Part shown: positions 1-64,000 of the stretch, piece after piece
How the letters are laid out: each line of letters begins with the position of its first letter
Numbering within the stretch: position 1 is the stretch's first letter
Assembly (NCBI GenBank): GCA_025354985.1
Contig: JANXLU010000012.1
Span: forward strand, 1 to 64,000
DNA: 64,000 nucleotides
Source: Chloroflexota bacterium
GTDB taxonomy: Bacteria > Chloroflexota > Anaerolineae > J036 > Brachytrichaceae
Direction of reading: 5' to 3'
Notes under the pieces: generated by a model
What the model was told of the DNA's origin: nothing
The model's input: only the letters and a program-made list of their open reading frames with translations
The model's database searches: none
Position numbers and translations under genes: made by a program

Positions 1-120
1 CGAATCCTTGATCTTTGGCTCGAACGCGCAACAAGCGAAAAAAAGCTGATCGAGCTGACGACGTATGTAGCGACGCTATGCGCGAATTACAAAAATTCGG
101 CGATATATCTCAAGTCCTAA
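1..120 (+). CDS. C-terminal end of an unknown protein (partial)
   Basis: The first reading frame is open from base 1 for 39 codons and stops with TAA at 118-120, three bases before the stop of the convergent transglycosylase gene. The tail (RILDLWLERATSEKK...) has an ordinary helical composition, and tight convergent stops are typical of real gene ends. The start lies outside the window. No family can be named from this fragment. A longer overlapping frame at 15-245 runs antisense into the transglycosylase and looks less natural. Confidence 0.45.
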   Translation, partial: RILDLWLERATSEKKLIELTTYVATLCANYKNSAIYLKS

Positions 121-122
121 CG

Positions 123-2564
123 TCACAAACCGGTGAAACCATAGAGTGCGCGATAGGTGACATAGTTGTCAGTAATTCCGCGGATATACCTGCGCGGTTC
201 ATCAAGCGTAATGGCCGCGTAATAAAGGTCGGGGTCGCCGTTTGACCGCTGTTGCCACTTTGCTGCGCGTCCGGCCCCGGCGTTATACGCGGAAAGGGCC
301 ACATACCAGTCGCCGGACGTTAATTCCTTCATTCGCACAAGGTAACTGGCGCCAAATGCCAGGCTTACATTGGGCCGGTTTAGATCTCGTTCCGAATAAT
401 TATCGGGCCAGCCCAGCTTTTGCGCGATTTCCGCTCCCGTAGTTGGCACAATTTGCATCAATCCACGTGCGGAAGCGGAGGATTCGGCATAGGATTGAAA
501 TAGGCTTTCCTGCCTTACAACAGCGAACAACAGAATTGGATCAACGTTAAACTGGGCCGCGGACGCCTGAATCAAGTCATAAAAATAGGTGGGATAAGCG
601 AGCTCTCCCAATATTCTGGGCACTTCACGGACATCATAGGTTGTCTTACCAGTCGCGACCAAAATGGCGCGCTCGGCACAGCTGATGCTCAGCCGATAGT
701 GACCGATCGTTCGCAGCAAAATGGCCAGGTGTGCAAGGGCATGCGAATTTGTGGAATATCCGTTATAGAGAGCCGACAGCTCTTCATCCGCCTCGCTGTG
801 AAACCCCAATTTCCAAAGCGCAACGCCGCGTTGGAACCGAACATCAGTCGTCAGGCTGATCGGAGCGCGGATTGCCTGGTCAACTGTCAATGTATTGCTT
901 GGACGCGAGGTCAGCCATTTCCCGAGTTCGTCCAGGCGCTCCTGCGCGGGAACTCCAGTCGCGCTTTGCGTCAGTGTAAGTGACGCCGCATTGGTGAATG
1001 GCGCCTGATCGCGGGCCAATTCTCGGGCGCGCAATCCAAAATAGCCATTAGTCACGGCCAATCGATCCAAAACCTCCGCCGCACCTTTTGCGTCACCAAT
1101 CTTTTGCAGGCCCTTGGCCACCCAAAGCTGCGCCTCTTGCGCAGCCACCGTGCCGGAAAACGACTTGGTGACCTCCCCTGCTCTGGAAACAACCTGCTCA
1201 AAGTTTCCGAGTCGGTAGGATTCAACCGCCGATCGAATAAGAGCATCTGCGCGAAACCCTGGAAGTGCCACATCACTGGTTGCTGCTTCAGCATAAACTG
1301 CGGCCGCGTCAGCAAACAAACCGGCTGAGTCGGCCAAAGATGCCGCCTGCAGAAATGCCCGCGATTGCTGCACATGCCCTTGTGCCTGCTTTCCAAACTG
1401 TCGATAGGCCTTGATGGCCTCGGCCAAGTTGCCGGCATTGGCCAGCGCATCGGCGCGGGCGATCAGGGCGTCAAGATATCTCACCCCGCCCTTGCCACGC
1501 CCGATAATCAGATCAAAGTTGCGAACCGCCTGCGCGCCATTGTCAAGCGCGATCAGATTAAGACCCGACCAATACAGAAGCTCCTCATTGCTGTTCCCCA
1601 CAACCTTGCTAGATCTGGAAAATGCCTGCTGGGCGGCCGTATAGGCCGAATTATGGTAGTCGACAATACCGCGCTGAAGTTCATCCACGGGTTGGTTTTC
1701 AGCCAGAAGCCTGTTAATAGCGTCGAATGCAGCGCTCGTATCGGGATAAACGGCGATAACTCCTTGAAGCGATTTTCTGGCCTCATCAGGTTTGCCTTGC
1801 ACACGAAGGACGGCCGATCGCTCCACCATCATTCGTGCAACATATTCCGGCCTCTTAGAAGAGGCAAGTATTGTGTCATATACCTTCACTGCCTCGGCGT
1901 ACAACCCGGCGTTTTGCAACGCCAGAGCAAGCTGCTCACGCCTGGCTTGGGCTATCGGCAATGAGGGTGCGGAATCCGCCGCGATACGCAAAGGACCTAC
2001 CGCCTTTTCAGGTTGCGCCGCCTGCAAATAATATTCACCAATCCACAAGTTCAAGTATGGCGATATCACCGGATTGGCGCCAAGCGCCTGCGAATACATT
2101 TGCGTCGCGCTAAGCGTCGCCCCGGCAAGCGCATAGGCGTGACCTGTCAAAATTTGCACATCTGGTCCGGAAATACCGCGCAACGCGTCGATCGCACCTC
2201 CGGTGTTTCGATTCGCAAGATTGAGTCCGGCTATTCGTAGCTGAATTGACGTGCCAATGGAATTGTCATCAACGAATCCTGCAGCGCTCTGATACAGCAC
2301 CAGGGCCTTTGTATCGTTTCCGTTGTTGGCTTCATATGAAGCCGTTTCCATCATCTGCAGAGCGCGCTCAGATGGCGAAGGTGTCGGGCTGACAACCACC
2401 GTTGGAGGTAGCGTAGTCGCCAGCGCCGATACCTCGTGCAGAGAAACAACTCCTGTGGCGGTGGAATCAATCCTAGGGGTGCGCACAACACATGCCGATA
2501 AAAAAAGGATCAGACCACTTACTGCCAGGGTTTTTGCGCGCCTGTGCGCTTGTTGGAACTTCAC
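123..2564 (-). CDS. Lipoprotein lytic murein transglycosylase with TPR-like repeats
   Basis: Predicted exported peptidoglycan lytic transglycosylase of 813 residues. It starts with GTG and an N-terminal lipoprotein signal ending in LFLSAC, followed by a Thr/Pro/Ser-rich linker. Residues about 60-640 are alpha-helical TPR-like repeats (Ala/Leu-rich, with many GxxxEAxxxY patterns), as in the superhelical part of Slt70-type enzymes. The C-terminal SLT domain carries the catalytic glutamate at about residue 686 in RQESLF, then SSASARGLMQIVP and a typical ALSAYNAGAGRAAKW segment. It would cleave the MurNAc-GlcNAc bond outside the membrane. It lies 39 nt from the mevalonate kinase gene on its upstream side and has no visible Shine-Dalgarno. 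The domain assignment is secure; the exact reaction product is inferred from the family. Confidence 0.9.
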   Translation of the reverse strand: MKFQQAHRRAKTLAVSGLILFLSACVVRTPRIDSTATGVVSLHEVSALATTLPPTVVVSPTPSPSERALQMMETASYEANNGNDTKALVLYQSAAGFVDDNSIGTSIQLRIAGLNLANRNTGGAIDALRGISGPDVQILTGHAYALAGATLSATQMYSQALGANPVISPYLNLWIGEYYLQAAQPEKAVGPLRIAADSAPSLPIAQARREQLALALQNAGLYAEAVKVYDTILASSKRPEYVARMMVERSAVLRVQGKPDEARKSLQGVIAVYPDTSAAFDAINRLLAENQPVDELQRGIVDYHNSAYTAAQQAFSRSSKVVGNSNEELLYWSGLNLIALDNGAQAVRNFDLIIGRGKGGVRYLDALIARADALANAGNLAEAIKAYRQFGKQAQGHVQQSRAFLQAASLADSAGLFADAAAVYAEAATSDVALPGFRADALIRSAVESYRLGNFEQVVSRAGEVTKSFSGTVAAQEAQLWVAKGLQKIGDAKGAAEVLDRLAVTNGYFGLRARELARDQAPFTNAASLTLTQSATGVPAQERLDELGKWLTSRPSNTLTVDQAIRAPISLTTDVRFQRGVALWKLGFHSEADEELSALYNGYSTNSHALAHLAILLRTIGHYRLSISCAERAILVATGKTTYDVREVPRILGELAYPTYFYDLIQASAAQFNVDPILLFAVVRQESLFQSYAESSASARGLMQIVPTTGAEIAQKLGWPDNYSERDLNRPNVSLAFGASYLVRMKELTSGDWYVALSAYNAGAGRAAKWQQRSNGDPDLYYAAITLDEPRRYIRGITDNYVTYRALYGFTGL

Positions 2565-2603
2565 GTTGATTTCATATTTAATCGCTGCGGCATGAGTTTG
2601 ACA

Positions 2604-3575
2604 TTAGCCAATCAACACCTGCATGGCGCCAGAACTCAGCAAACTTTCTCGCAGTTCCGCTGCGTGAGCGGAACTGCGGGCTAGCGCGATGATATTGCCG
2701 CCACGACCCGCTCCGCTAAGTTTTGCGCCAAGTGCACCCGACTTGCGCGCCGCGATACACAGCGCATCAAGTTCTTTGCAGCTGACATTTAGCTCTTGTA
2801 GAAGTTGGTGATTCTCGTCCATCAATTGACCTATCACAGGCCAGTTTGCAGCCAACAGGGCTTCGCGAGCACGCACGCTGACGAAGCCAATATCGTCAAA
2901 GTATTGATTAAATCGCAAGCGATTGGCGCGAAAACCTTCCCGTACCACGTCCACCATCTGTTTCGTGGGTGTTGAGAATCCAACTGCCGCGACAACCAAG
3001 CAGCTCAAAAGGTCTTCAGTTTGCTGCGGTGCCTCCAGAAGTTCTGATACGACATCCTTGATGAACCATAGTGGTTGCTCGTAGGCAATCACCGTGTTGT
3101 CTATACCGCTGGGTGTGCCATGATGGATTTTTTCAACCTCAAAGGCAAGTGCACTTGCATCTGCAACTGGCAAGTTGATTTCAAGCCAGGCGGCTACAGC
3201 ACGGGCACTGGCAACACTTGCGGCCGCTCCGCTGCCCAAATGTGAACCGACTGGCATATCCGACGTAACCGTGACCACGATGTTTTGTGCCGGGATCGCA
3301 GGATTCAGACGACGGCACCATTCATACGTATTGCAAACTATTCTGGAAAGCGGCCTGCCGGGATCGGTATCGGCATAAAAGTGTGACTTGATATTTGGCG
3401 CCTGAATTTCAATTCGTGGCGGAGTTTCCCATCTCGGTTCAATCTTTACAGTAGTCCGCACGGTAGTTACCGGCAGCGCAATCGCGGGCCGTCCATAGAC
3501 AACCGCGTGCTCGCCACACAATATCAGCTTTCCACAAGCTGTTGCACGCACTGGAGCGCGGTCACTGAATGACAT
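2604..3575 (-). CDS. mvk: Mevalonate kinase (GHMP kinase family)
   Basis: A 323-residue GHMP kinase that should phosphorylate mevalonate with ATP in the mevalonate route to isoprenoids. Motif 1 is GKLILCGEHAVVYGRPAIALP near the N-terminus. The nucleotide-binding loop is PVGSHLGSGAAASVASA, slightly altered from the usual GLGSSAA. The C-terminal motif 3 is KLSGAGRGGN. The GEHAVVYG segment is characteristic of mevalonate kinases rather than homoserine or galactokinases. The start codon overlaps the end of the upstream UbiA-family gene by 14 bases, indicating translational coupling. No other mevalonate-pathway genes are in the window. Phosphomevalonate kinase is a less likely alternative. Confidence 0.88.
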   Translation of the reverse strand: MSFSDRAPVRATACGKLILCGEHAVVYGRPAIALPVTTVRTTVKIEPRWETPPRIEIQAPNIKSHFYADTDPGRPLSRIVCNTYEWCRRLNPAIPAQNIVVTVTSDMPVGSHLGSGAAASVASARAVAAWLEINLPVADASALAFEVEKIHHGTPSGIDNTVIAYEQPLWFIKDVVSELLEAPQQTEDLLSCLVVAAVGFSTPTKQMVDVVREGFRANRLRFNQYFDDIGFVSVRAREALLAANWPVIGQLMDENHQLLQELNVSCKELDALCIAARKSGALGAKLSGAGRGGNIIALARSSAHAAELRESLLSSGAMQVLIG

Positions 3576-4452
3576 ACAAAACGAGTACCGCGGTCAGCAT
3601 GAACACGGCGCTTCCTGCGAGCAACCCGCGATCCTTCAACACCAATTCGTCTGGCGCGCCGCCTTCACCGCGCACGTGCACAAGATACAGATAGCGAAAC
3701 AAGCCATAAAGTGCGGCGGGAACAGTCAACATCATGCTGTGATCGGCTGGCAGTTGGGGTGCGGTGAAGGTATAAAACGAATATGCGGCGACCAACGCGC
3801 CTGTCACGATCGAAATTATTGCGTCCAGCAACGGAAGATTGTATTCACGCAGGATGGCACGCGTGCCCGCGCGATCACCCAGCTCTACTATTTCCCCCCT
3901 CCGCTTGCCAAATCCAATTAGCAAACTGATCAAAAACGTGCACATAAACAGCCACGGGGAAAATCTCTCTGCCAACACCAATGGAATTCCCGCCGCCACG
4001 CGCAACACAAATCCGGAAGCGAGCGTAAAAACATCAACCAATACAACATGCTTGAGCACGAAGCTATATAGCACCTGCATGATCAGATATGCGGATGCAA
4101 TGGCTCCAAATGTTGGATTGAGCGAAAATGCGCTGACAAGGCCCGTGATACCGACCACAACCGCCCAAACCACCGCGGCAACAAGTGACACCTCACCACT
4201 GGCAATTGGCCGAAACCGCTTGCGAGGATGCAACCGATCCTGCGGGGCATCAACCGAATCATTGACCAGGTAAACAACCGATGACAACAGACACAATATT
4301 GCAAATCCGGCGACAGTATTCGTAAGCGGTGCCCGCACGAACATCTTGAAATCAAAAATGAGCGGGAGAAAAATAAATCCGTTCTTAATCCATTGTCGCG
4401 GTCGCATGGTCCTTAACAAACCGCTGATTAGTCGCCAAATATCGCTCGACAC
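3562..4452 (-). CDS. UbiA-family prenyltransferase, decaprenyl-phosphate phosphoribosyltransferase-like
   Basis: A 296-residue integral membrane protein with about eight to nine hydrophobic segments. The first Asp-rich site is NDSVD at residues 64-68, followed by DRLHPRKRFRPIASG (to residue 86). That pattern fits the DPPR-synthase branch of UbiA proteins, which move phosphoribose from PRPP to a polyprenyl phosphate for arabinofuranose donor synthesis. A quinone-type prenyltransferase is the main alternative. It starts with GTG (4452) and probably has a leaderless transcript from a promoter divergent from the endonuclease IV gene. Its 3' end overlaps mevalonate kinase by 14 bases, linking polyprenyl use with isoprenoid supply. 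Confidence 0.82.
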   Translation of the reverse strand: MSSDIWRLISGLLRTMRPRQWIKNGFIFLPLIFDFKMFVRAPLTNTVAGFAILCLLSSVVYLVNDSVDAPQDRLHPRKRFRPIASGEVSLVAAVVWAVVVGITGLVSAFSLNPTFGAIASAYLIMQVLYSFVLKHVVLVDVFTLASGFVLRVAAGIPLVLAERFSPWLFMCTFLISLLIGFGKRRGEIVELGDRAGTRAILREYNLPLLDAIISIVTGALVAAYSFYTFTAPQLPADHSMMLTVPAALYGLFRYLYLVHVRGEGGAPDELVLKDRGLLAGSAVFMLTAVLVLYVIQ

Positions 4453-4458
4453 AATGCA

Positions 4459-4464
4459 AGTTTA
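4459..4464 (-). promoter_or_regulatory. -10 box of the UbiA gene (leaderless type)
   Basis: On the minus strand TAAACT lies six bases before the GTG start at 4452. A weak -35 match (TCGATA, four of six to TTGACA) is 17 bases further upstream. No Shine-Dalgarno is present, so the transcript probably begins at or next to the start codon. Confidence 0.5.
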
Positions 4465-4474
4465 CCGCGCACGC

Positions 4475-4480
4475 TACAAT
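4475..4480 (+). promoter_or_regulatory. -10 box of the endonuclease IV gene (leaderless type)
   Basis: TACAAT lies seven bases before the ATG at 4488 and no Shine-Dalgarno is present. The same TACAAT-spacer-ATG pattern recurs at several other genes in this window. No good -35 box is seen. Confidence 0.55.
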
Positions 4481-4487
4481 TTATCGA

Positions 4488-5378
4488 ATGAGCAAAGCGA
4501 TTCACACTGACCTGCCGTTTAGATTTGGAACGGTTGGCACGCCTCTCAGCGCGCCAAAAACAGGCGGCAGCGCAGGCGGTGTGGCCCGAATTCGCGAGTT
4601 AAATCTATCCGCGCTGGAGCTCGCATGGGTACGCGGAACGACTAATATAGGCGATGAAGTATGCGCCCGAATCAAATTGGCGTCCGAGACTAATCATGTA
4701 GCTTTGAGCGTACATGCAACCTATTTCTTCAACTTGAACGCGGCCACTGACGAGATGTGGCAGGCCGGTCGCGAACGTTTGCTCCAGGCCGCCCGTCTTG
4801 GCTTTAAGGCCGGGGCGACAGACATTATTTTTCATCCCGGCAGCTACATGAAATTAGCCCCGTCGGTGGCTTTTGCAATAGCACGTGATCGACTGGCCGG
4901 TATCGCAGATCAACTGATAAAGGAAAAGATTAATGTCACCCTTCGTCCAGAGACAATGGGCAAAGGAGCATTGCTTGGCACCCTTGAAGAATGTATAGCC
5001 TGGAGCCAAAGCATCGAAACAGTCCTTCCATGCGTGGATTTTGCTCATTTGCACGCCCGACCCGGTGATGGATCATTCAATAGTTATGCCGAGTTCTCCG
5101 CGGCTCTGGCGTTGATTGCAAATGGCCTAGGCAACCGCGGGCTCAAAAACATGCATATTCACTTTAGCGGGATAGCGTATGGCCCGAAAGGCGAAAAGAA
5201 TCACCTGGTGCTTGAAGAGGCGGACATCAAATACAAGGAATTCTTCAAAGCATTGGCGGATTGCGGCGCAAGCGGTCGGGTGCTAAGCGAAACGCCAAAT
5301 ATGGAAGAAGGCGCTATCGTGATGCAAAATTCTTTCGCTCAGTCCCTTCGAAAGGCACGTGCGCAGCACTCGGGCTGA
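4488..5378 (+). CDS. nfo: Endonuclease IV-family TIM-barrel AP endonuclease
   Basis: A 296-residue protein of the xylose-isomerase-like TIM-barrel fold that matches the endonuclease IV layout, so its likely role is nicking DNA 5' of abasic sites in base excision repair. Metal-ligand motifs appear in order: SVHATYFFNLNA, HPGSYM, RPETMGKGALLG, VDFAHLHARPGDG, HIHFSGI, a later KNHL histidine, and LSETP near the end. The N-terminus is divergent from E. coli Nfo and resembles the shorter archaeal-type proteins. Transcription is divergent from ubiA and mvk. The next gene, an HlyD-type adaptor, begins 33 nt downstream, so they may be cotranscribed, but no functional link is evident. Confidence 0.85.
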   Translation: MSKAIHTDLPFRFGTVGTPLSAPKTGGSAGGVARIRELNLSALELAWVRGTTNIGDEVCARIKLASETNHVALSVHATYFFNLNAATDEMWQAGRERLLQAARLGFKAGATDIIFHPGSYMKLAPSVAFAIARDRLAGIADQLIKEKINVTLRPETMGKGALLGTLEECIAWSQSIETVLPCVDFAHLHARPGDGSFNSYAEFSAALALIANGLGNRGLKNMHIHFSGIAYGPKGEKNHLVLEEADIKYKEFFKALADCGASGRVLSETPNMEEGAIVMQNSFAQSLRKARAQHSG

Positions 5379-5410
5379 GAGCGCTCTCGAAACACGTAGA
5401 ATGGGCGGAT

Positions 5411-6760
5411 ATGGTAGCCCGGTTACACCTCCGATTTGCGTTGCTTGCATTGGCCCTAGTCGCCACCGGTTGCAATGCTTCGTCAATCCCTTCCACCCCC
5501 ACCCCGATCCCTGTTCCGCCGGCGCCACAACCACCCACGTACCGGGTACAGCGCGGTGCGGTCGTGCGCGGAACCGAATTTGCCGCCCGTGTGCAGCCGG
5601 CGGAAAGCGCCGAGCTCAACTTTGGTACCGACGGTCGCGTTCGGGTTGTCAACTTTAAGGGCGGAGATGCTGTTAAGAAGGGCGACGTGCTCGCCGAACT
5701 CGACCTAACCGACATTCGAACTCAGCTAACCCAGGCGACAATTCAATTCAACACCGCCCAAACCGTCTTGAGCGAAACCCAAAGATCTTATTCACGCACG
5801 CTGGAGCTTGCCCAGCTGGACCTCAATCAAGCCAGCTTGAACCTGCAAACCGCGCGAGCACGCGCCTCGGCCTCAAACATCAGCACTTTGAACAATGACT
5901 TGGATCGCAACGCCGTGGTAATTGCCGATATCGAAACGAGCATTCGCCGCGCGCGTGAAACGGGTAACCAAGCTGGTGCCGACAACGCCGGCAAAGTGCT
6001 GAAACAGGCTCAAGTCGACCGCGAAAAACTGCAGACAAGTTATAACCAGGCGCTCGCAGACGCAAAAGTCCGCGACTTGGAAGTTGCACGTCTGGAAAAT
6101 GAATACCGACGCGCTGTGCTAAATCTGGATCAAAAGGCGAACAAGCTGGACCCAAACCAGGTTCAAGCGTTGGAGACAGCCCGAGTCACCGTTGACTCGC
6201 TGAACGTCAAACTGGACAAAGGATCATTGATCGCACCCTTCGATGGCGTTATTGCATATCAACCTTTGGGATTGGGCGACAACGTTCGCGCCTTGGATGG
6301 AAACATAGTGGTAGCCAAGCCTGGCGAACTTGAATTGGTGGCGTCCTTAATCGATACGCAGCTTAACCAGATCAGTGTTGGTCAGTTGGTTAGTATTACG
6401 TTTGGCAACTTGCCCGACAAACAGTTCGACGGTTATATTTCGCGCGTTCCCGGGTTCGGAACATCGGGCACCACCAGCTCACAAACCAAGGATAAATTGG
6501 TGCGAATCGTAATCAAAAGTGGTCCTGCGTTGGAGCCGGGCATCACAGCCCAGGTGAAGACCGTTCTGGGAAAAAGCGAAAATGTCTTGTGGTTGCCTCC
6601 CAATGCCCTGCGCAAATATCGCGGACGAAGTTTCGTCGTGTTACAGGAGGCCGACGGGAGACAAAGGCGGGCGGATGTTCTCGTTGGATTGGAGGCCGCT
6701 GAGCGCGTGGAGATTCAAGATGGACTGAAAGAAGGTGATGTGATTGTGGGGCAGCAGTGA
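5411..6760 (+). CDS. HlyD/RND-type periplasmic adaptor lipoprotein
   Basis: Membrane-fusion adaptor of 449 residues. I chose ATG 5411 because it begins a lipoprotein signal ending VATGC (Cys21); the frame is open further upstream but that part lies within the endonuclease gene. A Pro-rich linker follows. A first half-lipoyl segment (GRVRVVNFKGGDAVKKGDVLAELD) leads into a long Gln/Ala/Leu-rich coiled-coil hairpin at about residues 105-275. The second half-lipoyl segment (IAPFDGVIAYQPLGLGDNV) and a beta-barrel domain follow. It overlaps the next gene by four bases (GTGA), so it should work with the FtsX-like permease as an exporter or lipoprotein-transport complex. No ATPase gene is adjacent. 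Confidence 0.87.
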   Translation: MVARLHLRFALLALALVATGCNASSIPSTPTPIPVPPAPQPPTYRVQRGAVVRGTEFAARVQPAESAELNFGTDGRVRVVNFKGGDAVKKGDVLAELDLTDIRTQLTQATIQFNTAQTVLSETQRSYSRTLELAQLDLNQASLNLQTARARASASNISTLNNDLDRNAVVIADIETSIRRARETGNQAGADNAGKVLKQAQVDREKLQTSYNQALADAKVRDLEVARLENEYRRAVLNLDQKANKLDPNQVQALETARVTVDSLNVKLDKGSLIAPFDGVIAYQPLGLGDNVRALDGNIVVAKPGELELVASLIDTQLNQISVGQLVSITFGNLPDKQFDGYISRVPGFGTSGTTSSQTKDKLVRIVIKSGPALEPGITAQVKTVLGKSENVLWLPPNALRKYRGRSFVVLQEADGRQRRADVLVGLEAAERVEIQDGLKEGDVIVGQQ

Positions 6761-9700
6761 AACTGTTTAACCTCTTCACCTTTGCACTCAGGCGCCTGAT
6801 CAACCAGCGCCTACTGGCCTTGTGCCTGCTCATTGGCCTCATTGCCGCCGCCGCCTTTGCAAGCGCCGTGCCGAGCTATGTAGATATTGCCCAGGGTCGG
6901 GTATTGCAGCAACGATTGCAACTCCTGGGTGTGAAGGCTAACGGCGGCAGAGGCGCCACTGAACCATTTGCGGTCAAGTACAACCACCTGTCGCTTGGTC
7001 GGGATTTCATTGACCAGGCCGGATATCAGAAGCTGGATGATTTTGTGACTTCGCGACGCGACTGGTTTGTGCTTCCGTCACTGGACGTCGGACGTTACGC
7101 ATCTTCGGATCGCTACCGAGTCTATGCCAGTGGTGACACGAAATCGCTCTATACGGCAAACGATGCCTCCAAGCCCACTCTACTCGATCCACGCCCGATT
7201 CAAAACGAACTGATGTATGTCAGCTTCGACTGGTTGCAGAATATAGAGAGCCACGTAAAGCTCGATGAGGGGGAGTTTCCAAAACTTGCTGCAGAGGGCC
7301 AGCCGATCGAGGTGATGGTTGAGCGTCGTCTTTCAAATGAGAATGGTATTCGCGCCGGTGATACGTTCACCGTCATAATTACTGAAAAAACCACGGTTGC
7401 GGTGGATCTCAAGACTACAAAGGAAATAAACATCGAACATCCCGTGGCGGTAAAGGTTACCGCGGTGTGGCGCGCCATTGACGAACGGGACTCCTTTTGG
7501 TTGGTGATCCCCCTCGGGTTTCGGGAAGTTTTTGCCGTCAACAAGGAAACCTTCTTTCAGCGCGTCATACCCAAGAGCCCGGAGGACATTCGGATGGCAT
7601 TGTGGCAGGTCGATCTTGACGAGCGCGAATTTAACGTGAGCAAGGTCGACGACCTGCTGTACTACGCCAATCTTGTAAAGACTCAGGCGCATGAGCTAAA
7701 TGGTAGTTTCGATCTCGAGAGCAGAATGTTGATTGCGTTGGATCGTTTCCGCAAGACGGCCGACGAGCTCACGCTTTTGCTAGTGATCTTTGGTCTCCCG
7801 TCATTTGTGATGGTGCTTTACTTTATTGCCCTGGTCGGCGGCATGGTGGTCAGGCAACAGGAAAGCGAAATTGCCATGCTGCGCAGCCGTGGCGCCACCA
7901 CGCTTGATGTAATCATCCTATACGTGTTTCAGGGTCTGATATTGGGTGGCGTGGCAGTTGCCCTGGGTGTTCCATTGGGCGGTCTGTTTGCGGCACTAAT
8001 TGCAAACACGCGTTCCTTTCTCGATTTTGGTTTGTCGGCCGATTTGCTGGCAAACGTTCGCTGGTCGCAAAACAGTCTCAAATTAGCGACCGGAGCTGTG
8101 TCGGTCGGTCTGGTTGCAACCATTGTTCCGGCAGTGGGCGCTGCAAGCCGCAACATCATCAGCTACAGCGCGAATCGAAACCGCGGGAATATGCAACCCT
8201 TCTGGCAGCGCGCATACTTGGATTTTCTCCTGCTGATTCCCTGTGCCTACGGTTACTGGCAACTGCGCAATTCGGGTCGATTGGGATTGGTTGATTTGAC
8301 CGGTGAAGCTATTGGAACCACGGCTCTGGGTAATGCTGATCCCTTTAGCGACCCCGTTCGCTTTTTGTTGCCAGCATTGTTTATTACCGCCGTGGGCTTG
8401 GTCGTTGCACGAATCGTGCCGTGGGTGTGCGGCCTGCTCGCGCGATTACTGGGCTCGCTGGATGTTGGCAGTCGACTGATTACGCCATTATTCCTGGCGC
8501 TCCGCGAATTGGCGCGCAGTGCCCAGGAGTATCTCGGCCCGCTTGTTCTCCTAATTTTTACGTTGGGCATAGCCGTTTATGGCGCAAGCACGGCCAAAAC
8601 TCTTAATGACCACCTGGCGGAGACCGCGTACTATGGTGTCGGAGCAGACGCGCGACTTGAAGAGCGGGGGGAATCGAACAAACCCAGCGCCGCGGATCAA
8701 AGCTTCCAGCGCACTCCAACCACGCCCGAGCAGGATGCTGAGCCCGAATTGTGGACGTTTAAGCCCGTTGAGGAGCACCTCCAAATACCCGGTGTTCAAG
8801 GCGTGGCCCGGGTGGCATTTATGGACGGCCTACCCAAGACATTACGCGGCGGCAATACGGATCGCGCACACCTGCTAGCCATTGACCGCCCCAATTACCA
8901 GCAGGTTGGCATCAGTGCATTTCGCTCGGACTTTGCCGGTGGTGAATCGTTTGGCGGGCTAATGAATGACTTGGGCTCAGCTCCTAACGCGCTCCTGATT
9001 CAGCGTCAATTTGCGACTGAAAATACCCTTAAAGTGGGAGACAAGCTGGCCATCGAGTTTCTGATCGACCGGGCAAAGGTGCCAATTACATTTACGATAA
9101 ACGGCATATTTGACAATTTCCCGATGTACACGCCGGACTTGGTGGACCTTAAGAAAAGGAACCTGCGTGAGTTTCCGTTCGTCGCAAATATTGGCTACGT
9201 GTTCGAAAGTATCGGTAAGGAGGTACCCTACGACGTACTATTCAAGCTGGCTCCAAATTTCACCGGTTTTGATTTGGCGCGTGAGGCGAGCGATCGCGAG
9301 TTTGTTGTTTGGAGCATTTATGACGCTCGTCTCAAAATACGGGACGAACAATTGAGACCGGAACGTCAGGGACTGCTAGGCATGCTGTCTGCCGGCTTTC
9401 TACTGGTAACGGCCTTAACTTTGGTGGGTTTTGCAGTTTATACCGTGCTTTCCTTCCGCCGCAGGTCCGTCGAAATTGGTGTTTTACGTGCGTTGGGTCT
9501 TGGGAGCGGCCAAATGGCCGTATACGTAATTCTGCTTCAGGTTTTGATTGTTGGGGCCGGAGCCGGTGCCGGAGTCGGTCTTGGCGTCGTAGTTAGTCAA
9601 CTGTTTATACCCTTTCTTCAGGTTGGCGGAAGCCTTATTGCGGACGTACCATCATTCCTGCCTAAAATCGCATGGGACGAGATTACCCTCGCCTACATCG

Positions 9701-9798
9701 GTCTTGGGCTGGCGCTTTTCATAGCTCTCGCTGGAACGCTATGGTTCCTGCGCCGTCTGCGCGCCTTTGAGGCGATCAAGCTAGGGATGACCGTTTAG
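6757..9798 (+). CDS. Large FtsX-like ABC transporter permease
   Basis: A 1013-residue membrane protein starting with GTG inside the stop of the adaptor gene. It has one N-terminal membrane segment (residues about 15-35) and a large extracytoplasmic domain to about 330. A first FtsX core follows (about 335-470), with the typical QESEIAMLRSRGATTLDV loop. After further membrane segments and a second external domain comes a second FtsX core from about 864, with RRRSVEIGVLRALGLGSGQM. The duplicated layout resembles LolC/E- or MacB-type mechanotransmission permeases, which move substrates outside the membrane. The ATPase must be encoded elsewhere. The substrate is unknown. Confidence 0.88.
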   Translation: MKLFNLFTFALRRLINQRLLALCLLIGLIAAAAFASAVPSYVDIAQGRVLQQRLQLLGVKANGGRGATEPFAVKYNHLSLGRDFIDQAGYQKLDDFVTSRRDWFVLPSLDVGRYASSDRYRVYASGDTKSLYTANDASKPTLLDPRPIQNELMYVSFDWLQNIESHVKLDEGEFPKLAAEGQPIEVMVERRLSNENGIRAGDTFTVIITEKTTVAVDLKTTKEINIEHPVAVKVTAVWRAIDERDSFWLVIPLGFREVFAVNKETFFQRVIPKSPEDIRMALWQVDLDEREFNVSKVDDLLYYANLVKTQAHELNGSFDLESRMLIALDRFRKTADELTLLLVIFGLPSFVMVLYFIALVGGMVVRQQESEIAMLRSRGATTLDVIILYVFQGLILGGVAVALGVPLGGLFAALIANTRSFLDFGLSADLLANVRWSQNSLKLATGAVSVGLVATIVPAVGAASRNIISYSANRNRGNMQPFWQRAYLDFLLLIPCAYGYWQLRNSGRLGLVDLTGEAIGTTALGNADPFSDPVRFLLPALFITAVGLVVARIVPWVCGLLARLLGSLDVGSRLITPLFLALRELARSAQEYLGPLVLLIFTLGIAVYGASTAKTLNDHLAETAYYGVGADARLEERGESNKPSAADQSFQRTPTTPEQDAEPELWTFKPVEEHLQIPGVQGVARVAFMDGLPKTLRGGNTDRAHLLAIDRPNYQQVGISAFRSDFAGGESFGGLMNDLGSAPNALLIQRQFATENTLKVGDKLAIEFLIDRAKVPITFTINGIFDNFPMYTPDLVDLKKRNLREFPFVANIGYVFESIGKEVPYDVLFKLAPNFTGFDLAREASDREFVVWSIYDARLKIRDEQLRPERQGLLGMLSAGFLLVTALTLVGFAVYTVLSFRRRSVEIGVLRALGLGSGQMAVYVILLQVLIVGAGAGAGVGLGVVVSQLFIPFLQVGGSLIADVPSFLPKIAWDEITLAYIGLGLALFIALAGTLWFLRRLRAFEAIKLGMTV

Positions 9799-9808
9799 GC
9801 ATGCATAG

Positions 9809-10504
9809 TCAGCTAATGGCTCGGGCGATCATAAATGCCGCCGCTGCCGCAAGGCCGCCAACGAGAGCAGTCTTTAATGCACTTTGTATGCGTTTCGCAC
9901 CGGTAAAGTATCCCTTGAGATAGCCAAACAAAAAGAGGGCGACAATAGTTACGGCCACAGATATGACCAGTGCCGAGGCTGCCCGTCCGACCAGAATGTA
10001 AGGGCTCAGTGGGATCAACCCGCCAACCATATAAGCGCCGGCGATCGTAAGTGCACTTTGCAAGGCCCGCTTGGGATCAGGCTCCTCCAAACCAAGCTCA
10101 AACCGCATCATAAAGTCGACCCATGCGGCGGGTTTGCTGCGCATCTTTAGAAGAATTGGTGCAATCTCAACCTCGTCCAGACCAAAAGATTTGAACACGT
10201 CCGATACTTCTGCGAGCTCCGCGTTTGGCTTGTCAATCACCTCGGTTTCTTCGCGAACGCGCTCGCTGGCGTAATGATCTGCATCACTCTTGGCGGCGAG
10301 ATACCCTCCAAGACCCATGGCAATGGAGCCTGCGGCTATCTCGGCAAGCCCCGCCGTAACAATGATCGCGGTTGAGCTTACCGCACCAGACAAACCAGCC
10401 GCCAGCGCAAATGGGACTGTCAAGCCATCGGACATGCCGATGACAATGTCTCGTATCATTGCTCCAGCGGTAAAGTGCTTTTCAATATGGGATGTGGTGG
10501 GCAT
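9809..10504 (-). CDS. VIT1/CCC1-family membrane transporter
   Basis: A 231-residue protein with the VIT/CCC1 arrangement. The first two membrane segments contain DIVIGMSDGLTVPFALAAGLSGA and GLAEIAAGSIAMGLGGYLAAKSDADHY. Then comes an acidic, charged cytoplasmic loop (about residues 75-140) and three C-terminal membrane segments. Characterised eukaryotic relatives carry Fe2+ or Mn2+ into vacuoles; bacterial members are presumed divalent-metal transporters, so metal efflux is the likely role. It sits tail to tail with the FtsX permease gene. A modest AGGA ribosome-binding site precedes the ATG. The Glu-rich loop could bind metal. Confidence 0.87.
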   Translation of the reverse strand: MPTTSHIEKHFTAGAMIRDIVIGMSDGLTVPFALAAGLSGAVSSTAIIVTAGLAEIAAGSIAMGLGGYLAAKSDADHYASERVREETEVIDKPNAELAEVSDVFKSFGLDEVEIAPILLKMRSKPAAWVDFMMRFELGLEEPDPKRALQSALTIAGAYMVGGLIPLSPYILVGRAASALVISVAVTIVALFLFGYLKGYFTGAKRIQSALKTALVGGLAAAAAFMIARAIS

Positions 10505-10565
10505 CTTGGGTCCTATTGTGCTTTACTTCGGCGCTGCATCAAAAGCTCAAAAGTTTCTCTTCAAA

Positions 10566-11123
10566 TCAAAACTTCAGAAACAGTGAATGGACTCTGTTAT
10601 CACGCGTCAGCTCTGGATGAAAGGATGTCACTAACATATTCCCTTGCCTGGCCGCAACGATGGCGCCATCTGGCAGCGTCGCCATCACCTCAACATCCGG
10701 CCCGACAGACTCAATAAGGGGCGCACGAATAAAAATTGCCTCATACGGATCTGCCAAACCTGCAATGCGCACCGGCGAAATAAATGAATCAACTTGACGG
10801 CCAAATGCATTGCGTTTGACCTTTATATCCATGACGCCCAGCGTCGGCTGGTCGCGCCCGACGTCTGTTGCCATAAATATCAACCCGGCGCACGTGCCCC
10901 AGGTTGGTTTACCACTCTTAATGAAGTCCCGGAGCGGTGGCATCAAGGCAAACCGCTCCGCCAACTTTGCAAATGTCGTGCTCTCGCCACCTGGCATGAT
11001 CAGAGCATCCAAACCCGTCAAATCTGACGGGAGTTTCACCTCGACCGCGTCCACACGCAATTGCAGAAGCATCTGCATGTGTTCCGCGAAGTCTCCTTGC
11101 AGTGCAAGCACGCCAACGCGCAT
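10566..11123 (-). CDS. pdxT: Pyridoxal 5'-phosphate synthase glutaminase subunit PdxT
   Basis: A 185-residue class I glutamine amidotransferase that releases ammonia from glutamine for the PdxS subunit in the DXP-independent vitamin B6 pathway. The start MRVGVLALQGDFAEH is the conserved PdxT N-terminus. A GTG 15 bases upstream is also in frame but would overlap pdxS. The GGEST oxyanion strip, nucleophile Cys78 in WGTCAG and the His169/Glu171 pair in SFHPELT are all present. It begins five bases after the pdxS stop, so the two subunits are made from one transcript in a 1:1 arrangement. Confidence 0.95.
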   Translation of the reverse strand: MRVGVLALQGDFAEHMQMLLQLRVDAVEVKLPSDLTGLDALIMPGGESTTFAKLAERFALMPPLRDFIKSGKPTWGTCAGLIFMATDVGRDQPTLGVMDIKVKRNAFGRQVDSFISPVRIAGLADPYEAIFIRAPLIESVGPDVEVMATLPDGAIVAARQGNMLVTSFHPELTRDNRVHSLFLKF

Positions 11124-11127
11124 AGGC

Positions 11128-12075
11128 TTACCAACCACGGCCGGCCATCTTCTGATCCGCGGGCAAACTGCTGATGTTGATACCTACCATTGGCTCGCCC
11201 AAATTCTTGCTTACCTCGGCGATGATCTTGTAGTCCCGGAAGTGGGTGGTCGCCTCGACGATGGCCTTGGCGCGTCGGGCCGGGTCTCCGCTCTTAAATA
11301 TCCCGCTTCCGACAAACACGCCATCCACGCCAATCTCCATCATCAGTGCGGCATCTGCAGGTGTTGCGATACCACCCGCGGCGAACAGAACGACCGGCAG
11401 CCGACCCAAGTTTGCTGTTTCTTCAACCAATGCATAGGGCGCACCAATCTCTTTGGCATATGTAAACAGTTCCGCACGATTCATGTTCTGCACCCGCCGA
11501 ATGTCACCGAGTATTGCGCGTGCATGGCGCACGGCTTCGACCACGTCACCCGTGCCCGCTTCACCCTTGCTGCGGATCATTGCGGCGCCTTCATTTATTC
11601 GTCGCAATGCCTCACCCAGGTTTCGCGCGCCACACACAAATGGTACCTTGAAACCACGCTTGTCAACATGATTTTCTTCATCCGCCGGGGTCAATACCTC
11701 GCTTTCATCGATGTAATCCACGCCAAGTGCTTCGAGTACCCGGGCCTCAACATAGTGCCCAATCCGGCACTTTGCCATCACCGGAACCGTCGTGATTCCA
11801 ATAATGCCCTCAATCATCCCCGGATCACTCATCCTCGCGACGCCACCATTCTTGCGGATGTCCGCGGGCACGCGCTCTAGCGCCATAACCGAACAAGCGC
11901 CGGCATCCTCGGCGATTTTGGCCTGTTCGGGCGTCACGACATCCATGATCACGCCACCCTTGAGCATCTGGGCCAGACCACGCTTTAGAGCTTCGGTTCC
12001 TGATTCATGACCACGCCCGTTCCTGCTTGTGGTCAGTTCCGCCTTGCCATTTGTTTCCATCACTTTGTTTTCCAT
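11128..12075 (-). CDS. pdxS: Pyridoxal 5'-phosphate synthase lyase subunit PdxS
   Basis: A 315-residue TIM-barrel synthase that joins ribose 5-phosphate, glyceraldehyde 3-phosphate and ammonia into PLP. Strongly conserved segments include [42 protein letters not shown] (Schiff-base lysine), [10 protein letters not shown] and [12 protein letters not shown] start at ATG 12075 rather than the open frame to 12159, because AAGGGA lies about nine bases upstream and the N-terminus then fits the family with only a short Asn/Lys-rich extension. The pair pdxS-pdxT forms a minus-strand operon with its own promoter at 12115-12142. Confidence 0.95.
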
Positions 12076-12114
12076 TTTGTTTATTTCCCTTTTGTCCTGA
12101 TGGACGATGATGCC

Positions 12115-12142
12115 AAGATACCGCGAAAATGGCATCTGACAA
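12115..12142 (-). promoter_or_regulatory. Probable sigma-70-type promoter of pdxS-pdxT
   Basis: On the minus strand TTGTCA (12142-12137) and TATCTT (12120-12115) are separated by 16 bases. The expected start near 12108 gives a short 5' leader that contains the AAGGGA ribosome-binding site before ATG 12075. Confidence 0.5.
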
Positions 12143-12204
12143 GCACCACTTTCATCCAAAAGAATGGTGCCAATATTTCCTGGCAGCGTTGCACGCGGAC
12201 AGCA

Positions 12205-12210
12205 TAAAAT
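12205..12210 (+). promoter_or_regulatory. -10 box of the TerC gene (leaderless type)
   Basis: TAAAAT ends six bases before the GTG start at 12217. The spacer TGAGGT has a weak purine stretch too close to act as a normal Shine-Dalgarno, so a leaderless transcript is likely. Confidence 0.45.
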
Positions 12211-12216
12211 TGAGGT

Positions 12217-13191
12217 GTGATCGAGATAGAAACACTTGCGTTTTCAGGCTTCGTTCTGTTTGTGCTGATTGTTATAGCTATAGACCTATTCCTATTTCAG
12301 CGCAATCCGCACGTGATGTCGGTCAAGCAGGCCGCCCGTGCCAGCATCTTTTGGATATTCCTGGCGCTGCTGGTCAATGCATTGATTTTTCTTTGGAAGG
12401 GCCGCACCGCCGGCATCGAGTTTTTTACCGGTTGGCTGTTGGAACAGTCGCTCAGTGTTGACAATTTATTCGTTTTTCTGCTGATTTTTGGCTTTTTTAA
12501 AGTTGAGCCCCGCTACCAACGACGGGTGCTCGTTTGGGGCATAGTTGGAGCGCTCATTATGCGTGGATTATTTATCGGTCTGGGCACCACGGTGCTGGCT
12601 GCGTTTCAACCAATCATCTATGTTTTTGGCGCTTTTTTGGTCTACACCGGCATGAATCTGGCGCGTGAATCAGACGACAATGAGACCGACTTCAATGATT
12701 CTGCCGTGGTGAGGTTCGTGCGTCGTCTGCTGCCGTTCACCGATCGCTATCGCGACGAGCACTTTTTTGTATGGGAGGCCGGCAGGCGTCTGGCCACTCC
12801 CTTGCTTATGGTTCTTGTTGTCATTGAAACCACGGATTTGCTATTCGCGGTGGATTCGATTCCGGCGGTGATTGCAATCACAAAGGATCCTTTTATCGTT
12901 TTCTCCTCAAACGTCATGGCGATTTTGGGTTTGCGCGCTCTATATTTTTTGCTAGCCGGAGTTATCGACAAAATACATTATTTGAAATATGCTCTGGCGG
13001 CGATTCTGTCATTTGTCGGGCTGAAAATGATGACAGAAGATTGGCTGCTTGAACCCATCCTGCACATCACGAAGGACAGCCTAACGATCATCACGTTGTC
13101 GTTCATCATCGGCACGCTATCGGTCGCAATTCTCGCCTCGCTGCTGCGCAATAGGCGCATAACCCGATCACAGATTCGCGCAGGTCTGTAA
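12217..13191 (+). CDS. TerC/Alx-family integral membrane protein
   Basis: A 324-residue protein with about nine hydrophobic segments. It contains the TerC signatures [23 protein letters not shown] and [18 protein letters not shown], with membrane-buried acidic residues in both halves of the pseudo-repeat. Family members such as E. coli Alx export manganese, and others are linked to tellurite resistance or metalation of exported proteins. Manganese export is the most likely role here, by inference. The start is GTG with a -10 box six bases upstream. It is divergent from pdxS. No recognisable yybP-ykoY manganese riboswitch fits in the short upstream region. Confidence 0.88.
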
Positions 13192-13254
13192 CAGCCTGGC
13201 ATGACCGATGGCTGCAGCACAATTGGAGATTTCGTCACCGATTGTTGTGACCGC

Positions 13255-13803
13255 TCACGTACTGTTGAGGGTTAATTGAGGTCCGCTCTTAGATATCATG
13301 AGCGCCATCAATGCCGCAGTGATGCCAATGACACCTGCCACGAAAAACGCCGGTCCATAATCACCCAACGCGGACCGGGCGACGCCGCCGAGCCAGGCGG
13401 CCGAAGCGGCGCCAATTTGATGCGCACAAAACACCCAGCCATACACGGTACCAACATTTTTGCGGCCAAACGTATCGGCACACAAAAACCAGGTCAGTTC
13501 AAACTCCGAGCGCAACCTTGCGCTAAAGACCATCGATGCGGCCACCAACAACATGCTGACCATCATCATGCAACGCGGCCCAAACCGATCCATCAGCCAA
13601 CCGCTTACGGGTGCGGCGGCGCCGTAGAACACAAGCCCAAGTGCAATCGCCGCACTTATGACGGGACGTGACAGGGCAATGTCCGCATCGCTCAACATGG
13701 GCACCTGGAAAACACCCGGTGCGCTGCGAACACCCGCACTCAACAGCACCGCCGCGACTGCCACGCCAACCACTATCCAGCCATAAAACAGCTTTCCCTT
13801 CAT
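13255..13803 (-). pseudogene. MFS transporter with a large internal in-frame deletion
   Basis: The 182 residues match the two ends of a roughly 400-residue major facilitator protein. Residues 1-104 give the N-terminal part (YGWIVVGVAVAA, SAGVRSAPGVFQVP, then the loop GWLMDRFGPRCMM, about three membrane segments). Near residue 105 the sequence jumps to a C-terminal segment (ADTFGRKNVGTVYGWVFCAHQIGAA) followed by the last two membrane segments. About 200 residues from the middle are missing without a frameshift. A five-helix MFS protein cannot transport by the known mechanism, so this is probably a decaying gene. Expression as a small membrane protein cannot be excluded. It is divergent from the aldo/keto reductase gene. 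Confidence 0.65.
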
Positions 13804-13852
13804 AGAGCGTGCAATTATGGGAAGTTCAGTGAGGTGGGGCAGGGTGCCGCAG

Positions 13853-13858
13853 TATCAT
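13853..13858 (+). promoter_or_regulatory. -10 box of the aldo/keto reductase gene (leaderless type)
   Basis: TATCAT lies six bases before the ATG at 13865, with no Shine-Dalgarno between. This supports 13865 rather than the in-frame ATG at 13817 as the start. Confidence 0.5.
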
Positions 13859-13864
13859 CAGTGC

Positions 13865-14863
13865 ATGCCATACCTTGCCGCAACCACCCGCTATCAATCC
13901 ATGCTCTACAACCGATCCGGCCGCAGCGGTCTAAAAATTCCGGCCATTGCGCTCGGCCTTTGGCATAACTTTGCCGGTGTTGATGTGCATGAAAATTCAC
14001 GCGCAATGTTGCTCCATGCATTTGATCGTGGAATTACCCACTTCGATCTTGCCAACAACTATGGCCCGCCGGCTGGTTCTGCCGAGGAAACCTTTGGCCG
14101 GGTTCTGGCTGGCGACCTCAAACCTTATCGCGATGAACTGATTATTTCAAGCAAGGCCGGATATGGAATGTGGCCGGGACCCTATGGTGATTTTGGGTCG
14201 CGCAAATATTTGGTTGCCAGCATAGACCAAAGTCTTCTACGTATGGGACTGGACTATGTTGACGTCTTCTATCACCACCGCCCCGATCCTGAAACGCCGC
14301 TGGAGGAGACAATGGGCGCCCTTGATTTCATCGTGCGCAGCGGTCGTGCGCTGTATGTCGGTTTATCAAATTACAGACCCGAACAAACCCGGCTGGCCGC
14401 AAAAATTCTGCGCGAACTGGGCACACCGTGTGTCATCCATCAACCCTCCTATAGCATGCTAAACCGCTGGATTGAAGACGGGCTCATAGCGACACTGTCA
14501 GAAGAGGGGATTGGCTGCATCGTGTTTTCACCGCTTGCGCAGGGGTTGTTGAGCAGCAAGTATCTGGCCGGTGTTCCCGATGGTTCACGTGCCTCGAAGC
14601 CCCACGGTTTTCTAAAACCCGCGCAAATTACCGATGAAAAAATGCACCGGGTTCAGCAGCTAAACGGGGTGGCTCAGGCACGCGGTCAAACACTGGCCCA
14701 AATGGCCCTCGCCTGGGTGCTGCGCCACCCAACCATGACGTCGGCGTTGATTGGCGCCAGCAGCATTGCGCAGATTGACGATGCCATTGATGCACTGACA
14801 AATCTTGCATTTGCACCCGAGGAACTGGCGTCAATAGAACGCATCCTACTTCAAACCACTTGA
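13865..14863 (+). CDS. Aldo/keto reductase, YghZ-like
   Basis: A 332-residue NADPH-dependent aldo/keto reductase. The N-terminus YNRSGRSGLKIPAIALGLW and the segments ITHFDLANNYGPPAGSAEETFG, RDELIISSKAGYGMWPGPYGDFGSRKYL and DVFYHHRPDPETPLEETMGAL match the YghZ branch, which reduces L-glyceraldehyde 3-phosphate and methylglyoxal. The catalytic tetrad is visible: Asp and Tyr in DLANNY, Lys in SSKAG, His in YHHR. The C-terminal cofactor part includes ALIGASS. I start at 13865 because of the -10 box placement. The 3' end overlaps the convergent ABC permease gene by 18 bases. Confidence 0.9.
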   Translation: MPYLAATTRYQSMLYNRSGRSGLKIPAIALGLWHNFAGVDVHENSRAMLLHAFDRGITHFDLANNYGPPAGSAEETFGRVLAGDLKPYRDELIISSKAGYGMWPGPYGDFGSRKYLVASIDQSLLRMGLDYVDVFYHHRPDPETPLEETMGALDFIVRSGRALYVGLSNYRPEQTRLAAKILRELGTPCVIHQPSYSMLNRWIEDGLIATLSEEGIGCIVFSPLAQGLLSSKYLAGVPDGSRASKPHGFLKPAQITDEKMHRVQQLNGVAQARGQTLAQMALAWVLRHPTMTSALIGASSIAQIDDAIDALTNLAFAPEELASIERILLQTT

Positions 14864-15676
14864 CACAAAACTGGCAACAAACTGTTTCTGAAAAACGATG
14901 AACAGGACGAGCAGTGGCCACACGACCAGCAGGGTCCCAGCCATAAGCAACCCCCACTCCGCCCCGCTTTCACCCATTTGGGTAAAAGAGGCCAGTCCCA
15001 CCGTGATGGTCCGGGTGGATACGCTACTCGTCACCACCAGCGGCCAAAGAAAGTCGTTCCAGTGCGACGAGATCGATGTAACTGCAAAAGCGGTCAGCGC
15101 CGGCCGCGCAGGCGGCAGATACACATGCCACAATGTCTGCCACCACGTTGCCCCGTCGATACGCGCAGCATCCTCATAATCCAAGGGAACCGTTCGAAAA
15201 GTTTGACGCAGCAGAAAAGTGCCAAATGCCGAGGCCCAAAAGGGCATCATGATCGCCGGCAGCGTGTCATAGAGACCCATACTCCGAATTGTGCTGTAGT
15301 TTGGGATAATCAACGCGGCGGTGGGAACGAGCAACTGCATCAAGAATAGGATAAACAGCAGCTCACGTCCTGGAAATTTCACCCGCGCAAATACAAACCC
15401 GGCAAGCGTAACGGTCACGAGCTGGATGATCAAAATACCCGCCACAACAATCAGTGTGTTGCGATAGTAGGTTTCAAACGGCGCGGCCGACAATGCGCGC
15501 GCAAAGCTTGCAAGCGACAGCCCCCCACCCCACCACGAACTGCCAATTGCAATTGGTGCGCCCGGCGGCCGAAGTGATAACGCAATAGCCCACAAAAGTG
15601 GCACGCTCCACACCAGCGCGATAACCAGTAACAGCGCGGTTCCGAAGGTTTTGTCGCGCGATCTAGGTTGCATCAT
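14846..15676 (-). CDS. ABC sugar transporter permease, MalG/UgpE type
   Basis: A 276-residue inner-membrane permease with six hydrophobic segments. The EAA loop that contacts the ATPase is YEDAARIDGATWWQTLWHVYLPPARPALTA, typical of the carbohydrate uptake type 1 family. It is the second permease of a binding protein-permease-permease set on the minus strand, overlapping the upstream permease gene by 14 bases. It would form the channel with that protein and import a sugar or glycerol phosphate compound. No ATPase gene is in the cluster, so a shared MsmX/UgpC-like ATPase encoded elsewhere is expected. Confidence 0.9.
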   Translation of the reverse strand: MMQPRSRDKTFGTALLLVIALVWSVPLLWAIALSLRPPGAPIAIGSSWWGGGLSLASFARALSAAPFETYYRNTLIVVAGILIIQLVTVTLAGFVFARVKFPGRELLFILFLMQLLVPTAALIIPNYSTIRSMGLYDTLPAIMMPFWASAFGTFLLRQTFRTVPLDYEDAARIDGATWWQTLWHVYLPPARPALTAFAVTSISSHWNDFLWPLVVTSSVSTRTITVGLASFTQMGESGAEWGLLMAGTLLVVWPLLVLFIVFQKQFVASFVSSGLK

Positions 15677-16547
15677 GACTGCGTCTGTCTGAGACCACTG
15701 CGTTGATTATGGTGAATATAAGTAGCAAGGCCAGCAAAATAGTTGTTTGGGCATAGGCCGAGCCCGTGTCCTGAAAGCGAAAGTTGGTTTCGTAAATGTT
15801 AAACAGCAGCAGATTACTCGCATTATTCGGTCCACCCTGCGTCATCACATACAGTTGATCCACGGTTTGAAAGGCGCCTGTAACCGCTATTGTCGTGATA
15901 AATACCGTCGTTCCACGAAGCAATGGAAGCGAAACATGCCGGAGCGTTTGCAAGCGGCCCGCCCCGTCCAGCCTGGCAGCTTCCATAACATCAGTGGGCA
16001 ACCCTTGTAACCCCGCCAGATAAAACACCATTAAGAAACCGGTCTGCTTCCAAATAAGCATGACGCAAATGGCGGGCAATACCAATGTCGAAGTTCCCAG
16101 GAAATTCCGGGGCGAACCACCCAAGTCCCTAAAAACACTGTTGATCAGGCCAAAATCTACGTTATATAGCAGCAACCAAATGGTTGCTGCGCTGACCATG
16201 GGCAACACAGTCGGATAAAAGATACCCGATCGCAGCCAGCCAATACCGCGAATTTTCTGATTTAGAAGTACGGCAATTAGAAACGCCAACACCAGCGAAA
16301 TCGGAACAGTAATCAGAACCAGCAGGAGCGTATTGCCCAGCACCTTGATGAATTGGTCATCCTCAAACAATCGAGTAAAGTTTCCAAGACCGTCCCACAC
16401 TGGCTGGCCACGCGTCGCGGCATTTCGTCTAAAGAAGCTGTTGATAATCGTTTGAAGGACCGGCCACACCGTAAATGCTCCAAGCAGAAAGACTGAAGGT
16501 GCGAGCAGTGCAAGCCCCAAAACAATGGATCTCAACTTGCTAATCAT
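15663..16547 (-). CDS. ABC sugar transporter permease, MalF/UgpA type
   Basis: A 294-residue permease with six predicted membrane segments and the motif ARLDGAGRLQTLRHVSLPLLRGTT, the EAA loop of CUT1 permeases. It partners the downstream permease (overlap of 14 bases) and the upstream binding protein. An 85-base gap containing a hairpin with a T-run separates it from the binding-protein gene, which should lower permease expression relative to the binding protein. Confidence 0.9.
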   Translation of the reverse strand: MISKLRSIVLGLALLAPSVFLLGAFTVWPVLQTIINSFFRRNAATRGQPVWDGLGNFTRLFEDDQFIKVLGNTLLLVLITVPISLVLAFLIAVLLNQKIRGIGWLRSGIFYPTVLPMVSAATIWLLLYNVDFGLINSVFRDLGGSPRNFLGTSTLVLPAICVMLIWKQTGFLMVFYLAGLQGLPTDVMEAARLDGAGRLQTLRHVSLPLLRGTTVFITTIAVTGAFQTVDQLYVMTQGGPNNASNLLLFNIYETNFRFQDTGSAYAQTTILLALLLIFTIINAVVSDRRSHDAT

Positions 16548-16576
16548 GTTTCAACATTCGCAACGAAGTACAAAAA

Positions 16577-16606
16577 GCGGTCGGTGCACCAAAGTACACC
16601 GACCGC
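16577..16606 (-). terminator. Intercistronic terminator or attenuating hairpin
   Basis: Perfect 10-bp stem (GCGGTCGGTG with CACCGACCGC) and a 10-base loop, followed on the minus strand by TTTTTG. It lies between the binding-protein gene and the first permease gene. Such elements commonly cut transcription partway so that binding protein is made in excess. Confidence 0.7.
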
Positions 16607-16631
16607 ATTGCTCTTGGTCAACCATCCCGGG

Positions 16632-17975
16632 TTATTTGAATTGTGACAGCAACTTGTCTGCTGTGACCTGGGCCTCATCCAATGCCTGCTTGGGGGCCTT
16701 TTTGCCCTCAATTGCGGCTTGAATGGCGTTGCCATAAATCTTCTGAACTTCCGCACCCTGATGACTGGTCAGTTCTTTCTGCGCAAACTGCAGTTGATCC
16801 CGTGCAATTCCATACTGCGGCTTTTCCGCAATAAGCTTCTTCATGAGGTCGGTGTCATAGCTGCTCTTGCGGCTGGCGATATAGCCGGTATCGCGACTCC
16901 ATTCTGCAGCCATCTCCGGCTGGCTCAAAAACTGAATCAGCTTCCAGGCAGCATCCTTCTGATCCTGTGGGGCGCCCTTAAAAATATACAAGTTTCCGCC
17001 ACCAGTGGGCGCGCCGAAGCCGTTCTTGCCTGGGATAAAGGCTACACCTACATCTGCTGGATTCGGAAACTTACCCAGAATGTTGGTCAGTGAACCAGTG
17101 GTGTGAATGATCATGCTGGCTTTGCCTGCAACAAACGCATCCGGAGTGGTGGCCCACGGAATGATTCCTTCCGGGTGTACTTTGTCCGTCTTAATCAGCT
17201 TGACAAAATACTCAAGGCTCTCAGTTGACTCGGCTGTGTTCAAAAACACTTTGTTGGCTTCCGTGCCCACAACGTTTTTGCCCAGGCTTATTGGCCAGGC
17301 CTGAAAAATCCAATATGGAAACCCATCACTTGGAATCTGCAATCCCCAGCGCTCGCCATTTGGTTTTGTCAGCTTCTTTGCGGCATCAGCGAGTTCCGTC
17401 CAGTTCTTGGGCGGGTTATTGGGGTCCAAACCCACTTCTTTGAATTGGGCCTTGTTGTAATACATAACGGGCGTGCTGCGCTGAAATGGTATTCCCCAAA
17501 CCTTGCCCTTGTCATCCTTGCTATTCAACATAAACGCGGGGAAAAAGTCATTAACATAGGCATCTCCCGCCTTCTGCAGATAAGGATCCAGATTTTCGAT
17601 CAGGTCTGCATCCAGCAAAGTAAACAAATCGGTGCTGAGCAAAACCGCCACGGCGGGGGGCTTTCCGCCACCTTGAACCGTGGTTTGTATCTTGGTCAAT
17701 ACATCAGGATATCCGCCGGCAAAAACTGCCTTGGCCTTGATACCCGGGTTGACCGCATTAAACCGCTCCATATAGCCATCCATAATCTTGGCAATTGGTC
17801 CACCTACGGCTACTGGAAAATATAGTTCGATTTCTGTCGCGGCGGCTGCAACAGGTGTGGTCGTTGGCTTGGCTGCCGACGCCGTTGGGGCGGCCGTTGG
17901 CGCTGGGGCACAAGCGGCAAGCACCAGTGCGGCGGAAAGTCCTGTAAGTAGCTGTCGGCGAGTTACGTGATGCAT
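16632..17975 (-). CDS. ABC transporter sugar-binding lipoprotein, UgpB-like
   Basis: A 447-residue extracellular solute-binding protein. ATG 17975 is preceded by AAGGAG at good spacing and starts a lipoprotein signal ending LVLAAC, then an Ala/Thr/Pro-rich linker. The mature part begins EIELYFPVAVGGPIAKIMDGY and continues with GGGKPPAVAVLLSTDLFTLLD. That fits the family-1 binding proteins closest to glycerol-3-phosphate (UgpB) binders, though sugars are equally possible. C-terminal segments DQKDAAWKLIQFLSQPEMAAEW and GYIASRKSSY are typical of the family. It is the first gene of the transporter operon. Confidence 0.9.
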   Translation of the reverse strand: MHHVTRRQLLTGLSAALVLAACAPAPTAAPTASAAKPTTTPVAAAATEIELYFPVAVGGPIAKIMDGYMERFNAVNPGIKAKAVFAGGYPDVLTKIQTTVQGGGKPPAVAVLLSTDLFTLLDADLIENLDPYLQKAGDAYVNDFFPAFMLNSKDDKGKVWGIPFQRSTPVMYYNKAQFKEVGLDPNNPPKNWTELADAAKKLTKPNGERWGLQIPSDGFPYWIFQAWPISLGKNVVGTEANKVFLNTAESTESLEYFVKLIKTDKVHPEGIIPWATTPDAFVAGKASMIIHTTGSLTNILGKFPNPADVGVAFIPGKNGFGAPTGGGNLYIFKGAPQDQKDAAWKLIQFLSQPEMAAEWSRDTGYIASRKSSYDTDLMKKLIAEKPQYGIARDQLQFAQKELTSHQGAEVQKIYGNAIQAAIEGKKAPKQALDEAQVTADKLLSQFK

Positions 17976-18021
17976 ATGTTTTTCTCCTTGAGGGAATCGT
18001 GTGGGCCTCTCAAACACAAGA

Positions 18022-18027
18022 ATTGTA
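18022..18027 (-). promoter_or_regulatory. Candidate -10 box of the ABC sugar transporter operon
   Basis: TACAAT on the minus strand, about 47 bases before ATG 17975. Unlike the leaderless genes, this leader carries a strong AAGGAG ribosome-binding site. No convincing -35 box was found. Confidence 0.35.
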
Positions 18028-18075
18028 GTTTGCGGACATTAACTGCATCTAAAGTAACTTCAACCGCTCAGTACA

Positions 18076-18108
18076 GCAAAATCCCCCGCGGCATGCGGGG
18101 GATTTTGC
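18076..18108. terminator. Strong bidirectional stem-loop terminator
   Basis: Perfect 14-bp inverted repeat (GCAAAATCCCCCGC with GCGGGGGATTTTGC) and a five-base loop. The A-rich and T-rich outer arms make it work in either direction. It lies 25 bases beyond the amt stop codon and upstream of the sugar-transporter operon, so its main job is probably to end the minus-strand amt transcript. Confidence 0.8.
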
Positions 18109-18132
18109 GTTGCGTTATGCTAGTTAAAAGCG

Positions 18133-19752
18133 CTATTTTCCAGACGTGGCGCCCGCCCGTACCGGAGGTGCCATAAGAACGCTTGGGCTCGGCGAACCAG
18201 GCACAAACTGTTCGTCTGTCCAGTAGCCATGGGCCCCCATTTCGGGAATATCCAGCCCCTTGATTTCAACATCGGCCGAAACGCGCAATAGCTTCGCCCC
18301 GGCGACAACCTTCCAGAATACGTAAGACAGACCGACGCCAACCACCGCGATTGCGGCAGCCTCGGAAACCTGCGCCAGAAGTTGACCAAATCCACCTCCG
18401 TAGAACAACCCGGTCACATTACCGGCCATACCATTCCAACCGGCGGTATCGGGCAATCCCTTGGCAAAAAGGCCGACCGACAATACCCCCCACATTCCGT
18501 TGACAAAGTGGACTGGCACCGCGCCGACCGGGTCGTCAATTTTGGCAGCCTCCAACCAGAAGCTCGCAAGACAAACCAAAACGCCTGCGACAATGCCAAT
18601 AATCGCAGCACCCATACTGTCGACGAAAGCGCACGGCGCCGTAATCGCCACCAATCCTGCAAGCATCCCGTTGACGCTCATGCTGGGATCCGGTTTGCGA
18701 CTCTTGTGGATAAACCACATGTAACCCATGGCGCTCATACCGCCAAACGCACCGGCCACCAAGGTGTTTGCGGCTGCGTTCGCGGCCAGCACGCCAAAGC
18801 TGCCGGTGAATCCCAGCGAAGATCCGGGGTTGAACCCAAACCAGCCGAAGAACAAAATAATGGTGCCAAGAATGCCCAACGGCAGGTTGTGCGGCTGGAT
18901 GACATTTGCGCTACCATCCTTATTGAAGCGCCCAATACGTGGACCAATCGCCAGTGCCCCTGCCAACCCAACCGCGCCGCCGATCATATGCACAACACCC
19001 GATCCTGCAAAGTCAACTGCACCGTTGCCCAATCCGGCAATCCGGCCAAGGTTTTGCAACCAACCGCCTCCCCAGACCCAGCCACCAAGGAGTGGATAAA
19101 TAAACATGCTGACCCACAACCCACCTAAAACAAAGCCGCCCCACTTGATGCGCTCAGCCATGCTGCCCGTAGGAATGGTCGCAGCAGTATCCATAAAACA
19201 CATCTGAAATACGAAGAACGCCAGAATACCCGTATTCGTTCCAATACCGGCAAGCATGAATCCGCTGCCGCCAAGCAACCCAAACTGACCAATGGCAAGC
19301 AGCGGTGTGGACAACAGCGTGCCCCAATCGCCAAGCGACGTTGGCGAATGCGCCCATTCTCCGGCCGTGGCGCCCACTGTTGCCACGGCCGGCCAAGCGT
19401 GGTTAATTTGTCCAAACTGAAAGGCAAAACCACATAGCCAATAACCAAAGGCGCCGATGGCAAACACCATCATATTCATGGTCATGGTATGCGCCACGTT
19501 CTTAGCCCGGGTAAAGCCGGTTTCGACCAGCGCAAAGCCGGCCTGCATAAAGAACACCAGGAAGCCGCAGAGCAGCATCCACATGATGTTTAGCGCGGTT
19601 TTTGCTTCCGTTGCTACCGCGGCCACGTCTTCCAATTTCGGCGGTGGTGTATCGGCGGCAAGTGCGTGGTTGGCCGCGACGGCAAACACAACCAGTGTAG
19701 CGGCGGTTCCCAGCGAACGCCATCCAAATTTAAGCCATGGGTTCTTGATCAT
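18133..19752 (-). CDS. amt: Ammonium transporter, AmtB family
   Basis: A 539-residue ammonium channel. It has a cleavable signal (ending HALAAD), then eleven membrane segments. Hallmarks include FFMQAGFALVETGFTRAKN (periplasmic gate region), GSGVVHMIGGAVGLAGALAIGPR with the first pore histidine and PVHFVNGMWGVLSVGLFA with the second. The cytoplasmic tail, DVEIKGLDIPEMGAHGYW plus about 25 Pro/Ser-rich residues, is of the common cyanobacterial/actinobacterial type. No glnK/PII gene is adjacent, so PII control would act from elsewhere. An AGAGGT ribosome-binding site precedes the ATG. Confidence 0.95.
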   Translation of the reverse strand: MIKNPWLKFGWRSLGTAATLVVFAVAANHALAADTPPPKLEDVAAVATEAKTALNIMWMLLCGFLVFFMQAGFALVETGFTRAKNVAHTMTMNMMVFAIGAFGYWLCGFAFQFGQINHAWPAVATVGATAGEWAHSPTSLGDWGTLLSTPLLAIGQFGLLGGSGFMLAGIGTNTGILAFFVFQMCFMDTAATIPTGSMAERIKWGGFVLGGLWVSMFIYPLLGGWVWGGGWLQNLGRIAGLGNGAVDFAGSGVVHMIGGAVGLAGALAIGPRIGRFNKDGSANVIQPHNLPLGILGTIILFFGWFGFNPGSSLGFTGSFGVLAANAAANTLVAGAFGGMSAMGYMWFIHKSRKPDPSMSVNGMLAGLVAITAPCAFVDSMGAAIIGIVAGVLVCLASFWLEAAKIDDPVGAVPVHFVNGMWGVLSVGLFAKGLPDTAGWNGMAGNVTGLFYGGGFGQLLAQVSEAAAIAVVGVGLSYVFWKVVAGAKLLRVSADVEIKGLDIPEMGAHGYWTDEQFVPGSPSPSVLMAPPVRAGATSGK

Positions 19753-20001
19753 GATTACAACCTCTGTTTTGAAAATGACACAACTAAGCAGAATTTAGCC
19801 TGCTCGACCGCACTGTGTGAGAGATCATGCGCTCAAACAGCGAAGTCAGTTTTATGCGGTGCAACACCGCAAAACTGGAATCGAGGGATCCCGCCAGCCT
19901 TTAAGCGGGAGGTGCATCATGGCACATTGGCATTTTTTGTTGGTTTGTGTTTGGTCTCCTAAAACGTTGAGTTACCCATCACCAAGGGCAACCGGGTAAA
20001 G
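19753..20001 (-). other. Non-coding leader region of amt with hairpins
   Basis: About 250 bases between amt and the leu terminator contain no gene. Two small inverted repeats are visible: GCGGTG/CACCGC at 19856-19870 and TCCCGC/GCGGGA at 19889-19910. They could structure the amt 5' leader. I could not match them to a known riboswitch, including the glutamine-sensing glnA motif, and no NtrC or sigma-54 site was recognised. Confidence 0.4.
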
Positions 20002-20034
20002 AAAAAAGCCCTCGGTGCAATGACACCGAGGGCT
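20002..20034 (-). terminator. Rho-independent terminator of the leu gene block
   Basis: An 11-bp stem (AGCCCTCGGTG with CACCGAGGGCT) and a six-base loop, followed on the minus strand by a run of six T. It starts 47 bases after the leuD stop codon and probably ends the whole ilv-leu transcript. Confidence 0.85.
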
Positions 20035-20080
20035 GCGTTGCCCTACTGTTTATGAGTTACAAATTAATTTTAACACACGG

Positions 20081-20665
20081 TCAGGCGTTTGCCTCATAGT
20101 CCGAAATCGCCTTATCCATACCAAGCACATATCCAATTTCATCGACGCCATTGAGCAGGCATGCCTTTGAAAAGGCATCGATTGGGAAATCGACCTTTCG
20201 GCCGTCGGGAAGCAAAAGTTTTTGTGAAGCAAGGTCCACGTGCAACACCATATTTGGTTCCTCCTCTGCCAAGCTAAATAGCTGTCGATGGGTTTCCTTA
20301 TCCACAATGATCGGAAGCAGCCCGTTCTTAAGCGCATTATTGCGAAAGATGTCGGCAAAGCTTGTGCTAATTACCGCGGTGATGCCCGCACCTGTGATGG
20401 CCCACGGGGCGTGCTCCCGGCTTGAGCCGCAGCCAAAATTATCGCCTGCAAGAAGAATCTTCCGCCCAGTCATTTCCGGCTTATTGACCACAAAATCAGC
20501 CCGTGGCGTACCATCCGCATTATTCCGCCAATCCGCGAACAGTGCGGCGCCCAGGCCAGCTTTGTCGGTCACTTTCAGATATCGGGCTGGAATAATTTGA
20601 TCCGTATCCACGTTCTCGGCCGCAAGCGGAATGACCCTGCTTTCTAACGTTGTAAATTTGCTCAT
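20081..20665 (-). CDS. leuD: 3-isopropylmalate dehydratase small subunit
   Basis: A 194-residue swivel-domain subunit that pairs with LeuC to isomerise 2- to 3-isopropylmalate in leucine synthesis. The start MSKFTTLESRVIPL follows the leuC stop by seven bases. The longer open frame to 20695 would overlap leuC. Conserved segments are ENVDTDQIIPARYLK, the substrate-loop GDNFGCGSSREHAPWAI and RNNALKNGLLPIIV. It is the last gene before the terminator at 20002-20034. Confidence 0.96.
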   Translation of the reverse strand: MSKFTTLESRVIPLAAENVDTDQIIPARYLKVTDKAGLGAALFADWRNNADGTPRADFVVNKPEMTGRKILLAGDNFGCGSSREHAPWAITGAGITAVISTSFADIFRNNALKNGLLPIIVDKETHRQLFSLAEEEPNMVLHVDLASQKLLLPDGRKVDFPIDAFSKACLLNGVDEIGYVLGMDKAISDYEANA

Positions 20666-20672
20666 GTTAGGT

Positions 20673-22082
20673 TCAAGCCAGCATCGTGCGAACATCCGTC
20701 ACAACCCCCGTAATCGCGCTCGCTGCTGCGGTTAAAGGTGACGCCAGAAACGTTCGACCACCCTTCCCTTGGCGACCTTCAAAGTTGCGATTGCTGGTGC
20801 TAACTGCATATTGACCGGGGCTAAGTTCATCACCATTCATGGCAATACACATGCTGCAACCGGCCTCGCGCCACTCGGCGCCCGACGCTTTGAAGATTTG
20901 ATCAAGACCCTCATGCTCCGCCTGTAGTTTCACTTGCTGGCTCCCGGGAACCACCATGACCCGCACCTTTGGGTTGACCGTTCGCCCCTTTAAAAGTGCC
21001 GCCGCCGTGCGCAAATCGCTGATCCGCGAGTTGGTGCAAGATCCAATAAACACCACGTCCAGTTGATGACCAAGCAATGATTGATTTGGCCGCAAACCCA
21101 TATATTCCAACGCTTTGATCAGCGCGTTTCGCTGGCTTATATCGGCAAGATGGGCGGGGTCCGGCACGCGCTCGGTGATGCGCATTCCCATCCCGGGATT
21201 GGTGCCGTAGGTGATCATGGGTGATAGTTCGTCCGCGTCAAGGGTAATGGTGTCGTCATACGCGGCGCCATCATCAGTTGGCAGCTGTTGCCACCAAGTC
21301 ATGGCCTTGTCCCAGGCCGCGCCAGTCGGTGCATATTCGCGACCGGCAATATATTGAAAAGTCGCCTCATCAGGAGCAATCATCCCGGCGCGCGCACCAC
21401 CCTCGATGCTCATATTGCAAACCGTCATGCGTTCTTCCATACTGAGTTTTTTCACGGCTTCACCCGCATATTCAAACACATAGCCCGTGCCACCCCCCAC
21501 CCCATACTTGGCGATGATCCCCAAAATGATGTCCTTTGCGCCGACCCCCTTGTGCAATGTTCCATTTATTTCCACACGCATGGTCTTTGGTTTGCGCTGC
21601 AGCAGACACTGTGTGCTCAATACCATCTCAACTTCGCTGGTGCCAATGCCAAATGCCAGTGCGCCAAATGCACCATGCGTTGCAGTATGGCTATCACCGC
21701 ACACAATAGTCATGCCTGGCCGGGTCAACCCCAGTTCTGGACCAATCACGTGCACAATCCCCATCTTGTCTGCGCCACTGTGAACCCCGTACAACTTGAT
21801 CCCATTTTCTGCGCAGTTCTGTTCAAGCATACTGATCTGCTTGATGACCATGTCGTCCAAGATCGGCAGGCTGCGATCAAACGTCGGGATGCCGTGATCC
21901 ATCGTGGCGAACGTCTTGTCCGGTCGTCGCGCTCGTATGCCGCGCTTGCGCAGACCCGCAAATGCTTGCGGACTGGTTACCTCGTGTACAAGGTGTAGAT
22001 CAATATACAGCACTGCCGGGCTTGCCGGTTCTTGTGCCACCACATGTTTGTTCCAGATTTTTTCAAATAGAGTTTTTTGCAT
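20673..22082 (-). CDS. leuC: 3-isopropylmalate dehydratase large subunit
   Basis: A 469-residue aconitase-family protein that carries the [4Fe-4S] cluster for the LeuCD reaction. The iron-sulphur ligands are seen in [17 protein letters not shown] and in [14 protein letters not shown]. The N-terminus [15 protein letters not shown] and the segments DHGIPTFDR and [25 protein letters not shown] are typical of LeuC. It starts 17 bases after the vapC stop, so it is separated from leuA only by the toxin-antitoxin pair. Confidence 0.97.
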
Positions 22083-22099
22083 AATGTAAATTACGGTTA

Positions 22100-22498
22100 T
22101 TACGGTGAAATCAGTGGGACATTTGGAAAATAGGTTTGGTATCGGGCTGCGTCGCGCGTAAGAAGCGTCAATCCAGCTACATAGGCGTGCGCTCCTATAT
22201 AGAAATCCGGCATAGGCGACGATTTGACGCCACCACGCTGTCTATAAGCACGAAAAGCCTGCGCCGCCAAATAAGCGGCCTCCCATGGAAGTGGTTGCCG
22301 GACAAAGTCAATGGGGCTGATATAGCGGTCTAATTCCTCTTCTTTTAGAAATGCATTGGCAATTTCCGCATAAATAATTGGATTGATGACGAGCATGCCA
22401 TTGCTGCGACAGTCCGATATCTTCGAACTAGACCATTGAAACCAAACCGGATCGCGCGTGGTCAAATCAAGATGCACGTTTACGTCAACGAGCACCAT
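22100..22498 (-). CDS. vapC: VapC-type PIN-domain toxin
   Basis: A 132-residue PIN-domain ribonuclease toxin. The expected acidic metal ligands are present in order: Asp in VLVDVNV at the N-terminus, Glu in [10 protein letters not shown], Asp in [10 protein letters not shown] and Asp in [11 protein letters not shown]. VapC toxins cleave initiator tRNA or rRNA loops when the antitoxin is lost; which RNA is cut here cannot be told. It begins two bases after the antitoxin stop, and the pair lies between leuA and leuC, in the same direction as both. Confidence 0.9.
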
Positions 22499-22500
22499 GC

Positions 22501-22752
22501 TTAATCCTCGCCGCGCGTCAATCGAATGATCTCCGCCGTACTCAGTCCACTGGTTGCGATGCCACCGGCGCGGCGCACAAGCAATTCACCGGCATCCTTT
22601 GTATCCGCAACGGCTACGATCTTTATGCCATCTGCTTCCGCGAGAAAGGTCAATCTGGTATCACTGGTCCAGTTCAACGCATCGCGATAAATTTTTGGCA
22701 ACGTTATTTGTCCCTTCACGGTGAGATGACTGGGTTTAGACTTTATTCTCAT
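22501..22752 (-). CDS. vapB: VapB antitoxin, AbrB/SpoVT-type DNA-binding
   Basis: An 83-residue protein whose N-terminal half (HLTVKGQITLPKIYRDALNW) is the swapped-hairpin AbrB DNA-binding fold. Its C-terminal tail (GLSTAEIIRLTRGED) is the kind of segment that wraps the toxin. It should neutralise VapC and repress the pair by binding the inverted repeat at 22760-22797 immediately upstream. The gene begins 40 bases after the leuA stop. Confidence 0.88.
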   Translation of the reverse strand: MRIKSKPSHLTVKGQITLPKIYRDALNWTSDTRLTFLAEADGIKIVAVADTKDAGELLVRRAGGIATSGLSTAEIIRLTRGED

Positions 22753-22759
22753 CGCGCAA

Positions 22760-22797
22760 TTGTAATACTTATTGGTAATACTTTTCAGGTATTACAA
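22760..22797. promoter_or_regulatory. Probable VapB operator (inverted repeats) at the leuA-vapB junction
   Basis: A perfect 9-bp inverted repeat, TTGTAATAC (22760-22768) and GTATTACAA (22789-22797), with an additional GTAATAC copy at 22775-22781 in between. It overlaps the leuA stop codon and lies just upstream of vapB. On the minus strand the same repeats contain a TATTAC -10-like box nine bases before the vapB ATG, so antitoxin binding would block its own promoter. Confidence 0.7.
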
Positions 22798-24387
22798 ATT
22801 GGCGACCACCTTGTCGGAAACAACGCCGCGCTTGGATTGGGCAAGACCCCGATTTATAGCGGCGAGATACGCCCTGCCACTTGCAACCAGCGTATCTGTA
22901 TCCGCGCTGCGACCACTAAATACGTAGCGACGGCCGTCCTGTGTGGGCAGTTCCACTCGGATAGTGACGTTTGCAATCGCATCAACACCCTCGGTGACCG
23001 CATGCACGTGAAACTCCACCAGCTTGGCATCAACCCCGGTAATTCGATTAATACAATTGCAAACTGCGTTCACCGGACCGTTGCCAATGGCCGCGTCCTC
23101 GTGCAGTTCATTGTCCGTATCCAGCAATATGACGCTTGCTACAGGCTTATTACCCGTTCCTGTCGTGCAATTGAGCATGTGAAGTCGATACATGTCCGTC
23201 GCGAGCGACTCAAATTGGTCGGTAAGAAGCGCCTCCAAATCAGCGTCGCTCACCACCTTCTTTTTGTCACACAATTCCTTAAACCGCACAAATGCCTTGT
23301 CCAATTCTTCCCGGGTCAGGTCATATCCCATCTGCTTTAATCGGTCCGTCAACGCCGCCCGGCCACTGTGCTTGCCAAGCACCAGGTTGGTCGCGTTCCA
23401 GCCAACGCTTTCAGGTCGCATAATTTCGTATGTGAGCGCGTTTTTTAGCATGCCATCCTGGTGAATGCCGGCCTCGTGAGCAAACGCATTGGCACCAACA
23501 ATAGCTTTGTTCGGTTGCACAGGAATCGAGGTCATCGCGCTAACCATCTTGCTGGCACGCACCAATTGCGTGGTGTCCACCTTGCACCAAACAGGTGCAT
23601 ACACCGGTTTACGGGTATGAAGCGCCATCACCACTTCTTCCAGGCTTGTATTACCCGCGCGCTCGCCGATCCCGTTCACGGTAACCTCAACCTGTCTTGC
23701 CCCGGCCAAGACACCGGCAAGCGTATTCGCAGTCGCCATGCCCAGATCATTGTGACAATGAGTGCTCAAAACAATACGTCCTTCCTTAACCCCGGGCACA
23801 CGGGCTGCCAACCCCGCGATCATGTTGTAATACTCACTCGGAGTGAGGTAGCCGACGGTGTCGGGAATATTTAGCGTCGTCGCGCCCGCCTGCACGGCCA
23901 CGCTGCAAACCTGATACAAGAATTCCGCATCCGACCTACCTGCGTCCTCCGGAGAAAACTCGACGTCCGCGCACATTCTTCGCGCATATTGCACCATGTC
24001 ACCCGCAGCCTCGATGCAGTCGCCGCGCGACATCTTGAGCTTGTACTCGAGGTGAATGTCACTGGTTGCCAGAAAGGTGTGTATGCGCGGGCGTCGTGCA
24101 GATTGCACCGCGCCCCACGCCCGATCAATGTCACCTTTTTGCGCACGCGCCAGGCTCGCAATTATCGGCGCCTGATCCAGTTGCCCAACTTCCTGTGCGA
24201 TTCGACTGACCGCTTCGAAGTCTCCTGGAGAAGCGATGGCAAAACCCGCTTCAATCACGTCCACGCCCAGCCGCGCCAGCTGCCTGGCAATCTCGAGCTT
24301 TTCAGCCAGGTTCAGCGTCGCACCAGGGGACTGTTCGCCGTCGCGAAGGGTCGTATCAAAAATAATCAATCTGTTTTGTTCGTCCAT
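22792..24387 (-). CDS. leuA: 2-isopropylmalate synthase
   Basis: A 531-residue enzyme that condenses acetyl-CoA with 2-oxoisovalerate, the first committed step to leucine. The TIM barrel starts [16 protein letters not shown], contains the metal site [19 protein letters not shown] and the segment [19 protein letters not shown]. The C-terminal regulatory domain ([18 protein letters not shown]... [14 protein letters not shown]) is the leucine-feedback part of the long LeuA type. GAHAFAHE-type residues ([17 protein letters not shown]) favour isopropylmalate over citramalate synthase. It starts 12 bases after the upstream ATPase gene. Confidence 0.96.
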
Positions 24388-24399
24388 AATTCAATAAAT

Positions 24400-25896
24400 C
24401 TAAAGCCTTTCGGTCGCGGCCACCACCCCATTAAGCAGGCGCAAACGGTGCGTCATAAAGTGAAGGCAATCTTCTTCATAATGACTCACCAAAACAACGG
24501 TTGTGGATGCCGCATGTTCGGCCAAAACACGGCCGACGGATGCACGAAACTCGGCGTCCAGGCCATCAAAAACCTCGTCCAAAAGCAACAGCCTGGGTTG
24601 CGTAACCATGGCGCGCGCGATCAGCACCTTGCGCGCCTGCCCGTAGCTCATTTCCAAAATGCTGCGATCACCAAGCTCGGCCAGCCCAAACAAATCTATA
24701 AGCTCGCTAACCCGGTTTTGCTGCGCCTGGGTCGTCTGTTGCAGCCAGCCCACGCTTGCAGAAAAGCCGGTTGCGACAACCTCGCGTGCCGAAAGCCCAA
24801 CGCTATATCGGCTTTGAAACTCAGGGGAGACGTAGCCAATATTTTTCTTGATCTCCCACACGCTGTGCAGCGTCCGGTCACCAAACCTCACCAGGGATCC
24901 GCCCTGGCTGACGTGCCATTCGCCAAGTAAAAGCTTTAACAACGTTGTCTTGCCAGCGCCATTCGGCCCGGTAATAAACCAGTGGTCGCCGCGGTGCACA
25001 GTCCACGAGACATCTCGCAACACCACGATCCGCCCCGCATCCACGGCGACATCCGCGTTGACAAGTTCTACAACCGGTTCCCGGTCCATATTCCCGCGCA
25101 CAACGTGATCAGTCCTCGAACCCACGCTCATCGCAAAGGATGAAGTGCCCTGCATTCGAGATCTCCGCACCTCCGCAATCGGCCCTGCCGAAAGAATCCT
25201 TCCGTTGCGCAACTCAAGCACATGAGTGATCGCATCAATCCAATCCTCGTGCCGGTGCGACACCATAATCACCTGCGTACCAGACAGCGCCGATTGTTGA
25301 ATGCGTTCGAACAGCTGTATGCGCGTTGGCGGGTCCAGTCCAACTCCGATCTCATCACAGATCAGTACTTTTGGCCGTCGGATCATGGCCCGCGCAAGCA
25401 ACACCTTGCGCAAATTCCCCTGGCTAAGAACGTTGAATGGCGCGTCGGCACAGTGTTCAATCCCAAATAATGCCATCATGTCAAGCACGCGCTGGCGATC
25501 TTCGGGCTCCGGAACACCGTAAATGAGGTCTGTGCCCCTTAATCCGGTATAAACCACCTGCCATGCGGCAAGATTCCAATCAGAACGCTGATATTTGGTT
25601 TGTTGCTCGGCGCTTACCAGTGCGACGTGTTGTTGGACCCCAATTGGGCTTGGGGTAACCGAAGCGCCAAAACCATATGTGCGCACGCCGCCGGCAACGG
25701 GCGTCGGCCACACCTCCCCACAGATAACTTTTAAGAGCGTACTTTTACCACTGCCATTTGGCCCGACAATTGCCCAGTTCTCGCCGGGCTTAAGCGTCCA
25801 GTCAATCTCATGCAGCACGCGGTTCCCGCCATAAGCAACGGCAACCCGCTTGAGTTCTACCAACGGTGATGACGGTGCAATAGACATTGCTTGCAT
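24400..25896 (-). CDS. Tandem ABC ATPase, ModF/PhrA-like
   Basis: A 498-residue soluble protein with two ABC ATPase domains and no membrane segments. The first has Walker A GPNGSGKSTLL, signature NVLSQGNLRKVLLARAM and Walker B VLICDEIG. The second has GPNGAGKTTLL, a variant signature MSYGQARKVLIARAM and LLLLDEVFDGLD. The layout and the ENWAIVGPNGSGKS context resemble E. coli ModF (PhrA), whose role is unclear, rather than transport ATPases. It lies between the racemase and leuA genes in the same direction with small gaps, which makes co-regulation with branched-chain synthesis likely. No permease is nearby. Confidence 0.85.
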   Translation of the reverse strand: MQAMSIAPSSPLVELKRVAVAYGGNRVLHEIDWTLKPGENWAIVGPNGSGKSTLLKVICGEVWPTPVAGGVRTYGFGASVTPSPIGVQQHVALVSAEQQTKYQRSDWNLAAWQVVYTGLRGTDLIYGVPEPEDRQRVLDMMALFGIEHCADAPFNVLSQGNLRKVLLARAMIRRPKVLICDEIGVGLDPPTRIQLFERIQQSALSGTQVIMVSHRHEDWIDAITHVLELRNGRILSAGPIAEVRRSRMQGTSSFAMSVGSRTDHVVRGNMDREPVVELVNADVAVDAGRIVVLRDVSWTVHRGDHWFITGPNGAGKTTLLKLLLGEWHVSQGGSLVRFGDRTLHSVWEIKKNIGYVSPEFQSRYSVGLSAREVVATGFSASVGWLQQTTQAQQNRVSELIDLFGLAELGDRSILEMSYGQARKVLIARAMVTQPRLLLLDEVFDGLDAEFRASVGRVLAEHAASTTVVLVSHYEEDCLHFMTHRLRLLNGVVAATERL

Positions 25897-25930
25897 AGGT
25901 AACTCGTTGGCTCAAACGTGCGACAGCCAG

Positions 25931-26599
25931 CTATATCCGCTGTAGCGGTTGAGTCCTGGTGCGATGTTCATCCAACGCCGCCAACACACCCGGCTCTGGA
26001 CTGCTCAGCACGGGAACACGCGTTTTCCCAAGTGCCGCTGCTGCGCCTGCCATACTGGCCTGAGCCAGTACCACAACGTCACCAAGCTCTGTAGCGCGTG
26101 CAAGATGCTTCGCGAGCGCGCCACCATAACCGGCCAGGTCTCCAGACTCAAAGTAGGGCCAAGCGCCCTCGCATATATATGAAACAATCTCAACTATTTT
26201 TCCAACGCGTTCCGCTTCTTCGTGCAAAAGCTTCTCAGTTGATGCCAGCGTGCTGGCCAGCGCCGCCGCAACCACAATTTTGCCGCCGATCCGAACCGCC
26301 GCGACAGCCATTGGCCGATCAACCCTAAGCACGGCGGCGCCATGATTTGCGCCAGGTGCCGCCTCCGCCAGACCTCCAATGGTCGAGCACGTGCACATTA
26401 CAACCGAGGACCCGATCATTGCAGCCGCCACCGATTCGTTCACCGCGGCCGCCACACTTGGCGTCAACCCATGCCGTCGGGCCGCATCCAGCAAATCGGC
26501 ACGCACAACATGTCGCACCGTCACTCCCGTGCCATGGGTCAGCATCAGCCGGTCAAATGTCGCAATGTGCGCAGCAGACGTGTGAAGAAACGTGATCAC
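25931..26599 (-). CDS. Aspartate/glutamate/hydantoin racemase-family protein
   Basis: A 222-residue protein of the Asp/Glu racemase fold, starting with GTG. The first active-site cysteine is in VVMCTCSTIGGLAE. In the second half the usual cysteine position reads VVVLAQASMAGAAAAL, a form seen in a subfamily that lacks the second catalytic cysteine. A two-base racemisation is therefore uncertain, and decarboxylase- or isomerase-like chemistry is possible. It sits 76 bases after ilvC and 34 before the ModF-like ATPase gene. Its substrate cannot be told from sequence, though the neighbourhood suggests amino-acid or keto-acid chemistry. Confidence 0.8.
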   Translation of the reverse strand: MITFLHTSAAHIATFDRLMLTHGTGVTVRHVVRADLLDAARRHGLTPSVAAAVNESVAAAMIGSSVVMCTCSTIGGLAEAAPGANHGAAVLRVDRPMAVAAVRIGGKIVVAAALASTLASTEKLLHEEAERVGKIVEIVSYICEGAWPYFESGDLAGYGGALAKHLARATELGDVVVLAQASMAGAAAALGKTRVPVLSSPEPGVLAALDEHRTRTQPLQRI

Positions 26600-26614
26600 G
26601 AAAATGAGTAATCG

Positions 26615-26652
26615 GAGCTTGCCACCGCAACAATGGGTGAAATGGCAAGCTC
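26615..26652. other. Stem-loop between ilvC and the racemase gene
   Basis: Perfect 10-bp inverted repeat (GAGCTTGCCA with TGGCAAGCTC) with an 18-base loop. There is no clear T-run on either side, so it may stabilise or process the mRNA rather than terminate transcription. Confidence 0.4.
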
Positions 26653-26675
26653 GCTCTGTCTAGAGACGGGATCGA

Positions 26676-27833
26676 CTATGCTCCGCCACTACCCGGTTTG
26701 ACCTCTCGCGGGTTGAGCCACGGCATCATTCGCCGAAGCGTTAGGCCCACTTGTTCAATTGGGTGATCCACGTCCTTTTGCCGAATCTTGTTAAACTTTG
26801 CCCGACCGCTGTTATTTTCCTTGATCCAATCCTTCGCAAATTTTCCATTCTGAATCTCGGTGAGCACCTTTTTCATTTCGGCCTTGGTTTGCTTGGTAAC
26901 CAGGCGTGGCCCGGTCACGTAATCACCCCATTCCGCAGTGTCGCTGACGCTGTAGCGCATGTAGTTCAGACCGCCCTGATAAAAGAGATCCACAATCAGC
27001 TTCAGCTCGTGCATGCACTCAAAGTAGGCCGCTTCAGGGTGATATCCGGCTTCAACCAGAGTCTCAAATCCAGCTTTTACCAAATGGCTCACGCCGCCGC
27101 ACAACACAACCTGCTCGCCAAATAGATCGGTCTCTGTCTCCTCGGTAAACGTAGTCGACAACACGCCTGCGCGTGTTCCACCGATGCCTTTCGCATACGC
27201 CAGTGCGTTGGCCAGCGCATTCCCGCTGGCGTCCTGTTCAACCGCCACCAGACATGGTGTGCCGCCACCGTCTTGATAAGTCCCGCGCACGCGGTGCCCC
27301 GGCGCCTGGGGCGCAACCATGCTCACATCAACAAACGACGGCGGCTGAATTTGTGCAAACCGGATGTTGAACCCGTGCGCAAACATAACCGTCTTACCCG
27401 GCTTCAAGTGTGGCTCTACGTGGTCCTTGTAAATCTTGGCACATGGCACGTCGGGCACCAACATCATGATCATGTCGGCGGCTTCGGCGGCTTCGTCAAC
27501 GCTCATCACCTTCAAACCCGCGTTTTCCGCTTTCTGCACGCTCTTACTGGTCGCGGGCAACCCAACGATCACGTTCACGCCGCTATCCTTCAAGTTGAGC
27601 GCATGCGCATGGCCTTGCGAGCCAAACCCAATAATTGCAACGGTCTTATCCTTAAGCAAGTTGAGATCCGCATCCTGCTCGTAATAAATTTTCACATTGC
27701 CGGGCGCGATTTGTTTGGGCTTGCGAACCCGCGGCGCCGCCGCTTTCTTTGCGACCATCTTCTTGACCGGGGCCCTTTTTGCCGGGGTCATTTTCATTGC
27801 TGGTTTCTTACTGATTACTTTTTTGGTTGCCAT
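26676..27833 (-). CDS. ilvC: Ketol-acid reductoisomerase with a basic N-terminal tail
   Basis: A 385-residue enzyme catalysing the second step of valine and isoleucine synthesis. The class I core starts near residue 47 ([14 protein letters not shown]) with the NADPH loop [16 protein letters not shown]. Metal-site segments such as [26 protein letters not shown] and [22 protein letters not shown] follow. Before it lie about 45 residues rich in Lys, Ala and Pro (about 15 basic residues in the first 40, as in [17 protein letters not shown]), resembling histone H1 or ribosomal tails. A GTG at the core start could be an alternative start but has no ribosome-binding site. It follows ilvH by 32 bases. 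Confidence 0.95.
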
Positions 27834-27865
27834 GGTTATTGGTTACTAACAGCCTTGATACAACA

Positions 27866-28378
27866 CTAGCCGCGCGCCATCGCGATTCGACCGGTGCGAA
27901 CAACTTCCTTTATTCCATATTCTTCAAGCATTTTGATGATCGAATCCACCTTCTCCTCGTTTCCGGTCAGCTCAACCATTATGGAATTTGGGGTCATATC
28001 AACCATCTGGGCTTCAAACAAATCGATCACTTGCTTGATTTCGCTCCGCTTCTGGTTGTCAGCAACGTGCACCTTGATCAACGCCATTTCGCGCAATACC
28101 GCCGGCACTGCACTCAGATCCTGCACATCAATGACGTTCACGAGCTTATATAAATTGCGCTCCACCAGAGCCGCATTGGTCTTGCTGGTATCCACCACGA
28201 TGGTCATCCGGCTCACCGTCGGATCATTCGTCGTGCCCACCGCCAGGCTGTCGATATTAAAGTTCCGACGGCGGAACAGCGACGATACCCGATTCAACAC
28301 GCCCGGTTCATTTTCAACCAACGCGACCAACGTGTGCTTGGTTGGGTTCTTGGAAGCCTCAATTCGGTCTATTAACAT
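27866..28378 (-). CDS. ilvH: Acetolactate synthase small (regulatory) subunit
   Basis: A 170-residue subunit that activates IlvB and gives feedback inhibition by valine. The N-terminal ACT domain reads HTLVALVENEPGVLNRVSSLFRRRNFNIDSLAVG. The rest (ERNLYKLVNVIDVQDLSAVP, GNEEKVDSIIKMLEEYGIKEVVRTGRIAMARG) is typical of IlvH/IlvN. GGGAG lies seven bases before the ATG and overlaps the end of ilvB; the stop-to-start gap is three bases, indicating coupled translation. Confidence 0.96.
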   Translation of the reverse strand: MLIDRIEASKNPTKHTLVALVENEPGVLNRVSSLFRRRNFNIDSLAVGTTNDPTVSRMTIVVDTSKTNAALVERNLYKLVNVIDVQDLSAVPAVLREMALIKVHVADNQKRSEIKQVIDLFEAQMVDMTPNSIMVELTGNEEKVDSIIKMLEEYGIKEVVRTGRIAMARG

Positions 28379-28381
28379 GAT

Positions 28382-30136
28382 TTACTCCCGCACTCCTTCC
28401 ATGCCGCCGCCCATAGCGGCTGGCAACGGTACCTTTTCCCGCCGGGTCATTTCGTTCAATGCCTTGCCGGGTTGCACCATTGGAAACACATTGGTTTCCT
28501 GTTCCACTACAAACTCCATCAAAACCGGACCATTGTGCTCGCGCGCACGTTGAATCACCTCGCGCGCCTCGGCCACGTTGGTCGCTCGCATGCCGCACAT
28601 CCCGTAGGCCTCAGCCAGCTTTACAAAATTCGGGGATGTCATATTCACCGACGAGTATCGGCGATCATGCATCAGCTCCTGCCACTGCCGCACCATGCCC
28701 AGAAAACTGTTGTTGATCACGGCGATCTTAATGTTCAGCTTCTCCTGCATTACAGTTTGCAATTCGGGGATGGACATTTGAAATCCGCCGTCACCGGCGA
28801 TTGCCCAAACCTCATCCTGCGGGCGTCCAAACTTGGCGCCGATGGCTGCTGGAAGCGCAAAACCCATGGTGCCCGCGCCGCCGCTCGTGATCAACTGATT
28901 TTTGCGCCGATGTTGAAAATATTGGGTTTCCCACATCTGATGTTGTCCAACATCCGTGCAAACCGTTATGTCGCCGCCGGTTTCCTCCCAGATCGCGCGT
29001 ATCACCTGGGGCGCCAGCATCATGTTTGGCGGCAGTTCATATGCCATGACGTCGTGTGCCTTCGTATCACCCCGCCATTCATTTATCCGCGCATACCAAG
29101 CCCGATAGCCCCCGGCATGATTCTCTATCATCGGCGTCAGATCCCGCAGCACATCCTTGACACTGGCGCAAATTCCGACATCTGCCGGAACATTCTTGCC
29201 GATTTCAGATGGATCGATGTCCACGTGGATCACCTGCGCATTCTTGGCGTAATACTTCAGGTTTCCCGTCACACGATCATCAAAGCGCATCCCCAGTGCA
29301 ATCAACAAGTCCGCATCCGCAATCGCATTGTTGACATACGCCTCGCCGTGCATGCCCATCATGCGCAGGTTCTGCGGATGATCTTCATTTAGTACACCGA
29401 TACCCAGCAATGTCGTTGTTACCGGAATGCCGCTTTTTTCCACGAACTCAATAAACTCGGCATGAGCGTCCGCGTGCTTGATACCCTGACCCGCCAGGAT
29501 AATTGGCTTCCTGGCCGCGGCAATCAATTGGGCCGCTTGCGAAAGCAAACGGGGCATTTCCTGCTTTTTGGGCGGTTTTGCGGCCTTATACCCGCGCAGG
29601 TTCACCTCGGTTACCGGCACATATTCGGTCATCTTTTGCTGAACATCCTTGCAGATGTCAACCAACACCGGACCAGGTCGGCCGGCTTTCGCGATATGAA
29701 ACGCTTCCACCAAAACACGCGCTAAATCGTTGATGTCGGTTACAAGATAGTTGTGTTTCGTGATCGGCTGTGTAATGCCCGTCATGTCCGTTTCCTGAAA
29801 GGCATCGCTGCCAACCAGATGGCTCGCCACCTGCCCCGTGATTGCCACAATTGCGCTGGAGTCCATCATGGCATTAGCGATGCCAGTCACAAGATTGGTG
29901 GCGCCAGGACCACTCGTGGCCATGCATACGCCCACCCGACCGGTGGCGCGCCAATATGCATCGGCAGCAAGCGCGGCATTTTCTTCATGGCGCACCAACA
30001 CGTGATGAATCTTTCCTTCCACGTCATACAGCGCGTCGTAGATCGGCATGATGGCCCCACCGGGATAGCCAAACACGACGTCAACCCCTTGCTGCATCAG
30101 CACTTCCCAAAATATTTGTGATCCGGTCAATTGCAT
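28382..30136 (-). CDS. ilvB: Acetolactate synthase large (catalytic) subunit
   Basis: A 584-residue ThDP enzyme that makes acetolactate or acetohydroxybutyrate for valine, leucine and isoleucine. I start at ATG 30136 (MQLTGSQIFWEVLMQQGVD) because GGAGG is placed five bases upstream. The in-frame TTG at 30151 lies on top of the attenuator and is unlikely. Key parts are VFGYPGGAIMPIYDALYD, the catalytic glutamate in VRHEENAALAADAYW, and the ThDP-Mg motif GDGGFQMSIPELQT...NN near the C-terminus. It is the first structural gene of the ilv-leu block and is preceded by an Ile/Val/Leu leader peptide and terminator. Confidence 0.96.
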   Translation of the reverse strand: MQLTGSQIFWEVLMQQGVDVVFGYPGGAIMPIYDALYDVEGKIHHVLVRHEENAALAADAYWRATGRVGVCMATSGPGATNLVTGIANAMMDSSAIVAITGQVASHLVGSDAFQETDMTGITQPITKHNYLVTDINDLARVLVEAFHIAKAGRPGPVLVDICKDVQQKMTEYVPVTEVNLRGYKAAKPPKKQEMPRLLSQAAQLIAAARKPIILAGQGIKHADAHAEFIEFVEKSGIPVTTTLLGIGVLNEDHPQNLRMMGMHGEAYVNNAIADADLLIALGMRFDDRVTGNLKYYAKNAQVIHVDIDPSEIGKNVPADVGICASVKDVLRDLTPMIENHAGGYRAWYARINEWRGDTKAHDVMAYELPPNMMLAPQVIRAIWEETGGDITVCTDVGQHQMWETQYFQHRRKNQLITSGGAGTMGFALPAAIGAKFGRPQDEVWAIAGDGGFQMSIPELQTVMQEKLNIKIAVINNSFLGMVRQWQELMHDRRYSSVNMTSPNFVKLAEAYGMCGMRATNVAEAREVIQRAREHNGPVLMEFVVEQETNVFPMVQPGKALNEMTRREKVPLPAAMGGGMEGVRE

Positions 30137-30149
30137 TGTGTCCTCCGAC

Positions 30150-30185
30150 AAAAAAAGGCCCTCCTAAAATTTTAGGAGGGCCTTT
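30150..30185 (-). terminator. Attenuator terminator just upstream of ilvB
   Basis: Perfect 32-base palindrome at 30154-30185 (arms AAAGGCCCTCCTAAAA and its complement). On the minus strand it runs into seven T, and the ilvB ribosome-binding site GGAGG follows directly. No gene ends here; the hairpin sits in the transcribed leader of ilvB, so it is an attenuator. The 5' arm segment TCCTAAA can instead pair with TTTAGGA at 30237-30231, giving a competing antiterminator. Confidence 0.85.
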
Positions 30186-30216
30186 GGCTTTTACAACACT
30201 TCGCGTAACGTTCCGC

Positions 30217-30309
30217 TTACCGTGATGCCGTCCTAAACGACTTCCGCTCCAAGCCCGAAAGGACGAGGAGCAAATCAATACCGACGACGACCACAATACC
30301 CAAACGCAT
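30217..30309 (-). CDS. ilvB leader peptide (Ile/Val/Leu attenuation peptide)
   Basis: A 30-codon open frame in the ilvB leader encodes MRLGIVVVVGIDLLLVLSGL followed by ERKSFRTASR and TAA. Thirteen of 30 residues are Val (5), Leu (6) or Ile (2), concentrated in the first 20 positions, exactly the three products of the downstream pathway. The ATG lies about 12 bases after the -10 box, so the predicted 5' leader is only a few bases and the peptide is probably translated from a near-leaderless mRNA. The codons CTC CTC GTC CTT overlap a segment (CGTCC, 30265-30261) that can pair with GGACG (30233-30229), so ribosome stalling there would free the antiterminator. This is the classic design of ilv and leu leaders. 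Confidence 0.85.
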   Translation of the reverse strand: MRLGIVVVVGIDLLLVLSGLERKSFRTASR

Positions 30310-30320
30310 TACTAAACAGA

Positions 30321-30349
30321 TTTATACCCGATGACGCAGGGCTTGTCAA
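30321..30349 (-). promoter_or_regulatory. Promoter of the ilvB leader and ilv-leu block
   Basis: Consensus -35 TTGACA (30349-30344) and -10 TATAAA (30326-30321) on the minus strand with the ideal 17-base spacing. The expected transcription start is about 30314-30313, only a few bases before the leader-peptide ATG. This is the best sigma-70-type promoter seen in the window. Confidence 0.85.
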
Positions 30350-30428
30350 GTCGTAGAATGTCAACCTGTCTGACAGGCTTATACGATCTTGTAGCAATGC
30401 TAACAAGGAGCCCGCCATCACAGAAGCC

Positions 30429-31157
30429 ATGCTCGACTCGGAGAAACCCCTCAACCGCGACACCCTGGTGGATCAAGTTGCACGACGAATACTGCGCCTT
30501 GCAGCGGATAAAAATTTGCGCGCAGGTGACGCGCTTCCCGCTGAATCCGTTCTTGCGGCGGAATATGGCGTCAGCAGATCGGTGATTCGCGAGGCGCTCA
30601 AATGGCTGAGCGGTCACGGTCATATCTTGATCAGAAACGGTCACAGCACGCGCTTGCGTGCGTTGGACGATGGCAACCTTCGTGCATACTTTTCCCACGC
30701 GTTGGATATTGAACGCGTACCGTTTGCCGAGCTGATGGAGGCGCGCAAGTCAATTGAGATTCAAAGCGCTTCACTGGCCGCCCAACGGCGCGAACCAACC
30801 GAGCTCACCCGGCTGTTTGGTATCGTCGTCCGAATGCGCGCCGAGCTGGACAAACATCACAGCGAGGCATATGTTGACTTGGACGTTGAACTCCACACCT
30901 GCATCGCACGCTCTTCGCACAATTTAGTTGTGCAACATCTCATTAGCGCAATTCGCGGCACGCTAAATACTGCAGTCCACGAAAGCTTGTATCACCGGCG
31001 AACCCGCAGCCAATTGCTCCGTGTCCATGAACTTCATGAAACGATTGTGAGCGAAATCCGCCAGGGCAACCCCGATGGCGCCGGCCAGGCCATGCAAATT
31101 CATTTTGACGAGGCGCTTGCGTTTCTTTATCGTGATCGCCCGCTACGCGTCGCATAA
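30429..31157 (+). CDS. GntR-family transcription regulator, FadR/FCD type
   Basis: A 242-residue repressor-like protein. The N-terminal winged helix contains VDQVARRILRLAADKNLRAGDALPAESVLAAEYGVSRSVIREALKWLSGHG. The C-terminal all-helical FCD domain (ELMEARKSIEIQSASLAA, DLDVELHTCIARSSHN, HELHETIVSEIRQGN) has the Asp/His positions that bind a metal and an organic acid effector. It is divergent from the ilvB promoter, which it may control, and is followed by a lipoprotein gene. AAGGAG lies 19 bases before ATG 30429 but six bases before an in-frame ATC at 30417, so the true start is not certain. Confidence 0.87.
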   Translation: MLDSEKPLNRDTLVDQVARRILRLAADKNLRAGDALPAESVLAAEYGVSRSVIREALKWLSGHGHILIRNGHSTRLRALDDGNLRAYFSHALDIERVPFAELMEARKSIEIQSASLAAQRREPTELTRLFGIVVRMRAELDKHHSEAYVDLDVELHTCIARSSHNLVVQHLISAIRGTLNTAVHESLYHRRTRSQLLRVHELHETIVSEIRQGNPDGAGQAMQIHFDEALAFLYRDRPLRVA

Positions 31158-31192
31158 AATTGATTGGTCATCCGCCAACGGGTGGTGTTGAT

Positions 31193-32107
31193 ATGAATAA
31201 TCCAAACCTGCTGTTCTACGCAATGGTGCTAACCTTGGCCGCATGTGGGGCCGGTCAGCCCACCACCGGACCAGGTCCGACGGAAGCACCCACGGTCGCT
31301 ACCGTACTCTCCGCGGCAACCGCTCTACCTACCGCATTGACCAAAGCCGCAACCGTTGGTGCAACCGGCGCGGCTGCGCCAACAGCGGCGGTCACCAGCA
31401 TCCTGTCCACGCTTCTCGCTGGTTCGCCATTGGAAAATATCTTAGCAGCCGTTACAAAAGCCGAAACAGGAAACCCGGTGCGGATAAAAGGTACAACGTC
31501 ATGGACATCCGCCGATGGTCGCACGATATCCGGCACAACGATAATCGAGCGACTCCCCAAAGATCGGCTCCATCTGATAAACACCTCGGCGGCAGGGTCA
31601 AAGAGTGAAATCATCCGCATCGCAGATACCACCTACACGCGTGTCAACGAGGGCGCCTGGCGCAAGACCACTGTTACGCTGCCAACCCCATCACCAAATG
31701 CGCCAGAGTCTTCAGATGATTCAGCCGTGCTTGGACAACTACGCACACTCAAGGAAATACCCGAAATCAAGCCGGCCGGCGTGGACGTGGTGGACGGTGT
31801 CCCGGTTACCGGCGTCTCGATCGCACTAAAGCCCGCTGCAGATGGTGGGCTCCAACGTGGCGCCGGTACGATGACAATTTGGGTGAGCGCGGATGGACTG
31901 ATCCGAAAGAGCGAGATGCTGTTGACCATGACTCCAACCGGTCGACCGGCGATTGTGTTGCCAACACCACGGGCTGGCGCCACGGTCGATCCCTTGGCCG
32001 CCGGCAGGCAAACCGCCCTCGAGATCACGTCCAGCGCGGTCTCAATCAATAATTTACGCACCTATCAATACGACCCGTCCATAAAAATCGAAGCGCCAAT
32101 TCCGTAG
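31193..32107 (+). CDS. Lipoprotein with LolA/LppX-like domain
   Basis: A 304-residue exported lipoprotein. ATG 31193 starts a signal ending LTLAAC; the open frame to 31160 would add a non-signal extension. A long Ala/Thr/Pro linker (residues about 25-80) leads to a beta-rich domain with NPVRIKGTTSWTSADGRTISGTTIIERLPKDRLHLI, IRIADTTYTRVNEGAWRKT and AGTMTIWVSADGLIRKSEM. The alternating pattern resembles the lipid-binding LolA/LppX/LprG fold. Fold and function are inferred, not proven. It precedes the ACP and acyl-AMP ligase genes with a six-base gap, so it may carry or sense the lipid they make. Confidence 0.7.
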   Translation: MNNPNLLFYAMVLTLAACGAGQPTTGPGPTEAPTVATVLSAATALPTALTKAATVGATGAAAPTAAVTSILSTLLAGSPLENILAAVTKAETGNPVRIKGTTSWTSADGRTISGTTIIERLPKDRLHLINTSAAGSKSEIIRIADTTYTRVNEGAWRKTTVTLPTPSPNAPESSDDSAVLGQLRTLKEIPEIKPAGVDVVDGVPVTGVSIALKPAADGGLQRGAGTMTIWVSADGLIRKSEMLLTMTPTGRPAIVLPTPRAGATVDPLAAGRQTALEITSSAVSINNLRTYQYDPSIKIEAPIP

Positions 32108-32113
32108 AAGTAA

Positions 32114-32356
32114 ATGGATATTTCCAATAAGCTCGCACACTATATTTCGACCGATATTCTGCGGCAGCCAAATCGCGTGATCAAAGCCGATGAAAAGCTG
32201 ATTTCAGGTGGATTGATCGGTTCCTTTGATCTCGTGGATATACAAGCCTTCATTGAAACCGAATTCGGCGTCTGGATCGAAGATCCCGCCATGACCGTCA
32301 AGACCTGCGACACGCTTGCCCAAATTGTCAGGCTTATCGAAGAACGAAAAACATAA
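32114..32356 (+). CDS. Stand-alone acyl carrier protein
   Basis: An 80-residue carrier protein. The phosphopantetheine serine is Ser37 in SGGLIGSFDLVDIQAFIETEFGVWIED. The usual Asp before the serine is Gly here (GSFD instead of DSLD), as in several secondary-metabolism carriers. Position between the lipoprotein and the fatty acyl-AMP ligase genes (four-base gap to the latter's likely start) points to a dedicated carrier loaded by that ligase rather than the housekeeping fatty-acid ACP. Confidence 0.88.
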   Translation: MDISNKLAHYISTDILRQPNRVIKADEKLISGGLIGSFDLVDIQAFIETEFGVWIEDPAMTVKTCDTLAQIVRLIEERKT

Positions 32357-32360
32357 AGCC

Positions 32361-34070
32361 TTGAACCAAACGCTTGCCGCCACGTTCTGCGCCATGATGG
32401 CATCTGATCCAGATCGCGTCTGTGTCACCATCCAACATGCCGGCAGCCCGGATTTGTCGATCTCGCGAAGGCGGCTGCTGCTAACAGCGACAAGTTGGGC
32501 ACACGCGTTCCACGTCAGCGGCGTACGGGCGGAGCAGGTGGTCGTAATCATCCTGCCACACGGCGAAGACTTGCTCGGAGTCTATTGGGGTTGCATCATG
32601 CTTGGAGCCATACCCAGCATCCTGCCAACGCTGGGAGACAAGCTGGCTCCGGACAAATACCGCGCCGATCTAAACGCGCTCATAGCTGTAACGCAGCCGG
32701 CGGCACTTGTGTCTGATTTCCACTCGGCGGCTACATGTGAATTGACTTCGGACAATCTGTCAATAAGGCTCCTACTGACCGAGGACATAAGTAGGAACAT
32801 GCCCACCACGACTCCTCCCGAAACCATATTCACCTCGGGAAAGCCGGATCGCACCGCCATATTGCAACACTCCAGTGGCTCCACAGGGTTGCAAAAAGGT
32901 GTGGCGCTGTCCCACACCGCGGTGCTAAATCATGTGCGGACAGTTGCCGAGAGAATGAACCTTGGCAAATCGGACGTGATTGTCAGCTGGCTTCCGCTGT
33001 ATCATGACATGGGCCTGATCGCCTGCTTTATCCTGCCAATACTCTCAGGCGTCAATGTGGTGCTCATGTCACCATTTGATTGGGTGCGCGCACCGGTGCG
33101 CCTTTTGCAGGCAATTTCAAGTTATCGTGGAACGTTGTGCTGGCTCCCAAATTTTGCGCTCAACTTTATGAGCAATCCAAATCGCGTACGTGAGCGCGAC
33201 TTGGCCGGGGTTGCGCTATCATCCTTGCGCGCCCTCATTAATTGCAGTGAGCCAACCTTTGCGGCGAGCATGGACTTGTTTGCAGCGCGGTTCACTCGTT
33301 TTGGATTCAACTCAGAAGCTCTGTGCGTGAGCTACGCCATGGCTGAAAACGTATTTGCAGTTTCCCAAAACGGACTTGGTATCCCGGTCCGGCGTGATGT
33401 CATCAACCGCCAAATGCTCATTCGTGACCAGGTTGCGATACCGGCCCTATCCGACGCACCGGTATCTGACAAGATTGTCATGATGTCTGCCGGTCAGCCG
33501 CTTGCCAACATGCGCATGGCGATTATTGACGACACACTAGTCCCACTTCCTGATCGCGTTGTTGGCGAAGTTGCAATTCACAGTGATTGCCTGCTCACCG
33601 GCTATTTCAATCGCCCGGACTTAAACAATATAACGTTTGTGCGGCTGGGCGATCTGACCTTTTTCCGAACCGGGGATTTGGGCTACCTCGCCGAAGGCGA
33701 GATTTACATCACCGGCCGAAAAAAGGATCTGTTAATCGTTGCCGGCAAAAACATATATCCACAAGATTTGGAACAGTTGGCAAATACGGTTGAAGGCATA
33801 CATCCGGGACGAACCGTGGCATTTGGTCTGTTTGATGATCGTACTGGCACAGAGGAGGTCGTGTTACTGGCCGAAAGTTCGGAAACCGAGCCCGAGTGCA
33901 TTGAGCGCATCGCAAACGAGGTGAGATCGGTGGTTGGCATCAACACCGACGTGGTCGTCAGACGCGTGGAAATTGTCGGTCCAGGATCATTGATCAAAAC
34001 GAGCAGTGGCAAAATCGCCCGCTCCGCAAACAAAGAACGCTACGTCGCTGCGATTGCCCGCACTAGATAA
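32361..34070 (+). CDS. Fatty acyl-AMP ligase (FAAL)
   Basis: A 569-residue ANL-superfamily enzyme expected to activate a fatty acid as acyl-AMP and pass it to the adjacent carrier protein. The ATP loop is HSSGSTGLQKG (residues about 170-180), followed by WLPLYHDMGLI (about 210-220), a hallmark of FAALs as opposed to acyl-CoA ligases. Later motifs are FFRTGDLGYLAEGEIYITGRKKDLLIVAGKNIYPQDLE and a C-terminal catalytic lysine in SSGKIARSANKERY. I chose TTG 32361, just after the ACP stop; ATG 32394 is an alternative and would shorten it by 11 residues. Confidence 0.88.
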   Translation: MNQTLAATFCAMMASDPDRVCVTIQHAGSPDLSISRRRLLLTATSWAHAFHVSGVRAEQVVVIILPHGEDLLGVYWGCIMLGAIPSILPTLGDKLAPDKYRADLNALIAVTQPAALVSDFHSAATCELTSDNLSIRLLLTEDISRNMPTTTPPETIFTSGKPDRTAILQHSSGSTGLQKGVALSHTAVLNHVRTVAERMNLGKSDVIVSWLPLYHDMGLIACFILPILSGVNVVLMSPFDWVRAPVRLLQAISSYRGTLCWLPNFALNFMSNPNRVRERDLAGVALSSLRALINCSEPTFAASMDLFAARFTRFGFNSEALCVSYAMAENVFAVSQNGLGIPVRRDVINRQMLIRDQVAIPALSDAPVSDKIVMMSAGQPLANMRMAIIDDTLVPLPDRVVGEVAIHSDCLLTGYFNRPDLNNITFVRLGDLTFFRTGDLGYLAEGEIYITGRKKDLLIVAGKNIYPQDLEQLANTVEGIHPGRTVAFGLFDDRTGTEEVVLLAESSETEPECIERIANEVRSVVGINTDVVVRRVEIVGPGSLIKTSSGKIARSANKERYVAAIARTR

Positions 34071-34086
34071 ACGTCGCGGCAATACT

Positions 34087-34092
34087 TATAAT
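34087..34092 (+). promoter_or_regulatory. Candidate -10 box upstream of the AIM24-family gene
   Basis: Consensus TATAAT, 24 bases before ATG 34117, with GGTGGA as a possible ribosome-binding site between them. No matching -35 box was found. It could give the last two genes of the cluster their own transcript. Confidence 0.35.
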
Positions 34093-34116
34093 TCGAAAAT
34101 CGGTGGAAACCATTAA

Positions 34117-34950
34117 ATGAACCCGGAAGCATTTACAAATCAGCCCGGTCAACGGCTCGATATTCCTGATCCGGCAGTGTCTCTGCAGGGAACCACAATG
34201 GGCGGCTCCATCTATAAGATATTTGGCACCACACTGCCCGTTGTCGTTTTGACCATGCGCCCCCATGTGTTGTTCTATAGTGAAACCGGAGCGCTTTCCT
34301 GGATGAGCGACGGCGTCCGTATGAATACCAATACTGGTGGCGGGCTGTCGGGCATTTTTAAGCGCGCAATATCGGGTGAAAGCCTCTTTGTGGTCGACTA
34401 TCAAGCGGATCGCGATGGCACCCTGGCCGCATTTAGCAGTGATTTCCCGGGAAAAATTATTCCGATCAATCTCGGTGCGGGCCAAAGCATCCTGGCCCAA
34501 AAGGGCGCCTTTCTAACTGCTGAAAAAAGCGTCCAGATGAGCGTCGCCCTAACGCGCAAGCTGGGGGCCGGGCTGTTTGGAGGTGAAGGATTCGTACTGC
34601 AACAATTTATCGGACCCGGCACCATGTTTGCCGCCTTCGACGGAGAGATCGTGGAATACACACTCGGGACCGGCGAAAAGATGAAGGTGGATACCGGCCA
34701 CGTTGCAATGTTTGAATACGGCGTGCAATATGACATCGAAGTGGTCAAGGGCTTTACAAACATTTTGTTCGGTGGCGAAGGGTTGTTCTTCGCGACGTTA
34801 ACCGGTCCCGGTCGAATCTGGCTCCAAACCATGCCAATGGTAAAGCTCGCCGGTGCCATTTCGGCTTATCTGCCAAAATCCGAATCGCCGAGCAAACCCA
34901 CCAGTGGCGGCAATATTGTGGGCGGCATTCTCGACACCCTGACCAGATAA
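34117..34950 (+). CDS. AIM24-family protein (TIGR00266-like)
   Basis: A 277-residue soluble protein of the AIM24 family, built of a duplicated all-beta jelly-roll-like unit. Family-typical segments are MGGSIYKIFG, SWMSDGVRMNTNTGGG, FKRAISGESLFVVDYQA, GTLAAFSSDFPGKIIPINL, KLGAGLFGGEGFVLQQFIGPG, YGVQYDIEVVKGFTNILFGGEGLFFATLTGPG and IWLQTMP. The biochemical role of this family is unknown, although it is linked to membrane stress and mitochondrial cristae in fungi. It stands between the acyl-AMP ligase and glycosyltransferase genes, with only four bases to the latter, so it may help a membrane-lipid process. Confidence 0.87.
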   Translation: MNPEAFTNQPGQRLDIPDPAVSLQGTTMGGSIYKIFGTTLPVVVLTMRPHVLFYSETGALSWMSDGVRMNTNTGGGLSGIFKRAISGESLFVVDYQADRDGTLAAFSSDFPGKIIPINLGAGQSILAQKGAFLTAEKSVQMSVALTRKLGAGLFGGEGFVLQQFIGPGTMFAAFDGEIVEYTLGTGEKMKVDTGHVAMFEYGVQYDIEVVKGFTNILFGGEGLFFATLTGPGRIWLQTMPMVKLAGAISAYLPKSESPSKPTSGGNIVGGILDTLTR

Positions 34951-34954
34951 CCGC

Positions 34955-36121
34955 TTGAATATAGCTCTGATCGCAGGCGAGTATCCACCGATGCAGGGTG
35001 GTCTCGGAGACTTTTCTCGCGAACTCGCACGTGCGCTAGCGGGTGCGCATCACTCGGTCCATATTCTGACGCTTGGGCACGGTATGGACACGACCGCGAA
35101 CAAAGTCACGCCGGACGAAGACGGGGTGCGCGTGCACCGCATCGTTCCAGGTTGGGGCTGGAGCACCCTAAAACATGTCAGTCAATTTGCCCGGCAGCAT
35201 GCAATAGACGTTATTGATCTGCAGTACCAAGCGGCTGCCTATCAAATGCACGGCGCCATGAACTTGCTACCGCGCCAATTGCGCAAACTGCCTGCCACGA
35301 AAACGTTTGTGACATTTCATGATTTGCGTGTCCCGTATTTGTTCCCAAAGGCCGGGCCGCTGCGGTGGCTTGCTGTTCTGCAAATGGCCAGGGGAGCCCA
35401 CGGTTCCATCGTTACCAACGTGGAAGACGAAGCCACGCTGCTAAGGCACCAAGTCAAACCGGCTGTAATTCCGATTGGAAGCAACATCTCCAACCATCCA
35501 CTACCCGGATTTGTCAAGTCTGATTGGCTTGCCTCGCTTGGGGTGACACCCGGCACTTCGGTTGTCGGATATTTTGGCTTCATAAATGAAAGCAAGGGCG
35601 CCGATGTATTGGTGCAGGCACTTGCGAAGCTTCGCTCACGTCAAACGCCGGCCCCGGTCGTGCTGTTTATCGGGGCGCCGCTTGGTGCCAGCGACCCAAC
35701 CAATGTGGCCTACCGAAACCACATCAATGGTTTGATCGACAACCTTGGCGTGCGCCCAGCAATCTACCAGACAGGCTTTTTGGATGACCTTGGCGTAAGT
35801 CGCGCATTTGCCGCCTGTGACTGCGTCGCCCTGCCATATCGTGATGGTGTGAGTTTTCGCCGGGGCACGCTTATGGCCGCGTTAAGCCACGCATGCGCCA
35901 TCGTGACTACGGTGCCGCGGGTGGCAATTCCCCAAATAAAGGACGGCTTGAATATGCTGCTCACGCCCGTTGACGATCCCGATGCCCTTGCACAGGCCAT
36001 ATCTCGTCTGTTGGCTGATCCCGTGCTAACCGATAAACTTCGCACTGGCGCTCGGGAACTATCCAGCGAGTTCCAGTGGCCGGCAATAGCACGCAACACG
36101 GTCATCACGTTCAACAGCTAA
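34955..36121 (+). CDS. Glycosyltransferase family 4 (GT-B fold)
   Basis: A 388-residue glycosyltransferase starting with TTG. The N-terminal acceptor domain opens with IALIAGEYPPMQGGLGDFSRELARAL. The donor domain contains VVGYFGFINESKGADVLVQALAKL and a nucleotide-sugar loop around ALPYRDGVSFRRGTLMAALSHACAIVTT, where the E-x7-E of GT4 enzymes is not clearly conserved. The C-terminal DDPDALAQAISRLLADP is typical. It probably transfers a sugar from a nucleotide-sugar donor to a lipid or other acceptor at the inner face of the membrane. It is the last gene of the lipoprotein-ACP-FAAL-AIM24 set. Confidence 0.85.
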   Translation: MNIALIAGEYPPMQGGLGDFSRELARALAGAHHSVHILTLGHGMDTTANKVTPDEDGVRVHRIVPGWGWSTLKHVSQFARQHAIDVIDLQYQAAAYQMHGAMNLLPRQLRKLPATKTFVTFHDLRVPYLFPKAGPLRWLAVLQMARGAHGSIVTNVEDEATLLRHQVKPAVIPIGSNISNHPLPGFVKSDWLASLGVTPGTSVVGYFGFINESKGADVLVQALAKLRSRQTPAPVVLFIGAPLGASDPTNVAYRNHINGLIDNLGVRPAIYQTGFLDDLGVSRAFAACDCVALPYRDGVSFRRGTLMAALSHACAIVTTVPRVAIPQIKDGLNMLLTPVDDPDALAQAISRLLADPVLTDKLRTGARELSSEFQWPAIARNTVITFNS

Positions 36122-36140
36122 TCCCGTCCTACGTGCCTCC

Positions 36141-36458
36141 CTAAATAATCGATTGTCCGGTCGAATTCATGCGCGTCACCACGATTTTGGAGCGGTCAAT
36201 AAACGTGCCAACCACCGGCCCAATGTCATTTACCCATGTCGCGTTCTTATACACAGCTTCATAAATACGCACGCGCTCGGCCTCGTCCTCAAAGCGACGC
36301 ATCCAGTAATACACGTCCGAATTGGTTTCGCTGGTCCACATCCCGATCACAACCACACCCTTTGAAGTTTGAAATGGTACGACTACTTCATGCATGTATG
36401 TGACCCAAGCATCCCGCTTCCCTGGCAGACACGTATATTCGCGAAATTCGTAAAGCAT
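36141..36458 (-). CDS. NIPSNAP-family protein
   Basis: A 105-residue protein of the dimeric alpha-beta barrel NIPSNAP family, starting MLYEFREYTCLPGKRDAWVTYM. It contains VVVIGMWTSETNSDVYYWMRRFEDEAERVRIYEAVY, the usual core. The family has no agreed function. The ATG at 36458 is six bases after a TACAAT box, which favours it over the longer open frame to 36512. It lies just after the phosphoesterase gene on the same strand. Confidence 0.85.
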   Translation of the reverse strand: MLYEFREYTCLPGKRDAWVTYMHEVVVPFQTSKGVVVIGMWTSETNSDVYYWMRRFEDEAERVRIYEAVYKNATWVNDIGPVVGTFIDRSKIVVTRMNSTGQSII

Positions 36459-36464
36459 GTCTCG

Positions 36465-36470
36465 ATTGTA
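36465..36470 (-). promoter_or_regulatory. -10 box of the NIPSNAP gene (leaderless type)
   Basis: TACAAT on the minus strand, six bases before ATG 36458, with no Shine-Dalgarno. It is located 39 bases downstream of the phosphoesterase stop. Confidence 0.5.
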
Positions 36471-36508
36471 TGTTGAAACAGCAGTTCCCCGCACGCGACC
36501 TGTAGCCG

Positions 36509-37564
36509 TCACGCGTGCGGTGGCGGTGCCGGCGTTTGCCCAAAATCAAAGCAATCAGACATGTCACTTGTGGCCTTGGTACGGGCGTTCAATGTCCGCA
36601 AACCAAATACCTTCTCACAAAACTTCACTACGCTTACATGCGAATGCAATACGTTGGAAATGTAACCCTGCTTTGCATACGGGCTCAATACGATACACCC
36701 CACGCGTGATCCATATCGAAACTGGGTGCCATCCTTCCAATTTTCAATATTAGGGGGATCAACGTGATCCAGCCATCCACCCCAGTCATCCCAAGTAATA
36801 AAAACTGCCGTCTTTGGCCATAAACCGCCCGCCACAATCGCGTTAACCTGATCCACGGTCCACTGCATCCCCAGCGTGACGTTTCCTGCGGCGGGATTAT
36901 TTACATCTGCAAACGTGGGTGGGTGCTCGGTTAGCGCGCTCGGCGCATAGACCCATGAAACAGATGGGAGTTTTCCGGAAGCCGCGTCAGCCGCAAATTG
37001 GGCGGAACTCAGTGCTGTGCTTGCATCCAGACCGTGATGCCCGTCATCCGGCGCACCAAAGCTAAAGTTTCTCTGCTCGCCTGTTCCGGCTGGCCGGAAT
37101 GATGATTTGCCCTGCAAGGCTTTGATCATGGCAAAAACATATCCGCCATAGTTGCCCCAAGTCAGCTTCTTCTTTTCCAGGTTAATCGGTAGCGACGGTA
37201 TATCGTACAGCGGCGGTGGATTCCGCGGAGGATTGTCAATAATAGGCGCATCCGCAGCAACCAGCATCAAGTGGTTTGGCGTGGACGGGCCCGCCACATC
37301 CGTAAAGTAGTTGTCGCACAATGTGAATTGCCGGGCATACGAAAAATATGTCGGAATATCACTTTCCAAGTACTGTTCTGGGGCAGCAGTCGTTTTACGC
37401 GTCAGCCATGCTGAATGCCGATGGTTATGATCGGTCTTAGGCGGGTTCGGTGCATGCGCCAGAGTCGTACCATTGGCGCCTGAGAATGTTCCAAAATAGT
37501 TGTCAAAACAGTGATTCTCTTTGACAATAATCACGATATGTTCTATCGGGCTTTTCTTTGCCAT
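36509..37564 (-). CDS. Phosphoesterase-family protein (PF04185, acid phosphatase/phospholipase C-like)
   Basis: A 351-residue protein of the phosphoesterase family that includes AcpA and phospholipases C. Metal-site motifs are HIVIIVKENHCFDNYFGTF at the N-terminus, DVAGPSTPNHLMLVA, the central EHPP segment and FITWDDWGGWLDHVDPP, followed by RVGCIVLSPYAKQGYISN and HSHVSVVKFCEKVFGL. It would hydrolyse phosphomonoesters or phospholipids. Unlike most relatives, it has no visible signal peptide (starts MAKKSPIEH), so it is either cytoplasmic or secreted by an unusual route. A GGAG ribosome-binding site lies nine bases before the ATG. Confidence 0.87.
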   Translation of the reverse strand: MAKKSPIEHIVIIVKENHCFDNYFGTFSGANGTTLAHAPNPPKTDHNHRHSAWLTRKTTAAPEQYLESDIPTYFSYARQFTLCDNYFTDVAGPSTPNHLMLVAADAPIIDNPPRNPPPLYDIPSLPINLEKKKLTWGNYGGYVFAMIKALQGKSSFRPAGTGEQRNFSFGAPDDGHHGLDASTALSSAQFAADAASGKLPSVSWVYAPSALTEHPPTFADVNNPAAGNVTLGMQWTVDQVNAIVAGGLWPKTAVFITWDDWGGWLDHVDPPNIENWKDGTQFRYGSRVGCIVLSPYAKQGYISNVLHSHVSVVKFCEKVFGLRTLNARTKATSDMSDCFDFGQTPAPPPHA

Positions 37565-37751
37565 CGGTCACTACTCCTATACAAACGTGCGAAGCGCTAA
37601 ACGATCGAGCGCAACACCCCTAAATAGGTTATAGGATCAATCCAACGTGCTGTCCATAGGGCAGATGTCTCATTTAGAACCGAACCCCTAATGCGGGGAT
37701 AAGCGCTTTTGCGGTTATGTCAAGATGACTGCGCGCTGTGGGTGATGCAAC

Positions 37752-37757
37752 TAGAAT
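37752..37757 (+). promoter_or_regulatory. Candidate -10 box upstream of the Gfo/Idh/MocA gene
   Basis: TAGAAT about 42 bases before ATG 37800. The 235-base intergenic stretch 37565-37799 otherwise holds only a short hairpin near 37685-37698 (CCCC-GGGG) and no open frame of note. Confidence 0.3.
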
Positions 37758-37799
37758 ATACGCTCGTTAAATGGAATTCATTGCATTTATTTGTAAAAC

Positions 37800-38861
37800 A
37801 TGAACATTGGAATCATCGGTTGCGGAAATATCAGTCCCATATACTTTAAGAATTTCGCCCGGTTTGGGTTGAAAGTTGCTGCGTGCGCCGACGTTTTTAT
37901 GTCAGCCGCGGAGAAACGAGGTGCGGAGTACAACGTACCAGCAGTTACAGTGGATCAATTGCTGGCAGACCCATCCATTGGGCTTGTGCTAAACATAACT
38001 GTTCCGGCAGCACATGGCGATGTCGCTCTACAGGCTTTAAGCGCTGGTAAACACGTATATAACGAGAAGCCACTAGCCCTCACCCGGGACCAGGCGAAGC
38101 AAATGCTGGCGCTCGCGACCTCAAAAAACCTGCGGGTTGGCTGTGCTCCCGACACGTTTCTGGGTGCCGGACTCCAGACCTGCCGACGCCTTATTGATGA
38201 GGGCGCGATTGGTCGCCCGGTGGCGGCCACGGCATTTATGCTTGGTCATGGTCCTGAGGGCTGGCACCCAAATCCAGAGTTTTTCTACAAGATCGGAGCG
38301 GGACCCATGTTTGACATGGGCCCTTATTACTTGACCGCCCTGGTCAATCTGCTGGGCCCGGTCAAGCGCGTTACGGGCTCCGCCCAAATCAGCTTTGCTG
38401 AACGCACAATTGGCAGTGAACCAAAGAAAGGTCAGAAGATTGTGGTTGAAACGCCAACACACGTGGTTGGTGTGCTGGATTTTGCGCAGGGCACGGTCGC
38501 CACGCTAATAACCAGCTTCGACATATGGGGGCACAATTTGCCCCGCATCGAGATATACGGCAGCGAGGGTTCGCTTAGTTGCCCGGATCCCAATACGTTT
38601 GGAGGCCCGATTCAGATTCGCAAATGGAATGAAAAGAACTGGGAAGATGTGCCCTTGGATCCGGGGCACATAGTGGATTCACGCGGGTTGGGGCCACGTG
38701 ATCTGATTCAAGCAGTTGCGGATAATCGCGCCCATCGCGCCAGTGGTGCTTTGGCCTATCATGTGCTTGACCTGATGCATGCCGTCCACGACGCGTCGCG
38801 CGAGGGTCGTCACATTACATTGGAAAGCACGTGCGATCGCCCGGCTAAGTTTACCGATTAG
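37800..38861 (+). CDS. Gfo/Idh/MocA-family oxidoreductase
   Basis: A 353-residue NAD(P)-dependent dehydrogenase. The Rossmann start is MNIGIIGCGNISPIYFKNFARFG, and the cofactor/substrate lysine is in GKHVYNEKPLALT. GAGPMFDMGPYYLTALVNLLGPV marks the C-terminal substrate domain. Relatives oxidise inositol, glucose or other sugar alcohols; the substrate here cannot be told. It is apparently monocistronic and is followed by a hairpin at 38874-38908. Confidence 0.88.
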   Translation: MNIGIIGCGNISPIYFKNFARFGLKVAACADVFMSAAEKRGAEYNVPAVTVDQLLADPSIGLVLNITVPAAHGDVALQALSAGKHVYNEKPLALTRDQAKQMLALATSKNLRVGCAPDTFLGAGLQTCRRLIDEGAIGRPVAATAFMLGHGPEGWHPNPEFFYKIGAGPMFDMGPYYLTALVNLLGPVKRVTGSAQISFAERTIGSEPKKGQKIVVETPTHVVGVLDFAQGTVATLITSFDIWGHNLPRIEIYGSEGSLSCPDPNTFGGPIQIRKWNEKNWEDVPLDPGHIVDSRGLGPRDLIQAVADNRAHRASGALAYHVLDLMHAVHDASREGRHITLESTCDRPAKFTD

Positions 38862-38873
38862 GAAGCAATGTAT

Positions 38874-38908
38874 GGCTGGGGCATCGCCAATGCGCGTGTA
38901 CCCCAGCC
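38874..38908. other. Stem-loop downstream of the Gfo/Idh/MocA gene
   Basis: Perfect 8-bp inverted repeat (GGCTGGGG with CCCCAGCC) and a 19-base loop, beginning 13 bases after the stop codon. It has no T-run, so it may be a weak or Rho-assisted terminator. Confidence 0.4.
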
Positions 38909-38919
38909 AACAGCCACCA

Positions 38920-38946
38920 ATTAGTTCAATTAGTTCCATTAGTTCA
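38920..38946 (+). repeat. Three 9-bp tandem repeats
   Basis: Three consecutive copies of ATTAGTTCA (the middle one ends in C) in the short gap before the AcpH-like gene. They may be a slippage product or binding sites for a regulator of that gene. Confidence 0.6.
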
Positions 38947-38979
38947 AAACTGCGTGCTCATTGGGCACATTGAGCACAA

Positions 38980-39567
38980 ATGAACTGGCTCGCCCATGTA
39001 TTCCTGTCCGAACCTGAGGCCGAGCCGCGCTTGGGGCAGGTGATTGCCGATTGGGTCAAGGGCGCTGATCGGGCTCAATTTAGTCCCGGCATCCAGCGTG
39101 GCATCTCATGTCATATAGAAATTGACCGGTTTACGGATACGCATCCTGTGGTTATTCGCAGCATGGAGCGGATTCAATCACCGTTTAAACGATACGCGGC
39201 AGTTCTGGTCGACGTGTTTTACGACTATGTTCTGTCATGCGAGTGGGGCGCCTATTGTTCGATCCCGCTGCCAGCATTTGTCTCGACGGTGTATGCCGGG
39301 TTTTCCGAATATCTGCCCATCCTGCCGCCACGGGTCCGAACAGGATTTGAACAAATGATTAAAGCTGACTGGTTGGGTTCGTACGGTACGCCTTCCGGTG
39401 TTGACACCTTGCTTCGACGAATCAGCGGCCGGCTGACACGCACCAACAACCTTGGCGACGGCGCATCGGAACTACTCGCCCACGACCACGGCTTTCGACA
39501 GGATTTTGCCGAATTCTTCCCGGCACTTCAAAAACACACGCGTGTGTGGATGCAATCCAGATCCTAA
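38980..39567 (+). CDS. ACP phosphodiesterase-like protein (AcpH/DUF479)
   Basis: A 195-residue protein of the AcpH family, HD-like hydrolases that remove the phosphopantetheine arm from acyl carrier protein. The start MNWLAHVFLSE and the segments LGQVIADWVKG, RGISCHIEIDRFTDTHPVVIRS (metal-binding His/Asp), AVLVDVFYDYVLS and the C-terminal EFFPALQKHTRVWM are all family features. It is apparently monocistronic. Its closeness to the stand-alone ACP/FAAL cluster may be meaningful, but that is inference. Confidence 0.85.
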   Translation: MNWLAHVFLSEPEAEPRLGQVIADWVKGADRAQFSPGIQRGISCHIEIDRFTDTHPVVIRSMERIQSPFKRYAAVLVDVFYDYVLSCEWGAYCSIPLPAFVSTVYAGFSEYLPILPPRVRTGFEQMIKADWLGSYGTPSGVDTLLRRISGRLTRTNNLGDGASELLAHDHGFRQDFAEFFPALQKHTRVWMQSRS

Positions 39568-39593
39568 AGCGGATTACGCTCTGACGAGTAAGG

Positions 39594-40955
39594 CTACGGT
39601 GCACCAATGTCGGCAAATCCATCAATGATCCGGGCAATATGTCGAACCGCCTGAGAAAAGTCCGCAATTCGAATATGCTCGTTTGGTGCATGTGCACGGT
39701 TGTCCCAGTAACCGATACCCGGGTTGATCACCGGGATCCCTCCCAACGGACCTCGAAACGCGTAGATTGGACTACTGCCGCCTACCATGGGGTAAATCAC
39801 GGCTGATTTGGCATAGACTTCTTGCGCGGCAGATGCAGCCAAGGCCACCAGCGGATCTGCGCTGGATGTTTTGGCCGGGTGCATGGCACCCAATAACATT
39901 ACATTCACATCCCCAAATCCATGCTTGTCCAGATGGCGTCGGAGTAGTTCAAGACACTCACTCGGAACCTGATCAGGTACCAACCGGAAATCCAATTTTG
40001 CACTCGCCTTGGACGGAATTACGGTCTTGAGACCATCGCCCTGATAACCAGTCGTGATTCCCTGAATATTGCACGTTGGTTCAAATACCGCCCGCCTAAT
40101 CTCGGCGGACGTCCGACCATTTAGATAGTGTTCAATGCCGTAAATCTCTCGATCCAGTGCCAAAGAATCTGGAAGTTTCGCCAGGTACTCCAGATCAAGT
40201 GCAGTTGGCGGAATTGCCCTGGATTGAAAGCCTTCAATGGTGATCCGTTCCGAATCATCCTTTAGGGATTGAAGTGCGCGTACCATGCGCCACGCAGCGC
40301 TCGGCAAAAAGTGAGCACGTCCACTATGCGCATCCGTCTTCATCGTGCTCACGGATAATTCAACGGCAAGCAGTCCCCGCGCACCCAGGGATATATACGG
40401 CGCCCCTTCGGGTTCAATCCCGCCCTCCTCCCAGATTGCCCCGTTGCAGACCAACAAATCCCTGTGCTGCAGCACAAATTCGGCAATGTGCGGGCTGCCT
40501 ATTTCTTCCTCGCCCTCCACGATAAAAGTAACGCCACACGGTAACTGGCCGGCATGAGCGTGGCGAACAGCAGCCAGCGCAGCCAGCCTGGCCACCAATT
40601 CACCCTTGTCGTCGCGTGATCCGCGCGCAAACAGTGCGCCGTCGCGAATAACAGGTTCAAACGGTGGGGACTGCCAAAGATTCAATGGTTCAGGCGGCTG
40701 CACATCGTAGTGGTTGTAACAAAGCAGTGTTCTCGCACTCCTTCCCGCTATGCGACCCACGATGATCGGGTTGCCGGCAGTTTCAAACTTCGAAACTTCC
40801 AAACCATGCCTGGCAAGAAGCGCCACAACGAGATCAGCGCATTCCCTTGTCCCTTCACGTCGGGCGCTCACGCTGGGTTGCCGGCATAACGCCATAACTT
40901 CCTGCAAAGATTCATCAAGGTGCGCCGCAATAAATTCATCGATCATTACTGTCAT
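39594..40955 (-). CDS. M20-family dipeptidase/deacylase
   Basis: A 453-residue zinc amidohydrolase of the M20 family, closest to carnosinase-like dipeptidases. The metal and catalytic residues are in CYNHYDVQPPEPLNLW, RGSRDDKGELVA and IVEGEEEIGSPH, with further ligands in the HSGRAHFLPSAAWRM lid region and near HAPNEHIRI at the end. It would split dipeptides or N-acyl amino acids in the cytoplasm. AAAAGG five bases before ATG 40955 supports this start rather than the frame to 40979. Confidence 0.9.
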   Translation of the reverse strand: MTVMIDEFIAAHLDESLQEVMALCRQPSVSARREGTRECADLVVALLARHGLEVSKFETAGNPIIVGRIAGRSARTLLCYNHYDVQPPEPLNLWQSPPFEPVIRDGALFARGSRDDKGELVARLAALAAVRHAHAGQLPCGVTFIVEGEEEIGSPHIAEFVLQHRDLLVCNGAIWEEGGIEPEGAPYISLGARGLLAVELSVSTMKTDAHSGRAHFLPSAAWRMVRALQSLKDDSERITIEGFQSRAIPPTALDLEYLAKLPDSLALDREIYGIEHYLNGRTSAEIRRAVFEPTCNIQGITTGYQGDGLKTVIPSKASAKLDFRLVPDQVPSECLELLRRHLDKHGFGDVNVMLLGAMHPAKTSSADPLVALAASAAQEVYAKSAVIYPMVGGSSPIYAFRGPLGGIPVINPGIGYWDNRAHAPNEHIRIADFSQAVRHIARIIDGFADIGAP

Positions 40956-41277
40956 GTTACCTTTTACTGGCAAAACCATCAGAATAAATGTTCTTTTTGT
41001 ACTATACTCACTGGCATCTGATATAGATCAATTGTCAACGCCCATCGCACAGTTAGTCGCCGCCAATCATCCGGAATTGCGTGCGGTTCCCCGACCGGAG
41101 CGTGCCGAAAAAGGGTTGGAATACTGGACAGTTCAAAACATACTTGCAAGTCCAAAACAGGTTGAAACCCCCGGGAAAAAGCCCCGTTTCCACGCAGGGC
41201 TTGGCGACGCCCAGAGTGCACATCCACCTATGGCAAATACCATAAACTGAACACGTCCCACTAATCGCGGTTTAGCC
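40956..41277 (+). other. Intergenic region with a possible small gene at 41032-41250
   Basis: About 320 bases with no recognised gene. A TTG-started frame on the plus strand (41032-41250) would encode about 72 residues (STPIAQLVAANHPELRAVP...) with ordinary composition. It has a TATACT -10-like box at 41004-41009 but no ribosome-binding site. An antisense frame at 40979-41227 is less convincing. Neither resembles a family I know, so this is only a candidate. Confidence 0.25.
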
Positions 41278-42078
41278 TCATGGTTCAATTTGAGCCGGTT
41301 TCAAGGCACGCGTTGCAAAATAGCCTGGAATGTTAAATTTGGCGGTGATGCTGGCGTGATGCGGTGTGCTGTAGAAGCCGGTCAAAACAAATCCGGCATC
41401 CAACTGCCCGCCGATCTGATCATCCATCGTATGGCTGAACTCAAGCGGTGAATGGGCGCCAAGCACTCGTTCACGTTCTTCCTCGCTAATACTGGTCACG
41501 TCAGAATAGGGCAGTGAATGACGCACACGCAATACCCGAAACAAATCCTTGTCCTCCATGTCAAACACAAATTCAGTCGGGTTCATAAACCCGGAGAGCA
41601 GCATGCCTCCGGGCCGCAGCACGCGAAAACATTCGCGCCACACCGATCGAATTTCCGGCACAAACACATTGCTAACCGGATGAAAAATGAGATCAAAACT
41701 GCCATCTGCAAACACGCCAAGATCGCGCATGTCTCCTTCAATCAGCGCCAATTGCAATCCTTCTCGCAACGCCACGGCGCGATCTTGCGCCAGCTGTTTT
41801 GGCGAATTATCGAAGATCGTAACGCGTGCACCCGCCGCCGCAAAGATTGGTCCCTGCTGGCCACCCGAGCTGGCCAAGCCGAGCAAATCCAGGCCTTCCA
41901 GCGACGCGGGAAACCATGGCCGAGGTACCGTCTGATATCCTGTAAGCACCACGTGCCACTGCCCTCGTCGCGCATCTGCGACCTGCGCTGGAGACACCGG
42001 ACGTGTCCATTCATTTTCATCTTCCACCTGCCGGTCCCAGGCCACCCGATTGTGCTCGCGCACATGCTCGCTCGTCAT
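41278..42078 (-). CDS. SAM-dependent class I methyltransferase
   Basis: A 266-residue methyltransferase. The N-terminal part (VREHNRVAWDRQVEDENEWTRPV) is typical of a family of small-molecule methyltransferases. The SAM site contains LDLLGLASSGGQQGPIFAAAGARVTIFDNSPKQL, where the usual GxGxG is replaced by GLASSGGQQ. It continues with IEGDMRDLGVFADGSFDLIFHPVSN and VLRPGGMLLSGFMNP. ATG 42078 has a TACAAT box six bases upstream, so the longer open frame to 42180 is not used. The substrate is unknown. Confidence 0.87.
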   Translation of the reverse strand: MTSEHVREHNRVAWDRQVEDENEWTRPVSPAQVADARRGQWHVVLTGYQTVPRPWFPASLEGLDLLGLASSGGQQGPIFAAAGARVTIFDNSPKQLAQDRAVALREGLQLALIEGDMRDLGVFADGSFDLIFHPVSNVFVPEIRSVWRECFRVLRPGGMLLSGFMNPTEFVFDMEDKDLFRVLRVRHSLPYSDVTSISEEERERVLGAHSPLEFSHTMDDQIGGQLDAGFVLTGFYSTPHHASITAKFNIPGYFATRALKPAQIEP

Positions 42079-42084
42079 GAGTCG

Positions 42085-42090
42085 ATTGTA
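42085..42090 (-). promoter_or_regulatory. -10 box of the methyltransferase gene (leaderless type)
   Basis: TACAAT on the minus strand, six bases before ATG 42078. The spacer CGACTC has no ribosome-binding site. Confidence 0.5.
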
Positions 42091-42191
42091 TCGACCAGCC
42101 ATCCGCCAAGGTTCGGATTGGCCTCGTCGATTCGACCAGGCACTTTGGCCATGCGATTCGCAGATTAGTGCGGGTGACAAATGTCATACTG

Positions 42192-42222
42192 TTGACAAAC
42201 CACTCCTAATTTTCCCTAATCT
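42192..42222 (+). promoter_or_regulatory. Candidate promoter of the MacB-like exporter operon
   Basis: TTGACA at 42192-42197 and TAATCT at 42217-42222, with a rather long 19-base spacer, about 75 bases before ATG 42298. The rest of the 219-base divergent region shows no other clear signal. Confidence 0.4.
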
Positions 42223-42297
42223 CGCGGTATCTTAACAACTTCCTTGCAATTGACTGATAACCTTGAGTCGGTTTGGGATTACCAGACGCCATCAATC

Positions 42298-43131
42298 ATG
42301 CCACTTTTCAAACTCAAAACACGCAATCCCGTCCCGGTTGCGACCGGGGCAACTGCAGCAAACGGAACCAAAGCTGCGAACCAAATGCCAGTGGGCACAC
42401 GCGCGAACAAAAACGGCGTAGTCGGCACGGCACAACATGGCGACAACATCGTTGAAATTGACGACGTATACAAAAGCTTCATCATGGGAAAGGAGGCCGT
42501 TCCGGCCTTGCGCGGCGTGTCGATCAATGTCAAGCGCGGCGAGTTTCTTTGCCTGATGGGCCCGAGCGGCAGTGGCAAAACGACGCTTCTAAACATCATT
42601 GGCGGTCTCGACACACCCAGCCGGGGTCACGTCATGGTCGACGGCGAACAGGTGGTGTCGTTGAACGAAGAGAAACTTGCCCGCTTGCGCTTGAAGAAAA
42701 TGGGCTTTGTTTTCCAGTCCTTCAACTTGCTCAGCAGCTTTACGGCGTTGGAGAATGTGCAGGTGCCCATGGTGTTGCTAGGCAATAGAAACCCAAAACA
42801 TGCCGAGGAGTTGCTCCGCCTGGTCGGGCTTGGAGATCGCATGACCCATTACCCAAGCGAACTTTCAGGCGGACAACAGCAGCGTGTGGCTATTGCGCGC
42901 GCGCTTGCCAATGATCCACCCCTGCTCATCGGAGACGAAATGACGGGCGACTTGGATACCCAAACCTCGTTTGAGGTGATGGACCTGCTGGTAAAGCTAA
43001 ACAAGGACAATGGCACAAGCATTGTGTTTGTGACCCACGACCCGCGCATGAGTAAATTTGCCAGCCGCGTCATCCAAATGCGAGATGGCAAACTGGAGTC
43101 GGAAGAGCAATCTGCCGTTCACAATCCATGA
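42298..43131 (+). CDS. ABC exporter ATPase, MacB/LolD type
   Basis: A 277-residue ATPase of the LolD/MacB group. A non-conserved Ala/Thr/Asn-rich tail of about 55 residues precedes the domain, which starts IVEIDDVYKSFIMGKEAVPALRGV. Walker A is GPSGSGKTT (residues about 88-96), the Q-loop is FVFQSFNLLSSFTALENV, the signature LSGGQQQRVAIARAL, and Walker B reads LLIGDEMTGDLDT where DEPTGNLD is usual. ATG 42298 is chosen because the earlier frame to 42244 adds an unlikely stretch. It overlaps the permease gene by four bases (ATGA), so the two form one complex. Confidence 0.9.
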   Translation: MPLFKLKTRNPVPVATGATAANGTKAANQMPVGTRANKNGVVGTAQHGDNIVEIDDVYKSFIMGKEAVPALRGVSINVKRGEFLCLMGPSGSGKTTLLNIIGGLDTPSRGHVMVDGEQVVSLNEEKLARLRLKKMGFVFQSFNLLSSFTALENVQVPMVLLGNRNPKHAEELLRLVGLGDRMTHYPSELSGGQQQRVAIARALANDPPLLIGDEMTGDLDTQTSFEVMDLLVKLNKDNGTSIVFVTHDPRMSKFASRVIQMRDGKLESEEQSAVHNP

Positions 43132-46118
43132 GTCTGAAATATGTTCTAAATTCAATGCGCAAGCGCGTGCTGCGCACGATCATTATTGCACTTGCCCTCA
43201 CGATGGGCGTTGCCCTTGTGGGCGCTTTGCTTGCGCTGGTAGACACCCAACGACAATTTAGCGTGCAGGCCGTTGGAACATCGACTGGTGGGTTCGACCT
43301 AGGCATCTCTCGTACAGACCTCGCCGCTTCACCATTCTTTGATTACGCGGGTGTGGCAACCGCCGCAAGCAAATCATATGACCGGATCGCGCAATCTCAT
43401 CCTCGTATCCAGGTAGGCTCCGAGGCCCGCATGGCAGGGGCCTTCGACGGACAGGTGGTCACCGTTGTAGCGCTGGACGGCAATCAGGACGATTTGGTGA
43501 CCTTGGCAATCGGGCGTCCCAACACGGGCGGTGTCGGCGGCTTGAACATTCGAATTGGTGGTGCTCGCGGTGGCCCCGGTGGCGGGGGTGGCCCACCCGG
43601 TGGCGGAGGTGGCCCACCCGGTGGTGGTGGACCTGCAGGCGGTGGGCGAGCTGGTCAGACCAATCGGCCAAACGCAGGTCGCGGCGGTGTTCAAGGAACC
43701 TATCCTCCTGAACCCGGGCAGATCTTTCTCGATAGCGCTACCGCAGGCGTTCTCGGCGCATCCGTTGGTGATCAAGTCCAGCTTGCATACGCCTTGCCGG
43801 CACCCAGAGAGCTTGGCCAGGCTGTGATCACATCCACGAGCAGCCCCCGATTGGTTGCAAAATTTACCGTCAGTGGCGTCGGCACATTGGATGGTCTGAC
43901 AACCGATGCAACCAACGCCGTGATCATGCAACTATCAGATGCGCAGTCCTGGCTCCAGGTCCCTAATTTAGCCAACCAACTATTGCTGGTTTGGCAGGCT
44001 GCCACAGGTGGTTCCAACGATGCAACGGCAACCGTGTCCTCAGCCCGCAACGTGGGTGAGGAAGTTCGCACCGGGTTGCAACAGCAGTTGGGATCGGACT
44101 TCAATGTCACGCTTCCGAAATATACCCGGCTGGAAAGCAACGCGCAAGCTTTTACCTTTCAACAAACCTTTATCACCCTTTACGGCTTGTTGAGCATGGG
44201 AATCATCGGCTTGATGGTCAACGCTCTGATGAACACCACCGTGCTGGAAATGAAACACGACCTGGCGGTTTTGCGCGTACTCGGCTCAGCCCGATACCGC
44301 ATGTTTGAAATTGTCATTGTGGAAGTACTACTTCTGGGTGCTGTGGGAATTATTCTAGGATTGCTGGTCGGCAGGGCGCTAAACGACTTCATACTGGTCC
44401 CTACGCTGCTTGCAAATCTTAATCTGCCCAGTGGTGTGCGGGCAGCATGGACAATCCAAACAGTTTTAATCCCAACCGGAATCACGATTGTTGTGCTTAC
44501 CTTGGCGACGATCAGCCCCGCCCGGGCGGCTGCCAACACCAAGGTCATGATTGTGCTGAACCCTTCTGCCGCGGATCAGCCCACACTGGATGACTTGAGC
44601 AAGCTTCGCGAGCGCAAGGCCCAGACCGGTTTGTTGCTGGGGGGTTTTATTTTGATCGCGTTTAGCGCGCTCACGTTGATCGTTGTGCCCACCGTGTTCC
44701 GCTCGGAAGACGCAACTGGCACGGCAATCATCCAGTTCGGCTCGCTGCTGCTTATGGTCATTGGCGCCTCGCTCCTGTTTTACTTCTTCACAGCGCCGCT
44801 GGAACGACTCTTGATTTCGCTCTACCAGCTGGTAAACCCCACTGCAGGATATTTTGCCGGGCGCTACGCACTGCGTGGCAAGGGGCGCAATGCGCTGATT
44901 TCGCTGATGGTGGTAATGAGTGGTGTCCTCCCCTGTTTGCTTGCAACCCAACTCGCTTTGCAAAAGGCAAACGTGGAAACGGACTCGCAATTTAATAGCG
45001 GCGCACAAATTGTCGCCACCACGCGCAGCGCCGGAGGGAACTTCAATTTCTTTAGGCGCGGAGTTCGTACGGATGTCAATCTTTCAGACGCCGATGTTGC
45101 CGCGGTAAAGAGTCAAAAGGGTATCGGCACAGTTATTGGCGTTGCCGACAACCTGCCAAATATGGCTGTTAGCGACATCATTGGTTTGAGATCTGAAAAC
45201 GTAAGTTATGTTGGCGTTGAAGGCGACCTTAACACTGTGCTCTACCCAACGCTTTTCCGCTGGATCGGTGGAGATTCCGGAACGCTTACTCAGATCGTAA
45301 CCGATCCAAGCGGGGCAATCATCTCGCAAGGTTTGAGCCAATTTCTCGATCTCAAGGTCGGCGATCCAATCGTCCTCAAAGGACGGGGAACCGACCATTC
45401 GAAAACCCTCAAAATCATTGGTATCGTCGCGCGCGTTCCTGGATTTACCCGCTATTTCACTCGTAACAAAGTGGATGCAGATCGCAGTGGCATCTTTATG
45501 AACCTTGGTACCTATCGCGATTTGATGGCTGATCCCGCACAGGGCAAGCCCGATTTGACAACAAATGTGCTCACAAAGCTTTTCGCAACGGTAGCGCCAG
45601 GCGTCGACGAATCAAACATTCTCCGTGGATTGCGCACGTTTCTTGGCAATCAAAACGATATGACCGTTGTAGCCACGTCCGAACAGGTGGCGCAACAGCA
45701 AAATCAACTCGGTCAAAGCGAGATTTTTATTATTCTCTTAACTGGACTGTCCATGGTCACCGCCATCTTTGGTGTGTTGGCTGTAATGTATACCGCGGTC
45801 ATGGGCCGTCGCAGCGAGATCGGAATGCTCAAGGCCGTTGGTGCCGCGCGTGGCGCGCTCCGTGGCGTTTTTGTTGGTGAGGCAGTCATTACGACCCTTG
45901 CCGCCGGTATTGCGGGGATCGTTGCCGGAACATTGCTGGGATATGCCTTTGAAGGCACACAGCGAATACAGAATGACCAGATTATCCGCCTAGCGTTTGA
46001 TTTCCAAACGGCCGGGCTGATCGTTGTCATGGTATGCCTGGCAGCGGTGTTCAGTTCAATCCTTGCAACGCAACCCGTCATTACACAAAAGGCCATCAAA
46101 ATCCTCAGGGAGCGATAA
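43128..46118 (+). CDS. FtsX-like permease of the MacB-type exporter, with Gly/Pro-rich insert
   Basis: A 996-residue permease with an N-terminal membrane segment (RTIIIALALTMGVALVGALLALV) and a periplasmic domain. A first FtsX core is at about residues 345-480 (MKHDLAVLRVLGSARYRMFEIV), then more membrane segments and a second external domain. A second core follows (MGRRSEIGMLKAVGAARGALRGVFVGEAV). Residues about 143-176 are a low-complexity GGGGGPPGG insert encoded partly by two 21-bp tandem repeats. With the ATPase and the two downstream adaptors it should form a tripartite-type exporter. The substrate is unknown. Confidence 0.88.
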   Translation: MSLKYVLNSMRKRVLRTIIIALALTMGVALVGALLALVDTQRQFSVQAVGTSTGGFDLGISRTDLAASPFFDYAGVATAASKSYDRIAQSHPRIQVGSEARMAGAFDGQVVTVVALDGNQDDLVTLAIGRPNTGGVGGLNIRIGGARGGPGGGGGPPGGGGGPPGGGGPAGGGRAGQTNRPNAGRGGVQGTYPPEPGQIFLDSATAGVLGASVGDQVQLAYALPAPRELGQAVITSTSSPRLVAKFTVSGVGTLDGLTTDATNAVIMQLSDAQSWLQVPNLANQLLLVWQAATGGSNDATATVSSARNVGEEVRTGLQQQLGSDFNVTLPKYTRLESNAQAFTFQQTFITLYGLLSMGIIGLMVNALMNTTVLEMKHDLAVLRVLGSARYRMFEIVIVEVLLLGAVGIILGLLVGRALNDFILVPTLLANLNLPSGVRAAWTIQTVLIPTGITIVVLTLATISPARAAANTKVMIVLNPSAADQPTLDDLSKLRERKAQTGLLLGGFILIAFSALTLIVVPTVFRSEDATGTAIIQFGSLLLMVIGASLLFYFFTAPLERLLISLYQLVNPTAGYFAGRYALRGKGRNALISLMVVMSGVLPCLLATQLALQKANVETDSQFNSGAQIVATTRSAGGNFNFFRRGVRTDVNLSDADVAAVKSQKGIGTVIGVADNLPNMAVSDIIGLRSENVSYVGVEGDLNTVLYPTLFRWIGGDSGTLTQIVTDPSGAIISQGLSQFLDLKVGDPIVLKGRGTDHSKTLKIIGIVARVPGFTRYFTRNKVDADRSGIFMNLGTYRDLMADPAQGKPDLTTNVLTKLFATVAPGVDESNILRGLRTFLGNQNDMTVVATSEQVAQQQNQLGQSEIFIILLTGLSMVTAIFGVLAVMYTAVMGRRSEIGMLKAVGAARGALRGVFVGEAVITTLAAGIAGIVAGTLLGYAFEGTQRIQNDQIIRLAFDFQTAGLIVVMVCLAAVFSSILATQPVITQKAIKILRER
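43587..43628 (+). repeat. Two 21-bp tandem repeats encoding Gly/Pro
   Basis: Two adjacent 21-base units beginning GGTGGCCCACCCGGTGG (43587-43607 and 43608-43628), differing at two of the last four bases. They encode GGPPGGG twice and keep the reading frame. The repeat is likely to vary in copy number between strains. Confidence 0.8.
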
Positions 46119-46120
46119 AA

Positions 46121-47338
46121 ATGTCACTACGAAAGGTTCTCATGCCACTTGCAACTATGGTGGCATTACTAGCCGCGCTTATGTCTTGCACATCGACCAC
46201 GCCAGCCGTTGACGCTGGCGCAACTGGAGGCGGTCGAAATCCGGGGGGCGGTCAGGGTGGCGGAAGAAACACTGGTGGCAACCAGACTACCGATGCGACG
46301 GCAGTGCCTACCGGTGCCATCGTTTCCGTGCCAATCATCGCGGTAGACGGCGTATTGACACTTGCAAGTCCCCCAGCCACGGCCTCATTTGAAACGTCCG
46401 GCCGGGTAATTGCAGTTAATGTCCGACCCGGCATGTCGGTAAAAACAGGCGATGTCCTTGCAATGTTGGATGGAACTGCCTTGAGCCTTACACTGCAGCT
46501 GGCTCAGGAAAAGCTCGCGCTGCAACAGGCTCAAATTGCGAAGAGCCTGGCGCCAGCTCTTGGAACGGACTTGGATACGGCTCGCGCGTCACTGGCATCT
46601 GCGCATGCCAGTTACAACATCGCGCGACAGAGTGCAACGGCACTGGATATCGACAGTGCATTGCGGTCATGGAATCAAGCGAAAAACACACTGTATAACA
46701 CCCAGCTCAACCGGGATTCAGTTTGTGCCACCAATAAGGGTGGCAAGTGTGATGTTGCCGAGCTCGGCGTGAAGAGCGCGGAGGTAAGTGAACGCGCTGC
46801 ACACGACAAATATCTTGTCATCCAACAGCCCCCAACCCAGGATAAGCTCACCCAAAGCTGGTCCGGGGTTGTTCAGGCCCAAACCGCTCTTGCCAAGCTT
46901 GAAGCGAGTGCCACCACCGAGCAAAAGAAAATCTATGACTTGCAACTAGCGCAGGCCACCCTTGCCGTCCAGCGCGCTCAGCGCGACTTGGCCAAACTGA
47001 AATTACTTTCTCCATGCGATTGTAGGGTGCAGGCTGTAACTCTTGCGCTCGGAGGCACGGAAACCGGTTCGGTTACCCTCCTAGAACCCTCACAATTGCA
47101 GTTTCAAACGACCAACCTGAGCGAGCGCGATGTTATAAACGTGCGACCTGGGATGAAGGCTGTGATACGGCTTAAGGCGGTTGTCCAGCCGATTCCAGCA
47201 AAGGTCGGTGTAATCCTACCTATAAGCTCGGGCGCCCAGGGCACGACAGCACTGTTTACCACGTTGATCACACCAGATGTCGCTGATCCCGCCCTGTTAC
47301 CCGGAATGACCGGGCAGGCGGAAATCGCCACGAAGTAA
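46121..47338 (+). CDS. HlyD-type adaptor lipoprotein with paired cysteines (first copy)
   Basis: A 405-residue adaptor, ATG two bases after the permease stop. The signal ends ALMSC (Cys23), followed by a Gly/Asn-rich linker. A half-lipoyl motif (GRVIAVNVRPGMSVKTGDVLAMLD) leads into an Ala/Gln-rich coiled-coil hairpin. Its tip carries two cysteines (Cys202 and Cys210, in VCATNKGGKCD). The second half-lipoyl motif is LLSPCDCRVQAV (Cys299, Cys301), where ordinary adaptors read APFDGVV. The downstream gene encodes a paralogue with the same cysteine pattern. Confidence 0.87.
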   Translation: MSLRKVLMPLATMVALLAALMSCTSTTPAVDAGATGGGRNPGGGQGGGRNTGGNQTTDATAVPTGAIVSVPIIAVDGVLTLASPPATASFETSGRVIAVNVRPGMSVKTGDVLAMLDGTALSLTLQLAQEKLALQQAQIAKSLAPALGTDLDTARASLASAHASYNIARQSATALDIDSALRSWNQAKNTLYNTQLNRDSVCATNKGGKCDVAELGVKSAEVSERAAHDKYLVIQQPPTQDKLTQSWSGVVQAQTALAKLEASATTEQKKIYDLQLAQATLAVQRAQRDLAKLKLLSPCDCRVQAVTLALGGTETGSVTLLEPSQLQFQTTNLSERDVINVRPGMKAVIRLKAVVQPIPAKVGVILPISSGAQGTTALFTTLITPDVADPALLPGMTGQAEIATK

Positions 47339-47350
47339 CAAACACGATCC

Positions 47351-48553
47351 ATGAACTTTCGACTAAAGATTAGACAACCCTTGCTCATTCTTGCAAGTCT
47401 TGTGCTTGCCGCCTGCACCACGAGTACCCCAGCGCCAACCGTCGCAATTCCCCGCGGCGGAAATGGGGCACGCGCAGCAACGACTCCAACAGCCGTTCCG
47501 TCACAAATCATTGCAACACAAAGCATCGTAACCGTCGATGGCGCCTTGTCTTTGAATTCCCCGGCGCTTGCGCTGGGATTTGGCACAAGTAGCAAAGTGC
47601 GGTCGGTCAAAGTCAAAGTTGGCCAGACTGTAAACCTTGGCGACGTATTGGCCACGATAGATGATGCGGCACTGCAAGATGCGGTCATCGATGCCCAGGC
47701 AAATCTGGACGCTATCAGGGCTTCAGTGGCACAGCAGGCTATTCCAGCAACGAAAGAAGATATCGCGGCAGCCGAGGCGTCTCTCAACAGCGCATATGCA
47801 AGTTATAACACTGTGAGCGCCGGTAGCTTGGCGTCCGACATCGAAGCATCACGCAAGAGCGTGGAAGGCGCTCGAATCAGCCTTCAAAGTTCACAAGCTT
47901 CACGCGACCTTGCGTGCAGCAGCAGACAGGGTACCACCAGCGAGTCATGCAAACAAGCTGAGGCCTCGCTCGGTAATGCGTATGAAGGCTGGATTTCCGC
48001 GCAGGATGTGCTGAACAAGATACTTGCGCCTCCAACCGGTGACGCGCTGACACAGTCATACGCCTCGATCGTTTCGGCCAAAAACAAGCTGGCAGCACTT
48101 AAGGCGGGTATTTCCGACACCCAGCAGAAAATTAACGACACACAAATTGTGCAAGCCGCCGCCGCACTGCAGCGGGCGCAAGATGCTCTGGCATCTTCGC
48201 AGTTGATCGCGCCTTGCCAATGTATCGTCCAGGACGTCACCATATCGCCGGGAAGCAATGCCGGCTCAACCGCGTTCACGCTCGTAAATCTTTCCGGAAT
48301 TCAGTTCAAAACCACAAATGTTTCCGAGCGGGATATCGCAAAGCTGAAGCCCGGCGCAACTGCGTCGGTTCGGCTCAGATCCTATGCAGAACCGATGACA
48401 GCCCACGTTGCGAGCATACTTGCACAGTCGTCCGGGACCCAAGGGAACACGGCAACCTTCACAGTTTTGCTTGATATCGATAAATCACCTCGCCTGTTAC
48501 TGCCTGGCATGACCGGCCAGGCCGACGTGACGGTCGGGCCAGGTTCACCTTAG
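47351..48553 (+). CDS. HlyD-type adaptor lipoprotein with paired cysteines (second copy)
   Basis: A 400-residue paralogue of the preceding adaptor, 12 bases downstream. The lipoprotein signal ends LVLAAC (Cys22). After GNGARAATTPTAVP comes the half-lipoyl segment SSKVRSVKVKVGQTVNLGDVLATID, then a coiled-coil hairpin with Cys189 and Cys200 near its tip, and LIAPCQCIVQDV (Cys289, Cys291) at the second lipoyl half. The beta-barrel end (FKTTNVSERDIAKLKPGATASVRL) is nearly parallel to the first copy. Two non-identical adaptors may assemble as a mixed ring. Confidence 0.87.
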   Translation: MNFRLKIRQPLLILASLVLAACTTSTPAPTVAIPRGGNGARAATTPTAVPSQIIATQSIVTVDGALSLNSPALALGFGTSSKVRSVKVKVGQTVNLGDVLATIDDAALQDAVIDAQANLDAIRASVAQQAIPATKEDIAAAEASLNSAYASYNTVSAGSLASDIEASRKSVEGARISLQSSQASRDLACSSRQGTTSESCKQAEASLGNAYEGWISAQDVLNKILAPPTGDALTQSYASIVSAKNKLAALKAGISDTQQKINDTQIVQAAAALQRAQDALASSQLIAPCQCIVQDVTISPGSNAGSTAFTLVNLSGIQFKTTNVSERDIAKLKPGATASVRLRSYAEPMTAHVASILAQSSGTQGNTATFTVLLDIDKSPRLLLPGMTGQADVTVGPGSP

Positions 48554-48580
48554 GCAGCCCGAGCGGGAAAACGCCAAAGG

Positions 48581-48586
48581 TACAAT
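48581..48586 (+). promoter_or_regulatory. -10 box of the rhodanese gene (near-leaderless)
   Basis: TACAAT ending eight bases before ATG 48595. Because AAAGG also lies five bases before an in-frame TTG at 48586, the start may alternatively be that TTG with a normal ribosome-binding site. Confidence 0.4.
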
Positions 48587-48594
48587 TGCCCGCC

Positions 48595-48915
48595 ATGATC
48601 AAGCAATTGAGTGTTATTGACTTGGCCCAACGTCTGCAGCAACCCAATCCGCCGGTACTGATCGATGTGCGTGAGCCATTTGAATATGAGATCGCACACG
48701 TTCCGGGTACGCACTTGCATGTTCTAAACGATATCGGTGTCTGGAGCAAAACTCTTGACAAATCAGGTGAATACGTACTTATTTGTCACCTTGGCGGACG
48801 CAGCCAAACGGCCTGCCAACTCTTGCAAAGCATGGGATTTTCCAAGCTTGCAAATTTAGCGGGTGGCACTGACGCTTGGGCGCAACATGTTGACCCGGGT
48901 ATGCGCCGTTACTAG
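48595..48915 (+). CDS. Rhodanese-like sulphurtransferase domain protein
   Basis: A 106-residue single rhodanese domain. Typical segments are VLIDVREPFEYEIAHVPGTHLH and the loop VLICHLGGRSQTACQLL, whose active-site cysteine opens CHLGGR, then GFSKLANLAGGTDAWAQHVDP. It probably carries persulphide sulphur in the cytoplasm, or acts in thiol signalling. It lies after the exporter operon and may be separately transcribed. Confidence 0.92.
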   Translation: MIKQLSVIDLAQRLQQPNPPVLIDVREPFEYEIAHVPGTHLHVLNDIGVWSKTLDKSGEYVLICHLGGRSQTACQLLQSMGFSKLANLAGGTDAWAQHVDPGMRRY

Positions 48916-48973
48916 ACCGGCCTGCGCAAGCCCGGAAGCTGACCATGAATTTTCAGGATCGGCCCCAAACATA

Positions 48974-51900
48974 ATGCGATCGCCCGTCAGGCGCTTTTTT
49001 ACCGTCATTGTTAGAGTGCTGCTTGCCGCGGCCGTCTTTGGTTCGACAGCAGCCGCTCCGGTGAATGCCCAAACTCCTGTGCCGCCGCCCCTGCCCTTTG
49101 CGGCCAAGGCCCAGTCTGTTTTGCGCGGAATGTCACCTAACGCCCGGGTCGGGCAACTGTTTGGGATCAGCTATATGGGCAATGACGCAGCTGTCCTGGC
49201 GGATTTGAATGAACTGTTGATTAGTTACCGCGTTGGCGGCGTTCAACTCCGTGCCGCCAACCAGAATTTCACAAATACGCCGGACGTTTTGCGCCAAGTT
49301 GCCGAGCTGACCAACCGTTTGCAGATAGTAGCTTCCGCCCAATCCTTTGCCGAAATTCCAACACTATTACAGACATCTTCTTCCCCGACTGCGACACAGC
49401 GATTGCAGGAAACGATACCCCTGTTTATTTCTTTATCGCAGGAAGGCGATGGATGGCCAAACAGTGAACTGACCCAGGGTGTATCGGCGCTCCCGAGTCA
49501 GCTTGCAATCGGTGCAACCTGGAAGCCCGATTACGCGGATCAGCTTGGCCGCATGTTGGGTGGCGAGCTGGAACGCATTGGCATCAACATGCTGCTGGGC
49601 CCTGTGCTAGACGTACTTGATTCGCCCCGCCCTGGACAGCCCGGCGACAGCGGAACGCGTGTGTTTGGAGGCGACCCATTTTGGGTAGGTCAATTTGGAG
49701 CAGCTTTTGTTGCCGGCGCCCATCTCGGCAGCAACAACCGGTTGGCGGTGGTTGCAAAAAACTTTCCAGGTCTTGGCGGTGCCGATCGCAATGTGGAGGA
49801 TGAAATTCCAACGGTGCAAAAGTCACTCGAACAGCTGCGCTCATTTGACCTCGCACCATTCTTTGCCCTGATGCAATTCGACCCCAAACCAGAAGGCAAA
49901 GTCAACGCAAGCCGTGCCGATGGGCTGTTAATGACGCACATCCGGTACCGCGGATTTCAAGGCAATATTCGCGCAAACACCCGTCCCGTCAGTCTTGATC
50001 CGCAGGCCTATGACGCCTTGATGAAACTGCCCGAAATTTCACCATGGCGCGCCGCTGGCGGAGTAACGTTTTCCGATTCACTGGGGTTGCGGTCTGTCCG
50101 CAGATACGACGATCCAACCGAAAAGACGTTTAATGCTCGCAAAGTGGCGCAAGATGCTTTCGTAGCCGGCAATGATGTACTCATGCTCGGAAATTTTGCG
50201 ATTCACGACTCCTGGTCCGAGCAACTTGCAAACATCAAAGACACGATCGTCTTCTTTCGTGAGCAGTATTCCAAGGATCCGCAATTTGCCGCCCGTGTTG
50301 ACGCTGCAGTGCTGCGAATTCTGAGCCTTAAATTGCGACTCTATGGAGGCAACCCGCTTCTTGGCAGCATCCTCGTCAACGTAGACCGTGCAGCGCAACT
50401 TCCCAAAACCGATGATCCAACAACGCGCCAGTTCGCCGACATTCTAAATACGGTGGCCAAAGACGGTGCAACACTGCTGTCGCCCAGCCCGCGCGAGCTG
50501 CCCGTACTACTTCCACAGCCGCCGGGCAAGGATGATGTTCTTGTATTTCTGACAGACGACCGTCGTATTCAGGAGTGCCCCAAATGCGGTCCGTATCAAG
50601 CAATTGGAAAAACCGCACTCCAGGACATTGCCTTAAAGCTTTACGGACCCAGCACAACCGGGCAGCTCACACCGGCAAAAGTATCGTCGTTTACGTTCAC
50701 CGAGCTCGCCGACGGCATGCGCCTGACAACCACAGTCCCACAGTCTGAAACAGGGGACGTGGCAACAGTCACGATTAGCGAAACTTTGACGACGCCGCGT
50801 GCAATCTCCGCCCGCGTGCGGCCGGCGCTCGAGGCCGCAACGTGGATTGTGATCGGGATGATCGATCTCAAACCCGGAGAGCGCTCTGCACGCATGCTCA
50901 AGGACTTTCTTGATCAGCGCGGCGACTCCCTACGGGACAAGAAGGTGATCGTGTTTGGCATGGGGCCACCTTATTATCTGGACGCAACGCAAATCAGCAA
51001 GATAACTGCGTACTACGGCATCTATGGCCGCTCACCTGCCTCACTAGAGGCCGCTGTCAGAGTGCTTTTCCAGGAGTTTGTTCCAACTGGCTCGTCGCCC
51101 GTTACTGTGGGCGCGCTGAACTACGTGCTCAGCCAGCAGACTACACCGAACGCAACGCAAATCATTCCTTTGGCCAACACATTGTTGCCTCAGCTTCCCG
51201 CCGGTGTGGCGGCTACGCTCACACCTCTCGTTCGCGCAACCTTACCCCCAACCGCAACCGCAACGATCCTCCAACCAAAAATTGGCGACAAGATCAAACT
51301 AAGCGCGGGCCCGGTTTTGGATCGGAACAACCGCATCGTCCCTGATGGAACGCCTGTGCAATTTGTCCTCAATTTCCAGACCGAGCGAATCGAGCAAACC
51401 CTGGCCGCGATAAGTACACGTAACGGCATCGCGGAAACCACTCTTACTCTTGAACGCAAGGGTCGTTTGGACATACGGGCGGAAAGCAACGAAGCGCGTA
51501 TATCTGAACGCGTCCAAGTCACCATTGACGACAACAACGTCGGTAACATTGAGACGATCCGGCCCACGGTCGTGCCCGCCAGCCCGTTACCAATCCCAAC
51601 AGCCACGGTCCTGCAAAAACCTACGGAACCACCCACGTCAACTCCGATTCCGCCCCAGCCCATTCCAGAACCCGTTCGGGCCAACTTCAGTTCGTTTGTC
51701 GCCACGCTGGTGCTCATGTTGCTGCTGGCGCTGCTCACAATGGCCGTGTTAAGTGGCAGCAGGCGCGTCATCCTGCCAGACCGGTGGCGTGCCGTCCTCT
51801 GGAGTTGGATTGGCGGCTGGCTTGCCTATGTGCTTGTTGCAATCGGGGTTCCGGGAACCAATTCGATCACAAAAAGCCTGACGTGGGGGGGTTCCGTAAT

Positions 51901-51982
51901 GGTCGCGGTCGCAGCTGCGATCATAATTATGATTATTTCAATTCTGCGACGGCTGGTAATTGCCGAACAGCAACAACCATGA
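48974..51982 (+). CDS. Membrane-anchored glycoside hydrolase family 3-like protein
   Basis: A 1002-residue protein with a signal peptide ending VNAQ, then a GH3 N-terminal TIM barrel (residues about 35-440), starting RGMSPNARVGQLFGISY. The nucleophile Asp368 is kept in VTFSDSLGLRS. The loop that reads KHFPGxG...DxH in NagZ-type N-acetylglucosaminidases is instead KNFPGLGGADRNVE (Lys262, Asn273, Glu275), so the catalytic Asp/His dyad is replaced. A GH3 C-terminal-like region, an Ig-like domain (about 770-860) and a Pro-rich linker follow. Three hydrophobic segments at the end anchor it. Start ATG 48974 fits the signal peptide. Confidence 0.83.
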   Translation: MRSPVRRFFTVIVRVLLAAAVFGSTAAAPVNAQTPVPPPLPFAAKAQSVLRGMSPNARVGQLFGISYMGNDAAVLADLNELLISYRVGGVQLRAANQNFTNTPDVLRQVAELTNRLQIVASAQSFAEIPTLLQTSSSPTATQRLQETIPLFISLSQEGDGWPNSELTQGVSALPSQLAIGATWKPDYADQLGRMLGGELERIGINMLLGPVLDVLDSPRPGQPGDSGTRVFGGDPFWVGQFGAAFVAGAHLGSNNRLAVVAKNFPGLGGADRNVEDEIPTVQKSLEQLRSFDLAPFFALMQFDPKPEGKVNASRADGLLMTHIRYRGFQGNIRANTRPVSLDPQAYDALMKLPEISPWRAAGGVTFSDSLGLRSVRRYDDPTEKTFNARKVAQDAFVAGNDVLMLGNFAIHDSWSEQLANIKDTIVFFREQYSKDPQFAARVDAAVLRILSLKLRLYGGNPLLGSILVNVDRAAQLPKTDDPTTRQFADILNTVAKDGATLLSPSPRELPVLLPQPPGKDDVLVFLTDDRRIQECPKCGPYQAIGKTALQDIALKLYGPSTTGQLTPAKVSSFTFTELADGMRLTTTVPQSETGDVATVTISETLTTPRAISARVRPALEAATWIVIGMIDLKPGERSARMLKDFLDQRGDSLRDKKVIVFGMGPPYYLDATQISKITAYYGIYGRSPASLEAAVRVLFQEFVPTGSSPVTVGALNYVLSQQTTPNATQIIPLANTLLPQLPAGVAATLTPLVRATLPPTATATILQPKIGDKIKLSAGPVLDRNNRIVPDGTPVQFVLNFQTERIEQTLAAISTRNGIAETTLTLERKGRLDIRAESNEARISERVQVTIDDNNVGNIETIRPTVVPASPLPIPTATVLQKPTEPPTSTPIPPQPIPEPVRANFSSFVATLVLMLLLALLTMAVLSGSRRVILPDRWRAVLWSWIGGWLAYVLVAIGVPGTNSITKSLTWGGSVMVAVAAAIIIMIISILRRLVIAEQQQP

Positions 51983-52290
51983 ATGTATTAAAACGATTAT
52001 TTGGTGGGACAGCCAACAATAAGCCGGATGGGAATCGTGATCCGTACGGCCTGATATATTTTGTGAAGGGTAACAAGTGCGGTGCTATTACCCGGGTCCG
52101 CATTGATGCGCGTAATGATCTGAGCGTTGGCGAGGGAGGCGGTTTCCACGTTCATAAAACCATTGTTGACAGCAAATGCTATGGTCAAGTTGAAATCGAT
52201 CTTGGATTTGATGACAACCGCAAGGAAGTAGAGCGTTCGATTACGGGCGGTGAATTTGTGAGCCGAGAGGCATGGGAGGCCCGTTCATGA
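51979..52290 (+). CDS. Conserved small protein of unknown function
   Basis: A 103-residue protein whose ATG overlaps the GH3 stop (ATGA) and whose stop overlaps the SIS gene start (ATGA), so it is translationally coupled on both sides. It begins MNVLKRLFGGTANNKPDG and has a compact middle with GLIYFVKGNKCGAITRVRIDARNDLS and two cysteines (in NKCG and SKCYG). It ends with an acidic-basic helix. I do not recognise the family. The position suggests a role with the cell-wall sugar genes around it. Confidence 0.7.
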   Translation: MNVLKRLFGGTANNKPDGNRDPYGLIYFVKGNKCGAITRVRIDARNDLSVGEGGGFHVHKTIVDSKCYGQVEIDLGFDDNRKEVERSITGGEFVSREAWEARS

Positions 52291-53333
52291 CAGGCAACGG
52301 CGCCTTGATGCGCGCTGAAATATTCGAGCAGCCCCAGGTGCTCAGGAATCTGTTGGCAAGCGCGGAGCCCGCGCTTATCCACTTGAACGGGCTGCTTGCC
52401 GAGAGGTCACCGGCCATTGCTGTGTTGGCTGCGCGCGGCAGCAGCGACAATGCCAGCACATATGGCAAGTATTTGTTCGAAAGCCAATTTGGTCTTCCAA
52501 CAGCGCTTGCGGCACCAAGCCTGTTTACACTCTACCGCGCCGTGCCCCGTCTGAAAGCTGCACTTGTGATTGGTGTTTCGCAGAGCGGAGGCTCGCTGGA
52601 TGTGGTCGAGGTCGTCCGAAATGCCCGTGCTCAGGGAGCGCTTACTGTCGGCATTACCAACGTTGCACACAGTGCATTGGATGATGCGGCCGAGATTCCC
52701 ATTCTGTTACATGCGGGTGCTGAGTCAGCCCTGGCTGCCACTAAGACGGTTACGGCGCAATGTTTGGTATACGCAATGATCGTCCGCAAATCGATGCCTG
52801 ACGACAGTGTGGAGCACGTTCCAACTGAGGTGGAGCGGGCTTTGACGCCTGAGTCTGCAATCCAGTCGCTCGTAGCTGAGTGGTTGGAAACCAGTCGCTG
52901 CGCGGTGATAGGTCGCGGTTTCACATATGCCGCCGCCCAGGAAACCGCGCTGAAACTAAAGGAGACGTGCTTTTTGTCCGCCGAGGCATATTCCGGAGCG
53001 GACTTTATGCACGGCCCTCTGGCCCTGCTTGAGCCTGGATTCCAAATGCTGGTTCTCGTCAATTCAGATCCCACCGTGGATACAAGCGTTGAACTCATAG
53101 TAAGGGCCAGGCAGCGCGGTGCAACGGTTACCGTTTGGGCAAATGGCTCCGACGCACTTTCAAAGCTACAAGCAGCCCGTATAACACCTCAAATTGAAAT
53201 TCACGCACAGCCACTCACCAGCCCGATCAGTTTCATCGTGCTCGGTCAGTTGTTTGCTTATCATCTTTCCATCGCCCGAGGCAACAATCCAGACATCAGT
53301 CGGGGCGTATCGAAAGTTACAGTTACCAAATAG
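52287..53333 (+). CDS. SIS-domain sugar-phosphate isomerase/deaminase (GlmS C-terminal-like)
   Basis: A 348-residue protein with two SIS domains like the isomerase half of GlmS and like AgaS deaminases. Sugar-phosphate motifs are LAARGSSDNASTYGKY, VIGVSQSGGSLDVV and HAGAESALAATKTVTAQ, and the second SIS domain has IGRGFTYAAAQETALKLKETCFLSAEAYSGADFMHGP. No glutaminase domain is present, so it should use free sugar phosphate, for example deaminating glucosamine 6-phosphate. Start ATG 52287 has GGGAGG eight bases upstream. With the GH3 gene it suggests recycling of cell-wall amino sugars. Confidence 0.87.
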   Translation: MTGNGALMRAEIFEQPQVLRNLLASAEPALIHLNGLLAERSPAIAVLAARGSSDNASTYGKYLFESQFGLPTALAAPSLFTLYRAVPRLKAALVIGVSQSGGSLDVVEVVRNARAQGALTVGITNVAHSALDDAAEIPILLHAGAESALAATKTVTAQCLVYAMIVRKSMPDDSVEHVPTEVERALTPESAIQSLVAEWLETSRCAVIGRGFTYAAAQETALKLKETCFLSAEAYSGADFMHGPLALLEPGFQMLVLVNSDPTVDTSVELIVRARQRGATVTVWANGSDALSKLQAARITPQIEIHAQPLTSPISFIVLGQLFAYHLSIARGNNPDISRGVSKVTVTK

Positions 53334-53499
53334 AACTATCTACATGAATTTCAAAGTGGAGGAATCCAATTAATCGAAACTGGTATCTCGACAACCCGTT
53401 GTTTGAAAAAGCCGCAAATTAGGTATCCGGGAAACTGACGCCCATACAAACTCAAAATATCCAGACACCTCGCCAACATTGATTCATTCACCAGTCTGA

Positions 53500-53505
53500 G
53501 ATACT
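53500..53505 (+). promoter_or_regulatory. -10 box of guaA (leaderless type)
   Basis: GATACT, seven bases before ATG 53513, with a possible TTGATT -35 box at 53479-53484 (15-base spacing). The 179-base gap before guaA otherwise shows no riboswitch or open frame that I can support. Confidence 0.4.
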
Positions 53506-53512
53506 GGCTGCC

Positions 53513-55117
53513 ATGACGATTGCCATTCTGGATTTTGGATCACAGTTTAGTCAGCTTATTGCGCGTCGTGTGCGCGAAGCGGGAGTGTATTGCGAGCTAT
53601 TTCCATGGGACGCCCCGCCAGATCGGGTTACTGCAATAATGCCCAACGGCATAATTTTGAGTGGCGGACCAAACAGCGTATACGATGCAGGCGCTCCACA
53701 CCTTCAACCTTACATTATTGAAGCCGCTGTGCCTGTACTTGGAATTTGTTACGGCATGCATCTTCTGGCGCACGCCCTTGGCGGACAGGTCACTGGGTCA
53801 AACAAGCGCGAATATGGTCAGGCCCAAGTTCAGATGCTGCCCAGCGAACTGCTCCCAGGCGCCATTGCAAACCAACCTGCAAGCACCGAAGACATGGCAC
53901 TGTCGGTTTGGATGAGCCATGGAGACAATGTCACGCGCCTTCCGCCTGGATTTGAATCAATAGCTCAAAGCGCCAATGCGCCCATCTCCGGCATGGTCGA
54001 CCGTGCGCGCAAGTTATACGCCATCCAGTTTCATCCGGAGGTAAACCACACCCAGCACGGACGCGAAATCATCTCCAATTTTGTCCACGAGATATGCGGA
54101 TGCGATGCCAGTTGGTCACCAGGAAATATTGTCGAGCAGAGCATTAAGCGAATCAAGCAGCAGGTGGGAGCGCGCCAGGTAATTTGTGGACTGAGTGGCG
54201 GAGTCGATAGTAGCGTGGCGGCCGCGCTGGTGCATCGTGCGATTGGAGACCAGCTCACATGCGTGTTTGTGGATACCGGGATGATGCGTAAAGGCGAAGG
54301 CGACCAGGTAATTGAAACCTTTCGCCAAAACCTCGGCATACGGTTGATTGCCATCAATGCAAGCGAGGATTTTTTGAGTGCGCTGCACAACGTGTCTGAT
54401 CCGGAAGCCAAACGCACCATCATTGGTGAAAAGTTTGTACGCACGTTCGAATCGGTGCTTGACTCCGAAATCGGCGCACAATCGGATTCTGATTGGCAAA
54501 CTTCAACCGATCAGACCTCCAAACAGTTTTTGCTGTGCCAGGGCACCTTGTATCCCGATGTCATCGAAAGTCGCGGTCCAGAGCGACAATCGGCGGCCAA
54601 AATAAAAACCCACCACAATGTTGGCGGATTGCCCGCCAACATGAGGTTTGAATTGCTCGAACCACTCCGATTCCTGTTCAAGGACGAGGTCAGGAACATC
54701 GGCCTGGAGCTTGGCCTGCCTGACGACATTGTGTGGCGACAACCGTTCCCTGGTCCGGGTCTCGCCGTCCGTTGTCTGGGAAATATTACATGGGAGCGGC
54801 TTGAGCGGCTCCGTGCTGCCGACGCAATCATGCAAGAGGAATTCGCACGTGAAAACCTTTTGCGCACAACCAGTCAGGCATTTGTAGTGCTGTTGCCCGT
54901 ACGCTCAGTTGGCGTCATGGGTGATGGCCGTACCTACGCCGAAGTCTGCGCCATTCGGGCGGTGACCACCGACGACTTTATGACCGCCGATTGGGCCCGC
55001 ATTCCATATGATGTACTGGCTCGTGTCAGCAGCAGGATTGTTAATGAAGTGCCCGGCATCAACCGGGTCACGTATGACATCACCTCCAAGCCACCCGGCA
55101 CAATCGAGTGGGAATAA
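53513..55117 (+). CDS. guaA: GMP synthase (glutamine-hydrolysing)
   Basis: A 534-residue enzyme converting XMP to GMP. The glutaminase domain has the nucleophile in [18 protein letters not shown] and the His/Glu pair in [13 protein letters not shown]. The ATP-pyrophosphatase domain has the P-loop [18 protein letters not shown]. The C-terminal dimerisation domain ends [10 protein letters not shown], the universal GuaA terminus. A slightly longer insert ([15 protein letters not shown]) lies in the synthetase part. Its ATG has no ribosome-binding site; see the -10 box just upstream. Confidence 0.97.
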
Positions 55118-55131
55118 ATTTGCCCCGCGTA

Positions 55132-55137
55132 TAGAAT
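55132..55137 (+). promoter_or_regulatory. -10 box of glgC (leaderless type)
   Basis: TAGAAT (within TATAGAAT) ends seven bases before ATG 55145; no ribosome-binding site is present. Confidence 0.5.
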
Positions 55138-55144
55138 AGCGCTC

Positions 55145-56410
55145 ATGCGAACAGTTGCTATGATCATGGCCGGAGGACGAGGCAGTCGATTGGCGGTACT
55201 AAGCGATTTGCGAACCAAACCTGCGGTTTCGTTCGCTGGAAAGTACCGAATTATTGACTTTACGCTTAGCAACTGTGTCAACAGTGGGATAAATACCGTG
55301 GGCGTGGTCACCCAATACAGACCCCGTTCTTTGACCGAACACATTCGCAGCGGGGGGCCGTGGGATCTTGACCGACTCAACGGCGGCGTGGCGCTACTGC
55401 ACCCCTATCTGGGTGGGCAGAAAAACAGCTGGTTCGCGGGCACGGCCGATGCCATTTATCAAAACCTCGACTTCATTCGCAATTCCCGTGCCGACTACGT
55501 GGTGATTCTTGCAGGCGATCACATTTACAAGATGGATTACTCCATCATGGTGAATTTTCATGCTGACAAGGATGCCGATATCACGATTGCCACCCTCAGG
55601 GTGGATCTTGAAGAAGCCAGCCGCTTTGGCATACTCGCGACGGACGAGTCATTGCGCGTTACATCCTTCGAAGAGAAGCCCAAACAGCCAAAAGGATCGC
55701 TGGCGAGCATGGGTATCTACGTATTCAGCACAGAAGTACTTGTCAAGCAACTGACAGACGACGCTCACGATGCCAAGAGTGAACATGATTTTGGAAAAAA
55801 TATTATTCCAAACATGCTCACCGAGAAGAAGAAGGTATTTGCCTTTCCATTCGGCGGTTATTGGGTGGATGTCGGTACCATTCAAAGCTATTGGGAAACC
55901 CACATGGATTTGCTGAGCGACAAGCCCCATCTTGATATGGTGGACCGCGAATGGGTGATTCACACGCGCTCCGAAGAGCGCCCGCCCGTGAACATTCGCA
56001 GCGGCGCCGTTGTGAACCACAGTTTGATCACAGATGGCTGCGTCATTGAAGGCAGTGTCGAATACAGTGTGTTGGGGCCCGGCGTAAAGGTTGGCCGGGG
56101 CGCCATTGTGCGCCAGAGTATTTTACTAACCGATGCCGTGATTGAGCCGGGTGCAATCATTGATCGGGCTATCATCGACAAACGCGCCGTTATTGGCCGT
56201 GACGCTCACATAGGTAACGGCGTGGATTATAAGAAAAACCGGTGTATGAGCGGATTGACCAGTGGTATTAGTGTCGTTGGCAAGAATACGTTGATACCAC
56301 CCGGGCTTAAGGTTGGCAGAAATGTCATCATCGGTAGTGACCTCAATGACGATTCATTCACTACCGACGTGGTTAGTGGTGATTGCGTCGGCTGGGAACC
56401 GAGCGAGTGA
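55145..56410 (+). CDS. glgC: Glucose-1-phosphate adenylyltransferase (ADP-glucose pyrophosphorylase)
   Basis: A 421-residue enzyme making ADP-glucose for glycogen or trehalose. The N-terminus [38 protein letters not shown] is the nucleotide loop plus the effector-binding part. Other family segments are [33 protein letters not shown] and [19 protein letters not shown]. The C-terminal half is a left-handed beta-helix of hexapeptide-like repeats ([17 protein letters not shown]...). No glgA or glgB is in the window. Confidence 0.94.
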
Positions 56411-56455
56411 CTTCATACCGCTTTGCATCAGCTGGCCTAATGATCGCGCTTGTGG

Positions 56456-57442
56456 CTAGCCAAGACCATCAGCGTCATAGCGCAGGCCCCATTGGGCGCG
56501 CAGGTCATCCATACACCGCATGATTTCAAGTGTTTCATCAAGCGGCATCACGCGGCTTTCAAGCGCACCGTTGCGTATTTGAGCATTGACGTGGGCAATC
56601 TGAAACTGAAACCCTCCCCCTGCAAATGGCGCTGAAATTTCCTCATGCTGGCCGCCACGAATCAGCGTGAGTGCGTGTGGATGATGGAATCGCGGCTGGA
56701 CGATGATGCGTCCCGCACTCCCCAACAAATTCGCAACGCCCGGTGCATCAGCCAGAAACGTGCCAGTCAGTTGGGCGTGACGGCCATCTTGATAATCAAA
56801 CAGAATGGCGTGCTGCATGTCAACATTGGTCTCTCCCAGTGAGGCAAATCCAACGTAGCGCGACGGTGGCCCCATCAACATAAACGCAAAGCTTATCGGA
56901 TATATGCCCAGATCAAGCAACGCACCGCCACCAACAGTTTTGTCAAACAGGCGGTTTTTGGGGTCAAATGGGATCTGCACGCCGAGGTCAACCTGAAGCG
57001 CGCGAAGTGTCCCAATTTTTCCCAATTCAAGCAGCTCGCGCAACCTGACGATGGCGGGCAGGAAGCGTGTCCACATCCCCTCCATGAGGAATCGCCGAGT
57101 TTTCCGTGCGGTTGAGATCATCGAGGCAGCCTCGTTTGCAGTCATTGCGAACGACTTTTCACACAATACATGCTTGCCCGCGTTTAGTGCAAGCAACGTG
57201 TGCTCGCAGTGCCACGGATGCGGCGTACAAACATAGATGGCATCCACCTCAGAATCGTTGACAAGGTCATCGTAGCTGCCGTGAGCATTAGGGATACCAT
57301 ATTTGGACGCAAACACCTGCGCGGTCTCCAATTTGCGGGAGCCAACGGCGGCTATCTGGGCGGTTCCAACCAGCTCGCTATCTTGGGCGAACTTGTTTGC
57401 GATGCGCCCGGTTCCCAGTATCCCCCATCGTATGACATCCAC
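56456..57442 (-). CDS. Gfo/Idh/MocA-family oxidoreductase (dihydrodiol dehydrogenase-like)
   Basis: An NAD(P)-dependent dehydrogenase of about 328 residues. The Rossmann loop is VIRWGILGTGRIANKFAQD, the active-site lysine is in GKHVLCEKSFAMT and the substrate domain has FLMEGMWTRFLPAI and VGGGALLDLGIYPISFAFM, as in dimeric dihydrodiol dehydrogenases. I propose GTG 57442 as start because a CATAAT box lies six bases upstream and the residues before it are not conserved in the family. The frame is open to 57511. The substrate is unknown. Confidence 0.86.
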   Translation of the reverse strand: MDVIRWGILGTGRIANKFAQDSELVGTAQIAAVGSRKLETAQVFASKYGIPNAHGSYDDLVNDSEVDAIYVCTPHPWHCEHTLLALNAGKHVLCEKSFAMTANEAASMISTARKTRRFLMEGMWTRFLPAIVRLRELLELGKIGTLRALQVDLGVQIPFDPKNRLFDKTVGGGALLDLGIYPISFAFMLMGPPSRYVGFASLGETNVDMQHAILFDYQDGRHAQLTGTFLADAPGVANLLGSAGRIIVQPRFHHPHALTLIRGGQHEEISAPFAGGGFQFQIAHVNAQIRNGALESRVMPLDETLEIMRCMDDLRAQWGLRYDADGLG

Positions 57443-57448
57443 ATCTCC

Positions 57449-57454
57449 ATTATG
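57449..57454 (-). promoter_or_regulatory. -10 box of the Gfo/Idh/MocA gene at 57442 (leaderless type)
   Basis: CATAAT on the minus strand, six bases before GTG 57442. This placement is the main reason for choosing that start. Confidence 0.4.
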
Positions 57455-57504
57455 CCTATTCCAAAGCTGACGCAGGAATCGTGTCAAAACAAGGAACCGG
57501 CGGT

Positions 57505-57540
57505 TTGACAATCACGACGATGACAAGCGATTGGTACAAT
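57505..57540 (+). promoter_or_regulatory. Candidate promoter of the lipoprotein gene
   Basis: TACAAT at 57535-57540, 20 bases before ATG 57561, with an upstream TTGACA at 57505-57510 (spacing 24, too long for an ideal promoter). GGAG five bases before the ATG serves as ribosome-binding site. Confidence 0.35.
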
Positions 57541-57560
57541 GCGTTTGTGAGCGGAGTTAC

Positions 57561-58556
57561 ATGAAACGCATAGGTCTGTTATTGGCACGTGGCGAACCTG
57601 AATCTGCGGGTTTGAGAATAAATCATCTTTTTGATTTGGCCGTTGCGTTCTGTGCGATCCTGTTTCTGAATGGTTGCGCATCCCAAACAGAGATGCCCGT
57701 CCCAACGTTCCAACCCGTCATTGTGTTTTACGCTGCAACGGAAGTGCCGACAGCCGTCCCGTCGCCCACGTTGCCATCCACGCCCGAGGCTGCGGCCAGT
57801 TCTGCGCCAAAGCCGACAAGCACAACTGCACCAGCGACGACCACAGCCGTTCCGACCGCTACAACCGATCCGATCACAAAGTCGCAAAATGCGTCCGTTT
57901 TAATTATCTCTACTCCAATTGCTCCAAAATCTTCCATTACTCCGACTATCTTCGCGACACAAACGACCCCTGCAACGATAAGCCCGACCATTGAAACCGT
58001 CGAAATTGGCACGATTAGCGGCCTGAGCACAACCATAACCGTAATCAGCATCACGCTTCAACCGACAGGTACGATCACAATCATCAGCGTAACCGTGGGC
58101 ATTAGCGGCTCGGTATCCGTGATCAGCTCCACCATTAATTTATTTGCCACCGCGACGCCCGTATTCATTTACCGGCCGCGGTCCCCGACCGCGACACCGA
58201 CGCAAGTAAATCCCGGCATCTTGTATCCGGCACCAAGCGTCACGATGCCGTTGGAAGGGGAGTTCCGCCACGCTCCCTCGCCGCCAATGGTGGCATGGAA
58301 CGCGCCGCCGCTTACCGGCGCGACGGACTACTACGCCGTAAATATTCACCACAATCAAGGCTGGAACGTCGCCTGTTATAAGGGTCACCAGGGGCTTGCA
58401 CCCGATTGGTTGCCAAACGAACTTCCACACCACGGCTTTGGAGTTTTTGTGGTGGTTGTTCAATCTCCAATTCCAGTCGGCGAAGGCGCCTATTGCTCGG
58501 GTTTTTCAGTATCACCACCGTCGACTCAGGTCAACTTCTATTGGACGTTCAAATAG
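57561..58556 (+). CDS. Thr/Pro-rich lipoprotein with a C-terminal beta domain
   Basis: A 331-residue exported lipoprotein. The signal ends ILFLNGC (at about Cys36, after an unusually long N-terminal region), followed by a linker rich in Thr, Pro, Ala and Ser. A stretch of alternating Ile/Val/Thr/Ser at about residues 150-200 looks like beta-repeats. The C-terminal 100 residues (PPMVAWNAPPLTGATDYYAVNIHHNQGWNVACYKG...) resemble an Ig/FN3-like ligand-binding domain with two cysteines. I do not know a specific family. It is convergent with pheS. Confidence 0.75.
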   Translation: MKRIGLLLARGEPESAGLRINHLFDLAVAFCAILFLNGCASQTEMPVPTFQPVIVFYAATEVPTAVPSPTLPSTPEAAASSAPKPTSTTAPATTTAVPTATTDPITKSQNASVLIISTPIAPKSSITPTIFATQTTPATISPTIETVEIGTISGLSTTITVISITLQPTGTITIISVTVGISGSVSVISSTINLFATATPVFIYRPRSPTATPTQVNPGILYPAPSVTMPLEGEFRHAPSPPMVAWNAPPLTGATDYYAVNIHHNQGWNVACYKGHQGLAPDWLPNELPHHGFGVFVVVVQSPIPVGEGAYCSGFSVSPPSTQVNFYWTFK

Positions 58557-58580
58557 TTCACGCGCGGGTTCGCAATCGGC

Positions 58581-59624
58581 CTAAAACTGTTCCAAAAAGC
58601 GCAAGTCGTTTGACCAGAAACTGCGGATATCGTTTATGCCGTGGAGTCGCATGGCCACACGCTCGGGCCCCATGCCAAATGCAAACCCACTCCAAACCGC
58701 CGGGTCGTATCCACCATTGCGCAGAACCGTGGGATGAATCATGCCGGCGCCACTGATCTCCAGCCAGCCGGTGCCCTTCGTTAGCATTTTGTTGCGTTCA
58801 CTATCCAGACCAAGGAATACATCCACTTCCACACTTGGCTCAGTAAATGGAAAATAGCTGCTGCGAAAACGAATTTTTCCATTGCCGCCAAACATCCGGC
58901 GCGCAAACTCACTCATCGCGCCTTTTAAATCTGCAAGCGTAATGTTCTTGCCAACAGCGATTCCTTCCACCTGGTTAAACTGCATTTCACTTCTTGCGGT
59001 CACCTGTTCGTATCGATAACACATGCCGGGAAGAATCATCCGAATCGGCTTTGTGCCACCGTGCCCAAACTCCCGCATGCTGCGAATTTGGCCGGGTGAC
59101 GTGTGGGTGCGCAGAATGACGCCGGGTGTGTTTGTGTAGAACGTATCCCACATATCGCGCGCCGGGTGTTCCGGGGCTATGTTAAGCAGGCCAAAATTCA
59201 TCTCGTCGGTTTCCACATCGGGCGAGCGATACACCTCAAACCCCATTTGAGCAAAGACATTCGAAATACGTCGAAGATTTTGGCTGCTCGGGTGCAGTCG
59301 GCCACGAGACACTGGCTTGCCCGGTAGCGTGACGTCCAGCGAGCCGGCGCTCATCTGGGCCTCAAGGTCCGCCTGCTTGACCAGGTGCTCCCGCGCCACA
59401 AATGCCGCCGTCAACGCCTGTTTTACTTCATTGGCGCGTTTGCCAAACGCCTTGCGTTCCTCACCTGGCAGCGTTCCAAGCTGGCGCATAGCATCATCCA
59501 CTGCACCCTTGCTGCGTTTGGACCCAAAATACTTCCAATTCCAGTTGGCAATCGCTTGCGAGGTATTTGCAAGCTCAAGCTCATCCAGCGCAGTTGCCTC
59601 AAGGGTGTTCAAAGTATCCAGCAT
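58581..59624 (-). CDS. pheS: Phenylalanyl-tRNA synthetase alpha subunit
   Basis: A 347-residue class II synthetase subunit. The N-terminal coiled coil (about residues 1-90) binds tRNA. The catalytic core shows the motif HPARDMWDTFYT, then GMCYRYEQVTARSEMQFNQVEGIAV (motif 2 region) and motif 3 in SGFAFGMGPERVAMRLHGINDIR. The usual partner gene pheT does not follow: a convergent lipoprotein gene lies 24 bases beyond the stop. A TATAAT box at 59634-59639 precedes the ATG by nine bases. Confidence 0.95.
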   Translation of the reverse strand: MLDTLNTLEATALDELELANTSQAIANWNWKYFGSKRSKGAVDDAMRQLGTLPGEERKAFGKRANEVKQALTAAFVAREHLVKQADLEAQMSAGSLDVTLPGKPVSRGRLHPSSQNLRRISNVFAQMGFEVYRSPDVETDEMNFGLLNIAPEHPARDMWDTFYTNTPGVILRTHTSPGQIRSMREFGHGGTKPIRMILPGMCYRYEQVTARSEMQFNQVEGIAVGKNITLADLKGAMSEFARRMFGGNGKIRFRSSYFPFTEPSVEVDVFLGLDSERNKMLTKGTGWLEISGAGMIHPTVLRNGGYDPAVWSGFAFGMGPERVAMRLHGINDIRSFWSNDLRFLEQF

Positions 59625-59633
59625 GTGCTTGGG

Positions 59634-59639
59634 ATTATA
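59634..59639 (-). promoter_or_regulatory. -10 box of pheS
   Basis: Consensus TATAAT on the minus strand, nine bases before ATG 59624. The transcript would start only a few bases before the ATG, so little or no leader is expected. Confidence 0.5.
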
Positions 59640-59657
59640 AATTGGTCAGGCGCAGTC

Positions 59658-60269
59658 TTACTTCAGCGAATACAGCACAGTCAGGCGAACAACCACGGCA
59701 ACCGCCGCCAATAAGAGCAAGGCACCAATGGCCAAAATTGCCATATTACGTCGGCGATCACTTGCTGTTTTACGCGCAAGTCTTTGGGCGGCTTGCTCCG
59801 CCTGTTGTTGCTGCGTGGCGTGATAGGCCCGCCAGCGAGCCTGCTCCGCCTCCGCCTCACGCTGACGGCGTTCCCGCGCATCAATTTGCATTTGGCGGAC
59901 TGTCGCGGCGTTGGATTGGGTGCTGCCGCTCGGCGGGTATGCAACAGGTACGAAATCTGCCGTCGGGGCGGACGCAGGTTGTTGGTAAGCGACGGGCGAA
60001 GCGGGTCTGGGTGGTTGTGCATCAGCCTTCGCGCGTGCACGTTCAGCCGCAGCCCGGGCCTGCACCTTTTGGTCGTAGGCCAGTCTCTTCTGTGGATCGC
60101 TCAGGATACTGTAGGCCTCGCCAATGACCTGTTGCTGAGCAAGCGTGGATTCATCACCCGACCGATCCGGATGAAACTTTTTTGATAGCGCACGGAACGC
60201 CGCCGATATCACTTCGGCATCGGCATCCGGCGCCACCTGTAACACGGCATACCAATCGTGGTCAGTCAT
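59658..60269 (-). CDS. DnaJ-domain protein with a C-terminal membrane anchor
   Basis: A 203-residue protein. Residues 1-68 form a J domain with the HPD tripeptide at residues 33-35 (SKKFHPDRSGDESTL), which stimulates an Hsp70 partner. A Pro/Ala-rich linker and a Gln/Arg/Ala-rich helical stretch (about residues 125-170) follow. A single hydrophobic segment (MAILAIGALLLLAAVAVVVRL) lies near the C-terminus, so the J domain faces the cytoplasm from the membrane. ATG 60269 is chosen because a TACAAT box (60279-60284) lies nine bases upstream; the in-frame TTG at 60278 adds three residues. Confidence 0.87.
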   Translation of the reverse strand: MTDHDWYAVLQVAPDADAEVISAAFRALSKKFHPDRSGDESTLAQQQVIGEAYSILSDPQKRLAYDQKVQARAAAERARAKADAQPPRPASPVAYQQPASAPTADFVPVAYPPSGSTQSNAATVRQMQIDARERRQREAEAEQARWRAYHATQQQQAEQAAQRLARKTASDRRRNMAILAIGALLLLAAVAVVVRLTVLYSLK

Positions 60270-60278
60270 GCGGTGCAA

Positions 60279-60284
60279 ATTGTA
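60279..60284 (-). promoter_or_regulatory. -10 box of the DnaJ-domain gene
   Basis: TACAAT on the minus strand, nine bases before ATG 60269. The expected transcript leader is zero to three bases. Confidence 0.5.
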
Positions 60285-60299
60285 AGACGCGAGGCAAAC

Positions 60300-60332
60300 A
60301 AAAACCGCGCCGATTCATAAGGATCGACGCGG
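60300..60332 (-). terminator. Terminator of the ribosomal-protein operon
   Basis: 10-bp stem (CCGCGCCGAT with ATCGACGCGG, one wobble pair) with an eight-base loop, then TTTTTGTTTG on the minus strand. It begins about 34 bases after the rpmE stop and separates rplU-rpmA-rpmE from the DnaJ-domain gene. Confidence 0.75.
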
Positions 60333-60365
60333 CTAATAAAGGTTGTACAGCTCCAGCGGCCCTGG

Positions 60366-60686
60366 TTATTCCACAGGTGCCGGAGGCGCCAATGGAATAG
60401 TGGGGTCGTCGTCCACCAACTCAACCAACTGGCGCTTTTCGCGACGGCGACGGGCTTTTTCAGCCTTGTCCATGCCATCGGCCGAAATGCGGGTCAATCG
60501 CTTCTGAAAGCGGTCAACCTGACCTTCGGTATCAATAATGCGTTGTTGCCCGGTGTAAAACGGATGCGTACCGCTCCACACGTCAAGATGCAACTCGGGC
60601 TTGGTGCTGCCCACGGTTCCGACAAAGGTTCCGCCAACAAACACCTTCGCCTCGCTAAAATATTTGGGATGAATTTCGGGCTTCAT
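60366..60686 (-). CDS. rpmE: 50S ribosomal protein bL31 with C-terminal extension
   Basis: A 106-residue bL31. The start MKPEIHPKYFSEAKVFVGGTF and the HPFYTGQQRIIDTEGQVDRFQKRL end of the core are clear. The zinc cysteines of the usual core are absent (KPELHLDVWSGTHPFYTG instead of CSKCHPFYTG), so it is the zinc-free type. About 40 residues beyond the normal length are added, first Lys/Arg-rich, then acidic and Pro-rich (DDDPTIPLAPPAPVE). A TACAAA box (60693-60698) six bases before the ATG suggests an internal promoter in addition to the rplU promoter. Confidence 0.94.
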   Translation of the reverse strand: MKPEIHPKYFSEAKVFVGGTFVGTVGSTKPELHLDVWSGTHPFYTGQQRIIDTEGQVDRFQKRLTRISADGMDKAEKARRRREKRQLVELVDDDPTIPLAPPAPVE

Positions 60687-60692
60687 AATAAC

Positions 60693-60698
60693 TTTGTA
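60693..60698 (-). promoter_or_regulatory. Possible internal -10 box of rpmE
   Basis: TACAAA on the minus strand, six bases before ATG 60686, in the gap after rpmA. No ribosome-binding site is present at this start. Confidence 0.35.
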
Positions 60699-60711
60699 CT
60701 GATTCTCCCAA

Positions 60712-60975
60712 TTACGCGGGCTTGGCCACCTGCACACTCACAACCTTGCGTCCATTTGGAAGTGTGTCAAACAACACAACACCCGTTGCCGTTGCAAACA
60801 GGGTGTGATCCTTGCCCAGACCAACATTTACGCCGGGCTTCATGACCGTGCCGCGCTGGCGAACCAAAATGTTGCCAGCCAGCACCACCTGACCACCGTA
60901 ACGCTTCACCCCGAGACGCTGTGAATTACTCTCGCGGCCGTTTACTGAACTGCCTCCACCTTTCTTATGTGCCAT
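60712..60975 (-). CDS. rpmA: 50S ribosomal protein bL27
   Basis: An 87-residue ribosomal protein that reaches the peptidyl-transferase centre. The start [28 protein letters not shown] is the universal bL27 N-terminus with no cleavable extension. The rest ([27 protein letters not shown]) is fully typical. It follows rplU by four bases and precedes rpmE by 25. Confidence 0.98.
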
Positions 60976-60979
60976 GTTT

Positions 60980-61279
60980 TTACTCCTGAATCTTCAACCG
61001 GGTATAAGTTTGGCGATGACCAGTTTTCTTTCGATAGCGCTTCTTTGGCGTATACCAAAATATGGTCAATTTCTCACCCTGCACATTGGCGATGACCTCG
61101 GCGGTCATGTTTCGTCCTTCAATGTGCGGCTTGCCGACAGTCAACCCGGTGTCATCTGCAACCATCAACACGGGAAGATCAACTTTAGACCCTGCGGCCT
61201 GTTCCAATTTTTCTACTACTATCTCGTCGCCTGGCGAAACGCGATACTGGCGTCCACCAACTTCTACAACTGCATACAT
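60980..61279 (-). CDS. rplU: 50S ribosomal protein bL21
   Basis: A 99-residue ribosomal protein starting [25 protein letters not shown] and ending in the typical [19 protein letters not shown]. It is the first gene of the rplU-rpmA-rpmE operon, with an AGAGGTG ribosome-binding site five bases before the ATG and a good promoter about 30 bases upstream. Confidence 0.98.
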
Positions 61280-61308
61280 CGTGTCACCTCTGGAAAATTA
61301 GCCTGTAG

Positions 61309-61337
61309 ATTATACCGTAGTTATCGCAATGGATCAA
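61309..61337 (-). promoter_or_regulatory. Promoter of rplU-rpmA-rpmE
   Basis: TTGATC (61337-61332) and consensus TATAAT (61314-61309) on the minus strand with a 17-base spacer. Unlike the leaderless genes, this transcript has a leader of about 22 bases with a ribosome-binding site. Confidence 0.7.
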
Positions 61338-61354
61338 ACCGGAGATTATTAGGC

Positions 61355-61360
61355 TATCAT
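61355..61360 (+). promoter_or_regulatory. -10 box of the membrane-protein gene at 61368 (leaderless type)
   Basis: TATCAT, seven bases before ATG 61368, with no ribosome-binding site. It is divergent from the rplU promoter. Confidence 0.5.
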
Positions 61361-61367
61361 TTAACCC

Positions 61368-62765
61368 ATGTCTCAGATGTTTCAGCGCAACCGCGGTCTG
61401 GCGATTTTTGTAGCCATGTTGGCGGGTTTTTTGATCGGAATTTTCAGCACCCTCTATATGATATCCAACTGGGTGCCCGGCGAGCTCATCTACCGCGAAG
61501 CCACGCCATTGAGCCTGGCGCGGCGAGGCGTCACCGGCGATTATCGTGATTTCTATATGACATATGTTGCCAACAGGTATGCCGCGTTGGCGCCGTCCAA
61601 TCAGCGCGAGGCGTTGAACATGGCCCGCAACATGCTTGGCGTTAACACCGGTGACGCAAGCACGGCCCAAGCGGCTGAAATGGCCGCAACGACACTTCAA
61701 GTTGCTTCATCTGAGAACGATAAGGAAGCACTGGCAGTCAAAGACGCCGGTTGGTTCAGCCGGGCGGACGAAACCAACCTGGGAAAACTGGCCCAAGAGC
61801 TAACCTTAACTAAGAATGAGAACGTAACAATAATAAATGCGCCCGGAGAAGGTTTGTTAAGTGCAAAGGGTCTGGCCCGCGTGTTATCGCTCCTGCCCAT
61901 ACTACTTGCGTTAATTGCGGCTGGACTGTTTTTGATGTGGTTGACCCAGACCACTGCTCCCGGCGCCACTATCCTGGGCAGCGCCCTTGCGCCAGACGCA
62001 AATGATCCCTCCCTTGAATCGGGTGTAGGAACCCCCCAGTACCAGCCGAATCCACCCGCCGGTGCCGCCGGACTGGGTTTGCCCAGGTCTCAGGCGACGG
62101 CCTCGTCAACCACCTATCCCGCACAAAAGCCGGTTACGTTTGATGATTTGCCACTAACGGTAAGCGCACCAATCGTTGCACCCGGATTGAACAATGTCGA
62201 TGGTCTGTCACAACCGGCAACCATTCATCGATCCAATTTTGCTGATTTGACGGCAACAAATGATGATTCCGCTGCGACACAACCGTTCGTCCAGGATGGT
62301 TTTCCGGCAACCACTCCAACCCAGCTGTTTACGTCGGTACCGCAATCGTTCCCCGCAATTGAATATGCACATGCAGACGAACACTTTGACCAGGATTATG
62401 ACATTACCGGATCCAAGGGTCTGCTCATCGGAACATGCGGGGCAAATGTCGCCGAGCGGGCGGGCATAGTGCAGCCAACCGGTGCAAACGCTTTGATGAT
62501 CAGTGTATTTGACAAAGCTGCGTTCAAAACAACCAGCAAAGTGCTGATTCTGCCCGAACTCCGTAGCGACCAAGTGCTGTCACGCAAACTGAAAGAAAAG
62601 GGTGACCTCGTTGATGCGCACGAGGGTGAGGACATCATCATCGATACGCAAACATTGCGTGTGAGCTGCAAGGTCAGCAATCTGGATGTGGCCAATGACG
62701 GCGAGCACGGTCGCGGCTATTTTAGAAATGTTCGTTTGACCTTTACCGCCCAACAACGAGCATAG
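61368..62765 (+). CDS. Two-membrane-segment protein of unknown function
   Basis: A 465-residue protein I cannot assign. The first membrane segment is at about residues 11-33 (LAIFVAMLAGFLIGIFSTLYM), followed by an external domain of about 130 residues containing YMTYVANRYAAL. The second segment is at about 170-191 (VLSLLPILLALIAAGLFLMWL). A long, disordered, Pro/Ser/Thr-rich cytoplasmic stretch then leads to a compact C-terminal domain (about 345-460). It probably links an envelope process to a cytoplasmic partner. Confidence 0.75.
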   Translation: MSQMFQRNRGLAIFVAMLAGFLIGIFSTLYMISNWVPGELIYREATPLSLARRGVTGDYRDFYMTYVANRYAALAPSNQREALNMARNMLGVNTGDASTAQAAEMAATTLQVASSENDKEALAVKDAGWFSRADETNLGKLAQELTLTKNENVTIINAPGEGLLSAKGLARVLSLLPILLALIAAGLFLMWLTQTTAPGATILGSALAPDANDPSLESGVGTPQYQPNPPAGAAGLGLPRSQATASSTTYPAQKPVTFDDLPLTVSAPIVAPGLNNVDGLSQPATIHRSNFADLTATNDDSAATQPFVQDGFPATTPTQLFTSVPQSFPAIEYAHADEHFDQDYDITGSKGLLIGTCGANVAERAGIVQPTGANALMISVFDKAAFKTTSKVLILPELRSDQVLSRKLKEKGDLVDAHEGEDIIIDTQTLRVSCKVSNLDVANDGEHGRGYFRNVRLTFTAQQRA

Positions 62766-62797
62766 TCAACCAATTCGCCCTGGGGACTGCATCAGAT

Positions 62798-63646
62798 ATG
62801 CGGGCCGCGACACAGGCACTTCCCGACTACAAAAACCTGGACTGCTCAGGCGAGACAACCCTGGCCGCGGCTCGCATGGAGGCACGCGCCCGCGAGCCCG
62901 CCTCTGGCGCTATGTTTCATGAGCTGGTCGCTCCGCTGCTCACTGTTTCCGTCCAGCGCGTGCTTGAGGTCGGCTGTGGCACGGCGGCACTCTCACGCAG
63001 GGTGGCTCGAGCGCTGCCGGGCGCAACAATAGTCGCAACCGACAAAAGCTCGGGCATGCTCGACGCGGCGAAGCGCTTAGTTATCTCCGACGCAATAACA
63101 AACATCGAATGCATGGTGTGGGATGCGCTCGCGCCACCGCAATCACACGATATGCTGACTGCGAGATTTGACCTGATATTGTCATCCGTTGTCGTGCCAT
63201 ACTTTGATGAGACCGAAACAGCCGCGTTTGTTCGGCGTGCGGCGGGCATGCTGACGGCCACGGGCGTACTGGTGTTTATCGAACAAGATCACGAAACTGA
63301 CGCGCTCCATTTCCCGAATCACGCACTATTCAAAAAGATAGTAAGGAAACCTGAGCGTGTCTTACCGGCAACGTCTGCACTGGGTCTGCGAGCCACACTT
63401 CGGCAGGCTGGACTTGCGCCCTTGCCCCGACGCTCGTTTCTTTGGACAGACGATACATATGGCGACTACACGCGCGATCTATTGGGCAGGTTTGCCCATT
63501 CAGCAAGTGATCGCGAATACATCACGCCTGCCGAACGTGACGAGTGGCAGCACACATTAGAGTCTTTGGCCAAGCGCGGTGACTTTTATTACGGGATTGT
63601 CTACCACCTGATTGCAGCTAGCAATAAGACTCTGGATAAAGCTTGA
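62798..63646 (+). CDS. SAM-dependent class I methyltransferase
   Basis: A 282-residue methyltransferase. The SAM loop is VQRVLEVGCGTAALSRRVARALPGATIVATDKSSGMLDAAKRL, followed by FDLILSSVVVPYFDETETAAFVRRAAGML and TATGVLVFIEQDHETDAL. The pattern fits ubiquinone/menaquinone- or small-molecule methyltransferases; the C-terminal half (RLFWTDDTYGDYTRD-like segment) is not specific. The start ATG is 32 bases after the previous stop. The substrate is unknown. Confidence 0.87.
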   Translation: MRAATQALPDYKNLDCSGETTLAAARMEARAREPASGAMFHELVAPLLTVSVQRVLEVGCGTAALSRRVARALPGATIVATDKSSGMLDAAKRLVISDAITNIECMVWDALAPPQSHDMLTARFDLILSSVVVPYFDETETAAFVRRAAGMLTATGVLVFIEQDHETDALHFPNHALFKKIVRKPERVLPATSALGLRATLRQAGLAPLPRRSFLWTDDTYGDYTRDLLGRFAHSASDREYITPAERDEWQHTLESLAKRGDFYYGIVYHLIAASNKTLDKA

Positions 63647-63671
63647 GCGCAGGGGCTGCAACGACCGCAGT

Positions 63672-64000
63672 TTAGCCCTCCTGCGCCATTAACGCCCGAG
63701 CCTTGCCAACCTGCTCACGCACGCTGCGGGCGCTTGTCCCACCGGTCACATCACGACTGTTTACTGATCTGCCAAAGTCAAACACGCCCACAATGTCAGA
63801 CGAAAAATATGGCGAGAGATTGCGCCAATCTTCGAGTGAAAGTGCATCGATTCCGATATGTCGTTCTTCAGCGAGCGCCACCGCGCGACCACTGAGATGA
63901 TGCGCGTCGCGAAAGGCCACGCCCTTGCGCACCAGGTATTCAGCGACGTCGGTAGCCAGCATGGCGGGATCCAAAGCTGCGCGCATACGATCAGCGTTAA
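63672..64000 (-). CDS. argH: Argininosuccinate lyase, C-terminal part (partial)
   Basis: The last 109 codons of a gene that continues beyond the window. The reading frame is open through the window edge (NADRMRAALDPAMLATDVAEYLVRKGVAFRDAHHLSG). This NADRMRAAL-type segment and the downstream helix match the C-terminal domain of argininosuccinate lyase, which splits argininosuccinate to arginine and fumarate. Only the C-terminal domain is visible, so the catalytic loop cannot be checked. Confidence 0.85.
   Translation of the reverse strand, partial: NADRMRAALDPAMLATDVAEYLVRKGVAFRDAHHLSGRAVALAEERHIGIDALSLEDWRNLSPYFSSDIVGVFDFGRSVNSRDVTGGTSARSVREQVGKARALMAQEG

Follow-up and report, generated by a model that had tools for sequence, protein, structure and literature searches.

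A probable ribosome-mediated attenuator upstream of ilvB in Chloroflexota

The leader that precedes ilvB on the minus strand of the 64,000-nucleotide stretch of DNA analysed here (the window) very probably corresponds to a ribosome-mediated transcription attenuator of the ilvBNC(-leuACD) cluster (probability about 0.9), which would sense the supply of Val, Leu and Ile through the translation of a leader peptide. Comparative data support well its working as a classical attenuator. From the sequences and folding models, we infer its action in the cell and, likewise, the translation of the leader, its start site, the stalling of ribosomes, the starvation response and how far the operon extends.

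The ilvB leader and the genes that follow it

Along the minus strand, from 30349 to 30134, a consensus promoter is followed by a Val/Leu/Ile leader ORF of 30 codons, then by a terminator of 14 bp with its T-run and finally by the ilvB ribosome-binding site. All the elements that an earlier note had reported at this locus (promoter, leader frame, terminator and ribosome-binding site) are therefore present. The features of the locus and of the downstream genes are the following:

30365..30377, no strand assigned: palindrome CCTGTCAGACAGG, 28 nt ahead of the -35 box, probably the operator bound by the divergent GntR/FadR-type regulator
30344..30349, minus: -35 box TTGACA, kept together with a TATAA-type -10 box in 19/20 family members
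30321..30326, minus: -10 box TATAAA, separated from the -35 box by a 17-nt spacer
near 30314, minus: predicted transcription start, placed from spacing
30217..30309, minus: leader ORF MRLGIVVVVGIDLLLVLSGLERKSFRTASR with its stop codon (ATG at 30309, TAA at 30219-30217), with homologous leaders in relatives
30283..30294, minus: 5' arm of the 1:2 hairpin, Val codons GTG-GTC-GTC-GTC, pairing with 30232-30222 at a probability of about 1 in the ribosome-free fold
30267..30271, minus: 5' side of the inner 1:2 stem, GCTCC in Leu codons (consensus fold, compensatory changes)
30246..30250, minus: 3' side of the inner 1:2 stem, GGAGC (consensus fold, compensatory changes)
30227..30237, minus: segment 2, TTTAGGACGGC, the antiterminator strand, inside the leader ORF and partly shared with the 3' arm of the 1:2 hairpin
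30171..30181, minus: segment 3, GCCCTCCTAAA, which belongs to the terminator 5' arm and is the partner of segment 2
30154..30185, minus: intrinsic terminator (3:4), 14 pairs and a 4-nt loop, with T to 30150
30141..30146, minus: ilvB ribosome-binding site GGAGGA, not included in the terminator stem (ilvB ATG at 30136)
28382..30136, minus: ilvB, acetolactate synthase large subunit (NCBIfam TIGR00118, over cut-off)
27866..28378, minus: ilvN, acetolactate synthase small subunit (NCBIfam TIGR00119)
26676..27833, minus: ilvC, ketol-acid reductoisomerase (NCBIfam TIGR00465)
22792..24387, minus: leuA, separated by 12 nt from the ABC ATPase gene before it
20081..22082, minus: leuC and leuD

The promoter is absent from a pattern-based scan, which has no entry for TTGACA-17-TATAAA because its pattern requires a T at the last -10 position. 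Ahead of the leader ATG, no Shine-Dalgarno site can be recognized. This ATG stands 11 nt from the -10 box in the window; roughly half of the compared leaders show a spacing of 11-13 nt, and the others one of up to 43 nt. The near-leaderless start previously proposed is thus plausible in the part of the family that shows the short spacing, where the predicted start site would leave a 5' UTR of few nt, but it is not general.

The peptide MRLGIVVVVGIDLLLVLSGLERKSFRTASR includes 13 Ile, Val or Leu among its 30 residues, and the density of these codons (10 in 12) is the highest among the 709 short ATG ORFs of the window. The ORF folds better than 100/100 synonymous-codon shuffles (z = -3.8) and the whole leader reaches a fold z of -6.3 against dinucleotide shuffles. 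In the ribosome-free fold, GGACGGCATCAC pairs with GTG-GTC-GTC-GTC at a probability close to 1, and a second helix joins GCTCC to GGAGC. The 1:2 pairing proposed in the earlier note, CGTCC:GGACG, can form, but only when a ribosome near codon 11 covers the Val codons and leaves CTC-GTC-CTT free; the main partner of GGACGGC is the Val run. The terminator, located between the leader ORF and the first structural gene in the window as in its relatives, begins after a gap of 31 nt from the leader stop codon, ends in seven T, three of them inside the stem, and has a folding energy of about -23.7 kcal/mol on its own (z = -4.8 against shuffles).

On the same strand, ilvB is followed by ilvN, ilvC, two other genes, leuA, two short ORFs, leuC and leuD. 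From this gene order, the attenuator could control the whole cluster. Indeed, leuA lies so close to the preceding gene (12 nt) that there is no room for an attenuator of its own. Between ilvC and the ABC ATPase gene, the window encodes at 25931-26599 a 222-aa protein that resembles aspartate/glutamate racemases by eye and has no NCBIfam match. The two short ORFs between leuA and leuC (22100-22752) resemble, also by eye, a toxin-antitoxin pair of the VapBC type.

Conservation and covariation of the leaders

A covariance model built from 20 leaders finds a strong match in 25 of the 28 genomes of the family, which include those that supplied these leaders. A rule independent of the model, which asks for a short ORF densely packed with Ile/Val/Leu codons and a terminator after it, retrieves 53/140 ilvB upstream regions (some contigs being included twice) at a threshold of at least 9 such residues in 12 codons; the best of 135 dinucleotide shuffles reaches 5. 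Within the class, 25/42 further ilvB regions carry a comparable leader and terminator, and none of the shuffled controls does. In the other Chloroflexota classes, 3/38 ilvB regions are positive, one of them with a doubtful terminator. The closest relatives of the ilvB protein belong to Chloroflexota MAGs labelled Thermoflexales, Roseilinea and Anaerolineae, Candidatus Roseilinea being placed by the NCBI taxonomy in Candidatus Thermofontia, Chloroflexota. A genome search likewise assigns the window to a class rich in genomes of this kind, and its source is thus a Thermoflexales/Roseilinea-like member of Chloroflexota. Beyond Chloroflexota, an Ile/Val/Leu-rich leader and a terminator precede ilvB at single loci labelled Acidobacteria (L052), Terriglobia (L056) and Schekmanbacteria (L086).

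The pairing partners were compared by exchanging them between leaders. Segment 2 (GTTTAGGAnGGC or variants) can pair with the terminator 5' arm (GCCnTCCTAAAC) in 20/20 family leaders, where the antiterminator is nearly invariant and its covariation weak (p = 0.024). Over 66 non-redundant leaders, cognate antiterminators reach -19.2 kcal/mol and swapped ones -14.6 (4.6 better for the cognate), a difference equalled in 0/20,000 permutations; as this class-wide permutation ignores kinship among leaders, the figure is no strict probability. The same holds for the 47 leaders from outside the family (-20.4 versus -15.5 kcal/mol, 0/20,000). Compensated pairs are directly visible: TTGGGAGG:CCTCCCAA, TTGGAAGG:CCTTCCAA, CGCTGAGGGG:CCCCTCAGCG and TGTTGGGGCAG:CTGCCCCAACA. 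Within the family, the basal 1:2 stem also prefers its cognate partner (-30.8 versus -27.0 swapped, permutation p below 1e-4), and compensatory changes are found in both the inner 1:2 stem and the terminator. Globally, the comparisons that the earlier note had called for bear out its 1:2, 2:3, 3:4 logic: Val/Leu/Ile codons are kept across the ilvB leaders of relatives, and covariation is seen class-wide for the antiterminator and inside the family for the 1:2 hairpin.

Deeper Anaerolineae (L020, L023, L026, L027, L105-L108, L110, L111, L188, L190 and L200-L202) carry another terminator-like hairpin between the ilvB attenuator and ilvB, and a conserved GGCAAYGANGCC-like motif stands on its 5' side. 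Neither this motif nor the hairpin has a match in Rfam. The motif resembled a separate regulatory element, but its inspected genome-wide occurrences look coding or lack a terminator, and it is recorded here simply as an observation.

The covariance model also matches, in the window genome, a region before cimA that carries an Ile-rich leader and a terminator (L117 / L284, G000:C63, about 2180-2334). A third match (L118) falls within the gene of an ABC permease and was set aside as a chance match. The cimA terminator ends 9 nt before the cimA start, and the G-rich 3' arm may therefore double as ribosome-binding site. All the 26/26 cimA genes found in the family, which belong to the isoleucine pathway, are preceded by an Ile-rich short ORF and then a terminator; therefore, the composition of the leader follows the pathway. 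Indeed, Ile accounts for 148/237 of the Ile, Leu and Val residues in cimA leaders versus 227/1021 in ilvB leaders. As the cimA leader ORFs were picked for their Ile content, a shuffle control was run: at least 5 Ile in 12 codons occur in 13/26 real regions versus 2/130 shuffles, and neither Leu, Val nor four other residues show an excess over shuffles in these regions. The pairing test used above detects no cognate preference for the cimA antiterminators (p = 0.38), which may be built differently, unless the rule for choosing the ORF is too loose. One leuA gene (L173) has a Leu-rich leader. A similar leader was looked for before ilvD, trpE and hisG of the window genome and none was found.

Proposed switch and rival explanations

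Segment 2 (TTTAGGACGGC) ends 7 nt ahead of the leader stop codon and, from geometry and the stall model described below, a terminating ribosome should cover the antiterminator strand. When charged tRNAs are plentiful, the ribosome would thus reach the stop codon and cover most of segment 2, and the terminator would form. Should Val-, Ile- or Leu-tRNA run low, the ribosome would stall on the Val/Leu/Ile codons and melt the 1:2 hairpin; the freed segment 2 would then pair with the terminator 5' arm before the 3' arm is made, and transcription would proceed into ilvB. If the leader is left untranslated, the 1:2 hairpin would sequester segment 2 and the terminator would form.

The stall model removes the RNA that lies upstream of the ribosome or is covered by it, with assumed footprints of 9-15 nt, and considers the RNA made up to the terminator loop. 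For the window, the probability of the antiterminator is 0 without ribosome, about 0.9 with codons 5-9 in the A site, patchy for codons 10-17, about 0.9 again at codons 18-20 and 0 from codon 24 to the stop; it amounts to 0.69 over the early Ile/Leu/Val codons (about 0.9 on the Val run). The means over 20 leaders are 0.92 on the early Ile/Leu/Val codons, 0.02 at the stop and 0.19 without ribosome; among these 20 leaders, the antiterminator forms even without ribosome in L010, L012, L017 and partly in L093. When the full-length RNA of the window is folded with a ribosome on Val7, the equilibrium structure is still the terminator, and the switch must therefore be kinetic, as is the decision in known attenuators. 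The terminator of the window is stronger than those of its relatives (-23.8 versus a mean of -17.6) and its antiterminator weaker (-12.6 versus a mean of -18.6), which may result in a tighter repression in this genome.

Alternatively, the promoter could be the main point of control, with the divergent GntR/FadR-type regulator acting at the palindrome (30377-30365) and the attenuator adding little. The divergent gene (30429-31157, plus strand) matches GntR/FadR-type models with scores below their cut-offs, and in 11/20 compared loci exactly 28 nt separate the palindrome CCTGTCAGACAGG from the -35 box downstream of it. This fixed position where a divergent GntR-like frame is seen, together with the family match, suggests additional promoter control by such a regulator. 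At eight other loci with a matched promoter, however, neither the palindrome nor a divergent GntR-like frame was found, and these eight family members keep the attenuator. The attenuator is therefore the more conserved layer, and both layers can coexist. Control mainly at the promoter appears unlikely.

It is less likely still that the terminator is constitutive or does not respond to amino acids, the ORF merely coupling translation to transcription, or that the leader peptide belongs to a system other than a classical attenuator. A system of the latter kind has been argued for ilvB of Streptomyces coelicolor, where codon changes in a similar leader were without effect (PMC1262725); the strong terminator and weak antiterminator of the window genome would also fit this rival reading. 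Nevertheless, the class-wide covariation of the antiterminator, the covariation of the 1:2 hairpin and the match between leader composition and pathway would be unexpected if the codons and the alternative pairing were idle.

Finally, a T-box or riboswitch that senses tRNA or a metabolite, with an ORF present by chance, is hardly credible: T-boxes (RF00230) do occur in 6/38 sampled ilvB regions from other Chloroflexota classes, but the window has no Rfam match at gathering score and such a device would leave the conservation of the reading frame and of the Val/Leu/Ile codons unexplained. Compared with the T-box (RF00230) and the Leu, Phe, Trp, His and Thr leaders of Rfam, the leader comes near none of the thresholds, the best score being 25.3 bits for Phe_leader versus the required 55; a T-box or another Rfam element in the window was rejected on this lack of match. 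The description of the attenuator as unannotated accordingly holds for Rfam, the sole database checked on that point. The T-box leaders of the other classes lie upstream of ilvB at L236, L240, L245, L250, L255 and L257.

Relationships with known leaders

The mechanism proposed here, attenuation by a translated leader peptide, is textbook; what appears new is its occurrence in Chloroflexota. Indeed, a literature search, in which subscription journals were thinly covered, found no account of an ilvB leader-peptide attenuator in this phylum. The present data would thus place classical leader-peptide attenuation in a phylum for which no description was found, with ilvB under different RNA devices in different classes. 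They also amount to a large natural alignment that records the joint evolution of leader codons, 1:2 hairpin and antiterminator, and the Ile-rich cimA leaders constitute a ready test of specificity. A broader and more tentative proposal, which we consider doubtful as a whole, is that Anaerolineae read the supply of branched-chain amino acids by coordinated attenuators (Val/Leu/Ile for ilvB, Ile for cimA and sometimes Leu for leuA) and other Chloroflexota classes by T-boxes, and that the close relatives of the window start the leader on an essentially leaderless transcript, which would couple leaderless initiation to attenuation.

The enterobacterial attenuators of ilvGMEDA, ilvBN and leu combine a leader ORF containing successive Val, Leu and Ile codons with the 1:2, 2:3 and 3:4 pairings and a terminator before the structural genes. 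The Chloroflexota leaders share with them these codon runs, the pairing logic and the position of the intrinsic terminator. However, they display no sequence homology detectable through Rfam, which gives no match. Furthermore, in the leader described here, segment 2 lies inside the leader ORF, just ahead of the stop codon, the 1:2 hairpin spans almost the whole ORF and, in part of the family, the predicted 5' UTR is of few nt.

The T-box leaders (RF00230) of other Chloroflexota classes precede the same gene, respond to the same kind of signal (amino-acid supply) and have the same terminator/antiterminator output. Unlike the leader described here, a T-box senses uncharged tRNA directly, without translation, and none was found in the window.

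Leader-peptide attenuators of ilvB have been described in Corynebacterium, Mycobacterium and Streptomyces (PMC1262725, PMC11857589, PMC10272879). These actinobacterial leaders occupy the same place before ilvB and also comprise a short Ile/Val/Leu-rich ORF and a terminator; that of Corynebacterium ilvBNC also has antiterminator and anti-antiterminator hairpins (PMC11857589, PMC10272879). Besides the differences in phylum and sequence, the actinobacterial ORF overlaps the terminator hairpin (PMC1262725), whereas the terminator described here begins 31 nt past the leader stop codon.

Follow-up and report, generated by a model that had tools for sequence, protein, structure and literature searches.

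Spr0693-0694-0695 of Streptococcus pneumoniae is a MacAB-like system of a Gram-positive bacterium, in which an adaptor ring with the hairpin-lipoyl-barrel fold (PDB 5xu0) is combined with an FtsX-type ABC transporter, according to the accessible part of PMC5768738. That part assigns a gating role to Gln209 of MacA and to the equivalent loop of Spr0693, and reports neither a cysteine pair at the hairpin tip nor a C-x-C motif in Spr0693. The system has one adaptor gene, and its product contains a membrane-proximal domain. E. coli MacA (3fpp, 5nik) also has this domain, and in addition a TolC partner. EmrA (4tko, 8zal) serves an MFS transporter and lacks the membrane-proximal domain, according to the abstract of PMC4158417. 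Two adaptor genes per operon are known from TriA and TriB of the Pseudomonas aeruginosa TriABC-OpmH system, a pump of the RND type that has an outer-membrane channel; no shared four-cysteine pattern is described for them in the accessible text of PMC8277102.

Exporter operon and its permease

The window, that is, the whole stretch of 64,000 nucleotides analysed here, encodes an ABC ATPase, a permease and two lipoprotein adaptors (Table 1). The ATPase and permease reading frames share four bases, and both adaptor genes follow closely on the same strand. A sequence-only reading of this DNA had described a MacB-like exporter with two tandem adaptors sharing a four-cysteine pattern. An ORF check bore out its coordinates for the four genes, and all eight cysteines of the mature adaptors, besides one lipobox cysteine each, were confirmed at the positions given in the table. 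The ordinary adaptor elsewhere in the window also held up as the contrast for which it had been used.

Table 1. Positions of the exporter genes, the cysteine motifs and the contrast adaptor in the window
Feature	Position	Strand	Basis
ABC ATPase, LolD/MacB/DevA class (P0005)	42298..43131	+	PF00005 112.8 bits; TIGR02211 234.3 bits, below cut-off 307.75
Permease (P0004), 996 aa, two FtsX stretches, two large external domains	43128..46118	+	profile matches and hydrophobicity
Adaptor 1, type A (P0001), HlyD/MacA-superfamily lipoprotein, 405 aa; lipobox Cys23	46121..47338	+	sequence, Pfam, AlphaFold2
Tip pair of adaptor 1, codons Cys202 to Cys210	46724..46750	+	sequence, arm lengths, AlphaFold2
C-x-C of adaptor 1, codons 299-301 (SPCDC)	47015..47023	+	sequence
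Adaptor 2, type B (P0002), 400 aa; lipobox Cys22	47351..48553	+	sequence, Pfam, AlphaFold2
Tip pair of adaptor 2, codons Cys189 to Cys200	47915..47950	+	sequence, arm lengths, AlphaFold2
C-x-C of adaptor 2, codons 289-291 (APCQC)	48215..48223	+	sequence, AlphaFold2
Ordinary contrast adaptor, outside the exporter system	5411..6760	+	APFDG; lipobox Cys only

In MacB proper, ATPase and permease are fused into one chain, and the permease part has one FtsX domain and four membrane helices. The permease of the window differs in architecture: it is served by a separate ATPase and has two large external domains and about 10 hydrophobic segments. Its NCBIfam MacB score was 19.3 bits (cut-off 966), and the term MacB-like does not fit its architecture. 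Its best NCBIfam match was the ADOP duplicated permease TIGR03434 (38.3 bits, under the cut-off of 622.3), and weak model matches were obtained to FtsX, ADOP, LolCE, DevC and YbbP as well as to MacB. The first external domain contains a long glycine-rich insert at residues ~145-190, and glycine-rich linkers were also seen at the N-termini of the adaptors. P0004 has two cysteines only, both inside hydrophobic segments, and the permease cysteine motif VLPCLLA was found in 11 of 14 permeases, being missing from the three Roseilinea-type ones. A cysteine partner for the adaptors on the permease is thus unlikely.

The two adaptors are 40% identical and collinear over their full length. P0002 matched PF13437 (HlyD_3) and PF16576 (HlyD_D23) above the cut-off, and P0001 matched PF13437 and PF13533 weakly, below it. 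The secondary structure predicted by AlphaFold2 (19-row alignments, mean pLDDT 81.8 and 81.6, pTM 0.50 for both models) shows a helical hairpin inserted between two half-lipoyl motifs and, after them, a beta-barrel, as expected for the HlyD/MacA superfamily. The P0002 model could be superposed on chain B of the Spr0693 structure (5xu0_B; Z 16.0, rmsd 2.8, 212 aligned) and shared its fold with E. coli MacA, and its best Foldseek match was EmrA (4tko, 6.6e-19). In contrast to Spr0693 and MacA proper, and in agreement with EmrA, both adaptors end after the beta-barrel, directly behind the PGMTGQ strand, and the C-terminal membrane-proximal domain is missing.

Conserved cysteines of the adaptors

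By their sequences, P0001 and P0002 belong to a distinct clade of adaptors, called 4C here and defined by a tip pair of the form RDxxC...C together with [SA]PCxCxV. A profile of P0001, P0002 and P0006 was run on the fetched ORFs, and duplicate sequences with identical C-terminal ends were removed before the clade, site and motif counts. All 27 distinct sequences scoring above 300 bits kept the four cysteines, so that the conservation in orthologues which the sequence-only reading had proposed to check was borne out. The next best score was 171.8 bits, and the C-x-C was found at that place in none of the remaining sequences. P0006 is a third 4C adaptor of the same genome (G000 contig 29), about 40% identical and with the same four cysteines. 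Because of this third copy and the 27 sequences, the pattern is not put down to chance. The alignment of the 27 rows has 25 invariant columns only, four of which are these cysteines, and identity with P0002 goes down to 35%. A cysteine in the lipobox column was present in all 25 members with an N-terminus.

Every clade member recognised in a class-wide search of 396 genomes, in which the top-scoring places were taken as loci, came from the family of the window's own bacterium, and the best 18 non-clade adaptors of that search (233-286 bits) had neither the C-x-C nor the tip pair. A second scan of contigs, which used two peptide patterns and is escaped by relatives lacking both, gave 62 loci. 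Clade members were found at 13 of them (L033-L045), in Chloroflexota MAGs or uncultured-bacterium bins that included Candidatus Roseilinea and a Thermoflexales bacterium. So far, then, the clade appears in one Chloroflexota family only, the Thermoflexales/Roseilineaceae relatives, a placement in Roseilineaceae for which the accessible part of PMC8446752 was followed.

The distance from Gly97 in the first half-lipoyl motif to the first tip cysteine was 92, 94, 120 or 144 residues, and that from the second tip cysteine to the C-x-C was 89, 91, 117 or 141. The two arms differed by exactly 3 residues in all 26 measurable members (one truncated member of the 27 was left out), while the spacing within the tip pair varied from 8 to 21. 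This constant difference across arm lengths indicates that the pair tracks the tip of the hairpin; in two relatives both arms are lengthened equally and the pair is still at the tip. In the AlphaFold2 models, one helix ends and the next begins at the tip cysteines (161-189 and 198-225 in P0002; 174-204 and 208-235 in P0001). Both lines of evidence agree with the hairpin-tip position given to these cysteines in the sequence-only reading. In L106:583-2070 and L041:2-1168, type S adaptors from the window's own genus, each hairpin arm is 52 and 28 residues longer, respectively, than is common. The 3-residue register provides a way to locate hairpin tips from sequence.

Among 116 adaptors lacking the C-x-C, 5 had a tip pair of the RDxxC...C form; they came from genomes of five other Chloroflexota families (L021, L023, L025, L215 and L219). 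Arm lengths were also measured in adaptors without the C-x-C, namely in the 9 of 12 loci where recognisable motifs enclose two inner cysteines and no more. The difference was exactly 3 in five of the nine, with arms from 91 to 158, and 5, 1, 1 and 1 in the other four. It appears from these motifs that the tip pair extends beyond the 4C clade, and the C-x-C was seen in the clade only; hairpins stapled at the tip may be common across the phylum. Thus the four cysteines are indeed common to both adaptors, as noted before, but they make up two modules that are distributed differently. In a survey that left out 34 of 117 adaptors for want of a recognisable motif, another conserved cysteine pair, CEQYDHxNDVAEGPC, was observed between the half-lipoyl motifs of L053, L072 and L089 from other Chloroflexota MAGs.

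At the C-x-C site, the second position was glycine in 107 of the 108 other adaptors aligned there without a gap, and alanine in one. The first position was mostly I, F, W, Y, A or V in the same adaptors, and the preceding proline was present in 104. AlphaFold2 placed the C-x-C in a turn ahead of strand 291-296 in P0002 or 301-306 in P0001. E. coli MacA has no C-x-C; its counterpart turn is APMAG (188-192), whose glycine is followed 17 residues later by the gating residue Gln209. In EmrA, SPMTG is aligned to the C-x-C of the clade. No description of membrane-fusion adaptors with a C-x-C or with a natural tip disulphide was found in the literature searched, which was open-access. The presence of the C-x-C in every clade member found, at a turn where glycine is nearly universal, points to a chemical or stapling function at this position of the lipoyl ring.

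Adaptor lineages and their permeases

Among 28 genomes of the family, clade adaptors were found in 12 and the permease in 12, with both in 11. The genome with the permease only (G405) has a contig that breaks off shortly after the start of a lipoprotein reading frame behind the permease, and the one with the adaptor only (G400) has a contig that starts inside that adaptor. The 4C adaptors and one permease family thus go together, with both exceptions at contig ends.

The adaptor tree separated A (support 100/99), B (99/99) and S (98/94), and the permease tree split the long and short forms at 100/100. The gene order permease-A-B was found at all seven long-permease loci whose contig reaches far enough, although the contig cuts the end of the permease in two of them and the B gene in one. 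These data identify A and B as two old adaptor lineages that stand in tandem behind the long permease in a kept order. S-type adaptors are encoded by a single gene with a shorter permease. They carry the same four cysteines, and therefore the cysteines are not specific to the mixing of A and B. The short permeases align to the long one in two pieces, skipping residues ~125-188.

The Roseilinea-type copies join B at 80/99 and A at just 81/53. Their genomes have one ATPase/permease pair standing alone and A-like and B-like adaptors at two other loci (scattered adaptor genes were seen at L192, L194 and L197 in G416, G414 and G417). At the thresholds used, G416, which is a single contig, contains one permease and two clade adaptors. 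The scattered A-like and B-like adaptors of these genomes may be used jointly with the permease, but their separate loci and the weak link of the A-like group to A count against the explanation preferred below.

The heteromeric adaptor ring proposed in the sequence-only reading gains indirect support from the gene order and the phylogeny. As A and B are old lineages whose gene order has been preserved, our data suggest that both contribute to one mixed ring. The A/B pair offers a natural system for asking what purpose a mixed adaptor ring serves.

Cell setting and possible roles of the cysteines

Chloroflexota are mostly monoderm. The TolC family (PF02321) was absent from 27 of the 28 family genomes, including that of the window (G000, 95.8% complete), which thus lacks the TolC partner of MacA proper. 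The sole match, G414:C99:7650-7997, is a short frame, possibly from contamination or a stray contig. A DsbB-like gene was found in 27 of the 28 genomes, among them the window's, where the match is modest (39.5 bits), and VKOR in none of the 28. The window's genome also has several DsbA-like (Thioredoxin_4) genes, some of which combine a membrane anchor with CxxC. Since DsbA-like and DsbB-like genes are present, disulphide formation outside the cytoplasm is plausible, although the lack of VKOR and the modest DsbB match weigh against it.

Taken together, we lean slightly towards one explanation as a whole, in which the operon encodes an ATP-driven exporter without a recognisable TolC channel. 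The ATPase and the pseudo-duplicated FtsX-type permease would carry a ring formed by the 4C lipoproteins on the membrane's outer face, with A and B in one mixed ring on one permease. The tip cysteines most likely form an intramolecular disulphide, the best supported of the steps proposed. This bond would close a variable loop at the hairpin's free end, which in other adaptors would contact TolC. In bacteria lacking TolC, hairpin ends may be closed in the way that the tip pair suggests. At the turn opening the second half-lipoyl motif, the half with the gating loop in MacA and Spr0693, the C-x-C would form a short-range disulphide stiffening the turn in place of glycine. This is the most likely role of the motif, and it is the weakest step of the explanation; C-x-C disulphides are strained and uncommon. 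The hairpin disulphide suggested earlier is accordingly plausible from the tip position and the Dsb-like genes. A four-cysteine cluster inside one subunit was ruled out, as the pairs lie at opposite ends of an arm of ~89 residues.

The C-x-C might instead coordinate a soft metal ion such as Cu+ or Zn2+ and serve a metal exporter as its sensor, gate or cargo site, with the tip cysteines forming a separate disulphide. C-x-C is a known thiolate metal motif, and its invariance in all 27 sequences fits such a site, as does its location in the lipoyl half where relatives have the gating loop. On the other hand, no metal regulator, metallochaperone or other metal-related gene was found among the 30 neighbouring ORFs scanned with Pfam, one of which (L195:1-522) was in the wrong frame. 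The operon neighbours vary between genomes, and the clade has no invariant histidine and one invariant methionine (M387), which lies in the barrel. Nothing found points to metal binding, which the sequence-only reading had offered beside disulphides, and it is unlikely. We rate marginally lower a redox-active C-x-C engaged in disulphide exchange with a Dsb-type partner or with the exported substrate during cargo passage. The C-P-C of Mia40 illustrates that a C-x-C pair can be catalytic; a near-invariant glycine is replaced by cysteine in every member, and Dsb-like proteins exist in the genome, but no oxidoreductase gene was found in the operon or among the neighbours scanned. Nor did the scanned neighbours include the thioredoxin-like partner that had been anticipated beside the operon.

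It is also conceivable, with about the same low probability as the redox-active pair, that a ring of C-x-C sites beside the gating loops acts as a chemical gate, by disulphide exchange with the substrate or by redox- or metal-driven opening and closing. If true, the adaptor would be an active part of export and not a passive tube. By far the least probable is that the cysteines no longer have a role and persist through shared descent as neutral markers of the lineage. The confinement of the clade to one bacterial family would allow them to have arisen once, but their place among so few invariant columns at such low identity argues against neutrality, and they have outlasted the A/B/S duplication and the lengthening of the hairpin.

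As to the surroundings of the operon, a two-component system adjoins the loci of G403 and G408 and not that of the window, and a shared regulator was not counted as evidence. The nearest gene downstream of the window's operon is rhodanese-like (48586-48915). It is followed by a gene for a large glycoside hydrolase family 3-like protein (48863-51982), whose listed ORF overlaps the rhodanese-like one.
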